Positions 1 to 35,938 of a stretch of 35,938 bases of DNA are shown here, piece by piece. The DNA comes from Oscillospiraceae bacterium (lineage in GTDB: Bacteria > Bacillota_A > Clostridia > Oscillospirales > Oscillospiraceae), in the NCBI GenBank assembly GCA_902789835.1, contig CADAPN010000010.1:1-35938 (forward strand), written 5' to 3'. Numbering within the stretch: the stretch's first letter is position 1; each line of letters begins with the position of its first letter. Position numbers and translations under genes: made by a program. The notes under the pieces are model-generated. The model was given only the letters and a program-made list of their open reading frames with translations, made no database searches and was not told the DNA's origin.

Positions 1-272
1 TCATCGTCCCTGGCGACGCTTCCGTAGTCCACGATCAGATCCCGCTTGACCTCATCGTCTGACAGGCCACGGGCGACGGCGATCTGGTTCACCAGAACGT
101 GGAAATAGGCGTTCGCGTCTTTGCTTCGCCTGGCACGCCACTTCTGGATGCTGATCTCCACCGGAACTTCCTTGAGGGCTTCGTAACCCTCGCGGAAGTC
201 GGTGTCGAGTTCCAGCGTGATTCTCTGCTTCCCGTCGAAACTCAGCGAGTAATCAAGGATGAGGCCTTTCAA
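1..272 (-). CDS. NinB-like phage recombination protein (partial)
   Basis: This leftward gene runs off the window edge; 90 codons are visible. The start is TTG at 272-270, which overlaps the TGA of the upstream nuclease gene (TTGA), so the two are translationally coupled. The motif RRSKDANAYFHVLVNQIA resembles the 'KRSLDANAYFW' signature of NinB-like proteins in Clostridia phages, which in lambda act with Red recombination. Its place last in a nuclease/Sak4 operon fits a recombination accessory role. The family call rests on one motif and the C-terminus is not seen. It could instead be an uncharacterised DNA-binding phage protein. Confidence 0.6.
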   Translation of the reverse strand, partial: MKGLILDYSLSFDGKQRITLELDTDFREGYEALKEVPVEISIQKWRARRSKDANAYFHVLVNQIAVARGLSDDEVKRDLIVDYGSVARDD

Positions 273-892
273 CGCATTGCCTCCCACTTCTCAGCGTAAA
301 TCGGGAAAAGGCCCTGATCGCGGATCCAGTCGGTGAAGTCGGATATCACCGGGTAGATGCTGCGGGTTTCCTCGCGGGTGTAGGTTTCAGTCCAGACGTC
401 AGTGCCGTTGCTGATCAGGTAGGTGAAGCGGCCGACCTCATGAATCAGGTCAAAATACAGTGGATGCTGAGTGCTGCCGAAGTATTTTCCGCGATCATAG
501 TTCTTGGTGAACTTGATATCGTAGATCGTCCCGGCTTTGAGCACATCCAGCCTGCCGTACATGAGAAAGTCGATCCCGTTGACGGTGATATACTGCTTTG
601 CCTTGAGCTGGAACTGACCACCGCGAACGATGTCTGCGACCTTTGAGGCTGCGTCATACCAGCGGTGTTCCCGGTCGGCCTGATAGTCGGCGCCGTTGGC
701 AATGCTGGTCACGAGTTCTTCAAAGTCCAATCCGTTCTGCATGGTCTCTGTCGGCGGCGTCTGGACGCGGTTCAGAACATCAAGAAACTCAGCATAGTTG
801 TCGCGCTCGGTGGTGGTGTCCTCATATGGATCCTCTTTGATCGCGTGCAGCCAGGATGACAGCAGGGAATGAGTGATCAGGTAGCGGGCCAT
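269..892 (-). CDS. PD-(D/E)XK nuclease, Cas4/RecB-like
   Basis: The 207-residue protein has the signature of the Cas4/RecB nuclease fold. There is a G..FEE segment near residues 54-60, a catalytic D115 in YGRLDV, a D125-I-K127 triad segment and a QxxxY motif at 142-146 (QHPLY). Such enzymes resect DNA ends in phage single-strand annealing recombination. The gene starts one base after the stop of the Sak4-like ATPase, so both are probably cotranslated and work together. No cysteine cluster is visible, so the iron-sulfur site of true Cas4 is absent. Residues are read by eye; the fold is well supported, the substrate is inferred. Confidence 0.82.
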   Translation of the reverse strand: MARYLITHSLLSSWLHAIKEDPYEDTTTERDNYAEFLDVLNRVQTPPTETMQNGLDFEELVTSIANGADYQADREHRWYDAASKVADIVRGGQFQLKAKQYITVNGIDFLMYGRLDVLKAGTIYDIKFTKNYDRGKYFGSTQHPLYFDLIHEVGRFTYLISNGTDVWTETYTREETRSIYPVISDFTDWIRDQGLFPIYAEKWEAMR

Positions 893-1876
893 TTACTCCA
901 CCTTCTTCGGCGTGTACTTGCCGAGCACCTTGTCATAGACAAGGCCGAGCTCGTTGGTCTTGGCATTCCACAGGTTGGTTGACTCGCGCTTTGAGGTAAG
1001 CGCGTGATCGATTGCCTTGAACCCGGCAGCGGCAGCGTTCACGCTGTCGGCATCGGTCAGGGACATAATGATCTGGCGGGCCTTGTCCATTGCCGCGTCA
1101 TACTTCGCCTTTTCTTCAGCGGCTTTCTTTGCCTCGGCCTTGGAAACAGCGTTGTATTCATCAAAGAGTTTGGTCAGGAAATCGTTCTTGACGTTCGGGC
1201 CGAGCTCCGGGATCACGCGCACACCGTGAATTCCTCTGGTGCCTTTCGCGTAATACCGCTCGCAGTTGGAAAAGCCGATCGTCCGCTGGTTTCCTCGCAT
1301 CTCCATGAAGCCGCCGAGGTCCATAACCTCCCACACGCTGTTCTTGGAGCTGCCCTCTGCCTTGATGCGGAGCTTGGTATCGTCGCCGTCCTTATCCTCC
1401 ACCGTGTGGAAGATAATCACGATGTGCTTGTCCAGCTCATAAATGCAGTGATCGAGGAAGCGCTGGAACTCTTTCCCGAGCCATCCATAACCTTTCAGGG
1501 ACAGGCTTCCGTCACGCTGGCCGTATTTCGGCTCAATCTTCCGGCCATACTGGCCCATGATGGTCAGCAGCTTGCCTCCGGTGTCGATCACGATGGTCTC
1601 AAAGTCCTTCAGGCTGCCCTTGACGGCCTGAAGTTCCAAGTCGCTGGCGCCGATTCCAAGGTCTTTCCGCAACTCCTCATAATCGCGGGGCTGGGTGACG
1701 CCTTCGGCCATGTTCAGGACTTCCCGGTTGATTCGCTCTGCGGAGAGGTCAACATCAATGTAGAGGGGCTTCGGCGCGGACAGTGCGAGGGTGGTCTTGC
1801 CGATCCCAGGGAAGCCGGCGATCAGCATGCGGATCTTCTTATCCGCGAAGGTCATGCTCTCAGGTTTTACGATCAT
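893..1876 (-). CDS. Sak4-like RecA-fold ATPase (phage nucleotide-binding protein)
   Basis: The 327-residue protein has a Walker A loop GFPGIGKT at residues 21-28 and a Walker B-like strand IVIDT at 95-99. The rest matches the AAA_24 / phage nucleotide-binding family, which includes Sak4-type single-strand annealing proteins. A Lys/Ala-rich stretch (residues 243-262) precedes the C-terminal part. It sits between a Cas4-like nuclease and several small phage genes in a leftward operon. I infer that it loads or anneals ssDNA during phage recombination or replication. The ATPase assignment is firm, the Sak4 subclass is likely. Confidence 0.85.
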   Translation of the reverse strand: MIVKPESMTFADKKIRMLIAGFPGIGKTTLALSAPKPLYIDVDLSAERINREVLNMAEGVTQPRDYEELRKDLGIGASDLELQAVKGSLKDFETIVIDTGGKLLTIMGQYGRKIEPKYGQRDGSLSLKGYGWLGKEFQRFLDHCIYELDKHIVIIFHTVEDKDGDDTKLRIKAEGSSKNSVWEVMDLGGFMEMRGNQRTIGFSNCERYYAKGTRGIHGVRVIPELGPNVKNDFLTKLFDEYNAVSKAEAKKAAEEKAKYDAAMDKARQIIMSLTDADSVNAAAAGFKAIDHALTSKRESTNLWNAKTNELGLVYDKVLGKYTPKKVE

Positions 1877-2073
1877 TTTCTGACTCCTTTCTTATTCCGG
1901 GGCTTCATGGCCGTGATCACGATTTCTTTCCACTTGCTGGAGAAGGTCGAGGGCATTTTATTCCCGCCGATTCCGGTGCGCTCCTTGTTGTAGCCGGTGA
2001 TGTGGCTGCGGTCGAGCTGGTGCTTGGCAACCTGACGGGCCAGGCGGCGCGGGGTAATCTTGGTTTCGTTCAT
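1873..2073 (-). CDS. Small basic phage protein
   Basis: This 66-residue Lys/Arg-rich protein has the segment RRLARQVAKHQLDRSHITGY. I chose ATG at 2073 because GGAGAAAGGAT lies just upstream. A longer reading from 2142 would overlap the zinc-ribbon gene. The stop overlaps the ATG of the ATPase gene by four bases (ATGA). The basic charge suggests nucleic acid contact, but I recognise no family. Confidence 0.65.
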   Translation of the reverse strand: MNETKITPRRLARQVAKHQLDRSHITGYNKERTGIGGNKMPSTFSSKWKEIVITAMKPRNKKGVRK

Positions 2074-2077
2074 CTTC

Positions 2078-2263
2078 TTATCCTTTCTCCGGAAAGCATT
2101 CCGGAACATCTGTGGCGTCATATTCTGTGATGCAGTAGTCACAGCCGATAATCTCGGCGGTCTTACAGAGGCGGTAAATCGATTCGCATTCTTCGCCGCA
2201 AACCGGGCAGCGCGGGTATATCACATCCGGGGGATCCAGCATGTAATCTTTCAACTGTTTCAA
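2078..2263 (-). CDS. Small zinc-ribbon protein
   Basis: The 61-residue protein has two Cys pairs, CPVC (about residues 19-22, followed by C26) and CDYC (41-44). This is the pattern of a treble-clef or zinc-ribbon fold. It starts four bases inside the end of the upstream gene and lies four bases from the next one, as in a tight operon. The function is unknown; zinc-ribbon proteins in phage recombination operons usually bind DNA or partner proteins. Confidence 0.7.
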   Translation of the reverse strand: MKQLKDYMLDPPDVIYPRCPVCGEECESIYRLCKTAEIIGCDYCITEYDATDVPECFPEKG

Positions 2264-2631
2264 TCGTTATCACTCCTTTCGATGTAGGCCAGAACCTGAT
2301 CAAGAATCCAGTCCTGCACGGTCCTGAATCCATCCTGCCGGATCTGGCCGATCAGCTTCTTGTAGGTTTCTCCGTCCATCCGGCAGTAAATCCGGAACGG
2401 GTTCTTGTGGCCGTCAGTACGGCGCTTGTGCTTCGCCCATTCATCTGGCGCGTATTTGAGGTATAGAGTCTTGAGTGCGTCCGGTCTGATCTGGACACCG
2501 TATACTTCCGGGCTTTCGCACTTGCTCAGGAGAAAACGGTCAAAGCGTGGATATATCTTCTGCACCGTCTCAGTCATATCCTTCGCCGGAAGCTGATACG
2601 ACAAACGGAGGAATTGCAGATCTCTACTCAT
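2260..2631 (-). CDS. Conserved Clostridia phage protein of unknown function
   Basis: This is a 123-residue protein beginning MSRDLQFLRLSYQLPAK. The start at 2631 is chosen because GGGGGAA lies about six bases upstream; a longer in-frame reading to 2703 lacks a ribosome site. The pattern 'DLQF(L/V)R..LQL..KDM...V.K.YP.FD' recurs, as I recall, in Clostridia phage operons next to Sak4 genes. No catalytic motif is visible. The 3' end overlaps the start of the zinc-ribbon gene. Confidence 0.7.
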   Translation of the reverse strand: MSRDLQFLRLSYQLPAKDMTETVQKIYPRFDRFLLSKCESPEVYGVQIRPDALKTLYLKYAPDEWAKHKRRTDGHKNPFRIYCRMDGETYKKLIGQIRQDGFRTVQDWILDQVLAYIERSDND

Positions 2632-2767
2632 TCTGATTCCCCCGTTTGACAAATGCCGGTTCGGCATGATATACTTCTGTCGGGAAATCAGCTTGGCAAA
2701 CACTGATCCTCACCGCGTCACGGTCTCGCACACCGGGATGCGGTTTTCTTTTTTCTGCAGTTCTCAT
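2624..2767 (-). CDS. Possible 47-residue protein between two operon genes
   Basis: An ATG at 2767 lies two bases after the TGA of the upstream gene. The TAG at 2626-2624 overlaps the ATG of the downstream gene. This start/stop geometry fits translational coupling and fills an otherwise 137-base gap. The product is basic in its first half (RTAEKRKPHPGVRDRD) and has one cysteine. No good ribosome site is present and no family is recognised, so it may be noncoding. Confidence 0.4.
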   Translation of the reverse strand: MRTAEKRKPHPGVRDRDAVRISVCQADFPTEVYHAEPAFVKRGNQNE

Positions 2768-2768
2768 G

Positions 2769-3434
2769 TCATTTCACATCCACAATGTGATACCGGCCAT
2801 AGCCGCTTGTGCGTCCGGAACCGATTCCGATTCCAAACCCGGCATAATTGATGATGGTGACAATCTCATTGATGCTGTAAACGTGCTCTGTGTAGCTGAT
2901 GGGAATTTCTGCCCGCCATCCCTGAAAGTGATTCAGGCGAATTGTAATCGGAGATCCGCGCTTCGGCGTCATGAGACGGGTGTCGAGCTTCCACTCGGAA
3001 AACGTGACAGGGACAAGTCCTCCGGGAGCAATCACATTGACAGCGTTGTCAAACTTGGTGGCGTATTTGTCGATCTCGTTTCTGACAACTGCCTGGTCCC
3101 AGCTTTTCTTGAGTCCGAATGCCGTGATGCACGGCGCGTTCTTTTCCAGCATGGAGAAGAACATCTCTTCGCTGCATTCCGCGTTCGTGTCCTCGCAGGG
3201 AATGCCGTCGCGCCAGTGAATAGACGTGATGATCTGCTCCCACTTGTTGTTGTGCTGGGCTTCCCAAACGCTCTGAGCTTTGCGGTCGTCGCTGAGAAGC
3301 GCCCGCTCGTTTGAAGCGTTCATCTTGTTCAGCACAAGATCACCGTCTCCTTCAATCACGACGGTTGCGTACTTGACGTTTGCATCTTCGATCCGGATGA
3401 TGATTTCGTCGGTTTTCTTTGCTGTTTTTGCCAT
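2769..3434 (-). CDS. Conserved phage protein with a RAMP-like glycine-rich C-terminal loop
   Basis: This is a 221-residue protein. ATG 3434 is chosen because AGGAGG lies six bases upstream; the longer in-frame reading to 3794 enters the structured noncoding block. An N-terminal strand region (IIIRIEDANVKYATVVIEGD) is followed by a mixed region and a C-terminal G-rich segment, GFGIGIGSGRTSGYGRYHI. That segment resembles the glycine-rich loop of RAMP (Cas6/Cas7-like) ferredoxin folds. Related phage proteins with 'GIG.WRP....GRF' endings are common next to Sak4 genes. The RAMP link is my inference from one loop. The gene lies directly downstream of the putative large RNA, which may be its 5' leader or partner. 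Confidence 0.7.
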   Translation of the reverse strand: MAKTAKKTDEIIIRIEDANVKYATVVIEGDGDLVLNKMNASNERALLSDDRKAQSVWEAQHNNKWEQIITSIHWRDGIPCEDTNAECSEEMFFSMLEKNAPCITAFGLKKSWDQAVVRNEIDKYATKFDNAVNVIAPGGLVPVTFSEWKLDTRLMTPKRGSPITIRLNHFQGWRAEIPISYTEHVYSINEIVTIINYAGFGIGIGSGRTSGYGRYHIVDVK

Positions 3435-3459
3435 ATCATTTCCTCCTATGTTTTGATTT

Positions 3460-4126
3460 AGGGCTTTGGCATAGGCCCTGCGAAAGGTTGAATATGATGT
3501 ATCATGATCTGTCATGTCGTGCTCTGTCCTGAGGTGCTCTGAAGTGATGTTAGATACGAGGGATTCAACCCTTCGCACGGCCCAAGCCGTGCGCTTGTTC
3601 TCTGCTGTTCTAAATTGTCCTGTTCTTATCGTAGTTGAGGTGAGGTAGTGACCTGATTTATACTTGAGCCTCGCGGCTCTGTGAAAAGCTGAATAATTTG
3701 TCTTGATGTGCAGTTTGGTGTCTTGTTCTGTTATCTTTTCTGGTAAGCACGAAGAACCATTCAGCCCTTCGCAGAACCGTGAAGTCCTGCGCAATTATTT
3801 ATGGTGACTTGAGTTTTGTTCTGCTGTCTTGATGTTTCGTATATTGACCTGTTCAGTATGTGTGCCGTCAAACAGCACCGTCAAAGGCTCCTGTCCTGTA
3901 GTGAGGTTTTCTGTCCTGATCGGTCGTAAACTCTTTTGGCGATTAGTTTTTTTTGCAGAAGTTGGGCCGAAGCCCTTGACGGTGCTGTCTGCTATGGTCT
4001 ACATTACCGGCGCTTATCTGAGCACGTTTTTTGCTTTCTGGTGAAGTGATGTGTTCTAAAGTCAAGTCTCAAATTCTGGAGTGTTCTGGTGGTTTGAGCA
4101 TTCATGCTCAGATAAGCGCCGGTAAT
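3460..4126 (-). ncRNA. Putative large structured RNA with four long-armed stem-loops
   Basis: No credible gene lies between 3435 and 4133. The block holds four inverted repeats: 3480-3493/3563-3576 (14 bp), 3681-3694/3759-3772 (14 bp), 3872-3889/3971-3988 (18 bp) and 4003-4024/4105-4126 (22 bp, perfect). Each encloses about 65-80 bases. Short satellite hairpins sit at the arms: 3460-3479, 3574-3593, 3666-3679, 3770-3791, 3964-3975 and 4095-4110. Units 1-3 share an AAGGGYT arm paired with ARCCTTT or ARCTTTT. The imperfect pairs are mostly G-U on the minus strand but A-C on the plus strand, which favours leftward transcription. The linkers carry a recurring TGWCYTGW (plus) motif. ROOL- or GOLLD-type ornate RNAs are candidates; a replication origin is the alternative. 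Confidence 0.6.
3510..3919. repeat. Interspersed 8-mer family TGWCYTGW
   Basis: Exact matches to TGTCYTGW lie at 3525, 3616, 3699, 3719, 3825, 3892 and 3912, and TGACYTGW at 3649, 3805 and 3845. A variant, TGTCATGT, is at 3510. All are on the same strand and all fall in single-stranded linkers of the predicted stem-loops rather than in the stems. On the minus strand they read WCARGWCA. TGTTCTG at 3724, 3817 and 4082 is a related form. They look like binding sites for a protein or RNA partner. Confidence 0.6.
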
Positions 4127-4133
4127 GTTGTTA

Positions 4134-4571
4134 TTACGAAATTAAGCACAGGATATAATCCAATTCCTGCAAGGATTGATATTTATTTTTGAAAGCCTGC
4201 AAATCTGCCAGTGCTTGCTGCAGGAGCTTTTCGTGTTCGTCCGCATGGGAAAAGATATACTCAGCTGGTTTATAACCGCCCATGTCGTTCTTGTGGAAGA
4301 ACCTGATTTCAGGCTTGTCCGTGTGTTCTTCATCTCTGTGAATCACGAGACAGGAAACGATATGCCGGGCTTCATGCAAACGCCACTTCTCAGCTGCCGC
4401 TTTATTGTCCCAGGTGAAGCACTTGTGAAGTTCTGTGTTGCTGTCGGATGCTTTTTCAACGATTTGTCGTGGAGAGGCTTCGGCGCCGATTGAAAGAATC
4501 TCTTCGGCAACCTTCTGAGCGTCAGCGTGGTATAAGCCTCTTCCTACCGCGCTCCAAGATGCAGTAAAAAT
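4134..4571 (-). CDS. Conserved phage protein with a non-canonical or broken start
   Basis: The reading frame is open for 145 codons from ATT 4571; no ATG, GTG or TTG occurs before TTG 4379, which would delete the conserved first half. Motifs include AVGRGLYHADAQKVAEEI and NTELHKCFTWDNKAAAEKW. In relatives that I recall from Clostridia phages, this order (GRGLYHADA, then ELHKCFTWD) begins close to the N-terminus. AAGGGAG lies nine bases upstream of the ATT. Either ATT initiates, or one extra T in the T5 run at 4566-4570 has put a GTG start (4581) out of frame. The function is unknown. A helical Glu/Lys-rich end follows. Confidence 0.65.
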   Translation of the reverse strand: MFTASWSAVGRGLYHADAQKVAEEILSIGAEASPRQIVEKASDSNTELHKCFTWDNKAAAEKWRLHEARHIVSCLVIHRDEEHTDKPEIRFFHKNDMGGYKPAEYIFSHADEHEKLLQQALADLQAFKNKYQSLQELDYILCLIS

Positions 4572-4573
4572 AG

Positions 4574-4729
4574 TTATTCACTCCCTTCTGCTGTGATCTG
4601 CCAACGGCAGCCGTCACAGGCTCCGTTATGAGCTTCCGTATATCTCCCGCAGTGAAGACACAAATCATTGCGGCAGTCCCGCAGGGCTTTCTTCAGCTCA
4701 TCGACGGTCATGTGCTCTGGATCAAGCAT
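4574..4729 (-). CDS. 51-residue zinc-ribbon-like protein
   Basis: ATG 4729 has GGAGTG seven bases upstream. The protein starts MLDPEHMTVDELKKALRDCR and carries Cys residues arranged C..xxC.xC..C....C..C (CRNDLCLHCG, then CDGC), typical of a small zinc-binding module. The longer in-frame reading to 4936 is a shadow of the neighbouring 53-residue gene. The stop TAA lies three bases before the ATT start of the next gene. Confidence 0.65.
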   Translation of the reverse strand: MLDPEHMTVDELKKALRDCRNDLCLHCGRYTEAHNGACDGCRWQITAEGSE

Positions 4730-4742
4730 CTTTTCACTCCTT

Positions 4743-4904
4743 TCAAACTGCGGACTGACAGGCCGCTTCTCTTTTTGCAAGCCATTCCCGGTATTCAGCC
4801 TGCACCGCTTGGTCTTGGAACATTTTGGTCGCCATCTTGTATGTCGCGGCCAGAAGACTCTGCCTGGTAGATTCCGGGATGCTGGCGTAGTCGAGAGCCG
4901 CCAT
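4743..4904 (-). CDS. 53-residue conserved small phage protein
   Basis: ATG 4904 is preceded by AAGGAGG at a good distance. The protein is MAALDYASIPESTRQSLLAA followed by a helical Lys/Gln-rich part ending in CQSAV. It fills the gap between the Cro-like regulator and the zinc-ribbon gene with matching operon spacing. The predicted all-helical product has no recognisable motif. Confidence 0.65.
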   Translation of the reverse strand: MAALDYASIPESTRQSLLAATYKMATKMFQDQAVQAEYREWLAKREAACQSAV

Positions 4905-4929
4905 GCTATCAATCCTCCTTTAAAGAGTG

Positions 4930-4945
4930 GTTGCAATTATGCAAC
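4930..4945. promoter_or_regulatory. GTTGCA-N4-TGCAAC palindrome at the end of the Cro-like gene
   Basis: A perfect 6+6 inverted repeat with a four-base centre spans the stop codon of the Cro-like gene. The half-site TTGCAA is the same as in the divergent promoter region at 5184-5285, so this is probably a further operator for one of the two flanking HTH proteins. Confidence 0.5.
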
Positions 4946-5155
4946 TTTTTTGGCCAAAAAAATTGCGATTGCATCCTCAACTGACAGTTTTAAGATACGG
5001 ATCACTTCATGCATTTCCGCAACAGTCATGGAACCTTCACGAAGATGCCGATACCAGGTAGAACGATCAATACCAAGCTCCTTGATGATAGCATCATAGG
5101 TTGTGTTCGCCTGCTTGACTTTATAGAGAAGAAGATCACGGTCGATAAAAAACAT
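4937..5155 (-). CDS. Cro-like HTH regulator
   Basis: This is a 72-residue protein with one helix-turn-helix (about residues 17-40, TTYDAIIKELGIDRSTWYRH). ATG 5155 follows AAAGGAGG. It is the first gene of the leftward recombination operon and is divergent from the CI-like gene at 5326, the standard layout of a lysis-lysogeny switch. I infer that it binds the TTGCAA repeats in the shared intergenic region. The short length, with no C-terminal domain, fits Cro rather than CI. Confidence 0.75.
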   Translation of the reverse strand: MFFIDRDLLLYKVKQANTTYDAIIKELGIDRSTWYRHLREGSMTVAEMHEVIRILKLSVEDAIAIFLAKKVA

Positions 5156-5183
5156 TGGGAAACCTCCTTTCTTGATTCAAGAA

Positions 5184-5285
5184 TTGCAAAATTGCAACTT
5201 CTGTTGTGTAAATAATACCACCACTGTGGCAAGATTGCAACTACAAATGTGTAGCATATTATAACATTATAGTTGCAAATTTGCG
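5184..5285. repeat. TTGCAA operator cluster between divergent regulators
   Basis: Related sites are found at 5184-5198 (TTGCAAAATTGCAAC), 5235-5241 (TTGCAAC) and 5272-5285 (GTTGCAAATTTGCG). A perfect palindrome of the same half-site lies at 4930-4945. Two of the copies double as the -35 hexamers of the two divergent promoters, so a bound repressor would block polymerase directly. Confidence 0.6.
5212..5240 (-). promoter_or_regulatory. Leftward promoter of the recombination operon
   Basis: On the minus strand, TTGCAA (5240-5235) is followed after exactly 17 bases by TATTAT (5217-5212). It lies 57 bases upstream of the Cro-like start codon, and its -35 is inside an operator repeat. Confidence 0.6.
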
Positions 5286-5301
5286 TACTGCATGATATAC
5301 T
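5273..5301 (+). promoter_or_regulatory. Rightward promoter of the CI-like gene
   Basis: TTGCAA (5273-5278), a 17-base spacer and TATACT (5296-5301) precede the repressor start by 24 bases. The -35 again coincides with an operator half-site, which predicts autoregulation. Confidence 0.6.
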
Positions 5302-5325
5302 AATCCGGAAAAAGGGGGTGAGCAA

Positions 5326-5709
5326 ATGTCATCTGGTAACCGAATCAAAGAAAGACGGGAACAACTCAATATGACTGCGGATGACCTGGCGCGAATTGTT
5401 GGTGTTGACAAGGCAACGATTGGACGTTGGGAGAAAAACGAGATTGATAAAATACCATATATCGCATTCCTTAAAATCCTCATTGCGCTTGAAGCGACGC
5501 CAGAACAGCTCCTTTTGGGCGAAGAAAAAGAGCTCGCAGAAAAAGCTGCAAAGCTCTATGATGAAAAGTATTTTAACAATTTATCTAACATGAAGAAGGT
5601 GGTTGCCGAGAGGCTGGCTCAGATGTCTGAAGATGAATTGGGTGTAATTGATACGGTTGCTCAGGGGTTATTATCAAAGAATAGAGAATCAGAAGTTCAT
5701 CAACAGTAA
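5326..5709 (+). CDS. CI-like XRE-family repressor
   Basis: The 127-residue protein has an XRE helix-turn-helix in residues 6-61 (RIKERREQLNMTADDLARIV begins it; the recognition helix contains KATIGRWEKNEID). A helical tail that could dimerise follows. GGGGGTG precedes ATG 5326. There is no LexA-type peptidase domain, so induction would have to work without RecA-stimulated self-cleavage. It is divergent from the Cro-like gene across TTGCAA operators. Its role as the prophage repressor is inferred from position and fold. Confidence 0.78.
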   Translation: MSSGNRIKERREQLNMTADDLARIVGVDKATIGRWEKNEIDKIPYIAFLKILIALEATPEQLLLGEEKELAEKAAKLYDEKYFNNLSNMKKVVAERLAQMSEDELGVIDTVAQGLLSKNRESEVHQQ

Positions 5710-5837
5710 GGGAACATACAAGTTTGTATGCTTGTTCGACGTCCATTATGCATCACTCCAACCTTATTTTTGTCTGCTGTCAGCAGGCGAGTAACGCAAT
5801 TATAACAAATTGTAACAAAATAACACATATTCGGAAG

Positions 5838-5860
5838 AAAATTACGGAATACGTAATTTT
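5838..5860 (+). promoter_or_regulatory. 9-bp inverted repeat upstream of the zinc-ribbon gene
   Basis: AAAATTACG-GAATA-CGTAATTTT is a perfect stem ending 11 bases before the ribosome site of the next gene. Its core TTACGGAATAC (5843-5853) recurs at 6418-6428 before the XRE gene at 6502, so it may be a shared operator. A second palindrome CATACAA-GT-TTGTATG lies at 5715-5730, just after the repressor stop. Nothing else is seen in 5710-5880. Confidence 0.4.
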
Positions 5861-5880
5861 GAATAAAAGGAGGAAGTATT

Positions 5881-6129
5881 ATGAAGTGCCCAAGCTGCGG
5901 AAGTGAGAATGTAACGATCAGCCTTGAAGAGACTGGAACAAAGACCAAAAAGAGCGGAGTTGGATTCGGTGGTCACATGAACAACATGGCCAGAGGGATG
6001 ACAGCGGTCGCGACGCTCGGAATGTCGAACCTTGTATGGAAGAAAGCAAAGGGAACAGAGAAAAGCGTGGCGGTCAAAGAGAAAGTCTGCCTCTGCCAGA
6101 ACTGCGGAAACTCCTGGATAATCAAGTGA
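5881..6129 (+). CDS. Zinc-ribbon protein of the lysogeny module
   Basis: The 82-residue protein has CPSC at residues 3-6 and CLCQNCG near residues 71-77, a split zinc-ribbon. A Gly/Met-rich middle (GFGGHMNNMARGMTAVATLG) may be a loop or a short membrane-associated helix. AAAGGAGG precedes ATG 5881. It sits between two regulator genes, the usual place for lysogenic conversion or superinfection-control genes. No precise function can be given. Confidence 0.65.
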   Translation: MKCPSCGSENVTISLEETGTKTKKSGVGFGGHMNNMARGMTAVATLGMSNLVWKKAKGTEKSVAVKEKVCLCQNCGNSWIIK

Positions 6130-6159
6130 TTCTTCGATAAGAGAAGGGAGGCGGGCAAG

Positions 6160-6341
6160 ATCTCAAAGAAGAAACAGAAAAGCGAAGGGAAACGGGCTGT
6201 GATTTATGCCCGCTTCTCTTCGCACAACCAGCGGGAAGCATCCATCGAGCAGCAGGTCGAATGGTGTACCAAATCAGCACTGTACGAACACCGGCAATAT
6301 TCCGTGAATATGGAATTATTGTCATCGTACCGTACAACTAA
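6160..6341 (+). pseudogene. Serine recombinase 5' remnant with lost start codon
   Basis: AAGGGAGG is followed after eight bases by ATC (6160) instead of ATG. The frame then reads SKKKQKSEGKRAVIYARFSS and continues HNQREASIEQQVEWC, the N-terminal resolvase domain of large serine recombinases with the catalytic Ser in ARFSS. Similarity stops at about codon 45. In another frame the DNA then reads RTPAIFREYGIIVIVPYN and ends at TAA 6339-6341. So the start is mutated and the gene is internally deleted. It is probably a dead integrase; no intact integrase is present in the window. Confidence 0.7.
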
Positions 6342-6381
6342 AGAAGGCTCTGTACGTCTATATGCGTACAGAGCTTTCTTT
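6340..6381. terminator. Bidirectional terminator-like hairpin
   Basis: GCTCTGTACG (6347-6356) pairs with CGTACAGAGC (6365-6374) in a perfect 10-bp stem flanked by AAAGAA and TTTCTT. It directly follows the TAA that ends the recombinase remnant. Confidence 0.65.
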
Positions 6382-6501
6382 GTCGCTGTTCGCGGTCCTC
6401 CGCTTTTTGTAATAATCTTACGGAATACTGATTTTTCTTCCAAAATCACACATAATAGCAGAAAATGCGATAGATTATTACAACAGAAGGAGCGACCACA
6501 A

Positions 6502-6699
6502 ATGATACGGATTCACCTGTCCAGACTCCTCGGCGAAAGGCGCTGGACGCAAGCAGACTTATCTCGCAAAACTGGAATCAGAGCAGCGACGATCAATGAA
6601 ATATACAATGAGCTCGCGCAGCGGGTAAACCTGGAACATCTCGACCTGATATGCGAAGCTCTGGACTGCGATCTGGACGAACTGATTTCCAGAGAATAA
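6502..6699 (+). CDS. Small XRE-family (HTH_26-like) regulator
   Basis: The 65-residue protein starts MIRIHLSRLLGERRWTQADL and has one Cro/C1-type HTH (residues 16-40, DLSRKTGIRAATINEIYN). It ends with LDLICEALDCDLDELI, the typical tail of this short family. ATG 6502 follows AAGGAG. The frame is open upstream into the recombinase remnant, but that part is unrelated. Such proteins act as single-domain repressors. Its target may be the TTACGGAATAC element upstream. Confidence 0.72.
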   Translation: MIRIHLSRLLGERRWTQADLSRKTGIRAATINEIYNELAQRVNLEHLDLICEALDCDLDELISRE

Positions 6700-6723
6700 C
6701 ATCCTTCGATAAACCTCTCAATA

Positions 6724-6765
6724 AAAGGCGCAGACAGTCAATTTGACTGTCTGCGTCTTTTATTA
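6724..6765. terminator. Strong bidirectional terminator
   Basis: GCAGACAGTCA (6730-6740) and TGACTGTCTGC (6744-6754) form an 11-bp stem with a three-base loop. A-rich and T-rich flanks lie on either side. It separates the converging genes at 6502 (+) and 6763 (-). Confidence 0.85.
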
Positions 6766-6972
6766 TATCCGAGTGCCGTCAGGAAACTCGAAATATGCTA
6801 CGTATTTAGCTCCCAGCACCTCTGCCGCCCTATCCAAATCCTCCGAGGCGAATTTGCCGGTCTTTAACCGCTGATTGAGAGCAGACGGGGATGTCCCCAT
6901 CTCCCTCGCAAGCTGGGCCTCAGACTTTCCAGCATAGGTGCAGGCTGCTTTGATTTTCCGGGATATATCCAT
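6763..6972 (-). CDS. XRE-family repressor of the second switch
   Basis: This is a 69-residue protein with a helix-turn-helix at about residues 17-42 (SEAQLAREMGTSPSALNQRL). It ends in the short strand AKYVAYFEFPDGTRI, common in small phage and prophage regulators. GGAGGTGG precedes ATG 6972. It is divergent from the early gene at 7141, across a region with a consensus-type promoter and two TTTAGGAAA repeats that it probably binds. Confidence 0.75.
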   Translation of the reverse strand: MDISRKIKAACTYAGKSEAQLAREMGTSPSALNQRLKTGKFASEDLDRAAEVLGAKYVAYFEFPDGTRI

Positions 6973-7056
6973 TCAACCACCTCCGAGGCTATAATACAGC
7001 ATGGTCCAACGAACGTCAAGAAAAAACTTGATGGCAAACAGCATTTTCTGAAAAAT

Positions 7057-7099
7057 ATTTAGGAAATCATGCAGAAAACTATTGACATCATTTAGGAAA
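7057..7099. repeat. Paired ATTTAGGAAA operator candidates
   Basis: ATTTAGGAAA occurs at 7057-7066 and 7090-7099, 33 bases apart (about three helical turns). The second copy lies between the -35 and -10 of the early promoter, so binding of the divergent repressor would occlude it. Confidence 0.55.
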
Positions 7100-7110
7100 A
7101 CCTGTATAAT
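7082..7110 (+). promoter_or_regulatory. Consensus sigma-A promoter of the rightward early operon
   Basis: TTGACA (7082-7087), a 17-base spacer and TATAAT (7105-7110) form a perfect consensus promoter, 30 bases before the start codon of the first early gene. Confidence 0.88.
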
Positions 7111-7140
7111 GAGACCATCAAAAGACAGGAGGACACACCA

Positions 7141-7509
7141 ATGAAAACACTCATTTGCATCGAACACGTCGGGAAGACAGGATGGGACAGCAAGATCGGC
7201 TCTCATATCCAGTTCCAAGGAAAGCGGAGGATGATCCAAGGCAGGCTGATGGAGGACTACGAAAAAGTAGGCGACGGCATCTTCTGGATGATGCAGCGTT
7301 CCATCTGCTTGAAGGCGGTATACACCCAGGCCGACATGATAGAGAAGCGGCTGTACAACGAAGCGGAAACGCTGGATGATGGAGAGATCGTCCAGATCTG
7401 GAAGATCATCGACCACGGTGATCACATCGAGGACGGCGGCAGGGGAGAATACAAATTCCATGCACTTGGCGATTACAGCGACTGCGGGAAGTTCGAGAAG
7501 GTGGGCTGA
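7141..7509 (+). CDS. Early phage protein of unknown function
   Basis: The 122-residue protein begins MKTLICIEHVGKTGWDSKIG. CAGGAGG lies upstream of ATG 7141. It is the first gene after the consensus promoter and is probably under direct repressor control. The sequence predicts an alpha/beta fold with many charged residues; no known motif was found. Its stop codon lies in a GGGCTGA-GAAA-TCAGCCC hairpin (7503-7520). Confidence 0.7.
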   Translation: MKTLICIEHVGKTGWDSKIGSHIQFQGKRRMIQGRLMEDYEKVGDGIFWMMQRSICLKAVYTQADMIEKRLYNEAETLDDGEIVQIWKIIDHGDHIEDGGRGEYKFHALGDYSDCGKFEKVG

Positions 7510-7543
7510 GAAATCAGCCCTACCAAAAGAAAGGAGAAATACG

Positions 7544-7726
7544 ATGGGGTCTTACAGAGAGTTGATTGAGCAGTACCGCAAGGAGTGGAACGGCGCGGAA
7601 GTCATCTATGAAGGGAATAAGCACAAAGTCGTTGATGTTGATTATAACGGTGCGCTGCTGATCGATAAGAAAGCTCAGTTCACTGACACAACTGCGGTCG
7701 ACATGACCAGCGTGAAGAGAGTTTAA
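7544..7726 (+). CDS. 60-residue early protein
   Basis: ATG 7544 follows AAAGGAG. The product starts MGSYRELIEQYRKEWNGAEV and continues as a strand-rich part (HKVVDVDYNGALLIDK). The longer in-frame reading from 7376 is a shadow of the previous gene. No family is recognised. The compact beta pattern may be an SH3-like barrel, but this is a guess. Confidence 0.62.
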   Translation: MGSYRELIEQYRKEWNGAEVIYEGNKHKVVDVDYNGALLIDKKAQFTDTTAVDMTSVKRV

Positions 7727-7773
7727 AACACAGTCACCTGACCTATCGGGTATACGGGGAGAAAGGACAAAGC

Positions 7774-7854
7774 ATGATTGAGATGATCAAAGCGTTCCTG
7801 TCGCAGGTTGCGACCGGGATGATCCAGCAGGCAGCAAGGCAGTTCACGTTATAA
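7774..7854 (+). CDS. 26-residue amphipathic peptide
   Basis: GGAGAAAGGA precedes ATG 7774. The peptide MIEMIKAFLSQVATGMIQQA continues six more residues to TAA. Hydrophobic and polar residues alternate as in an amphipathic helix. It fits the operon spacing; whether it is made is unknown. Confidence 0.4.
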   Translation: MIEMIKAFLSQVATGMIQQAARQFTL

Positions 7855-7963
7855 TATTGATCAATTGGTCAAGAACCAAGCTGATAATTGATACATTTTG
7901 ACCAGTGGTCTTTTGAATGATTTTGGAGGAAGATATCCTCAGAAAACGAAAGGGGGATCACAT

Positions 7964-8095
7964 ATGGAATGGGTAACAGAGCGGGAAGCAGCACTGCTGG
8001 AGAAGGGCCGCGAGAACTGGGACGAAGATGATACTGAAGAGTGGGAATATCTTCAGGACGTCAAGTCAGGAAATGAAACATGCGGAATTTTTTAA
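7964..8095 (+). CDS. 43-residue acidic protein
   Basis: AAAGGGGG lies upstream of ATG 7964. The product MEWVTEREAALLEKGRENWD is followed by a Glu/Asp-rich stretch and ends in CGIF. The helical, very acidic make-up resembles small phage inhibitors or DNA mimics, but nothing specific can be claimed. The 98 bases after it contain two hairpins (8120-8136 and 8145-8161). Confidence 0.5.
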   Translation: MEWVTEREAALLEKGRENWDEDDTEEWEYLQDVKSGNETCGIF

Positions 8096-8193
8096 GAATG
8101 CAAATCCTAACCGATGAGAACTGGACGGTAACCAGTCGAAATCACCTGACAGCCAGTCAGGGAGATCTTAGGAAACCAGAAAGGAGAATAAAC

Positions 8194-8862
8194 ATGGATT
8201 TCAAATATGGAATGAGACTCAGAGGTTTCTCGCTTGGCTGTCAACCGATGGAAGGACTGATGAGAGCAGAGAGCGGAAATGCTCAGTATCACAGCATCCT
8301 TGTGTACAACAGGCCTCTGACCCAGCAGGAAGTTGACGAGTACGAATTAGATGATCTTCAGAAGAATGAAAGGAGCAACACTATGAATAAGAATCTTGAA
8401 ACCATGAAGTGCAATGAACTCCGCCTGATGGCGCGTGACCTTGGAATTAAGGGCTACGGCAGCAAGGGCAAGGAATGGCTGATCCCCCGGATCACCGAGA
8501 TCATGGAGGCCAAAGAGGCCGAGGCAAAGGACGCCGCCGAGAAGAAGCCCGTCAAGGAGAAGAAGCCCCGCAAGGTCAACCTGATCGAGCATGACGGCAA
8601 GGCGCAGAGCCTTGGTGCTTGGGCCAAGGAGCTGGGAATGCCGGTCCCGACCCTTCGGGCGAGACTCCGCAACGGATGGACAATTGAGCAGGCACTTGGC
8701 AAGGCCAGTGCTGGCAAGGCTGAAAAGTTGATCGAGTTCAACGGCAAGAGCCAGACGCTGACGGCATGGAGCCGGGAGCTCGGAATCCCGAGAGCAACAC
8801 TTGATGCCAGGATAAACCGTCTTCACTGGGCACCCGAAAAGGCATTCGCCGCCAGAGCATAA
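8194..8862 (+). CDS. In-frame fusion: conserved phage protein plus SAP-like/HTH-repeat DNA-binding protein
   Basis: ATG 8194 follows AAAGGAG. Residues 1-63 (MRLRGFSLGCQPMEG, YHSILVYNRPLTQQEVDEYE) are a family normally about 60 residues long with a stop after the acidic end. Here no stop occurs and the frame enters a second protein. That protein has its own GAAAGGAG site and ATG at 8383, so a 159-residue product may also be made. The second part has a SAP-like region (LETMKCNELRLMARDLGIKG), a Lys/Ala linker and two tandem repeats of the type 'G..ss(L)..W..ELG.p..TL.aR', at about residues 134-176 and 181-222. Those repeats resemble DNA-binding modules of AP2/HNH proteins. Fusion by stop loss is inferred. 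Confidence 0.7.
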   Translation: MDFKYGMRLRGFSLGCQPMEGLMRAESGNAQYHSILVYNRPLTQQEVDEYELDDLQKNERSNTMNKNLETMKCNELRLMARDLGIKGYGSKGKEWLIPRITEIMEAKEAEAKDAAEKKPVKEKKPRKVNLIEHDGKAQSLGAWAKELGMPVPTLRARLRNGWTIEQALGKASAGKAEKLIEFNGKSQTLTAWSRELGIPRATLDARINRLHWAPEKAFAARA

Positions 8863-8910
8863 CAGCAGGCCCTCCCGGCCGGGCAAAAGACCGGGAGAAA
8901 GGAACGTAGC

Positions 8911-9057
8911 ATGAGCATTGACCTTGGAACCTACCTTTACTGGAAAGACAAGCCGATTTCGCACGATCAGGACGAGTGGGACGGAAAATACAGGACCTGG
9001 GGTGAGATGTACCTCGGCGAAGGATATGAGATCGAAGAACCGATCTACTACACATGA
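8911..9057 (+). CDS. 48-residue early protein
   Basis: GAGAAAGGA lies upstream of ATG 8911. The product starts MSIDLGTYLYWKDKPISHDQ and is acidic and aromatic. The ribosome site is inside a hairpin made by CTCCCGG and CCGGGAG (about 8871-8897). The stop overlaps an ATG at 9054. No family is recognised. Confidence 0.55.
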   Translation: MSIDLGTYLYWKDKPISHDQDEWDGKYRTWGEMYLGEGYEIEEPIYYT

Positions 9058-9074
9058 ATCGAAAGGAGAGCAGC

Positions 9075-9362
9075 ATGGACACTACAAAGAGGATCAAGAT
9101 GGTCAAGGCAATGGAGTTTATCACCCGGCAGATCAATGACGAGGGCGTCTTTGAGGGCTGGCTGATCGGCGGTGTGGCCGATGGGGATATCAAGTACGGC
9201 GACCTCGAGGTCAGGGACGAAGACCGGGAGGATCTGGCAGTGTACATCGAGGATGAGAGCTTCGCCGATCTGATGCACACCTTCCTGTATCTGATGAAGA
9301 ACGCAAGCCGTTCCGGCGGGCTGCACTGCGACGGCGTGGTGAGCGAGGCGGCGAAGGTATGA
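9075..9362 (+). CDS. 95-residue early phage protein
   Basis: ATG 9075 is preferred over the in-frame ATG 9054 because AAAGGAG lies directly upstream. The protein is acidic and helical (TKRIKMVKAMEFITRQINDE, then EDESFADLMHTFLYLMKNAS). It is of a type often seen in Clostridia phage early regions, but the function is unknown. The stop overlaps the next start (ATGA). Confidence 0.65.
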   Translation: MDTTKRIKMVKAMEFITRQINDEGVFEGWLIGGVADGDIKYGDLEVRDEDREDLAVYIEDESFADLMHTFLYLMKNASRSGGLHCDGVVSEAAKV

Positions 9363-9541
9363 ACGACGAAAAAACATGCGGCGAATGCCGGTATTGTGAC
9401 GAAGACGAGTCATGGTCGGAAGATGACTATATCTGGTTCCATTTTTGCGAAATTGGACAAGGGCCAGAAGACGGAATAACCACTGAGACACCAGCCTGCA
9501 AATGCTTTGTACCATTGCGGAAAAAAGAGGAAAAGGTATGA
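9359..9541 (+). CDS. Cys-rich small early protein
   Basis: The 60-residue protein overlaps the preceding stop by four bases. It has CGECRYC at residues 7-13 and C30, C47 and C49 towards the end, so a zinc-binding knuckle is likely. Comparable 'CxxCxxC...C.CF' proteins are frequent in phage early operons. Confidence 0.62.
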   Translation: MNDEKTCGECRYCDEDESWSEDDYIWFHFCEIGQGPEDGITTETPACKCFVPLRKKEEKV

Positions 9542-9765
9542 TGGAACAGCCTGAAATTGTTCCTATGACGACTGGAAGGATCTGAGGGAGCTGCAGAAGC
9601 AAGAAGAAGCGCAATAGGATGCTCTATGAAGCCGTTGCAACGGCCAAGAGCGAACGCAAATTGATTCCCCGGCCCTACACCCTTCCTGCACTTTGCAACG
9701 CTCAGACACGCGCTGACGCTTGTAAACACGGCATAAGGCTGATATAAGTATAATCGCAATCTGTA
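9542..9765 (+). other. Decayed stretch without a convincing gene
   Basis: Between the Cys-rich gene and the terminator only fragments are seen. ATG 9541 opens a 15-codon frame. A different frame reads YDDWKDLRELQKQEEAQ up to TAG, like the end of a small phage protein after a frameshift. A possible 42-codon ORF (9619-9747) has no proper ribosome site. Together with the ParB fragment just after it, this suggests deletion and decay around the endonuclease insertion. Confidence 0.4.
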
Positions 9766-9767
9766 TC

Positions 9768-9801
9768 AAGCACCACGGTTCGCCGCCGCGGTGCTTTCTT
9801 T
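9768..9801 (+). terminator. Intrinsic terminator of the early operon
   Basis: AAGCACC (9768-9774) pairs with GGTGCTT (9790-9796) around a GC-rich inner loop and is followed by TCTTTT. It would end early transcription before the ParB fragment. Confidence 0.65.
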
Positions 9802-9909
9802 TATGGCCGCTCCTTTGAGTATGTTGCCGAATCTATACGGCAGTTCGGCTGGAAGCAGCCGATTGTCGTTGACCGGGATGGCGTGATCATCGCCGGGCTT
9901 ATCAGTTAG
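9802..9909 (+). pseudogene. ParB-like domain fragment
   Basis: The frame reads YGRSFEYVAESIRQFGWKQP followed by IVVDRDGVIIAGLIS and a TAG. This is the core of the ParB/sulfiredoxin-like domain ('ESI..FG(W/F).QPIVVD....IIAGH') of phage ParB-methyltransferase genes. It has no start, its 5' edge abuts a terminator and it stops where the conserved His should follow. It differs clearly in sequence from the intact ParB domain 570 bases downstream, so it is a relic of another gene copy. Confidence 0.75.
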
Positions 9910-9919
9910 GGGTAATATT

Positions 9920-10447
9920 ATGATCATAATTGATAATACAAACATCAAGTATATTGATAAAAAATACGCTGTATCCAAAGACGGGCGCATTTTTACATTC
10001 TGGGAAAATCATAAAAAGTGGAAAGAACAAAAGCTTAGAAAGCATAGAAACGGATATCTACGTGCAACAATACACGGGAAAGACGCATATGTACATAGAC
10101 TTGTTGCGGAATACTTTTGCAATAACCCGCACAAATACAACGAAGTGAATCATATAGACGGGGATAAAACCAATAACAACGCGGAAAACCTTGAATGGTG
10201 CACGAGATCGCAGAACAACAAACATGCGTTTGAAACAGGATTGAGAGACTATTCTGAATTAGCAGAGATTGCAAATTGCAGGGCTGCGAAGGAGAAGAAA
10301 AAAGAAAGACGCTGTATTTCTTTTGAAACAGCGGAAGAAATAAGAAGAATAAAGGGTAAAACAGATAGAGAAATCGCAAAGAAATATGGTATTTCGCGTG
10401 GAACTGTGTGGCAGATAAGGAACGGATTAACATACCGTTATGCTTAA
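9920..10447 (+). CDS. HNH homing endonuclease with C-terminal HTH
   Basis: The 175-residue protein has an N-terminal NUMOD4-like region (YAVSKDGRIFTFWENHKKWK). An HNH_3-type core follows (HRLVAEYF, then EVNHIDGDKTNNNAENLEWC, residues about 59-94) and then an HTH (TDREIAKKYGISRGTVWQIR, residues 147-166). It cleaves DNA and spreads its own gene. GGGG precedes ATG 9920. The gene is AT-rich compared with its neighbours, a sign of transfer. It lies exactly between a truncated ParB fragment and an intact ParB-methyltransferase gene, so its arrival probably went with loss of the rest of the older gene. Confidence 0.88.
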   Translation: MIIIDNTNIKYIDKKYAVSKDGRIFTFWENHKKWKEQKLRKHRNGYLRATIHGKDAYVHRLVAEYFCNNPHKYNEVNHIDGDKTNNNAENLEWCTRSQNNKHAFETGLRDYSELAEIANCRAAKEKKKERRCISFETAEEIRRIKGKTDREIAKKYGISRGTVWQIRNGLTYRYA

Positions 10448-10475
10448 TATCCAATAAAAGAAGAATGGTGGAAGC

Positions 10476-11753
10476 ATGAAATCAAAAGCATTTGATCATA
10501 GCAAGTATCCAAATTGGATAGACCCTGAAACGGTATTGCCGTATGAGCGAAACGCAAAGCAACACACGGAAAAGCAGATCAAGAACCTCGTCAACAGTAT
10601 TAACCGTTTCGGCTGGCAACAGGACGTTGTAATTACATCTGACAATGTGCTTGTTATCGGCCACGGGCGCAGACTCGCCGCCCTGCAAATCGGCTGTGAC
10701 ATGCCGTATCACGTTATCGACAAGACCGCCGACGAGCTGACCGATGAGGATATCCGAGAACTGCGTATTGCCGACAATCAGACGAACGCCGAAACCGGCA
10801 TGGACTTCTCCACGCTTGAAGCTGAGATTGAGGATTTGAGCTTTGACGGCTTTGATTTTGACTTTGGCTTTGACTTTGATGATGAAGAAGAACCAGCTGA
10901 AATTGTAGAGGATGAGGTTCCAGAAGAGGTCGAAACCCGTTGCAAGTTGGGTGATGTTTGGCGGCTTGGAAACCATCGCCTGATTTGCGGCGACAGCACC
11001 GATCCTGCTGTTATTGATAGGCTTATGGATGGGGTAAAGGCTGATATGGTGCTTACTGACCCTCCGTATGGAACGACAAACATTGCATTTGACAAAGAAG
11101 GAAAAGTCGATTTTTGGGATAGTATAGAAATATCCTGTAGAAATAATTCTGCAATATTAGTTTTTAGTCAACAACCATATACAACACGTTTGATATTAAG
11201 CAACGAAAAAGAGTTCAAATATGAAATTATATGGCACAAAACACACGCAACGGGGTTTCTAAATGCAAAAAAAGCACCGTTAAGGGCACATGAAACTATT
11301 TGTGTTTTTTATAAAAACCAACCAACATATAACCCACAAAAAACGATAATTGAAAGAAATGACATTGGCAGAAAAAAGGTCAACGGAACAAAGGCAAAAC
11401 AATACAATGATTATCAAGTGGGAACATGGGAATGGGAAGAAAGTGGAGAAAGATACCCAACAGATGTAATTGTTTTTTCGAGTTGGAACGGTGCAAGATT
11501 TGGAGATACATCAAATGCGACAGTACACCCAACACAAAAACCAATAAATCTATTGTCGTATTTAATTCAAACATATAGCAATGAGAAGGAAATTGTACTT
11601 GATTTGTTCGGCGGTAGTGGTAGCACACTAATAGCCTGCGAACAGTTAAGCAGAAAATGCTATATGTGCGAAATTGATCCGCATTACTGTGATGTGATTA
11701 TCCAACGATGGGAAAACCTTACTGGTGAAACGGCGGCGCTTTTGAATGTTTGA
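10476..11753 (+). CDS. ParB-DNA methyltransferase fusion (N6-adenine or N4-cytosine)
   Basis: This is a 425-residue two-domain protein. Residues 13-100 are a ParB-like domain (LPYERNAKQHTEKQIKNLVN, then VIGHGRRLAAL). Residues 108-152 are an acidic Phe/Asp linker. The rest is an SAM-dependent methyltransferase of the beta order, with DPPY at 195-198 before the SAM-binding FGGSG at 378-382. It probably protects phage DNA from restriction or marks it for packaging, just upstream of the terminase genes. Bases 11080-11600, which hold the target-recognition part, are clearly AT-richer than the ends, which suggests domain exchange. Confidence 0.9.
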   Translation: MKSKAFDHSKYPNWIDPETVLPYERNAKQHTEKQIKNLVNSINRFGWQQDVVITSDNVLVIGHGRRLAALQIGCDMPYHVIDKTADELTDEDIRELRIADNQTNAETGMDFSTLEAEIEDLSFDGFDFDFGFDFDDEEEPAEIVEDEVPEEVETRCKLGDVWRLGNHRLICGDSTDPAVIDRLMDGVKADMVLTDPPYGTTNIAFDKEGKVDFWDSIEISCRNNSAILVFSQQPYTTRLILSNEKEFKYEIIWHKTHATGFLNAKKAPLRAHETICVFYKNQPTYNPQKTIIERNDIGRKKVNGTKAKQYNDYQVGTWEWEESGERYPTDVIVFSSWNGARFGDTSNATVHPTQKPINLLSYLIQTYSNEKEIVLDLFGGSGSTLIACEQLSRKCYMCEIDPHYCDVIIQRWENLTGETAALLNV

Positions 11754-11901
11754 AGAAGCAACGATGACACGGAAAGAAACCGTCAAGGAGTGCAAGCGGC
11801 TGACTGCTGCGATCCGCAAAACGGAAAGCGAAAAACTAAAGCGCGACTACGGGAAGCGCCTGAAGAAGCTCCAAGCGTGGCTTTTATATTCTGAGGGGTG
11901 A
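11746..11901 (+). CDS. 51-residue basic helical protein before terminase
   Basis: ATG 11746 overlaps the methyltransferase stop (ATGTTTGA); an alternative start is ATG 11764. The product contains MTRKETVKECKRLTAAIRKT and a Lys/Arg-rich helix ending LQAWLLYSEG. Its charge and place between methyltransferase and terminase suggest a DNA-linked helper. Equivalent small genes occur at this place in related phages, as I recall. Confidence 0.55.
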   Translation: MFEEATMTRKETVKECKRLTAAIRKTESEKLKRDYGKRLKKLQAWLLYSEG

Positions 11902-11910
11902 AGATCATTT

Positions 11911-12414
11911 GTGGCAAAAGGTAAATATGCGGATTGGATCACCGAGGACGGCCTTTTGCTGCTGGAAGGATGGGCAAGAGACGGTCTGACGGATGAACAG
12001 ATTGCCCACAACATCGGAATCAATGTCAAAACCTTGTGGGACTGGAAAGTGCGATTTGACCCGATTTGTAATGCCATAAAAAAGGGAAAAGCGCCTGTTG
12101 ATATCCAGGTGGAAAACGCTCTGCTGAAACGCGCCCTCGGATATGAGTATGAAGAGGTCACGACGGAGATCACGGAAACGCCTTACATCGACAAAAGAGG
12201 AAAAGAGCGAGTCCGAAAGCAGAAGCATGTGAAGAAAACCCGGAAGATCGTGCTGCCGGACACGACAGCACAGATCTTCTGGCTGAAGAACCGCAGGCCG
12301 GACAAGTGGCGTGACAAGCCTGCCGAAGCAAACAACGACAAGCCTGAAGATGACGGTTTCCTCGCTGCCCTGAGCGGCAGTGCTGCGGAGGACTGGGCCG
12401 ATGAAGAAGGGTAA
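11911..12414 (+). CDS. terS: Terminase small subunit
   Basis: The 167-residue protein has an N-terminal HTH (LTDEQIAHNIGINVKTLWDW, residues 26-45) for recognising the packaging site. A helical oligomerisation region follows, then the typical C-terminal segment 'AQIFWLKNRRPDKWRDK'. The start is GTG 11911, with GAGGGGTG about 12 bases upstream. The 3' end overlaps the large-subunit gene by 14 bases. Confidence 0.88.
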   Translation: MAKGKYADWITEDGLLLLEGWARDGLTDEQIAHNIGINVKTLWDWKVRFDPICNAIKKGKAPVDIQVENALLKRALGYEYEEVTTEITETPYIDKRGKERVRKQKHVKKTRKIVLPDTTAQIFWLKNRRPDKWRDKPAEANNDKPEDDGFLAALSGSAAEDWADEEG

Positions 12415-13675
12415 GCCGGTATTCAAGTTCAAGCCATTCAGCAAAAAGCAGAGAATGGTTTTGAACTGGTGGACGCCTGAGAGCCCGGTCAAAGATGCAG
12501 ACGGCATTATTGCAGACGGAGCGATCCGCGCCGGCAAGACACTTGCCATGTCTCTGTCGTTCGTGCTGTGGGCCATGACAAACTTCGACTCGGAGAGCTT
12601 TGCAATGTGCGGCAAGACGGTCGGAAGCTTCCGGCGCAATGTGCTTTTTTGGCTCAAGATTATGCTGTACGGGCGAGGTTATCATTGCGAAGAAAGACGC
12701 AGCGATAACCTCGTCATCATTTCCCGCGGCGATACGGAAAACTACTTTTACATCTTCGGCGGCAAGGACGAGCGGTCACAAGACCTGATTCAGGGCATCA
12801 CGCTTGCGGGCGTATTCCTTGATGAGGTGGCGCTCATGCCGGAAAGCTTTGTCAACCAGGCAACAGGCCGATGCAGCGTAGACGGTTCCACGATGTGGTT
12901 CAACTGCAACCCTGAATATCCGTCTCACTGGTTCAAGGTCAATTGGATCGACAAGGCGGAAGAAAAGAATCTTCTGTATCTTCATTTCACGATGGACGAC
13001 AATCTGAGTCTGTCCGATCGTGTTAAAGAAAGATACAAGCGCATGTACACCGGCGTTTGGTATGAGCGCTTTATCCTCGGCCTCTGGGTGCTTGCCCAGG
13101 GGCTTATCTACTCCATGTATCAGGAGGCAATCGGCGATCCGCCAGAAGGAGACGCAGAAAAATATTGTCTGTCAATCGACTATGGAACGCAGAACGCCTT
13201 CGCCGCGATCCTCTGGGGCAAATACGGTGATGTCTGGTGGGCTGTGCGTGAGTATTACTATTCTGGGAGAGACACAGGTGTCCAGAAAACAGACGAAGAG
13301 TATGCCGAGGATCTGGATCGTACATTCGAGGACATTCTTCCTGGACAAAGCATTGAAACAATCATCGACCCGTCTGCTGCGTCGTTTATAACGCTGCTCA
13401 GAAAGAGGAACGGAAGATATAAAGTCATAAAAGCAGACAATGCTGTGCTTGACGGCATCCGGGAGACGGCAACGGCCATGAAGACCGGGAAAATCAAAGT
13501 AAGTCGTCTGCTGAAAGCATGGCGAAAAGAGGCAGAGGGCTATGTTTGGGACGAAAACGAGAAAGAGGATAAGCCTGTCAAGGTAAATGACCACGCAATG
13601 GACTCGACACGTTATTTCGTCAAGACAAAGAAAATTTGCAGAGTCCGGAGAGAATACAGCAGCATTTTGAGATAG
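12401..13675 (+). CDS. terL: Terminase large subunit (PBSX/Terminase_3-like)
   Basis: From ATG 12401 (GGAGG nine bases upstream) the protein is 424 residues. The ATPase domain has the Walker A-like GAIRAGKT at 40-47 and Walker B VFLDE at 138-142. The C-terminal RNase H-like nuclease domain is marked by SIDYGTQN, IIDPSAASF and DHAMDSTRY, which carry the acidic metal ligands. It cuts and pumps DNA into the prohead. The length and motif set are complete. Confidence 0.93.
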   Translation: MKKGKPVFKFKPFSKKQRMVLNWWTPESPVKDADGIIADGAIRAGKTLAMSLSFVLWAMTNFDSESFAMCGKTVGSFRRNVLFWLKIMLYGRGYHCEERRSDNLVIISRGDTENYFYIFGGKDERSQDLIQGITLAGVFLDEVALMPESFVNQATGRCSVDGSTMWFNCNPEYPSHWFKVNWIDKAEEKNLLYLHFTMDDNLSLSDRVKERYKRMYTGVWYERFILGLWVLAQGLIYSMYQEAIGDPPEGDAEKYCLSIDYGTQNAFAAILWGKYGDVWWAVREYYYSGRDTGVQKTDEEYAEDLDRTFEDILPGQSIETIIDPSAASFITLLRKRNGRYKVIKADNAVLDGIRETATAMKTGKIKVSRLLKAWRKEAEGYVWDENEKEDKPVKVNDHAMDSTRYFVKTKKICRVRREYSSILR

Positions 13676-13687
13676 GAGTGAAAGGCC

Positions 13688-15115
13688 TTGCTGACATACG
13701 AAGATTTTCAGAAGATCGAAAACGACGAGCAAGAGAAGATCAAGCTGATCCTGCGGGCGATCGGGGAGCACAAGAGATCCCCTGCGTACATCAAAGCGGT
13801 CGAAGCCCAGGATTATTACAACGGCGAGAACACCACGATCATGAAGTATGAGAAGGTGCTCTATGACATGCAGGGCATGGCGCACGTCGACATGTGGACG
13901 GCAAACCACAAGATCGCCTCGTCTTTCTTCACGTTCGTGATCGATCAGGAGCTTTCCTATCTTCTCGGCAACGGTGTCCGCTTCGGCAAGGCAGAGACGA
14001 AAAAGAAGCTCGGAAAAGACTTCGATCAGGAAGTCATGGACGCGCTTGAATACGCCAGAATTGCCGGAACATCCTTCGGCTTCTGGAATTACGACCACCT
14101 GGACGTTTTCAAGCTCACAGAGTTTGTCCCAATCTACGGGGAAGAAAACGGAGCTCTGATGCTTGGCATTCGCTTCTGGCAGCTCGACCGGAACAAGCCG
14201 ATGCGAGTCACGCTCTACGAGCTGGACGGTTATACGGAATACATCCAGCGGTCAGCGAAGAAGATGGAAGTCCTCAAAGAGAAGCAGCCGTACAAAGTGA
14301 AAGTCATTTCTGCAGATGACGGGACGCGGATCACCGAGGGCGAGAACTATGACGGATTCCCGATTGTTCCGCTTTACGGCAACAAACAGCACACCAGCGC
14401 CCTGAGAGGTCACAGGAACACGGTCGACGCGCTGGACCTTGCCACTTCCAACATGGTCAACAACGTGGACGAGGGCAATCTGATCTACTGGGTGTTGACA
14501 AACTGCGGCGGGATGGATGACATGGACGATGCCAAGTTTGTGGAACGGCTGAAAACGCTTCATGTCACGCATGCGGACGGCGATTCCGGCGCCAAGGCCG
14601 AAGCCCACACGCTGGAAGCTCCCTTCGAGGGAACAAAGGTCACAGTGGACATGCTGAAGGATCAGCTTTACGACGATTTCCAGGCCTTCGACGCAAAAAG
14701 CCTGACAGCTGCCGATATGAGTGCAACAGCGATCAGAGCAGCATATACCCGCCTTGATATGAAGTGCGACAAGATCGAGACACAGCTCACGAGGTTCATC
14801 AACGGCATCCTTGCGCTGGCCGGGATCGAAGATGATCCGACCTACCAGAGAAACCCGATCGTCAACAAACAGGAAGAAGTCCAGAGCATCATCATGCAGG
14901 CCGACTACTTTGACGAGGAGTACATCATGAAGAAGCTGCTTGCCATCAACGGCGACATCGACATGTATGATGAGATTGCCAAGCGCATGGATGCCGAGAA
15001 TGCCGACCGGCTGAGAGAAGCCGAGGCCAGGCTGAAAGCACTGGAAGCGCAGAACGGACAGAACGGCCAGAACAATCCGCAGGGCAGCCAGGAGGACGAA
15101 GGGGCTGGTGAATAA
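13688..15115 (+). CDS. Portal protein (SPP1 gp6-like)
   Basis: The 475-residue protein starts at TTG 13688 behind GGAGTGAAAGG. It has the gp6-family order: an N-terminal helical region with YIKAVEAQDYYNGENTTI, a central wing (GTSFGFWNYDHLD), ADMSATAIRAAYTRLDMKCD near the stem, and a Gln/Asn-rich tail (QNGQNGQNNPQG). It forms the dodecameric DNA gate between terminase and head. The last base overlaps the start of the gp7-like gene. Confidence 0.92.
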   Translation: MLTYEDFQKIENDEQEKIKLILRAIGEHKRSPAYIKAVEAQDYYNGENTTIMKYEKVLYDMQGMAHVDMWTANHKIASSFFTFVIDQELSYLLGNGVRFGKAETKKKLGKDFDQEVMDALEYARIAGTSFGFWNYDHLDVFKLTEFVPIYGEENGALMLGIRFWQLDRNKPMRVTLYELDGYTEYIQRSAKKMEVLKEKQPYKVKVISADDGTRITEGENYDGFPIVPLYGNKQHTSALRGHRNTVDALDLATSNMVNNVDEGNLIYWVLTNCGGMDDMDDAKFVERLKTLHVTHADGDSGAKAEAHTLEAPFEGTKVTVDMLKDQLYDDFQAFDAKSLTAADMSATAIRAAYTRLDMKCDKIETQLTRFINGILALAGIEDDPTYQRNPIVNKQEEVQSIIMQADYFDEEYIMKKLLAINGDIDMYDEIAKRMDAENADRLREAEARLKALEAQNGQNGQNNPQGSQEDEGAGE

Positions 15116-16989
15116 TGGCCGACCGAGGGCATGAACTCACCGACGAAATCCTGAACAAGCTCGAAGCCAGGATTGCCGACGAATACGCCGTTGCAACTCG
15201 CGACATGCAGCGCAAATTCCGGGAGTATATGGAGAAGTTCGAGGCGGAAGACGAAAAGCAGAAGGCCCTTCTGGAAGCAGGAAAGATCACCAAGAAGGAG
15301 TACAAAGACTGGCGTTACCGCCACGTGATGGTCGGCAAGCGCTGGGAAGCCATGAAGGACGTTCTTGCACAAGACCTGGAACATGCTTCTGATATCGCCT
15401 TGAAGATCTCCGGGGAGAAGATGGCCGATGTGTATGCCCTGAATGCCAACTTCGCCACCTATCAGATCGAGCACGACGCGAAGATCGACACCGGCTTCAC
15501 GCTATACAACCACGACACAGCAGAATACCTCCTGAAAGATCAGAGACAGCTGATGCCGGGACCATCTGCGAAAAAGGCAAAAAAGATTGCCGCTGATAAG
15601 GCCATGCAGTGGGATAAGCAGAAGATTCAGTCCGCCGTGCTGCAGGGTGTTCTCCAGGGCGAAGGCCCGCACAAAGTGGCCGAGAGGCTGCGTCAGGTTG
15701 GTCAGATGGGCTACAACGCATCGGTCAGGTATGCGAGGACTATGACAACCTCCGCTCAAAATGCAGGCCGTTACAACTCATTCAGAAGGGCAAGGGATCT
15801 GGGTGTTGACCTGACGATTGAATGGATGGCGACACTGGACGGCAGAACCCGGCACGCGCACCGTATGATGCACGGGCGGCGAACGACGGTCGACGAACCG
15901 TTCTACACGCCTGACGGCTACACGATCTATTATCCGGCTGACTGCTCCGGTATGTCTGACGCACCGCAAAGCGAAATCTGGAACTGTTTTGTCGGAGAAA
16001 CAGTTGCAGCTTCTGACAGTAAGATCGTCAGAAGCTACAAGCATGAGTATCACGGCGAATTATTCCATATCAAAACATCCAGAGGCGTAGAGTTCACCTG
16101 TACCCCGAATCACCCAATACTGACACCGCGCGGGTGGATTGCTGCGAATGCGCTTCACGAGGGAGACAACATTCTCGTAACAAGAGTCGGAGAATTTGAT
16201 TCGTCGGGGCTCGATCCAAACATAAACCATGTTTTTCCCAGCATGAAGGCAATCCATCAGTTTATGAATATGCTTCCCGGTGAGCGGGCTTCCGGTTTGA
16301 GTGTGAATTTCCACGGCGACAGGGCCACAGCCAATGTCGAGGTTGTAAGCAAGGAAAGGTTCTTGAGGGACAACATCAATTCCGGCATCACGGAGACGGG
16401 AGATAAATTCTGCTTCAAAGATACCTGTGCGCTTGTTTTTAGCAAGAGCCATTTTGTGTCTCGTCTCAGGCGAATTTATATATCCGCGCTTCGCCTCATA
16501 CGCATTGGAAGCGAGTCTTTGACGTTCTTCTGGAGAAGTTTGTGCCATGCGTGTATACATGGATTCGGAACGGTTGCGCGGAGTGATCCCGGCATTTCTG
16601 AGTACGCGATAGATGACTTGCCGACTATGACCAATATCCGAAGCGAGTTGCTTGACGGACTTTCCGGCAAGGTATTCACGGATAATATTGTCGCAATCGA
16701 CAGACAAACGCGGCGGCATTTTTGCCATGTTTATAACCTCCAAACAGAAAATGGGTATTATTTCGTCAGAAATAGTATATCATGCGGAGAAGAAAAAAGC
16801 AACGACAGTTATTATGCGATAGCAAAAAACTGCCGCTGCACCCTGCGGGCCATGGTCAAAGGCTATGAGCGGGAAACGATCAGAAGCTCCCCGAAGATGG
16901 GCGACATGTCATTTGAAGAGTGGCAGGACATGAAGGATGATCAGATCCAGCGGGAATTGAGAGTGTGGCGAGAAGAAAATGGCCGTTGA
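15115..16989 (+). CDS. Minor head protein (SPP1 gp7 / Mu gpF-like) interrupted by an intein
   Basis: The precursor is 624 residues. Extein N (1-290) is helical and Lys-rich, with SVRYARTMTTSAQNAGRYNS and the diagnostic ATLDGRTRHAHRMMHGR of gp7/gpF head morphogenesis proteins, and reads up to SEIWN. Extein C resumes with CRCTLRAMVKG, so the family's conserved WNCRC motif is split exactly before its first Cys. Splicing would give a 342-residue head protein of ordinary length. It acts at the portal vertex during head assembly. The gene lies directly after the portal and overlaps the gp10-like gene at its end. Confidence 0.9.
   Translation: MADRGHELTDEILNKLEARIADEYAVATRDMQRKFREYMEKFEAEDEKQKALLEAGKITKKEYKDWRYRHVMVGKRWEAMKDVLAQDLEHASDIALKISGEKMADVYALNANFATYQIEHDAKIDTGFTLYNHDTAEYLLKDQRQLMPGPSAKKAKKIAADKAMQWDKQKIQSAVLQGVLQGEGPHKVAERLRQVGQMGYNASVRYARTMTTSAQNAGRYNSFRRARDLGVDLTIEWMATLDGRTRHAHRMMHGRRTTVDEPFYTPDGYTIYYPADCSGMSDAPQSEIWNCFVGETVAASDSKIVRSYKHEYHGELFHIKTSRGVEFTCTPNHPILTPRGWIAANALHEGDNILVTRVGEFDSSGLDPNINHVFPSMKAIHQFMNMLPGERASGLSVNFHGDRATANVEVVSKERFLRDNINSGITETGDKFCFKDTCALVFSKSHFVSRLRRIYISALRLIRIGSESLTFFWRSLCHACIHGFGTVARSDPGISEYAIDDLPTMTNIRSELLDGLSGKVFTDNIVAIDRQTRRHFCHVYNLQTENGYYFVRNSISCGEEKSNDSYYAIAKNCRCTLRAMVKGYERETIRSSPKMGDMSFEEWQDMKDDQIQRELRVWREENGR
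16060..16728 (-). CDS. Putative homing endonuclease, HTH plus Vsr/EDxHD-like, antisense within the intein
   Basis: The 222-residue protein has an HTH at residues 23-48 (KSVKQLASDIGHSRQVIYRV). A basic linker follows (SPEERQRLASNAYEAKRG, then SPETRHKMALAKNKR). The nuclease-like domain has FEAEF (104-108), YNLDI (128-132, D131) and VAVEIH (137-142, E140, H142). This spacing is that of the Vsr-like EDxHD homing endonucleases of phages. ATG 16728 has GGAGG eight bases upstream (16741-16737), and a consensus-type promoter lies before that. Every codon is antisense to intein codons; its C-terminus overlaps intein block B. An in-frame start at 16743 is possible but would lie too close to GGAGG. The nuclease class is inferred from motif spacing. 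Confidence 0.78.
   Translation of the reverse strand: MAKMPPRLSVDCDNIIREYLAGKSVKQLASDIGHSRQVIYRVLRNAGITPRNRSESMYTRMAQTSPEERQRLASNAYEAKRGYINSPETRHKMALAKNKRTGIFEAEFISRLRDAGIDVVPQEPFLAYNLDIGCGPVAVEIHTQTGSPLTGKHIHKLMDCLHAGKNMVYVWIEPRRIKFSDSCYENVVSLVKRIRSNPPARCQYWVIRGTGELYASGCFDME
16774..16802 (-). promoter_or_regulatory. Antisense promoter inside the intein C-terminal region
   Basis: On the minus strand TTGCTT (16802-16797), a 17-base spacer and TATACT (16779-16774) lie 46 bases before the endonuclease ATG. On the sense strand these bases encode the extra residues between intein blocks F and G. Confidence 0.6.
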
Positions 16990-17401
16990 ATTCACGATAA
17001 GTGCAGACAACTCCGAAGCAGTTCTTCAGGAGCTCAGCACAAAGCTGGAAGCAAGTCTTGAAGCCTGGGGAATCCAGGGCGTGGGAGCTGTTCAGGATAT
17101 TATCACGTCGGAAAGCCGAATTGATACAGGAGCAATGCGCAATAGCATCAGCTATCAGGTTGATCTCAATGATCAGTCTGTAATGATCGGCACCAACATT
17201 GAGTATGCGATCTATCACGAACTCGGCACCGGCATTTACCTCGAAGGTGGAGGCGGCAGACAGACGCCCTGGGCCTATCAGGACGCAAACGGAGAGTGGC
17301 ACCGAACGCGAGGCATAAAGCCGATCCACATGCTCAAAAACGGAGTAAGCGGAAGTGTGGAGGATTTCAAATCCATAGCGAACGATATATTGAAAAGCTG
17401 A
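16979..17401 (+). CDS. HK97 gp10-like head-tail protein
   Basis: The 140-residue protein contains SRIDTGAMRNSISYQV and IGTNIEYAIYHELGTGIY, the core signature of the HK97 gp10 family (neck or tail-completion). It ends in a C-terminal helix after RGIKPIHMLKNGV. ATG 16979 overlaps the end of the gp7-like gene. In most phages of this layout the gp10 gene lies after the connector genes, so its place before the scaffold gene is an alternative order. A strong terminator follows at once. Confidence 0.82.
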   Translation: MAVEFTISADNSEAVLQELSTKLEASLEAWGIQGVGAVQDIITSESRIDTGAMRNSISYQVDLNDQSVMIGTNIEYAIYHELGTGIYLEGGGGRQTPWAYQDANGEWHRTRGIKPIHMLKNGVSGSVEDFKSIANDILKS

Positions 17402-17404
17402 TTG

Positions 17405-17440
17405 AAGCAACTATCCGGGAAACCGGACGGTTGCTTTTTT
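17405..17440 (+). terminator. Intrinsic terminator between head-morphogenesis and capsid operons
   Basis: AAGCAAC (17405-17411) and GTTGCTT (17430-17436) form the outer stem. TCCGG-GAAA-CCGGA (17414-17427) is the inner stem and a run of T follows to 17440. Capsid genes therefore need read-through or their own promoter. Confidence 0.85.
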
Positions 17441-17457
17441 CTTGGAGTAATACAAAA

Positions 17458-17620
17458 GCCCGGAGGCACATCTCCACACGCAGCACGCAGGTAATAGGTA
17501 GTCCAAAGGACGTTCCATGCCCCTGCTGCGCAACCTCGCAACCTCCGGCATTACTTAGGTATAAACCGCGAAAGCGGGTTATATACAAAATACTTCTCAG
17601 GGTAGCACTCCCGAGAAACT
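17458..17620 (+). ncRNA. Folded leader RNA of the scaffold-capsid operon, possible pseudoknot
   Basis: No gene fits between the terminator and the scaffold gene. CCGGAGG (17460-17466) pairs with CCTCCGG (17542-17548). Inside, CGCA..GCAGG (17480-17491) pairs with CCTGCTGCG (17522-17530) and GTCC-AAA-GGAC (17501-17511) forms an apical hairpin. GTAAT (17491-17495) could pair with ATTAC (17550-17554) outside the first helix, giving a pseudoknot. Two more hairpins follow: CCGC-GAAA-GCGG with flanking GTATA/TATAC arms (17560-17586), and TCTCaGGG/CCCGAGA (17595-17616). It may regulate capsid translation or be a small RNA. Confidence 0.45.
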
Positions 17621-17638
17621 GCGATAAGGAGAAGAAAA

Positions 17639-18262
17639 ATGGCAGACTTCAAAGCAATCATCAATACCCACGCAACAGAGAACGGCGGGATCCCCGCAAC
17701 AGCTATCCCGACGCTTGTCACGGCTATCCAGACCGCTGTCGGTAATGAGTACGTCGATAAGGAACGCTATAAGGCCAAGCTGACCGAAATCGACCAGCTC
17801 AAAGAACAGCAGCAGACCGCCGAGGACAACGCCACGACCGCTGGTAAGTGGAAGGACAAATACGACGCTCTCAAGAAGGACTTTGATGACTTCAAAGCAG
17901 ACATTGCCGGGAAAGAAGCACTCGCTGCGAAAAAGACCGCTTTCCAGAAAGTGGCCAAAGACGCAGGCCTGACGGAAGCCGGCATTGCGAAGGCCGCAAA
18001 GTATCAGGACTACTCCAAGATCGAGCTCGACGAAAATGGCGAGATCAAGGATGCCAAGAACCTGATCAAGACCATCAAGGAAGAGTGGCCCGAGCATGTT
18101 GCCAAGAAGGAAACCAAAGGCGCCGACACACCGAACCCGCCTGAAGGAGGCAACGGCGGCAGCGGATTCTCCGATATCCGCGCCATGACTGCGAAGTGGC
18201 ACGCTGCCAAGTACGGTGAAGCACCGAAGTCAAAAACAGCCGCTGACGGCGGCAACGAATAA
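17639..18262 (+). CDS. Scaffolding protein (phage GP20-like)
   Basis: The 207-residue protein starts MADFKAIINTHATENGGIPA, with AAGGAG before ATG 17639. It has a coiled coil (YKAKLTEIDQLKEQQQTAED, then KYDALKKDFDDFKADIAG), a helical Ala/Lys region and a Gly/Pro-rich linker before a short basic C-terminus. These features and the place before the decoration and capsid genes are those of capsid scaffolds. It guides prohead assembly and leaves the mature head. Confidence 0.85.
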   Translation: MADFKAIINTHATENGGIPATAIPTLVTAIQTAVGNEYVDKERYKAKLTEIDQLKEQQQTAEDNATTAGKWKDKYDALKKDFDDFKADIAGKEALAAKKTAFQKVAKDAGLTEAGIAKAAKYQDYSKIELDENGEIKDAKNLIKTIKEEWPEHVAKKETKGADTPNPPEGGNGGSGFSDIRAMTAKWHAAKYGEAPKSKTAADGGNE

Positions 18263-18280
18263 AGAAAGGATGATCTTACA

Positions 18281-18940
18281 ATGAGCTTTAACGCAAGCAA
18301 GAACGGCTATGGTTACGCGCCCGGCTGGTTCCTCGCCGAAGAGGATTGCAGCCGCGAGACCCGCACCATTCCCCAGAATCATGCCCAGGTCGTGACCGGA
18401 TCCAACGGCGCGAAGCACGTCCCGATGGGCGCGTTCTTCCCGGCCAACAATTCCAGCACGGTTGAGGGTATCGTCTATGAAGACGTCGACGTCAGCACCG
18501 GCGCGATGCCCGGCAGCGTCGTAACCAAGGGTGTCGTTTACCTCGACCGTCTTCCCGCTTCTCCCGAAAGCGGTGTTCAGTCCGCCCTGGAAGGCAAGGG
18601 CTTCAAATTCTACGCGACCGCGCCCGCGGTGCTTCGCCCGGACTTTAACGTCAAGGAACTGGCGGAACTCACCGTCCAGTCTTCTGCCGGCACGGCCAGC
18701 GGCGACACCGCCATCACCGTCTCCGGCTACACGCTGAAGGCCGGTGACAAGTACAAGTACAAAGTGGCAACCGGAACCGCTCCGGCAGTTGTCTCCGGTC
18801 AGGACCTCTCCTCCTGGACCACATGGGACGGCACTTCGGATATCACCGCTGCCACCGACAAGAAGATCACGGTTGCCGTCGTTGACGCTTCCAACTTTGC
18901 AGTTGCAGCCGGCAGCGCCACTGTGACCGCGCAGACCTGA
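18281..18940 (+). CDS. Head decoration / capsid accessory protein with Ig-like end
   Basis: This is a 219-residue protein behind AAAGGATG. The first 130 residues (GYAPGWFLAEEDCSRETRTI, then GIVYEDVDVSTGAMPGSVV) match the small decoration proteins that precede lambda-type capsid genes in Clostridia phages. The rest is Thr/Ser/Ala-rich beta sequence (SSAGTASGDTAITVSGYTLK) like a surface-exposed Ig-like domain. It probably stabilises the head and may bind mucus or glycans; the latter is a guess. Confidence 0.75.
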   Translation: MSFNASKNGYGYAPGWFLAEEDCSRETRTIPQNHAQVVTGSNGAKHVPMGAFFPANNSSTVEGIVYEDVDVSTGAMPGSVVTKGVVYLDRLPASPESGVQSALEGKGFKFYATAPAVLRPDFNVKELAELTVQSSAGTASGDTAITVSGYTLKAGDKYKYKVATGTAPAVVSGQDLSSWTTWDGTSDITAATDKKITVAVVDASNFAVAAGSATVTAQT

Positions 18941-18957
18941 TAAGGAGGTAAAACATC

Positions 18958-20040
18958 ATGATTGAGAATTTCGAGAACGGCATTTTCGGTATGCTGCCGG
19001 CAGAAGCCTGGCTTGAAGTCGGCTTCGACGTCACCCGTCCCGACGATCCCGTGGATCAGGTGATCGGCGACACCAAGACCGACAACCTGGTCGCCTACTG
19101 GGAGAGTATGGCTGCCGAGTACAATATCCCCGTCATGGCTCAGTTCCATGCGTTCGACACCGAGTCTCAGAAGACTCTCCGCTATCCCATCGATGTGCAC
19201 AACATCGAGAAGGGCCTGATCAAGGTCAAGATCGACCAGTCCGAGCGCCTGCGTGCTCTCATGGACCGCGGCGTCACCCGCACCAGCGCCCTGATCGAGC
19301 GTGTCCTGAATGATGGCTACAACCTGGCCGAGCAGGTCTTCACCCGTTCCAAAGTGGCGAAGAACGAGATGCTGGCCACCGGCAAAGTCACCATCAAGGA
19401 AAACAACCTCGACCTGACCGTTGATTACGGCGTTCCCTCCGCGAACCTGCAGAAGGTTCTGGACTTCGGTCCCGGTGCTGCCACTCCGCTGGATGAGCAG
19501 CTTCTTGAGCTGACCACTGAGGCGAGAGGCAAAGGCGTGCCGCTGACCGGTATGTACCTCGGCCAGGCTGTCCTCAACAAGTTCCGCAAGAGCGCGAACC
19601 TGCAGAAAGCCATCAACGGCTCTGCCATGGTCGGACAGCTGATCCGCAATTCCGATCTCCGCGCCTACCTGACCGAGGAATTCGGCATCACCCGCATCCT
19701 CATCAACGACGCGGTCTACTCCCTGCCGCTCACCATGGGCAGCAACGGTCGCCCGGTCGTGACCTCCCAGCGGTACTATCCTGACAACAAGGTGTCCTTC
19801 TTCTCCGGCAACGGCCAGATCGGTGAGGGCATCTGGGGCGATCCTCCCGAGGTCAGCGCGGCCCGTTTCATGGACGTCTCCGGCAGCGAGGTTTCCCCGT
19901 ATGTCTATGTTTCTCAGTACGCTGAGAACGATCCTGCCGTCACCTGGACCAAGGCGAGCGCCCTGTTCATGCCGGCTCTGTACAACCCGAACGGCCTGTA
20001 TGTAGCCAGCGTGCAGGAAAGCCCTGTTGCCAACGGCTGA
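18958..20040 (+). CDS. Major capsid protein (lambda gpE family)
   Basis: The 360-residue protein follows TAAGGAGG. HK97-fold features of the Phage_cap_E family are visible. An N-terminal arm leads to DTKTDNLVAYWESMAAEYNI, followed by a long spine helix around IDQSERLRALMDRGVTRTSA. A mid region has VPLTGMYLGQAVLNKFRKS and the C-terminal part has ILINDAVYSLPLTMGSNGRP. No protease gene is present in the window, so processing is unlikely or done otherwise. The order decoration protein then capsid protein matches lambda D-E. Codon use is strongly biased, as expected for the most abundant protein. Confidence 0.92.
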   Translation: MIENFENGIFGMLPAEAWLEVGFDVTRPDDPVDQVIGDTKTDNLVAYWESMAAEYNIPVMAQFHAFDTESQKTLRYPIDVHNIEKGLIKVKIDQSERLRALMDRGVTRTSALIERVLNDGYNLAEQVFTRSKVAKNEMLATGKVTIKENNLDLTVDYGVPSANLQKVLDFGPGAATPLDEQLLELTTEARGKGVPLTGMYLGQAVLNKFRKSANLQKAINGSAMVGQLIRNSDLRAYLTEEFGITRILINDAVYSLPLTMGSNGRPVVTSQRYYPDNKVSFFSGNGQIGEGIWGDPPEVSAARFMDVSGSEVSPYVYVSQYAENDPAVTWTKASALFMPALYNPNGLYVASVQESPVANG

Positions 20041-20041
20041 T

Positions 20042-20296
20042 ATGGCACGGGGGAAGAAAACCGCCTCCGTCCTCGTATCTGACTCTGTCCCGGACCTTGT
20101 CACATCCGCCGAGACAGCAGTCGTGAATTCCGCGCCGGGCCTGAATCTCCGCAAAAACCCGGCGCGGAACGCGCCTGTCCTGCGCGTCCTGAAGGACGGG
20201 GAGACGATCACCCTGGACAATTCCATCGACGTACCGGGCGGCTGGAAAGCCGTCGCGGGCGGCGGCTTTGTGATGGCCGAATTTCTGATATTCTGA
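20042..20296 (+). CDS. Small SH3-domain protein of the head region
   Basis: The 84-residue protein starts at ATG 20042, one base after the capsid stop. A Lys-rich start is followed by a bacterial SH3-like segment (GLNLRKNPARNAPVLRVLKD, then WKAVAGGGFVMAEFLIF). SH3b domains bind peptidoglycan peptides or proteins. At this position it could be a head-fibre or structural accessory. An in-frame TTG at 20027 is less likely as start. Confidence 0.7.
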   Translation: MARGKKTASVLVSDSVPDLVTSAETAVVNSAPGLNLRKNPARNAPVLRVLKDGETITLDNSIDVPGGWKAVAGGGFVMAEFLIF

Positions 20297-20313
20297 AATA
20301 AGGAGGAATCCGC

Positions 20314-20736
20314 ATGTTGACCGAACTTTGCCAGGAACTGCATAACTGGTTCGAGCGCGAAAAGCGTTCCGGATCCTTCCGTATCGTTGACGGGATGCTG
20401 GAAGCTGACTTCCTTCTGCCCGGACAGTATTTCCGCGTGATGGGCAGCCTCTTCAATGATGGTGTGCATCAGTACGGAAACGACTACCTGAACGACGAGG
20501 ATTTCACCGGCTCTGTTTGGTCGCTTGCGATTCCGGAGGCCGTCATTAAGTTGTCGGAAGATATCGACGCATGGCGGTCAAAGTATGAGGAAGCGGGAAG
20601 CTCAGCAATGAGTCCGTTCACGTCTGAAAGCTTCGGAGGCTATTCCTATTCCAAGGGAAGCGGTTCCGCTGCCGGAAGTGCAGTCAGCTGGCGGAACGCA
20701 TTTGCGACTCGGCTGAGCTCATGGAGGAAACTGTAA
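20314..20736 (+). CDS. Head-tail connector protein
   Basis: The 140-residue protein follows AAGGAGG. The mostly helical first part (LTELCQELHNWFEREKRSGS, then IPEAVIKLSEDIDAWRSKYE) and the Ser/Gly-rich end resemble the gp6/YqbG-type DNA-packaging connectors next to capsid genes. It would extend the portal ring. Its stop overlaps the next ATG (TAATG). Confidence 0.8.
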   Translation: MLTELCQELHNWFEREKRSGSFRIVDGMLEADFLLPGQYFRVMGSLFNDGVHQYGNDYLNDEDFTGSVWSLAIPEAVIKLSEDIDAWRSKYEEAGSSAMSPFTSESFGGYSYSKGSGSAAGSAVSWRNAFATRLSSWRKL

Positions 20737-21086
20737 TGAGCCTTTTGACAGATGCAATGGAGCCGTTTGTCCTAATGGACAAGACCAGCGTACCGGACGG
20801 CTACGGCGGGATCACCAGAAAATGGATAGACGGGGCAAGCTTCAAGGCAGCCGCCGTTCTGGACACGTCAATCCAGGCAAGAGTCGGAGCTGTCCAGGGC
20901 GTCACAAGCCTTTACACCATCACCACACCGCGTGCTGTCCACCTGGAATATCATGACGTTTTCCGCAGACTCAGTGACGGAAAGATCTTCCGGGCTACGT
21001 CGGACGGGGATGATAAGCACACTCCGGCTTCCACGGATCTGGACATGCGTCAGGTGTCCGCAGAAGAGTTCAAGCTGACTGAATAG
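20736..21086 (+). CDS. Head closure / head-tail joining protein
   Basis: ATG 20736 has GGAGG upstream, which is better than the alternative 20721. The 116-residue beta-rich protein has FVLMDKTSVPDGYGGITRKW and a conserved C-terminal strand region (HLEYHDVFRRLSDGKIFRAT). This is the pattern of SPP1 gp16/YqbH-like head-closure proteins. It would plug the connector after packaging. Confidence 0.78.
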   Translation: MSLLTDAMEPFVLMDKTSVPDGYGGITRKWIDGASFKAAAVLDTSIQARVGAVQGVTSLYTITTPRAVHLEYHDVFRRLSDGKIFRATSDGDDKHTPASTDLDMRQVSAEEFKLTE

Positions 21087-21097
21087 GGGGGCTGTAT

Positions 21098-21496
21098 ATG
21101 GGAGAGAAAGACAAAACTCAGGCCCTGCATGATTTCTGGTCCTCTTTCGGCTGGCTTGCCATCGACGAGCAGAGCGCTTATGACGATGGCGTCATGGAAG
21201 AGTGGGGAAACCCGAATAAATACATCACCTATGAAGCGGCAACCGGCAGCCTTGGCGACAGCATTCCGCTGACCGCATCTCTTTGGCACCGATCCACTTC
21301 CTGGGCCACCGTCGAAGCCATGGTGAAAACCATCTCCAAAGAAATCGGCATCGGAGGCAAGGTCATCAACATCGACGGCGGCAAATTGTGGATCCTGCGC
21401 CGCGATCCGTTTTCCCGCCGCATGTCAGACGAGGACAAGAACGACATGCGGAGAATCATCATCAATATCACAGCGGAGTATCTGACCGCTGACTAA
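21098..21496 (+). CDS. Tail terminator / tail completion protein
   Basis: The 132-residue protein begins MGEKDKTQALHDFWSSFGWL. It has a central beta region (KYITYEAATGSLGDSIPLTA) and the conserved AEYLTAD end. Position between the head-closure gene and the tail-tube gene is that of tail-terminator proteins, which cap the tail tube. Sequence motifs alone are weak; context supports the call. Confidence 0.72.
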   Translation: MGEKDKTQALHDFWSSFGWLAIDEQSAYDDGVMEEWGNPNKYITYEAATGSLGDSIPLTASLWHRSTSWATVEAMVKTISKEIGIGGKVINIDGGKLWILRRDPFSRRMSDEDKNDMRRIIINITAEYLTAD

Positions 21497-21513
21497 CAAG
21501 GAGGAATGCAGCC

Positions 21514-22230
21514 ATGTGGCGTGCTACAAGAATCACGGCAGACGCGGCCAGCAAAATGCAGATGAACTCCGGCCTGCTGCTGAATCGTTTTGACATTACA
21601 AACCCGGTGGCTCCGCTTGATGCTGATATCATCTGCGACACCACCGGCGACTACAACATCACCTGCGTCCCTCAGACGCAGGACTTTTTTGAGGACGTGA
21701 ACAACGCCTACACCAACATGAAGGAAGGCAAGCAGATCACGGGCTGGAACTGCGGCTTGACGATCACGTCCCTATCCGTGACCGAAGCAGCGCTCAAGTT
21801 TGCACTCGGCGCTGCGGATAACCAGGCAGACGGCGGCGTCAGAGGCCGGATGCTCTATCGCGACGCGGACTTCATGAGTGTTTACTGGATCGGCGACATG
21901 TTTGACGAGGACAAGCTGCTTGTTGTGGTGATGGACAACACCGTCTCCACTGGCGGCGTCTCGCTGACCACCAGAAACAAGGGCAAGGGCGGGCTCCAGC
22001 TCGAACTCACTCCGCACGGCTCTCTTGCGGATCCGGAGAAGGTTCCCATGGCATTCTACGTGCTGGAAAAGGTAGACAGTGAAGCAGCGGCCTACACCTA
22101 CACCGCAGTTACGCCGCAGGGCGACGAGGATCCCTCTGAGGAAGGCTGGTTTGTCCTGGTAGGCGACGGCTATCGCCTGACCACCGACACCGCAGTCGAC
22201 AGCAATGTGACCTACTACGAGAGGTCATAA
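21514..22230 (+). CDS. Major tail tube protein
   Basis: The 238-residue, beta-rich protein follows AAGGAGG. Segments such as NAYTNMKEGKQITGWNCGLT and GGLQLELTPHGSLADPEKVP fit the siphovirus tail-tube fold. The last 60 residues (VTPQGDEDPSEEGWFVLVGD) look like an added C-terminal domain on the tail surface. It lies directly before the G/GT chaperone pair, as tail-tube genes do. Confidence 0.82.
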   Translation: MWRATRITADAASKMQMNSGLLLNRFDITNPVAPLDADIICDTTGDYNITCVPQTQDFFEDVNNAYTNMKEGKQITGWNCGLTITSLSVTEAALKFALGAADNQADGGVRGRMLYRDADFMSVYWIGDMFDEDKLLVVVMDNTVSTGGVSLTTRNKGKGGLQLELTPHGSLADPEKVPMAFYVLEKVDSEAAAYTYTAVTPQGDEDPSEEGWFVLVGDGYRLTTDTAVDSNVTYYERS

Positions 22231-22231
22231 T

Positions 22232-22600
22232 ATGAGACTTTCTGAACTGAGCACAGATGCAGCCGCGTCTGTGCTCCTTTCTATTACTCCGGCTCTTTCC
22301 AACATCCTGAAGGATCCCGATCTCAGAGGGAAGATCGGGAAGAAAGCCGACCTGAAGGACGTGTCCGTCATGGGCATCTATCTTGCCGGAGTGGACAAGA
22401 TCAACGAGATCATCCCGTTTCTGCTGGATACGCACAAGGCCGACGTGTACGCGATCCTGGCGGCGCTCAACAACACCACCGCCGCGAAGATCGCCGATCA
22501 GAACATCCTCGTAACCATGACGCAGATCATGGAAACCGTCAAAGACAAGGACCTGATCGATTTTTTCAAATCGTGGGCGGGTACGGAGCAGACTGCGTAA
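22232..22600 (+). CDS. Tail assembly chaperone (lambda G-like)
   Basis: The 122-residue helical protein begins MRLSELSTDAAASVLLSITP and has AAKIADQNILVTMTQIMETV. It precedes the tape measure gene, the invariant place of G proteins. A slippery heptamer lies 34 bases before its stop, from which a GT fusion is made. ATG 22232 is one base after the tail-tube stop. The chaperone coats the tape measure during tail assembly. Confidence 0.85.
   Translation: MRLSELSTDAAASVLLSITPALSNILKDPDLRGKIGKKADLKDVSVMGIYLAGVDKINEIIPFLLDTHKADVYAILAALNNTTAAKIADQNILVTMTQIMETVKDKDLIDFFKSWAGTEQTA
22561..22567 (+). promoter_or_regulatory. Programmed -1 frameshift site (T TTT TTC)
   Basis: In the G frame the codons are GAT TTT TTC AAA, giving the classic X XXY YYZ heptamer. 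After a -1 slip the frame continues without stop to 22836. A 7-bp inverted repeat GAGCAGA/TCTGCTC (22586-22592, 22610-22616) follows and could pause the ribosome, although the spacer is longer than usual. Confidence 0.85.
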
Positions 22601-22836
22601 TCTGCGCAATCTGCTCTGCCCCGCAGCTGACGGCGCTCGGATATATCCGGGCGCTGCCGGCACTGATTCGCCGGTATGAGGAAGAACAGATCTTCCGCGT
22701 CTACCTGACCGATTTCATCGCGGGAAGATATGACCTCAATGTGCGGTATCTCGATCTCATCCCGGATCCGAACCGCGAACCTCCTCCAGACCCGCAGGAG
22801 GGTCGGAAGCGAATCAGGAACAAACTATCGCAATGA
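22567..22836 (+). CDS. GT extension of the tail assembly chaperone (expressed by frameshift)
   Basis: After the slip, translation reads QIVGGYGADCVICAICSAPQ and on to RKRIRNKLSQ, about 89 residues with no ribosome site or proper start of its own. The fused product is roughly 201 residues. The T domain has LPALIRRYEEEQIFRVYLTD and a Pro-rich linker. It recruits tail-tube subunits to the tape measure, as lambda gpGT does. Confidence 0.82.
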   Translation, partial: QIVGGYGADCVICAICSAPQLTALGYIRALPALIRRYEEEQIFRVYLTDFIAGRYDLNVRYLDLIPDPNREPPPDPQEGRKRIRNKLSQ

Positions 22837-22852
22837 AAGGGAGTGCTGAGAA

Positions 22853-24619
22853 TTGGACGTATTTGACCTGCTTGCCAAGCTCACACTTGACACATCTGAA
22901 TACGAAGAAGGCCTCAGCGGGGCGCAGGAGAAAGCCGGCTCTTTCGGCGGGAAGATCGGGCAAGCCCTCGGGACTGCCGGGAAAGTAGGAGCTGCGGCTG
23001 TTGCAGCCGTCACAACGGCAACGGTAGCAATGGGCACCGCAGCGGTAAAGAGCGCAGGAGAGACCGCAGCATACGGAGACAACATTGATAAGATGTCTCA
23101 GAAACTCGGTATGAGCGCATCAGCTTACCAGGAATGGGATGCTGTCCTGCAGCACAGCGGCACATCAATCGAAAGCATGCAGGCAAGCATGAAAACACTG
23201 GCGACAGCAGCGGAAACGGGCAATGCATCCTTCGAGAAGCTCGGCATGACCCAGGAAGAGATCGCGAACATGTCCCAGCAGGAACTGTTCGAGGCAACGA
23301 TCACCGCCCTGCAGAACGTTTCCAGCGAGACGGAGCGCACATACCTTGCCGGCCAGTTGCTCGGAAGAGGTGCAACAGAGCTCGGGCCTCTCCTGAATAC
23401 CAGCGCAGAAGAGACACAGAAGATGCGCGACCGTGTTCACGAGCTGGGCGGCGTCATGTCAGACGAAGCGGTCAAGGCGGCAGCAGCATACCAGGACAGT
23501 CTTCAGGACATGCAGACAGCTTTTTCCGGGCTTCAGCGCAGCCTCACAGCTGAGTTTCTGCCCGGAATCAAGGGCGTGATGGATGGTCTTTCCGAAGTGT
23601 TTACCGGGAACGATGAACAGGGGCTCGGCATGATCTCTGTTGGTATTGACAAACTGATTGATAACCTTACAAATCAGTTGCCTCGTTTCATGGATATAGG
23701 CCTCGGAATCGTTGACGCTCTGGCAGAGGCCATTCTGCAGAATATTCCGAAGCTTGCTGAGTCTGCAGTCCACATCATCACGGGTCTGACAACCAATATT
23801 GTAAAGAAACTCCCGGACATCATGAGCGCAGGCATTGAAATCCTGTTTGCCCTGATCGACGGAATTACAGAATCACTTCCCGAACTCATCCCGGCGGTTG
23901 TGGAAGTGATTGTCACCATTGTAGAGAAACTCACTGAGCCTGACACGCTGATGAAACTGATCGATGCAGCGTTCAAGATCCTCGCGGCTCTTGCTGAAGG
24001 CCTGATAAAAGCAATCCCTGATCTGATCAAGGTCGCACCGGTTATCATCAAGAACCTGGTTGAGGCAATCATCAAGCTGGTGCCTGAGCTTGTTAAAGGC
24101 GGCGCTGAACTGGTCAAGGGAATCGGAGAAGGCATTCTCGGCGCAATCGGGGAAGCGGTTGGTGCCATTACCAAAGTGATTGAGAAGATCAAAGACGCCA
24201 TCTTTGGCGTCGTGGACAGAGCGAGGGAATGGGGCGCTGACATGATCCAGAACTTCATTGGAGGAATCCAGTCACGGGTTTCCGGTGTTGTAAACGCCGT
24301 GAAGGGAATTGCCAGCAAGGTGAAAAGTTTCCTCGGCTTCTCTGAACCTGAAGAAGGGCCACTGTCCAATTTCTCGACCTACGCACCGGACATGATGAAG
24401 CTGTTTGCCCAGGGCATCAAAGACAATGAGCACCTGGTAACGGATCAGATCAGAAGCAGCTTCGACTTCGGCAATCTGACCACGGCGGCTGCACCTGCGG
24501 TGGCAGGAGGCGCCGGCAGCACAACCAACACCTACAACATCACGGTCAACGGCATTGAGGAACTGGAAGAACTGCTGATATGGTACGAGTCCCGGCAGGT
24601 GAGAGCGAGGATGGCGTGA
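22853..24619 (+). CDS. Tail tape measure protein
   Basis: The 588-residue protein starts at TTG 22853 behind GGGAGTG. An N-terminal signature (DLLAKLTLDTSEYEEGLSGA) is followed by an Ala-rich hydrophobic helix at about residues 44-66. A helical coiled region (SMQASMKTLATAAETGNASF) and hydrophobic repeats follow (about 310-440; IPKLAESAVHIITGLTTNIV and similar 'IPDLIK..P.IIKNLVEAI'). The end is FLGFSEPEEGPLSNFSTYAP, standard for tape measures. The length sets a short tail, roughly 90 nm by the usual 1.5 angstrom per residue rule. It also helps DNA entry. Confidence 0.92.
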   Translation: MDVFDLLAKLTLDTSEYEEGLSGAQEKAGSFGGKIGQALGTAGKVGAAAVAAVTTATVAMGTAAVKSAGETAAYGDNIDKMSQKLGMSASAYQEWDAVLQHSGTSIESMQASMKTLATAAETGNASFEKLGMTQEEIANMSQQELFEATITALQNVSSETERTYLAGQLLGRGATELGPLLNTSAEETQKMRDRVHELGGVMSDEAVKAAAAYQDSLQDMQTAFSGLQRSLTAEFLPGIKGVMDGLSEVFTGNDEQGLGMISVGIDKLIDNLTNQLPRFMDIGLGIVDALAEAILQNIPKLAESAVHIITGLTTNIVKKLPDIMSAGIEILFALIDGITESLPELIPAVVEVIVTIVEKLTEPDTLMKLIDAAFKILAALAEGLIKAIPDLIKVAPVIIKNLVEAIIKLVPELVKGGAELVKGIGEGILGAIGEAVGAITKVIEKIKDAIFGVVDRAREWGADMIQNFIGGIQSRVSGVVNAVKGIASKVKSFLGFSEPEEGPLSNFSTYAPDMMKLFAQGIKDNEHLVTDQIRSSFDFGNLTTAAAPAVAGGAGSTTNTYNITVNGIEELEELLIWYESRQVRARMA

Positions 24620-24620
24620 T

Positions 24621-26702
24621 ATGGCACAAGCGACTGTAAAATTATACTTTAAAAAATGGGCGTATGTAAAAAAAGATTCGCCGTCTGTTGTTGTTGATAT
24701 AACGGGTCAGGAAAGACTTAAGCTGTCACGCAACGAGACATCCGGCATTCTTCAGTATGCTTATGTTGGTTTCAATTCACTTCCGAGCAATTTAAAAAGA
24801 AGAAGATTATATTCTGTCAGTGCGCTTTTTGCTATAAAAGGCCCTGATAGTGTTGGAAATGGAACTCGCGGTTTCTTGAATGTTTCATCCGCTGATTTTA
24901 ATCCAAGTACATTGGTGTGGACAAACAGACCATCTGGCACAGGTGGTTTGCGTTTATTATCAGAAATTGCTGACCATAGCGGGAAACAAGACCGCATTTT
25001 TTCTATTGACGGAGATGTGGTTTCTGACGTAGATAGGTCGAATTTAACAGCGCTGATTTTGAAATCCAATGCGGGATTTTTTTATGCGGCTTGGGATAGT
25101 GGTGATATACTCGGAGCGGCTCACGAATGCTATCTCTACAATACTCTGGTGGGCGGCGGGCTTCCATATCTTGAAATAACTTATGATAACAGCATAAGCG
25201 TAAAAAGCAAAATTGTTTTGAGGTCAGGCCCGACAGGCGGGTATGTAGATCCAAGAAACAACACTACATTTTCTTGGGCGTTTGTAAAGGATGACACGTA
25301 CAGTTGCGCGGATGAGAATTTTGGTCAAGCCTCAGCAACACTGTATTGGAAGGAGAGTACGGTTGAAAACTATACAGCTGTTTCTGTATCTGGTAGCACT
25401 CAATCTGTAACAATCCCGGCGAACACGTTTCCAACGAAAAAGACTATTCAGTGGTATGTACAAGGGACAGATGACGGCGGTACAACTTCTCAAACCTCTG
25501 TTTACAGTTTCAGCACTTCTGCGCCACTGGTTGTTTCAACACCGGTTAAGCCAATTAATACCATAGAAGATGGAAGAAACGAAATTCTGTTTCAGTGGGC
25601 ATTTTCAAGCTCGGACGGGCGGGCGCCAAGTAGGCTGTTCCTTTATTGGAGAGAAGAAGGGGCGAACACGTGGCAGACCTTGTATAATCCGGGGGCGGGA
25701 GTAATTGTTACGTCGTACAGGGCTCCAGCTGATACGTTCCCTGCTGGGACAATTGAATGGGGTATACAGGCAGCAAACGTTGATGGCGCTGGTGGCGCTG
25801 TTGGAACAGCAAAATTTATCAATTATGCATCACCAACAGTAAGCAATGTTTCTGCTGCCGCTGTACCGTATACAACTGTTACGTGGCAGGCATCAGATCA
25901 GCAGGCATATCAGATCAAAGTGGACGATGTTATATACGGTCCTTATTTTGGAACAGAGAAAAGCTTTGCAATCCCTGACTGTCTTGAAGATGGAGAGCAT
26001 ATTATAGGCGTATCGGTTGTTGGAACTTACGGCCTTTGGAGCGAGTGGGAAGAGCATATAATCGATGTTCTGAATGACCCCGGTGAGGCTGTAAGTCTTG
26101 ATTCTGAGGCATGTATAGATATCAAGCTCTTTATCGACACGCAAGACGCAACGAAAAACTTCCAAATATACCGGGACGGTGTGCAGATTGCAAAAACCAA
26201 CAAGTCTGTATTCACTGACCGCTTCGCACTCGGAGAACACACCTATAAGGTCGTGAATAAACTTGAGAATGGGAATTATACCGCCAGCAATGAAGTGGTT
26301 AGATTCTCATGCGTCAAAAACGCGAATATCGCTTTACTGAGCGGAGGCGAATGGCTGGAAATCAAGTACACGCTGAAAAGCAATAGCGATCCGGAGTATG
26401 AGGATGCTGTTGAAATCACGTACAATCATCTGGCGGGAAGCGACTACCCGTCAGCTGTAATCAGCCAATACTTGGATAAAAAAGTCAATTATTCGGCTGT
26501 GTTCCTGTTCAATCAAGCGGACGAGCGGAAAACGTTTGAAAGCATGTTCAAAAAACCGGTAATCATCAAGTTTGCAGATGGCACTTTGTTTGCCGGTATT
26601 CTGGATTCGTGGTCTAAGCACCCGGTAAAAAAGTATTATACATCATACACATTTACCGTTACTCGAATGGACATTGAGGACTACGTTGATGATACGAAAT
26701 GA
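24621..26702 (+). CDS. Large distal tail / adhesion protein with DNRLRE-like and Fn3-like modules
   Basis: The 693-residue protein has an N-terminal beta domain (ERLKLSRNETSGILQYAYVG, then LVWTNRPSGTGG) resembling DNRLRE modules of surface proteins. Several Fn3-like repeats follow (FSWAFVKDD..., FQWAFSSSDGRAPSRLFLYW, VTWQASDQQAYQIKVDDVIY). The C-terminal 130 residues (LSGGEWLEIKYTLKSNSDPE, then YTSYTFTVTRMDIEDYVDD) look like a distal tail anchoring domain. The first two thirds are AT-richer than the surrounding late genes, which points to exchange of receptor-binding modules. It lies where Dit-type genes are expected. Confidence 0.72.
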   Translation: MAQATVKLYFKKWAYVKKDSPSVVVDITGQERLKLSRNETSGILQYAYVGFNSLPSNLKRRRLYSVSALFAIKGPDSVGNGTRGFLNVSSADFNPSTLVWTNRPSGTGGLRLLSEIADHSGKQDRIFSIDGDVVSDVDRSNLTALILKSNAGFFYAAWDSGDILGAAHECYLYNTLVGGGLPYLEITYDNSISVKSKIVLRSGPTGGYVDPRNNTTFSWAFVKDDTYSCADENFGQASATLYWKESTVENYTAVSVSGSTQSVTIPANTFPTKKTIQWYVQGTDDGGTTSQTSVYSFSTSAPLVVSTPVKPINTIEDGRNEILFQWAFSSSDGRAPSRLFLYWREEGANTWQTLYNPGAGVIVTSYRAPADTFPAGTIEWGIQAANVDGAGGAVGTAKFINYASPTVSNVSAAAVPYTTVTWQASDQQAYQIKVDDVIYGPYFGTEKSFAIPDCLEDGEHIIGVSVVGTYGLWSEWEEHIIDVLNDPGEAVSLDSEACIDIKLFIDTQDATKNFQIYRDGVQIAKTNKSVFTDRFALGEHTYKVVNKLENGNYTASNEVVRFSCVKNANIALLSGGEWLEIKYTLKSNSDPEYEDAVEITYNHLAGSDYPSAVISQYLDKKVNYSAVFLFNQADERKTFESMFKKPVIIKFADGTLFAGILDSWSKHPVKKYYTSYTFTVTRMDIEDYVDDTK

Positions 26703-27786
26703 GGGAATCCGATTCAGGCTGATGCGCAATGGGGTAGAGTACGGGGAACTCTACGCCAAAGGAGGCCCGACGCTCCGGATGCAGAGCAGTGGTGAAATCA
26801 AGACTTCCATGCAAGGGACGTTTTTCCCGGCTGCGCGTGATTCTCAAGGAAACGAAGTTGCAATCGACTGGCTCGCGGACGAGATCAAGCCGGTGCTGAT
26901 TCAGGGCGGAGACGAGAAGCCGCTGGGTGTGTTTATGCCTGCGCAGGTCGTGCCGAAAGATACAAAAGGTGAGGAAACTCTTGAAGTTCAGTCGTTTGAC
27001 CGGTGCTGGCGTGTCCGGGACAACAAGGTTGAGGGCGCGTTGTATCTCAGCGCAGGCACGGCATATCTTGACGCTGTGGAACAGTTGCTTACTTCATCGG
27101 GTATCGCGACTATCATCAAGACTCCGTCTGAAGCGGTCCTCGCGGAAGACCGGCAAGATTGGGAAACCGGTACAAGCTATCTCAAGATTGTGAACGACCT
27201 TTTGGCAGAAATTAATTACAAACAGCTTTGGTTTAATTCTTCAGGGTTTGCGATTCTTGAGCCTGCAAGCACTCCAACATCGGAAAACATCCAGCATATT
27301 TTCACGAACAAGAAGCCTGATCCACGAAATCCGAAAGAGGTTCAGTCTATTAGGGTTCTGCCGAAGATAAGCAGAAAGACCGATATCTACCAAGCCCCAA
27401 ACGTGTTTATTGTTATCTGCTCAAACCCTGATAAATCCGGGGATATGAAGGCAACGGCAGAAAACAACAATCCCCAGTCCCCACTGTCTATCATGAGGCG
27501 TGGAAGAAGAATTGTACAAGTCGTAAAAGTCAACAATATAGAGTCTCAGGCAAAGCTTGAAGAGTATGCAAACCGGCTTTTGTATGAGAGTATGACGACC
27601 GGCGAGGTTATCAATGTTGAAACCGCATTGCTAAGCGGATTTGGCGTTGATGATATTACTGCGATCCGGTACGACGGACGAAATAATACGCTTGGTGTAT
27701 GCGTTGAAAAGGCTTGGTCAATGACTCTTGCCCCGGGTGGAACGATGTCTCACGAACTCGAAAAGGTGGTGATTAACCTTGGATGA
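26689..27786 (+). CDS. Tail protein, DUF5048-like (baseplate hub candidate)
   Basis: The 365-residue protein starts at ATG 26689 (GAGG nine bases upstream), overlapping the previous stop. Segments such as TLRMQSSGEIKTSMQGTFFP, QSFDRCWRVRDNKVEGALYL and DWETGTSYLKIVNDLLAEIN match the phage tail family that I know as DUF5048. By place after the distal tail protein it should be the hub (Tal-like) without a peptidase domain. The domain name is from memory. Confidence 0.75.
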   Translation: MIRNEGIRFRLMRNGVEYGELYAKGGPTLRMQSSGEIKTSMQGTFFPAARDSQGNEVAIDWLADEIKPVLIQGGDEKPLGVFMPAQVVPKDTKGEETLEVQSFDRCWRVRDNKVEGALYLSAGTAYLDAVEQLLTSSGIATIIKTPSEAVLAEDRQDWETGTSYLKIVNDLLAEINYKQLWFNSSGFAILEPASTPTSENIQHIFTNKKPDPRNPKEVQSIRVLPKISRKTDIYQAPNVFIVICSNPDKSGDMKATAENNNPQSPLSIMRRGRRIVQVVKVNNIESQAKLEEYANRLLYESMTTGEVINVETALLSGFGVDDITAIRYDGRNNTLGVCVEKAWSMTLAPGGTMSHELEKVVINLG

Positions 27787-28324
27787 AGATATAATCATGA
27801 AAGATGATGGACTAGGAAAGGCAGAGTTTTATCTTGCAACGGTAACAAATGTTCGTACCGTTACAAAGGAGGTTCAAATTCAGCTTGATGGCGATGACTC
27901 GAAAATGTCAAAGTGGTATAAAGTAGCTTGCGGATCTGTTCCCGTGGGTAGCCGTGTTGTTGTGATGAAGATATCCGGAACTTACGTTGTCCTCGGTGTG
28001 ATCAACGAGGAAATTTATACAACTGACATTCAAAACGTTGCTACAGCTGCGGACGGAATTGTCTTTCGTAGCGGCGGGTATGTCGCAAGGTGGGGCAAGG
28101 TAGCAATGTTGCATTTGCGATTTGGCCCGTCCACGGCCTTCTCTTCTCAAGAAAAAAAGATTATCACCTTGAATGAGGGATGGCGTCCGGCGATAATAGC
28201 TAATGCTCAATATTGGGCCGGTGCGGGTGCGTATATTAATAAAAGCGGTGAAGTCTGGGTGTACGGTAGCGCTTCCAGTACAACAGGAAATTATGTCGTG
28301 TACGCCACTTACATTCTGGCATGA
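27779..28324 (+). CDS. Baseplate-associated protein with OB-like and beta C-terminal parts
   Basis: The 181-residue protein starts at TTG 27779 behind AAGGTGGTG and overlaps the hub gene. Residues 14-75 (AEFYLATVTNVRTVTKEVQI, then VPVGSRVVVMKISGTYVVLG) look like a small OB barrel as in gp5/gpV-type baseplate proteins. The rest (GYVARWGKVAMLHLRFGPST, GAYINKSGEVWVYGSASSTT) resembles the beta head domains found in fibre proteins. Function is inferred from fold pattern and place. Confidence 0.6.
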   Translation: MDEDIIMKDDGLGKAEFYLATVTNVRTVTKEVQIQLDGDDSKMSKWYKVACGSVPVGSRVVVMKISGTYVVLGVINEEIYTTDIQNVATAADGIVFRSGGYVARWGKVAMLHLRFGPSTAFSSQEKKIITLNEGWRPAIIANAQYWAGAGAYINKSGEVWVYGSASSTTGNYVVYATYILA

Positions 28325-28369
28325 GACGATAATCTGGATAATCTTTGATAATTGATGGAGGGATGAGTA

Positions 28370-28684
28370 ATGGCAATAAAGCGGGCCTGTAGCTGGCAGG
28401 CAATAATCAAAACGCCGGAAGCACCGATCAACTACAGCGAAATGCTGCTTACTTTCCAGCAGAAGCAGCGGAACATTATCAGCAAAAACAAGTCGAACCT
28501 TGAGATTGGTGACGAGACTGTGACCGTGCATCTCACCCAAGAAGAAACGGCGAAGCTGACCGACAAAGCCCCGTGCTATATGCAGCTCAGATGCTTTTCA
28601 AGTGCAACGAATGCTCCCGGTTCTGCGATCTGGAAAATCGATGTACAGGCTGCCTTGGATGATCAGATTCTCGGAGGTACATGA
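28370..28684 (+). CDS. Small conserved baseplate-region protein
   Basis: The 104-residue protein follows GGAGGG. It contains IIKTPEAPINYSEMLLTFQQ and GDETVTVHLTQEETAKLTDK. Short proteins like this accompany collagen-like fibre genes in Clostridia phages and are likely structural. The stop overlaps the next ATG. Confidence 0.62.
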   Translation: MAIKRACSWQAIIKTPEAPINYSEMLLTFQQKQRNIISKNKSNLEIGDETVTVHLTQEETAKLTDKAPCYMQLRCFSSATNAPGSAIWKIDVQAALDDQILGGT

Positions 28685-29061
28685 TGGCAAACGAAATGTA
28701 CTGTGATAATTTCATCATGAGTGAGGACGGGGAAAATTTTGAGGTGACTCAAGTCTCGAAAGGAGACCGTGGGGAAAAGGGAGAGCCTGGAACCAACTTT
28801 TATATTTCCGGGATTGTTGCGAACGTATCTGACTTGCCGGAAACTGCGCCACAGTCAGCTATGTATGGAGTTGGAACAGAGGCGCCGTATAACGTCTATA
28901 TACGCAATAATGACCAATGGGTTAATCTCGGACCGATGACTGGAGTAAAAGGTGAGAAAGGCGATCCGGGAAACGATTATGTCCTGACAGCCAGCGACAA
29001 GCAGGAGATCGCCGGTATTGTCATAGATGAGTCGGACATTGGAACGGACCCGCTAGCATGA
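28684..29061 (+). CDS. Collagen-like tail fibre protein, cut short by a frameshift
   Basis: ATG 28684 (GGAGG six bases upstream; 28681 is possible) gives 125 residues. Two short collagen-type runs, GDRGEKGEPG and GVKGEKGDPG, flank a domain ending VNLGPMTG. The frame ends at TGA 29059-29061. Removing the single T at 29059 would continue LAEN-DINGTGGLAQ in the downstream frame, joining it to the 24-residue repeats and a C-terminal beta domain. So the full fibre would be about 261 residues, and the present form lacks its tip. Confidence 0.7.
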   Translation: MANEMYCDNFIMSEDGENFEVTQVSKGDRGEKGEPGTNFYISGIVANVSDLPETAPQSAMYGVGTEAPYNVYIRNNDQWVNLGPMTGVKGEKGDPGNDYVLTASDKQEIAGIVIDESDIGTDPLA

Positions 29062-29470
29062 GAACGACATCAACGGGACCGGCGGTCTGGCACAACGCGT
29101 GACATCAGCGGAGAGCGCAATCGATGGGCTCGCTGAGAACATCAACGGGACCGGCGGTCTGGCACAACGCGTGACATCAGCGGAGAGCGCAATCGATGAG
29201 CTCGCTGAGAACGTCACCGCGCTGGAGGGCGCGAAGCTCATCATCAAAACCCTGAGTATCTCGGCGGCTACCTCATCCCAGCAGATCGGGAGCGCGACGG
29301 ACGCCAGAATTAATGCAAATACGCAGCTGATTCGGGCGGAGATCGCAAACCCGGCCTATCAGACTTCAGACTGGACGGTCACCACCTATGACGCAGCACC
29401 GCAGGTCCGAGTGAACGGCACCTGCTCAGCAGCTACCACAGTAAAATTAATTCTTGCGGAGGTATCATGA
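29060..29470 (+). pseudogene. Frameshifted C-terminal part of the collagen-like fibre
   Basis: This frame (ENDINGTGGLAQRVTSAESA and on to TTVKLILAEVS) has no ribosome site. Its only early start candidate is GTG 29099 in the middle of a repeat. It holds two copies of a 24-residue repeat and then a beta tip (ISAATSSQQIGSATDARINA). It is the natural continuation of the fibre gene upstream. It may be dead or expressed through ribosomal slippage. Confidence 0.6.
29069..29212 (+). repeat. Two near-identical 72-base tandem repeats in the fibre gene
   Basis: Copies 29069-29140 and 29141-29212 differ at one base that I can see (GGG versus GAG near 29127/29199). Each encodes 24 residues (NGTGGLAQRVTSAESAIDxL), a coiled-coil-like unit. 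Such near-identity means recent duplication. Fibre length could change in 24-residue steps. Confidence 0.85.
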
Positions 29471-29709
29471 TGAATCCCATGTACACAACCATCGAGAATC
29501 AGATCAGAACAGACGGGGGCAAAGGCCTGCTGTATGACCACTTCGACAGCTACACTGAGGCGGTAGCAAAGTTCCACACCGCTGCCGCCGCTGCCGCAAC
29601 CAGCGGTATCCCGTATCATGCAGTGTTCGTGCTTCAGGACAACGGGTTGATTGTCAAGAGCGAGATCTTCGACCGTCGTATCGCTCCCGAACCAGCAGCG
29701 GAGGGATGA
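29470..29709 (+). CDS. Small conserved phage protein of the fibre region
   Basis: The 79-residue protein begins MNPMYTTIENQIRTDGGKGL and continues YDHFDSYTEAVAKFHTAAAA. It is a common companion of tail fibre genes in Clostridia phages, as I recall. ATG 29470 has GGAGG seven bases upstream. Function unknown; a chaperone or fibre accessory is possible. Confidence 0.65.
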   Translation: MNPMYTTIENQIRTDGGKGLLYDHFDSYTEAVAKFHTAAAAAATSGIPYHAVFVLQDNGLIVKSEIFDRRIAPEPAAEG

Positions 29710-29712
29710 GCT

Positions 29713-29844
29713 ATGAGAGCTAATTACAATTCGGTTACAATTCGGGGGGGGGTACTCCCCGTATCACCGAGAAAGGAGGCAAGGCGCTGGGTTAAGCTTC
29801 TTGCCTCCGAACAGACTTCCGAAAGGAGGTCTGAGGCGGTCTGA
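29713..29844 (+). CDS. 43-codon ORF with a G9 tract, within a hairpin-rich leader
   Basis: ATG 29713 lies near GAGGGATGAG. The frame reads MRANYNSVTIRGGVLPVSPR and ends SERRSEAV. Nine consecutive G (29744-29752) sit at codons 11-14. The same DNA folds into strong hairpins, so the ORF may be a leader peptide or not coding at all. A change in the G run would shift the frame. Confidence 0.35.
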   Translation: MRANYNSVTIRGGVLPVSPRKEARRWVKLLASEQTSERRSEAV

Positions 29845-29856
29845 TCGAAAGATCGG
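29744..29856 (+). promoter_or_regulatory. Hairpin-rich leader before the small fibre genes
   Basis: Four stems follow each other: GGGG/CCCC (29748-29760), GGAGGCAAG/CTTGCCTCC (29775-29783, 29800-29808; 9 bp), CAGACTTCC-GAAA-GGAGGTCTG (29812-29833; 9 bp) and CTGATC-GAAA-GATCGG (29841-29856). A fifth, GGAG-GTGAT-CTCC, holds the ribosome site of the next gene. The arrangement suggests post-transcriptional control. Confidence 0.5.
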
Positions 29857-29891
29857 GCGGCTGAGTGATTATAGCTATGGAGGTGATCTCC

Positions 29892-30188
29892 GTGGCTGAA
29901 AGTGTATTAAAAAGTTTACGCCAACCAATTTTTGTGAGCCGTGGGATTGATTCCCAAGAAGTGCCAGCCGGCGCAGCCGTTGTGTACACTGACACGATTC
30001 CTGAACTTGTAGGCTATACCGCGCATGTAATGTCAATGCACATAACTGATACCAGCAACATAAATTATGGGCGGGTTCAAATAGTTTGGGTACAGGATGG
30101 AAACAGACTAAATGCTCATGTAATTAACACCGGAAGCGCGAATGTCGCTCCGGCACCACTCTATGAGGTACTTTATATACCAACTTAA
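29892..30188 (+). CDS. Small tail-fibre-tip-like protein 1
   Basis: GTG 29892 is chosen because GGAGG lies eight bases upstream; ATG 29877 lies on the ribosome site itself. The 98-residue beta-rich protein has FVSRGIDSQEVPAGAAVVYT and NYGRVQIVWVQDGNRLNAHV. It is the first of three similar-sized, AT-rich, beta-rich ORFs in a row, which look like alternative or complementary receptor-binding tips. Confidence 0.6.
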   Translation: MAESVLKSLRQPIFVSRGIDSQEVPAGAAVVYTDTIPELVGYTAHVMSMHITDTSNINYGRVQIVWVQDGNRLNAHVINTGSANVAPAPLYEVLYIPT

Positions 30189-30211
30189 TCACTCAGCCAC
30201 GCCGAACCGGT

Positions 30212-30490
30212 ATGGCGAATAGTACAATAAAGAGATCTATTGCTTCCATTCGTACCTATACAATCCCATCGACGACACTTAATGCCGTTGCCTTTAAAAA
30301 CTTTGATACGGGGATAAAGCCACTTGGGCTTAAATGGTGTGTAATCGGGTCTACGCTGGGATTCTTTCATCTAAGCAATTATTGGCATGATACTAATACC
30401 AATACAATCCATATTACGATTACAAACCCAACAAATATAACACTAACAACTGATTCATGGGCGAGTGTAAAAATAATAGATTTCGATTAA
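30212..30490 (+). CDS. Small tail-fibre-tip-like protein 2
   Basis: The 92-residue, Thr/Asn-rich beta protein has AVAFKNFDTGIKPLGLKWCV and NTNTIHITITNPTNITLTTD. ATG 30212 lacks a good ribosome site and lies in a CGCC/GGCG hairpin. Translation may depend on coupling to the gene before it. No family is recognised. Confidence 0.55.
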   Translation: MANSTIKRSIASIRTYTIPSTTLNAVAFKNFDTGIKPLGLKWCVIGSTLGFFHLSNYWHDTNTNTIHITITNPTNITLTTDSWASVKIIDFD

Positions 30491-30508
30491 CCAAAGCGCC
30501 GTCGAAAG

Positions 30509-30829
30509 ATGGCTCAAAGCATAATCCAAAGTACGTATATTGATACGATTGATCATATTTTTTCAAACGTGGCGCAGATTAAAGCATTTTTTGAAACCTT
30601 TACTGCAAATAGGACTGGTGAGTTTCATGAAATACTTACAGTTACGCATACGGATAATAGCGAAACGGCTTTTCAACCACATATGAGGTGGACCGGTATT
30701 TTAACAAAGGACAACGGAGGAAGTACGATTAATTTTACAGCGTCATGCTATTTGGGGAGAATCGCTATTATGACACGTGATCCGTACGGAGAATGGAGAA
30801 TATTTATAGTTAATGGCACACAAGTATAA
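30509..30829 (+). CDS. Small tail-fibre-tip-like protein 3
   Basis: The 106-residue protein starts MAQSIIQSTYIDTIDHIFSN and has TKDNGGSTINFTASCYLGRI in its beta-rich second half. The ATG is inside a GCCGTC-GAAA-GATGGC hairpin (30498-30513) and no clear ribosome site is present. It is AT-rich like its neighbours. Confidence 0.55.
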   Translation: MAQSIIQSTYIDTIDHIFSNVAQIKAFFETFTANRTGEFHEILTVTHTDNSETAFQPHMRWTGILTKDNGGSTINFTASCYLGRIAIMTRDPYGEWRIFIVNGTQV

Positions 30830-30846
30830 ATCATGGTGGTGAGGAA

Positions 30847-31008
30847 ATGATAATAAACACGATCCCAGCAACAGATTGCACACCGCAAACCATTGTAATT
30901 GGTCGTAGAGGGACATACGATACAATGCAGATTGCGTTTGATCTGTCCTTTCTGATCGAGAATTATGGAAGCGGCACGGCAGTTCTTGCGGTCAAACGGC
31001 CTAAATAG
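30847..31008 (+). CDS. Truncated BppU-like upper baseplate protein
   Basis: GAGG precedes ATG 30847. The 53 residues (RRGTYDTMQIAFDLSFLIEN, then GSGTAVLAVKRPK) are the N-terminal start of a phage family that normally goes on after 'VLAVKRP' for at least another hundred residues. Here TAG follows at once and no continuation is found downstream. It is probably a remnant, although the short form has a good start. Confidence 0.6.
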   Translation: MIINTIPATDCTPQTIVIGRRGTYDTMQIAFDLSFLIENYGSGTAVLAVKRPK

Positions 31009-31073
31009 GTGATTAAGGAACCCAATTATTGACCGGGAACACCGAGCATGGTAAAATGAAGAAGGGGCGAGAC

Positions 31074-31281
31074 TTAATAGCCTCGCTCCTCCAACCAAGG
31101 GATGATGGCCTTTGATAATGCCCACGCTTTGGAACGTTCTTCATCCTGACAGTATTTGTCTAACCGGGCATAAACGTCAGGCGGCAGAGTGCATGAGAAT
31201 TTGACGAACTTCTCTGCTTTCTGCTTTCTGCTTTTCCGATCCGAAACGGGGGCGGCCTCGCTGAGTTTCTTTCTCAGTCAT
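31074..31281 (-). pseudogene. Ribbon-helix-helix regulator put out of frame by a 7-base repeat
   Basis: GAGGTG precedes ATG 31281 and the frame reads MTEKETQRGRPRFGSEKQKA. It then hits three tandem copies of CTGCTTT (plus strand), after which it is out of frame and ends early. Removing one 7-base copy restores a 66-residue protein with FVKFSCTLPPDVYARLDKYC and SKAWALSKAIIPWLEERGY, a typical Arc/CopG-like ribbon-helix-helix. The rest of the gene is intact to TAA 31076-31074. Repeat-driven on/off switching is therefore possible. Confidence 0.75.
31214..31234. repeat. Three copies of the heptamer CTGCTTT
   Basis: CTGCTTT is repeated at 31214, 31221 and 31228. Because seven is not a multiple of three, gain or loss of a copy shifts the frame of the ribbon-helix-helix gene on the minus strand. 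Confidence 0.9.
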
Positions 31282-31332
31282 AGGGCATCACCTCACGGAA
31301 CATTTTATCATGACTGTCAAGGAGGCAACACC

Positions 31333-31671
31333 ATGCTGAAACCGGAAGATTGCAACAGAGACATCAAAACCTACGGTGACGTTATCAGGCACATGACCAA
31401 CGATGAACTTGCCATTTTTCTTGAGCAGATGGGCGGAGACATCGAGATGGGCATTATGGCGATTATGAGAGCGAAGATGTACCCGCACCGATCTGGCGGA
31501 GATCCAGTTGTTAAAACAGAAGACTGGCGGCACATGCATAGTTTCATGGAACATAGAATTTCAGCCGAAACGGAAAATTATGCAGATGTATGGGGTGTGG
31601 AAAACTGGCAAGACTTGATGCAATGGGAGTGGCCCGGGAAAAAGAATTTCGGCATGAATATTGTGTACTAA
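31333..31671 (+). CDS. 112-residue protein of unknown function
   Basis: ATG 31333 follows AAGGAGG. It contains IKTYGDVIRHMTNDELAIFL, a motif common to short Clostridia phage proteins with a C-terminal 'W' rich part (WGVENWQDLMQWEWPG). The longer in-frame reading from 31189 overlaps the ribbon-helix-helix gene and is rejected. A non-structural role is likely because it lies between fibre and lysis genes. Confidence 0.62.
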   Translation: MLKPEDCNRDIKTYGDVIRHMTNDELAIFLEQMGGDIEMGIMAIMRAKMYPHRSGGDPVVKTEDWRHMHSFMEHRISAETENYADVWGVENWQDLMQWEWPGKKNFGMNIVY

Positions 31672-31791
31672 TACGTTAGTCACTTAAATTGGTTTTCGGG
31701 CATGTGCTGAAAAGGCCAGTAAATACTGGGGTTTTCGGGCCTCGAAAATTGACAGGCCTACTTTAGTGACAATCAGAAGGGAGGGAATAGC

Positions 31792-31935
31792 ATGGATTTA
31801 CAAGAGATTCTTGACCTGATTGATGAAGTGGAAGACCTTGAGGGAGAGTGTGAAATCCCTCCCGGAACTTGGGCGAACGAGATGCGGGCAAGAGCTGTTG
31901 CGCACTTCGGGAATCCCGAACAACCTATCTCGTGA
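31792..31935 (+). CDS. 47-residue acidic protein
   Basis: GGGAGGG precedes ATG 31792. The protein MDLQEILDLIDEVEDLEGEC is helical and acidic at first, then reads PPGTWANEMRARAVAHFGNP. The preceding 120 bases contain CCAGTA-AA-TACTGG and a TTGACA but no matching -10. Function unknown. Confidence 0.5.
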   Translation: MDLQEILDLIDEVEDLEGECEIPPGTWANEMRARAVAHFGNPEQPIS

Positions 31936-31986
31936 AAAACGTGCGAAATCACAAGATAGTCAAAAGATAACAGGAGGGATGCGGGT

Positions 31987-32076
31987 ATGCTTTTGGTCAA
32001 GATTATGATTTATATCGCCGTGGTATCGGCAGTAATCTTTTTCTTCATGGGAGCTTCAGGAGGAGACGAGCCATGA
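31987..32076 (+). CDS. 29-residue single-span membrane peptide
   Basis: AGGAGGG precedes ATG 31987. The peptide has one transmembrane helix (IMIYIAVVSAVIFFFMG) and an acidic tail GGDEP. It lies just before the lysis genes, where tiny holin-like or antiholin peptides occur. Its stop overlaps the next ATG (ATGA). Confidence 0.5.
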   Translation: MLLVKIMIYIAVVSAVIFFFMGASGGDEP

Positions 32077-32129
32077 CAGCGGACGATTTGGACACATGGA
32101 TTAACTACCTGTTGGAGGGTAAGAGATGA
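32073..32129 (+). CDS. 18-codon ORF before endolysin
   Basis: The tiny frame MTADDLDTWINYLLEGKR overlaps both neighbours by four bases. It contains the GGAGGG ribosome site of the endolysin gene. It may serve only to couple translation. Confidence 0.35.
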   Translation: MTADDLDTWINYLLEGKR

Positions 32130-33121
32130 CAGCAATTGAGAAAGCGGTGGCGTGGGCCATCGAGACGGCGAACAACAACGCGCACGGATATTCCAAGGCT
32201 TCCCGCTGGGGGCCTGACTACGACTGCAGCAGCTTCGTGATTGAAGCCTATGAGCAGGCCGGTGTTCCGGTCAGGGAGGCCGGGGCCAGCTACACGGGCA
32301 ACATGCGCGGCGCGTTTATCGCCTGCGGGTTTGTCGATGTGACCTATCAGTGCGGTCTTTCAACCGGCTATGGCATTCAGGCCGGTGACGTATTGCTGAA
32401 CTATTCCGCGCACACCTGCATTGCTATCGGCGGCGGCAAGGTTGCCAACTGCCGCACGGATGAAGGGCATCCCCAGGGCGGCGATCAGAGCGGGAACGAG
32501 ATCAGGATTCAAGCATATTGGAACTTCCCTTGGAACTGCGTCCTGCGCTACAAGGGCGGCCCGGCTCCTACCACAGGAGCGATCGAAAGCGGCTCTGTCA
32601 GCTCCAACCTGCGGAAAGGCTCAAAAGGTGATGCGGTCAAGGCTCTGCAGCAGAAACTCATTTCCATTGGCTACAGCTGCGGAAGATGGGGAGCAGACGG
32701 AGACTTCGGGACCGACACGATGAAGGCTGTGGCCGAGTTTCAAGAGGATCACGACCTTCCTGCCACAGGCGAGGTTGACGCGAAGACTCAGGAAGCGATC
32801 AATGGTGCAAAGCTTGAAGAGAAATCGGTTGAAAGTCCTGCGGACGACAGCACGGAACACAAATGGACGCCTCCCGATCTTACCATGAGCGGCGCGTTTT
32901 CGGCATCCTGCGTGGTGCTGCAGGCGCTTCTCAATTCGCATGGATGGGATTGCGGAAAAGCTGATGGCGTTTACGGTGCAAAGACGCAGGCAGCGGTCAA
33001 CCAGGCGAAAAAATTTTACGGTATGGAGCCGGACGGCAAATGCACCGAAGAACTGTGGATCAAGCTGGGCATCGACCCGGCCATTTTTTTGAAAGGAGAT
33101 AAGGAGGTAAGTTATGCTTGA
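32126..33121 (+). CDS. Endolysin: NlpC/P60-like Cys peptidase with two peptidoglycan-binding repeats
   Basis: The 331-residue protein has an N-terminal papain-like domain with Cys34 in YDCSSFVIEAY and His96 in SAHTCIAIG, the NlpC/P60 order. Two PG_binding_1-like repeats follow, at about 163-214 (LRKGSKGDAVKALQQKLISI) and 265-312 (VLQALLNSHGWDCGKADGVY). It cuts peptidoglycan stem peptides at lysis. It lacks a signal peptide, so release depends on the holin downstream. GGAGGG precedes ATG 32126. Confidence 0.88.
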   Translation: MTAIEKAVAWAIETANNNAHGYSKASRWGPDYDCSSFVIEAYEQAGVPVREAGASYTGNMRGAFIACGFVDVTYQCGLSTGYGIQAGDVLLNYSAHTCIAIGGGKVANCRTDEGHPQGGDQSGNEIRIQAYWNFPWNCVLRYKGGPAPTTGAIESGSVSSNLRKGSKGDAVKALQQKLISIGYSCGRWGADGDFGTDTMKAVAEFQEDHDLPATGEVDAKTQEAINGAKLEEKSVESPADDSTEHKWTPPDLTMSGAFSASCVVLQALLNSHGWDCGKADGVYGAKTQAAVNQAKKFYGMEPDGKCTEELWIKLGIDPAIFLKGDKEVSYA

Positions 33122-33287
33122 ACAGAAAGAGCGTTATGTTGTAACCCTTGTCAACGGAAAGAAGATCAATTCCCATTGCGGGACCTTCCGTGAATGCCTT
33201 GACGCATTCGGGGAGGAATGGATTAAGAGTATCGTGAAACTGGACTGTGATGAGTCCATGCTCACAGAACAGGAGGCAGAGAAATGA
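33114..33287 (+). CDS. 57-residue protein in the lysis cassette
   Basis: AAGGAGG precedes ATG 33114, which overlaps the endolysin end. The product has RYVVTLVNGKKINSHCGTFR and an acidic C-terminus. Its stop overlaps the holin ATG by four bases. It is soluble by its composition and its role is unknown. Confidence 0.58.
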   Translation: MLEQKERYVVTLVNGKKINSHCGTFRECLDAFGEEWIKSIVKLDCDESMLTEQEAEK

Positions 33288-33664
33288 ACATCTTCAACAG
33301 TTACCTGAACCAGATCCTTCTTGCGCTGCTGCTTGCCCTGGCGGGCTGGCTGGGCGTACAGATAAAGAATCTTTATCGTAAGTATGTCAACACAAAGATC
33401 AAACAGGCGGTGTGCAAGACCGCCGTCCGTTTTGTCGAGCAGGTTTACAAGGACATTCACGGCCCGGAAAAACTTGCCCAGGCTATGAAACGTGCCTCTG
33501 AGATGTTGGCAGAATACGGCATCACCATTACAGAATACGAATTAGTGTCACTCCTTGAAGCGGCGGTCAATGAATTCAATAACGCATTTAATCGCAATGA
33601 CAAGCCGGAATTGCCGCCTGCCTCAGAATCTCTTCCTGCGCCTGAACCTGTGATGGCAGAATGA
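33284..33664 (+). CDS. Phage holin (LL-H family-like)
   Basis: The 126-residue protein has one N-terminal membrane helix (ILLALLLALAGWLGVQI, residues 11-27), a basic stretch (KNLYRKYVNTKIKQ), and then VRFVEQVYKDIHGPEKLAQA and ITEYELVSLLEAAVNEFN. This is the plan of LL-H type holins. It opens the membrane for the endolysin. A Pro/Glu-rich tail follows. Confidence 0.82.
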   Translation: MNIFNSYLNQILLALLLALAGWLGVQIKNLYRKYVNTKIKQAVCKTAVRFVEQVYKDIHGPEKLAQAMKRASEMLAEYGITITEYELVSLLEAAVNEFNNAFNRNDKPELPPASESLPAPEPVMAE

Positions 33665-33683
33665 TGGGCAGCGGGGTAGAAGG

Positions 33684-33974
33684 ATGACAATAAACGCTCA
33701 GACGATCATCACGGCGGCAGCTCTGCTTGCTGCCATCGTGGCGATCCTGAAGTATTACAACAAGGCGTATGACCTTGTGAAGAAGCAGGGCGAACAGGAC
33801 GCAGAGATCGAAAAGGTCAAGAAAGAGGTACACGAGATCAAGGAAGAGCAGCAGCTTCACACCTACGGTATTCTCGCTTGTCTCAAAGGTTTGTCCGAGC
33901 AAGGATGTGATGGCGCCGTCACAGACGCCATCAACAAGATCGAAAAACACCTGAACGCGAAAGCACACTCATAA
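33684..33974 (+). CDS. Membrane-anchored coiled-coil protein of the lysis cassette
   Basis: The 96-residue protein has an N-terminal hydrophobic helix (IITAAALLAAIVAILKYY). A Lys/Glu coiled coil follows (EQDAEIEKVKKEVHEIKEEQ), then a conserved ILACLKGLSEQGCDGAVTDA. It follows the holin and is probably a holin-like or lysis accessory protein. The 60 bases after it hold a TCCGGTG/CACCGGA hairpin. Confidence 0.68.
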   Translation: MTINAQTIITAAALLAAIVAILKYYNKAYDLVKKQGEQDAEIEKVKKEVHEIKEEQQLHTYGILACLKGLSEQGCDGAVTDAINKIEKHLNAKAHS

Positions 33975-34034
33975 TCCGTATCAGACGTCCGGTGTCGCCG
34001 CACCGGATAGACCAGGCTCCTTCCGGGGGAAAAC

Positions 34035-34268
34035 ATGCAAGAGTATGATGACAAGCTCATCCGGGAGGTTATCAGCAACACTCCGGCGTCAAAGCTGTCC
34101 GAGCTGATCAACGAATACATCCACAACGCCAGGAACAAGGACATCAGCCGGAGAAAGATTCTGGACGATGAAGTTTACCGCGAGATTGCGCTGGATCATG
34201 ATTTGACGATCCGGCGATGCAAAAGCATCGTGAAACAAACCAGGAGAATCATATACGAGCATCTTTGA
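34035..34268 (+). CDS. 77-residue helical protein with HTH-like end
   Basis: The protein reads MQEYDDKLIREVISNTPASK and ends in DHDLTIRRCKSIVKQTRRII. An HTH-like pair of helices is plausible in the last 35 residues. CCGGGGG is the only ribosome-site candidate. Two strong terminators follow, so it ends the lysis operon. Confidence 0.6.
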   Translation: MQEYDDKLIREVISNTPASKLSELINEYIHNARNKDISRRKILDDEVYREIALDHDLTIRRCKSIVKQTRRIIYEHL

Positions 34269-34300
34269 AAGAGCGTCCTTCGGGGCGCTCTTTTTTTATT
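34268..34300 (+). terminator. Intrinsic terminator with UUCG loop
   Basis: AAAGAGCGTCC (34268-34278), TTCG and GGGCGCTCTTT (34283-34293) form an 11-bp stem. A run of T follows. Confidence 0.92.
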
Positions 34301-34330
34301 TCCCGCACATTTCCCTTATACAGACCAACA

Positions 34331-34369
34331 ATGCCCTCTGACAACCTCGTCAGGGGGCATCTTTTTTTA
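34331..34369 (+). terminator. Second intrinsic terminator in tandem
   Basis: ATGCCCTCTGAC (34331-34342) pairs with GTCAGGGGGCAT (34349-34360) and is followed by seven T. The tandem pair fully isolates the late operon from the genes to the right. Confidence 0.9.
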
Positions 34370-34397
34370 TACAATTATGCCAGAAAGAAGGTGCCAC

Positions 34398-34538
34398 ATG
34401 GATAGCAACGACACCGCGGATATTTTGCTCATGATGCTGGATGATGACCTTTTCTGGTCGGAGGAAAACCAGTGTGGAAATATTACAATAACAACCCTGC
34501 CGGTTTGCACGTCGGAGATTGCGTCATCCGAGCGATAA
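34398..34538 (+). CDS. 46-residue acidic ORF overlapping the Cys/His protein
   Basis: GAAGG precedes ATG 34398. The frame (MDSNDTADILLMMLDDDLFW) contains the GGAGG site of the next gene and runs 67 bases into it. It may be a short coupled leader gene; only the first 25 codons look protein-like. Confidence 0.4.
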   Translation: MDSNDTADILLMMLDDDLFWSEENQCGNITITTLPVCTSEIASSER

Positions 34539-34846
34539 GCGCAGCCACCGGCATGGATTGGCATACCGTTCATAAAGCCTTGTGCGATCTGTCAGCAGAA
34601 CTGTCTGACTGGCCGAACGCAGACCGCGTCTGGTGGGAGTTTTTGCGGGAGCTTGGATTCCCAAGGAAACGGCTAATTGACCGCTGCCCGGATTGCTATA
34701 CGGTCACTGATTTCGCAAAAGATCATCCGAAGGGGATTTATATTCTCGGGCCAAAGGAACACGCCGTCTGTCTGATTGACGGCGACTGGTGGGACAGCTG
34801 GGACAGCGGCCTGACCGTTCCGACATATTACTTCAGGAGGCTTTGA
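34472..34846 (+). CDS. Conserved Cys/His protein, possibly papain-like
   Basis: GTG 34472 has GGAGG nine bases upstream. The 124-residue protein has GDCVIRAISAATGMDWHTVH with Cys17, and later YILGPKEHAVCLIDGDWWDS with a His before a hydrophobic strand. This Cys...His order and the closing 'WDSWDSG' resemble compact papain-like folds. It is a frequent Clostridia phage protein. Enzymatic activity is my inference. Confidence 0.65.
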   Translation: MWKYYNNNPAGLHVGDCVIRAISAATGMDWHTVHKALCDLSAELSDWPNADRVWWEFLRELGFPRKRLIDRCPDCYTVTDFAKDHPKGIYILGPKEHAVCLIDGDWWDSWDSGLTVPTYYFRRL

Positions 34847-34847
34847 C

Positions 34848-35324
34848 ATGGTAGATCAATACGGTAGATGGTATCCGGACTACATGGGGCAGCAGCCCTT
34901 CCAGGATCCGGCCTATATGCGGGCAATCGGGCAGCCGGTGCAGGGGCAGCACCCCAATATGTCCCCGACACAAATGTCGGGAACAAATCAGCCCGCGCAG
35001 GATATGACGCCGACGATCCGCACGGAGATCAAGCAGGTGGACAGCATCGACGCCATCAGCAGGACGCCTCCGGCGCCAGGCACCACCGGCGCGTACATGA
35101 CCAAGGACGAGCAGACCATCATCTTCCGGTCGATGTATGCAAACGGGGAGTACAAGGACCGCATTTATGATCAGCGTCCTCCCGCACCGCCCGCGCCGAA
35201 GTTTGATCCGGCTCTTTATGTCCGCAAGGATGAAATTCCGTCCCTGGTGGACGAGGCCCTGGCTGTCCGAATTGCAGCTGCCCAGCAGAAGCAGCAGTCA
35301 CAGCTCAATAAGGAGGAATCCTGA
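34848..35324 (+). CDS. Pro/Gln-rich phage protein
   Basis: The 158-residue protein starts MVDQYGRWYPDYMGQQPFQD. It is low-complexity at first (Pro, Gln, Met, Asn), then has a region around YMTKDEQTIIFRSMYANGEY and a Gln-rich end. It looks like an intrinsically flexible, perhaps virion-associated protein. It forms an operon with the two genes after it. Confidence 0.6.
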   Translation: MVDQYGRWYPDYMGQQPFQDPAYMRAIGQPVQGQHPNMSPTQMSGTNQPAQDMTPTIRTEIKQVDSIDAISRTPPAPGTTGAYMTKDEQTIIFRSMYANGEYKDRIYDQRPPAPPAPKFDPALYVRKDEIPSLVDEALAVRIAAAQQKQQSQLNKEES

Positions 35325-35593
35325 TGGGACTCTTTGACATCTTCGGCGGTCAGCCGACACCACAGCAGAGACCGCAGATGGATCCGCGCCAGATGCAGCA
35401 GCAGATCAGACATGACGTGGACGACATTCGGTCACATCCGGCCTCATACCTCAAAGCCAGGGGCTACAACATCCCGGACGGCATGACGGACGCAAAGGAG
35501 ATCACACAATATCTCCTGCGGACTCAGCAAGTAGGAATCCCGCGTCTTCAGCAGGCAGCCTCCCTGTTCGGCTGGAATCCAGGGAGACGGTAA
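35324..35593 (+). CDS. 89-residue Gln-rich helical protein
   Basis: AAGGAGG precedes ATG 35324. After MGLFDIFGGQPTPQQRPQMD come helices (DVDDIRSHPASYLKARGYNI, then DAKEITQYLLRTQQVGIPRL). No catalytic motif. It shares the Gln/Pro-rich style of the gene upstream and probably belongs to the same complex. Confidence 0.6.
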   Translation: MGLFDIFGGQPTPQQRPQMDPRQMQQQIRHDVDDIRSHPASYLKARGYNIPDGMTDAKEITQYLLRTQQVGIPRLQQAASLFGWNPGRR

Positions 35594-35641
35594 ACAGTAT
35601 CTACCCGTCACAGGTGCACATGCGGCGGTGGATAAATAAAC

Positions 35642-35687
35642 GCCGTATCGAAAAGAGAAGATACGGCCTGACCCCACTAATTAGGGG
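35642..35687 (+). promoter_or_regulatory. Paired hairpins before the Gly-rich gene
   Basis: GCCGTATC (35642-35649) pairs with GATACGGC (35660-35667), and CCCC/GGGG (35672-35675, 35684-35687) follows just before the ribosome site. It may be a terminator-free translational control element. Confidence 0.45.
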
Positions 35688-35702
35688 AGAAAGGACAAAA
35701 CT

Positions 35703-35938
35703 ATGGCACTCACAGATGAAGGCTCCGGCAATGGCTTTGTCATGCCGGTATCGCCGATGTACGGAGGCGGCTACGGGAACGGTGGCGGCTTTGGTTTTGG
35801 CGGAAACGATTGGGCCTGGATCCTTCTGCTGCTCCTGATCGGCGGCAACGGCTGGGGCTTCGGCGGCGGCTTCGGAGGCGGCATGATGTGGCCCATGATG
35901 ATGGGCGCAGGCATGAACGGCTTCGGCCTGGACTACCT
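35703..35938 (+). CDS. Gly-rich membrane protein (partial)
   Basis: GAGAAAGGA precedes ATG 35703; the gene is cut by the window edge after 78 codons. A Gly/Phe-rich start surrounds one hydrophobic span (WAWILLLLLIGGNGWGF) and is followed by Gly/Met-rich sequence. Proteins that begin this way in Clostridia phages continue, as I recall, with a long Ala/Gln/Asn-rich repetitive part. Function unknown; display on the virion or host envelope is possible. Confidence 0.65.
   Translation, partial: MALTDEGSGNGFVMPVSPMYGGGYGNGGGFGFGGNDWAWILLLLLIGGNGWGFGGGFGGGMMWPMMMGAGMNGFGLDY

Follow-up and report, generated by a model that had tools for sequence, protein, structure and literature searches.

A MuF/gp7-like head gene in the stretch of DNA analysed here (the window, 35,938 nt of contig CADAPN010000010.1 from an Oscillospiraceae bacterium, assembly GCA_902789835.1) carries an intein for which splicing is predicted, and the opposite strand of this intein encodes, codon against codon, what is probably its homing endonuclease. 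We give this reading a probability of roughly 0.88. The nested layout is that of a conserved family and exceeds chance, and it occurs in phages whose hosts belong to two or more bacterial phyla (those infecting Gordonia and those infecting Gammaproteobacteria).

Predicted intein and probable antisense nuclease of the head gene

The head gene is a single continuous ORF (15115-16989, plus strand, 624 aa) with a Phage_Mu_F domain at residues 169-265 (PF04233, E 1.2e-14). Its residues 291-572 make up a 282-residue intein, the removal of which would leave a head protein of 624-282 = 342 aa. A preliminary description of this DNA had given these positions and lengths, together with the minus-strand ATG at 16728, the 222 aa that follow it and the register of the two frames, and all of them agree with ours. 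It had also called the intein complete-looking, which stands as far as domains and fold are concerned: Intein_splicing (PF14890) matches with E 3.9e-8 (33.7 bits, cut-off 35.8), TIGR01445 (intein_Nterm) scores above its cut-off, and the structure model is HINT-like, its best Foldseek matches being inteins and other HINT-fold proteins. It does not stand for the penultimate residue, usually a histidine in inteins, which is a lysine (K571) here, next to otherwise typical splice residues (C291, intein residue 1; N572, the last one; C573, position +1); this lysine may bear on the efficiency of the predicted splicing. Among 48 related loci (the 51 retained below minus three truncated ones), the first Cys and the terminal Asn are present in all, TxxH (TPNH in the window) in 47, and the +1 residue is Cys in 47 and Thr in one; 26 keep the penultimate His and 22 have replaced it. 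The model is confident in the splicing-domain parts (residues 1-70 and 231-260, pLDDT 83-95), shows a small helix and strands between residues 87 and 123, and drops to pLDDT 32-51 over residues 121-220. Domain and profile searches reported no endonuclease domain in the sense translation, as the preliminary description had held, the middle of the intein being low-confidence filler. A canonical intein with an endonuclease domain was discarded since the endonuclease does not lie within the spliced polypeptide, and a split intein or fractured gene is ruled out by the one continuous ORF. Likewise, a group I intron with an antisense endonuclease gene was rejected, as no Rfam model matches at its gathering score within the window and the sense ORF is open throughout. 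The profile phrog_15127 ("head protein") matches intein residues 1-151 plus extein, so this PHROG family model appears to include an intein.

The minus ORF runs from the ATG to a stop at 16060 (coding part 16063-16728) in exact codon register with the intein ORF (register 0; Table 1). Its residues 189-222 lie opposite intein residues 60-27, block B TPNH included, in agreement with the placement of the endonuclease C-terminus in the preliminary description. Near the N-terminus, a helix-turn-helix match (PF19575, 23.7 bits, cut-off 23.8) coincides with model helices at residues 12-20, 25-32 and 36-45. The structure model (pLDDT 90.5) has a Vsr-type fold and its top structural match, by fold only, is I-Bth0305I, so that the proposed combination of helix-turn-helix and Vsr-like nuclease was borne out, as regards the fold, by structure prediction. 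The catalytic motif of the EDxHD family is E-D-x-H-D. Among its possible counterparts in the minus protein, E105, D131 and E140 are invariant in 38 of 38 nuclease members and H142 occurs in only 37 of 82. The MTES_1575 profile recognises 14 of the 38 members at E<=0.1 (best 1.3e-6), and the Vsr profile gave 3.5e-5 for P0116, one of three proteins tried; neither is listed for P0001. A PDB sequence search with the single nuclease protein returned nothing useful, and one with profile A1 returned helix-turn-helix proteins, the Neisseria endonuclease-like 3hrl (E 0.0057) and weak, chance-like rows. With a DNA-binding and a nuclease domain, the minus protein has the make-up of a homing endonuclease, and it is probably the one by which the intein spreads.

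Table 1. Positions in the window of the head gene parts, the predicted intein and the features of the opposite strand.
Feature	Position	Strand	Basis or remark
N-extein of MuF/gp7-like head protein, residues 1-290	15115..15984	+	PF04233; intein-free homologues read directly IWN/CRCTL
Predicted intein, 282 residues, Cys1 to Asn282	15985..16830	+	PF14890, TIGR01445, HINT-like model, Foldseek, relatives
Terminator-like hairpin, 15 pairs	16004..16040	-	Just after nuclease stop; covariation; z<=-2 in 17/26
Antisense homing-endonuclease-like gene, 222 aa + stop	16060..16728	-	ORF, relatives, open frames, fold, selection
Vsr/I-Bth0305I-like nuclease domain, nuclease residues 100-217	16078..16431	-	Fold; invariant E105, Q122, N129, D131, E140
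Block B core TPNHP, intein residues 40-44	16102..16116	+	Alignments; opposite nuclease residues 209-205; region selected in both frames
Motif F109-H110-G111-D112	16309..16320	+	Opposite nuclease E140-V139-A138-V/I137; conserved across clusters
Sense "filler", intein residues about 125-226	16357..16662	+	Mostly low-confidence model, near neutral
Helix-turn-helix, nuclease residues 12-45	16594..16695	-	PF19575 E 4.4e-5; model helices
Intein block F (VYNLQTEN)	16729..16752	+	NLQ codons contain the nuclease Shine-Dalgarno on the other strand
Shine-Dalgarno GGAGG	16737..16741	-	8 bases before ATG; 26/26 near relatives
Putative extended -10, TGA TATACT	16774..16779	-	TGNTATAMT in 20/26 near relatives
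Putative -35, TTGCTT	16797..16802	-	17-base spacer to -10; TTG-N16-18-TGNTATAMT in 17/26
C-extein, residues 573-624	16831..16986	+	Begins Cys+1 RCTLRAMV

Elsewhere in the window, two further endonuclease-like genes lie upstream of the packaging genes (8080-8859, HNH PHROG; 9920-10444, HNH_3 with NUMOD4/HTH), and a 693-aa protein (24621-26699) has a weak match to the rhamnogalacturonan lyase beta-sheet domain, below cut-off (E 4.4e-4).

Family, open frames and selection

A search with the minus protein gave 119 other relatives at E<=1e-3, and tblastn against 50,697 phage records found the nuclease in 118 (E<=1e-5) or 127 (E<=1e-3), in phages infecting Gordonia, Salmonella, Pseudomonas, Klebsiella, Vibrio, Idiomarinaceae, Aggregatibacter and others. 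Of the 60 matches listed, 32 overlie a gene whose product is called a head, capsid or MuF protein; in NC_073183.1 the gene beneath is annotated as an NAD+-asparagine ADP-ribosyltransferase, perhaps a mis-annotated head gene. We took 22 phage records with a match and tested 21 of them for stops: 18 are nested with both strands open, in one (L025, marked UNVERIFIED) the nuclease gene is nested and its frame is broken, and the Acinetobacter phages L026 and L302 carry a free-standing copy. Annotation overlooks the antisense gene: within the match, 17 of the 18 nested, annotated records list no CDS on the strand of the nuclease, the other one (L303) having a partial ORF. A search of plasmids with the precursor gave seven records, none covering more than 46% of the query.

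Both strands had been described as open in the window, and the relatives extend this observation, register 0 of the opposite strand being stop-free in 65 of 66 loci (repeated contigs included), against 3-37 stops in the other registers. The exception is the free-standing L026, with 12, 23 and 10 stops. Without L025, L026 and loci that duplicated a nuclease gene exactly, 51 loci were left, in which codons that would stop the sense frame (TTA, CTA and TCA) were seen 0 times against 179.5 expected from neighbouring genes, an expectation drawn from the 44 loci with enough reference codons and given without an exact probability because the loci are related. In a pooled set, 267 of 286 matches were near full length and 156 remained after removal of near-duplicates; 154 of these lack any sense-stopping codon, L189 has two, both outside the aligned nuclease homology, and L026 has 12. 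Searches starting from the sense protein, which kept the best 80 of 191, at least 577 and 461 relatives, gave the same picture. One found the antisense gene in 80 of 80 loci, and another (A6) in 65 of 65 distinct loci, all in register 0, each among the best 80 of a longer list. The pattern used in A4 and A6 ([ND]FHGD...) itself mirrors the nuclease, and blocks A-B alone (A7) are a less biased control, although block B also lies opposite the nuclease. With A7, the minus frame, the breakage of which in intein homologues had been proposed as a check, is present in all 70 distinct inteins among the best 80 of a longer list, always in register 0, with three shortened or remnant genes (L242, L245 and L273) and four that run off the end of the stored sequence. 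Contigs recur between these sets, which were not summed, and more distant inteins devoid of the nuclease may exist. The shortened antisense nucleases, in L099 (same contig as L245), L101 (same contig as L242) and L273, the last one with FHSD in place of FHGD, go together with smaller inteins and are a possible natural decay series.

The synonymous-site check of the overlap suggested in the preliminary description was informative for both frames. In 14 independent pairs (3009 codons), differences at nuclease codon positions 1, 2 and 3 number 647, 355 and 1131, and the rates by class (first letter for the nuclease, second for the sense protein) are 0.011 for NN, 0.026 for NS, 0.112 for SN and 0.135 for SS. 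The sense-only N-extein has an ordinary pattern, with 0.378, 0.289 and 0.633 changes per codon at sense positions 1, 2 and 3. Opposite the sense linker (nuclease residues 23-124), the nuclease NN/SN ratio is 0.07 (0.05-0.09) and the sense NN/NS ratio is 0.80 (interval 0.54-1.33), near neutral, so that the sense strand there is filler whose one requirement is to remain open. Over block B (nuclease 189-222), both ratios are low, 0.16 (0.08-0.26) for the nuclease and 0.17 (0.07-0.27) for the sense protein, so the same codons are under constraint from both proteins; the ratios are also low over nuclease residues 1-22 (0.20 and 0.23). The sense ratio is 0.17 (0.00-0.52) over residues 125-145, with few changes (4 NN, 9 NS), and 0.62 (0.39-1.01) over residues 146-188. 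Opposite residues 125-145, FHGD, which faces nuclease AVE140, is conserved in 79-81 of 82 clusters, and nuclease synonymous sites are fixed at it (A138 GCC 80/80, V139 GTG 76/76, V137 GTC 54/54, E140 GAA 79/81). We considered a DNA-level signal behind this conservation and rejected it: several changes there are sense-synonymous (nuclease I/V137, M139), so that two amino-acid constraints fit better. Purifying selection acts on the nuclease frame throughout, and the sense protein is under selection at block B, in the vicinity of FHGD and where it faces the nuclease N-terminus.

Expression signals, mobility and rival explanations

Candidate expression signals of the nuclease (Shine-Dalgarno, extended -10 and terminator-like hairpin) are conserved within the codons of the intein in the near clade. 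The GGAGG that the preliminary description had placed eight bases before the ATG is indeed there, and all 26 near relatives, the window counted among them, have it, against 3.4 expected from randomisations that preserve the sense protein. Distant loci have a Shine-Dalgarno with start in 12 of 19 cases, against 3.7 expected. The promoter TTGCTT-17-TATACT was right as a sequence. TGNTATAMT, a pattern picked after the sequences were viewed, occurs in 20 of the 26 (0.4 expected), with a properly spaced TTG -35 in 17 (0.1 expected), and at another position in L051, as judged by eye. By its sigma-70 score it did not stand out: a consensus scanner did not list it (8 of 12 matches, 9 needed), and the best 12-base score showed no excess over the randomisations (1 of 26 loci at <=0.05). 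In the near clade, the extended -10 lies in additional sequence between blocks F and G, which is absent from the distant aligned relatives. Downstream of the nuclease, the hairpin, which the scanner did list and the preliminary description had not named, is stronger than the randomisations (z<=-2) in 17 of 26 near relatives, and 12 of its 15 pairs have changes on both sides (43 cells against 20.8 when shuffled). The stem named from the window is whole or nearly so in 17 relatives, not quite the same 17, and broken in 9; RNAalifold over all 26 downstream segments predicted no structure.

Comparison of the intein with its flanks suggests transfer. The window and L001 share an intein 96.9% identical between N-exteins 68-71% and C-exteins 60-74% identical (60% over the first 150 nt, 74% gapped over a longer stretch), and in three further pairs the inteins are 92.5-95.8% and the N-exteins 60-79% identical; the pair L018/L019 shows no difference between intein and flanks. 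Among 13 viral loci matching the window N-extein, the junction is uninterrupted in ten, one has the intein and two end before the site. An intein-free relative (L287), 85% identical over the N-extein, encodes 342 residues, exactly the predicted spliced length, and the site is also empty in Ceridwen. Such identity islands and empty alleles are the transfer signature of a mobile element. In the Acinetobacter phages (L026, 455-1348, and L302), the free-standing nuclease is convergent with an uninterrupted MuF gene, overlapping it by seven bases, a plausible ancestral state. Related inteins also occur in genes recognised by eye from sequence as apparent terminase large subunits (L103, L117), and one MuF protein (L142) contains two inteins with antisense nucleases.

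From the arrangement of these elements we propose that a promoter and a Shine-Dalgarno embedded in the intein would serve to make the nuclease. The minus transcript would end at the hairpin, which lies beyond the nuclease stop and short of the intein start, and little antisense RNA would then enter the N-extein. The enzyme would cut intein-free head genes near the WN/CRC-type junction (terminase genes in other phages) and repair would copy the intein into the cut allele. Splicing would then restore the head protein, making the insertion of little cost, and would leave nuclease expression uncoupled from that of the head protein. Most of the sense strand opposite the nuclease would need only to stay open, and block B, the surroundings of FHGD and the part opposite the nuclease N-terminus would be constrained by both proteins in the same codons.

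That the minus ORF is a by-product of the codon usage and conservation of the sense gene, no nuclease being made, has next to no chance of being correct in our view. Spurious mirror ORFs are common in this register, and the window has further long minus ORFs that lie across head genes (18799-20469, for instance), but the clustering of changes at nuclease third positions, which are sense first positions, is the reverse of what the sense-only N-extein shows, and the confident nuclease model, the universal GGAGG of the near relatives and the free-standing homologue of the Acinetobacter phages argue against it as well. We also consider it very unlikely that splicing has been lost and that the sense "intein" is the open shadow of an invading nuclease gene, its insertion being tolerated in the head protein, as has been proposed for the ShiLan insert. 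The near-neutral, poorly modelled linker and the frequent loss of the penultimate His would fit such a shadow, whereas the almost invariant C1, TxxH, terminal Asn and +1 residue, the low sense ratio over block B and the well-modelled splicing domain with inteins as top matches would not.

Both genes could instead be real with the nuclease excluding other phages or regulating transcription and the intein spreading by ordinary recombination, which we judge unlikely. A protein with helix-turn-helix and nuclease domains could act in exclusion, homing cleavage is only predicted, and one similar pair has no identity island; against this, four pairs do have one, alleles are empty at the exact site, and both head and (by eye) terminase genes are occupied. 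Returning to the homing intein that we prefer, we lean towards the broader view that there is an entire class of phage inteins, each with a full nuclease gene in mirror register that is expressed separately, the two proteins being locked together. In this class, the promoter would lie in the F-G segment and the Shine-Dalgarno in block F, the nuclease would extend through the linker with its C-terminus in block B, and the terminator would be found between blocks A and B. Because E140 and FHGD, like the nuclease C-terminus and block B, share codons, neither protein could drift or be lost without cost. If true, this locking would delay the decay that endonucleases usually undergo after fixation and would account for the retention of the nuclease in nearly every copy seen; the layout allows a test of whether such overlap shields a selfish nuclease from decay. 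It also offers a long natural antisense overlap of protein-coding genes that allows selection on the two frames to be told apart one region at a time.

Comparison with known systems

Canonical mobile inteins likewise have HINT motifs, a conserved site, empty alleles and a nuclease within the intein DNA. Their nuclease is a domain of the spliced polypeptide (PMC8966425), whereas here the nuclease has a gene to itself, on the opposite strand and with putative expression signals. The "fractured genes" and the EDxHD homing family resemble our case in the association of a Vsr-like nuclease fold with inteins. Dassa et al. (2009) reportedly described a nuclease gene between the halves of a split gene with split inteins; unlike these fractured genes, the intein here is one continuous ORF with the nuclease antisense within it. 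Searches of the open-licence literature gave no description of an intein with an endonuclease gene on its antisense strand, although an earlier mention is possible (e.g., Dassa 2009), and the portions available of PMC12350094, PMC3943268, PMC11855218, PMC9548176, PMC2988022 and PMC8966425 contain none.

Two reported systems come close in geometry. In Didymium (I-DsqI, Dir.S956-2), as described in PMC9548176, endonuclease genes with their own transcription lie antisense in nuclear group I introns, that is, inside a self-splicing mobile element as here. The gene sits in the peripheral P9 of an rRNA intron the other strand of which is untranslated, whereas both strands are coding in our case and share codons. 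The ShiLan type, a hidden out-of-frame HNH gene in an insertion of a phage methylase reported in 2025, is similar in that a phage gene has an insertion, in frame and without stops, that a mobile endonuclease gene overlaps, and tolerance of the insertion by the host protein has been proposed; it uses the third methylase frame (apparently on the same strand) and an HNH nuclease, and no intein was found (PMC11855218). Ours differs in being antisense, in register 0, Vsr-like and inside a HINT intein. The layout would be a third way of coupling a homing nuclease to a splicing element: instead of being fused to the element or lying next to it, the nuclease is encoded by the complementary strand of the element's own codons.
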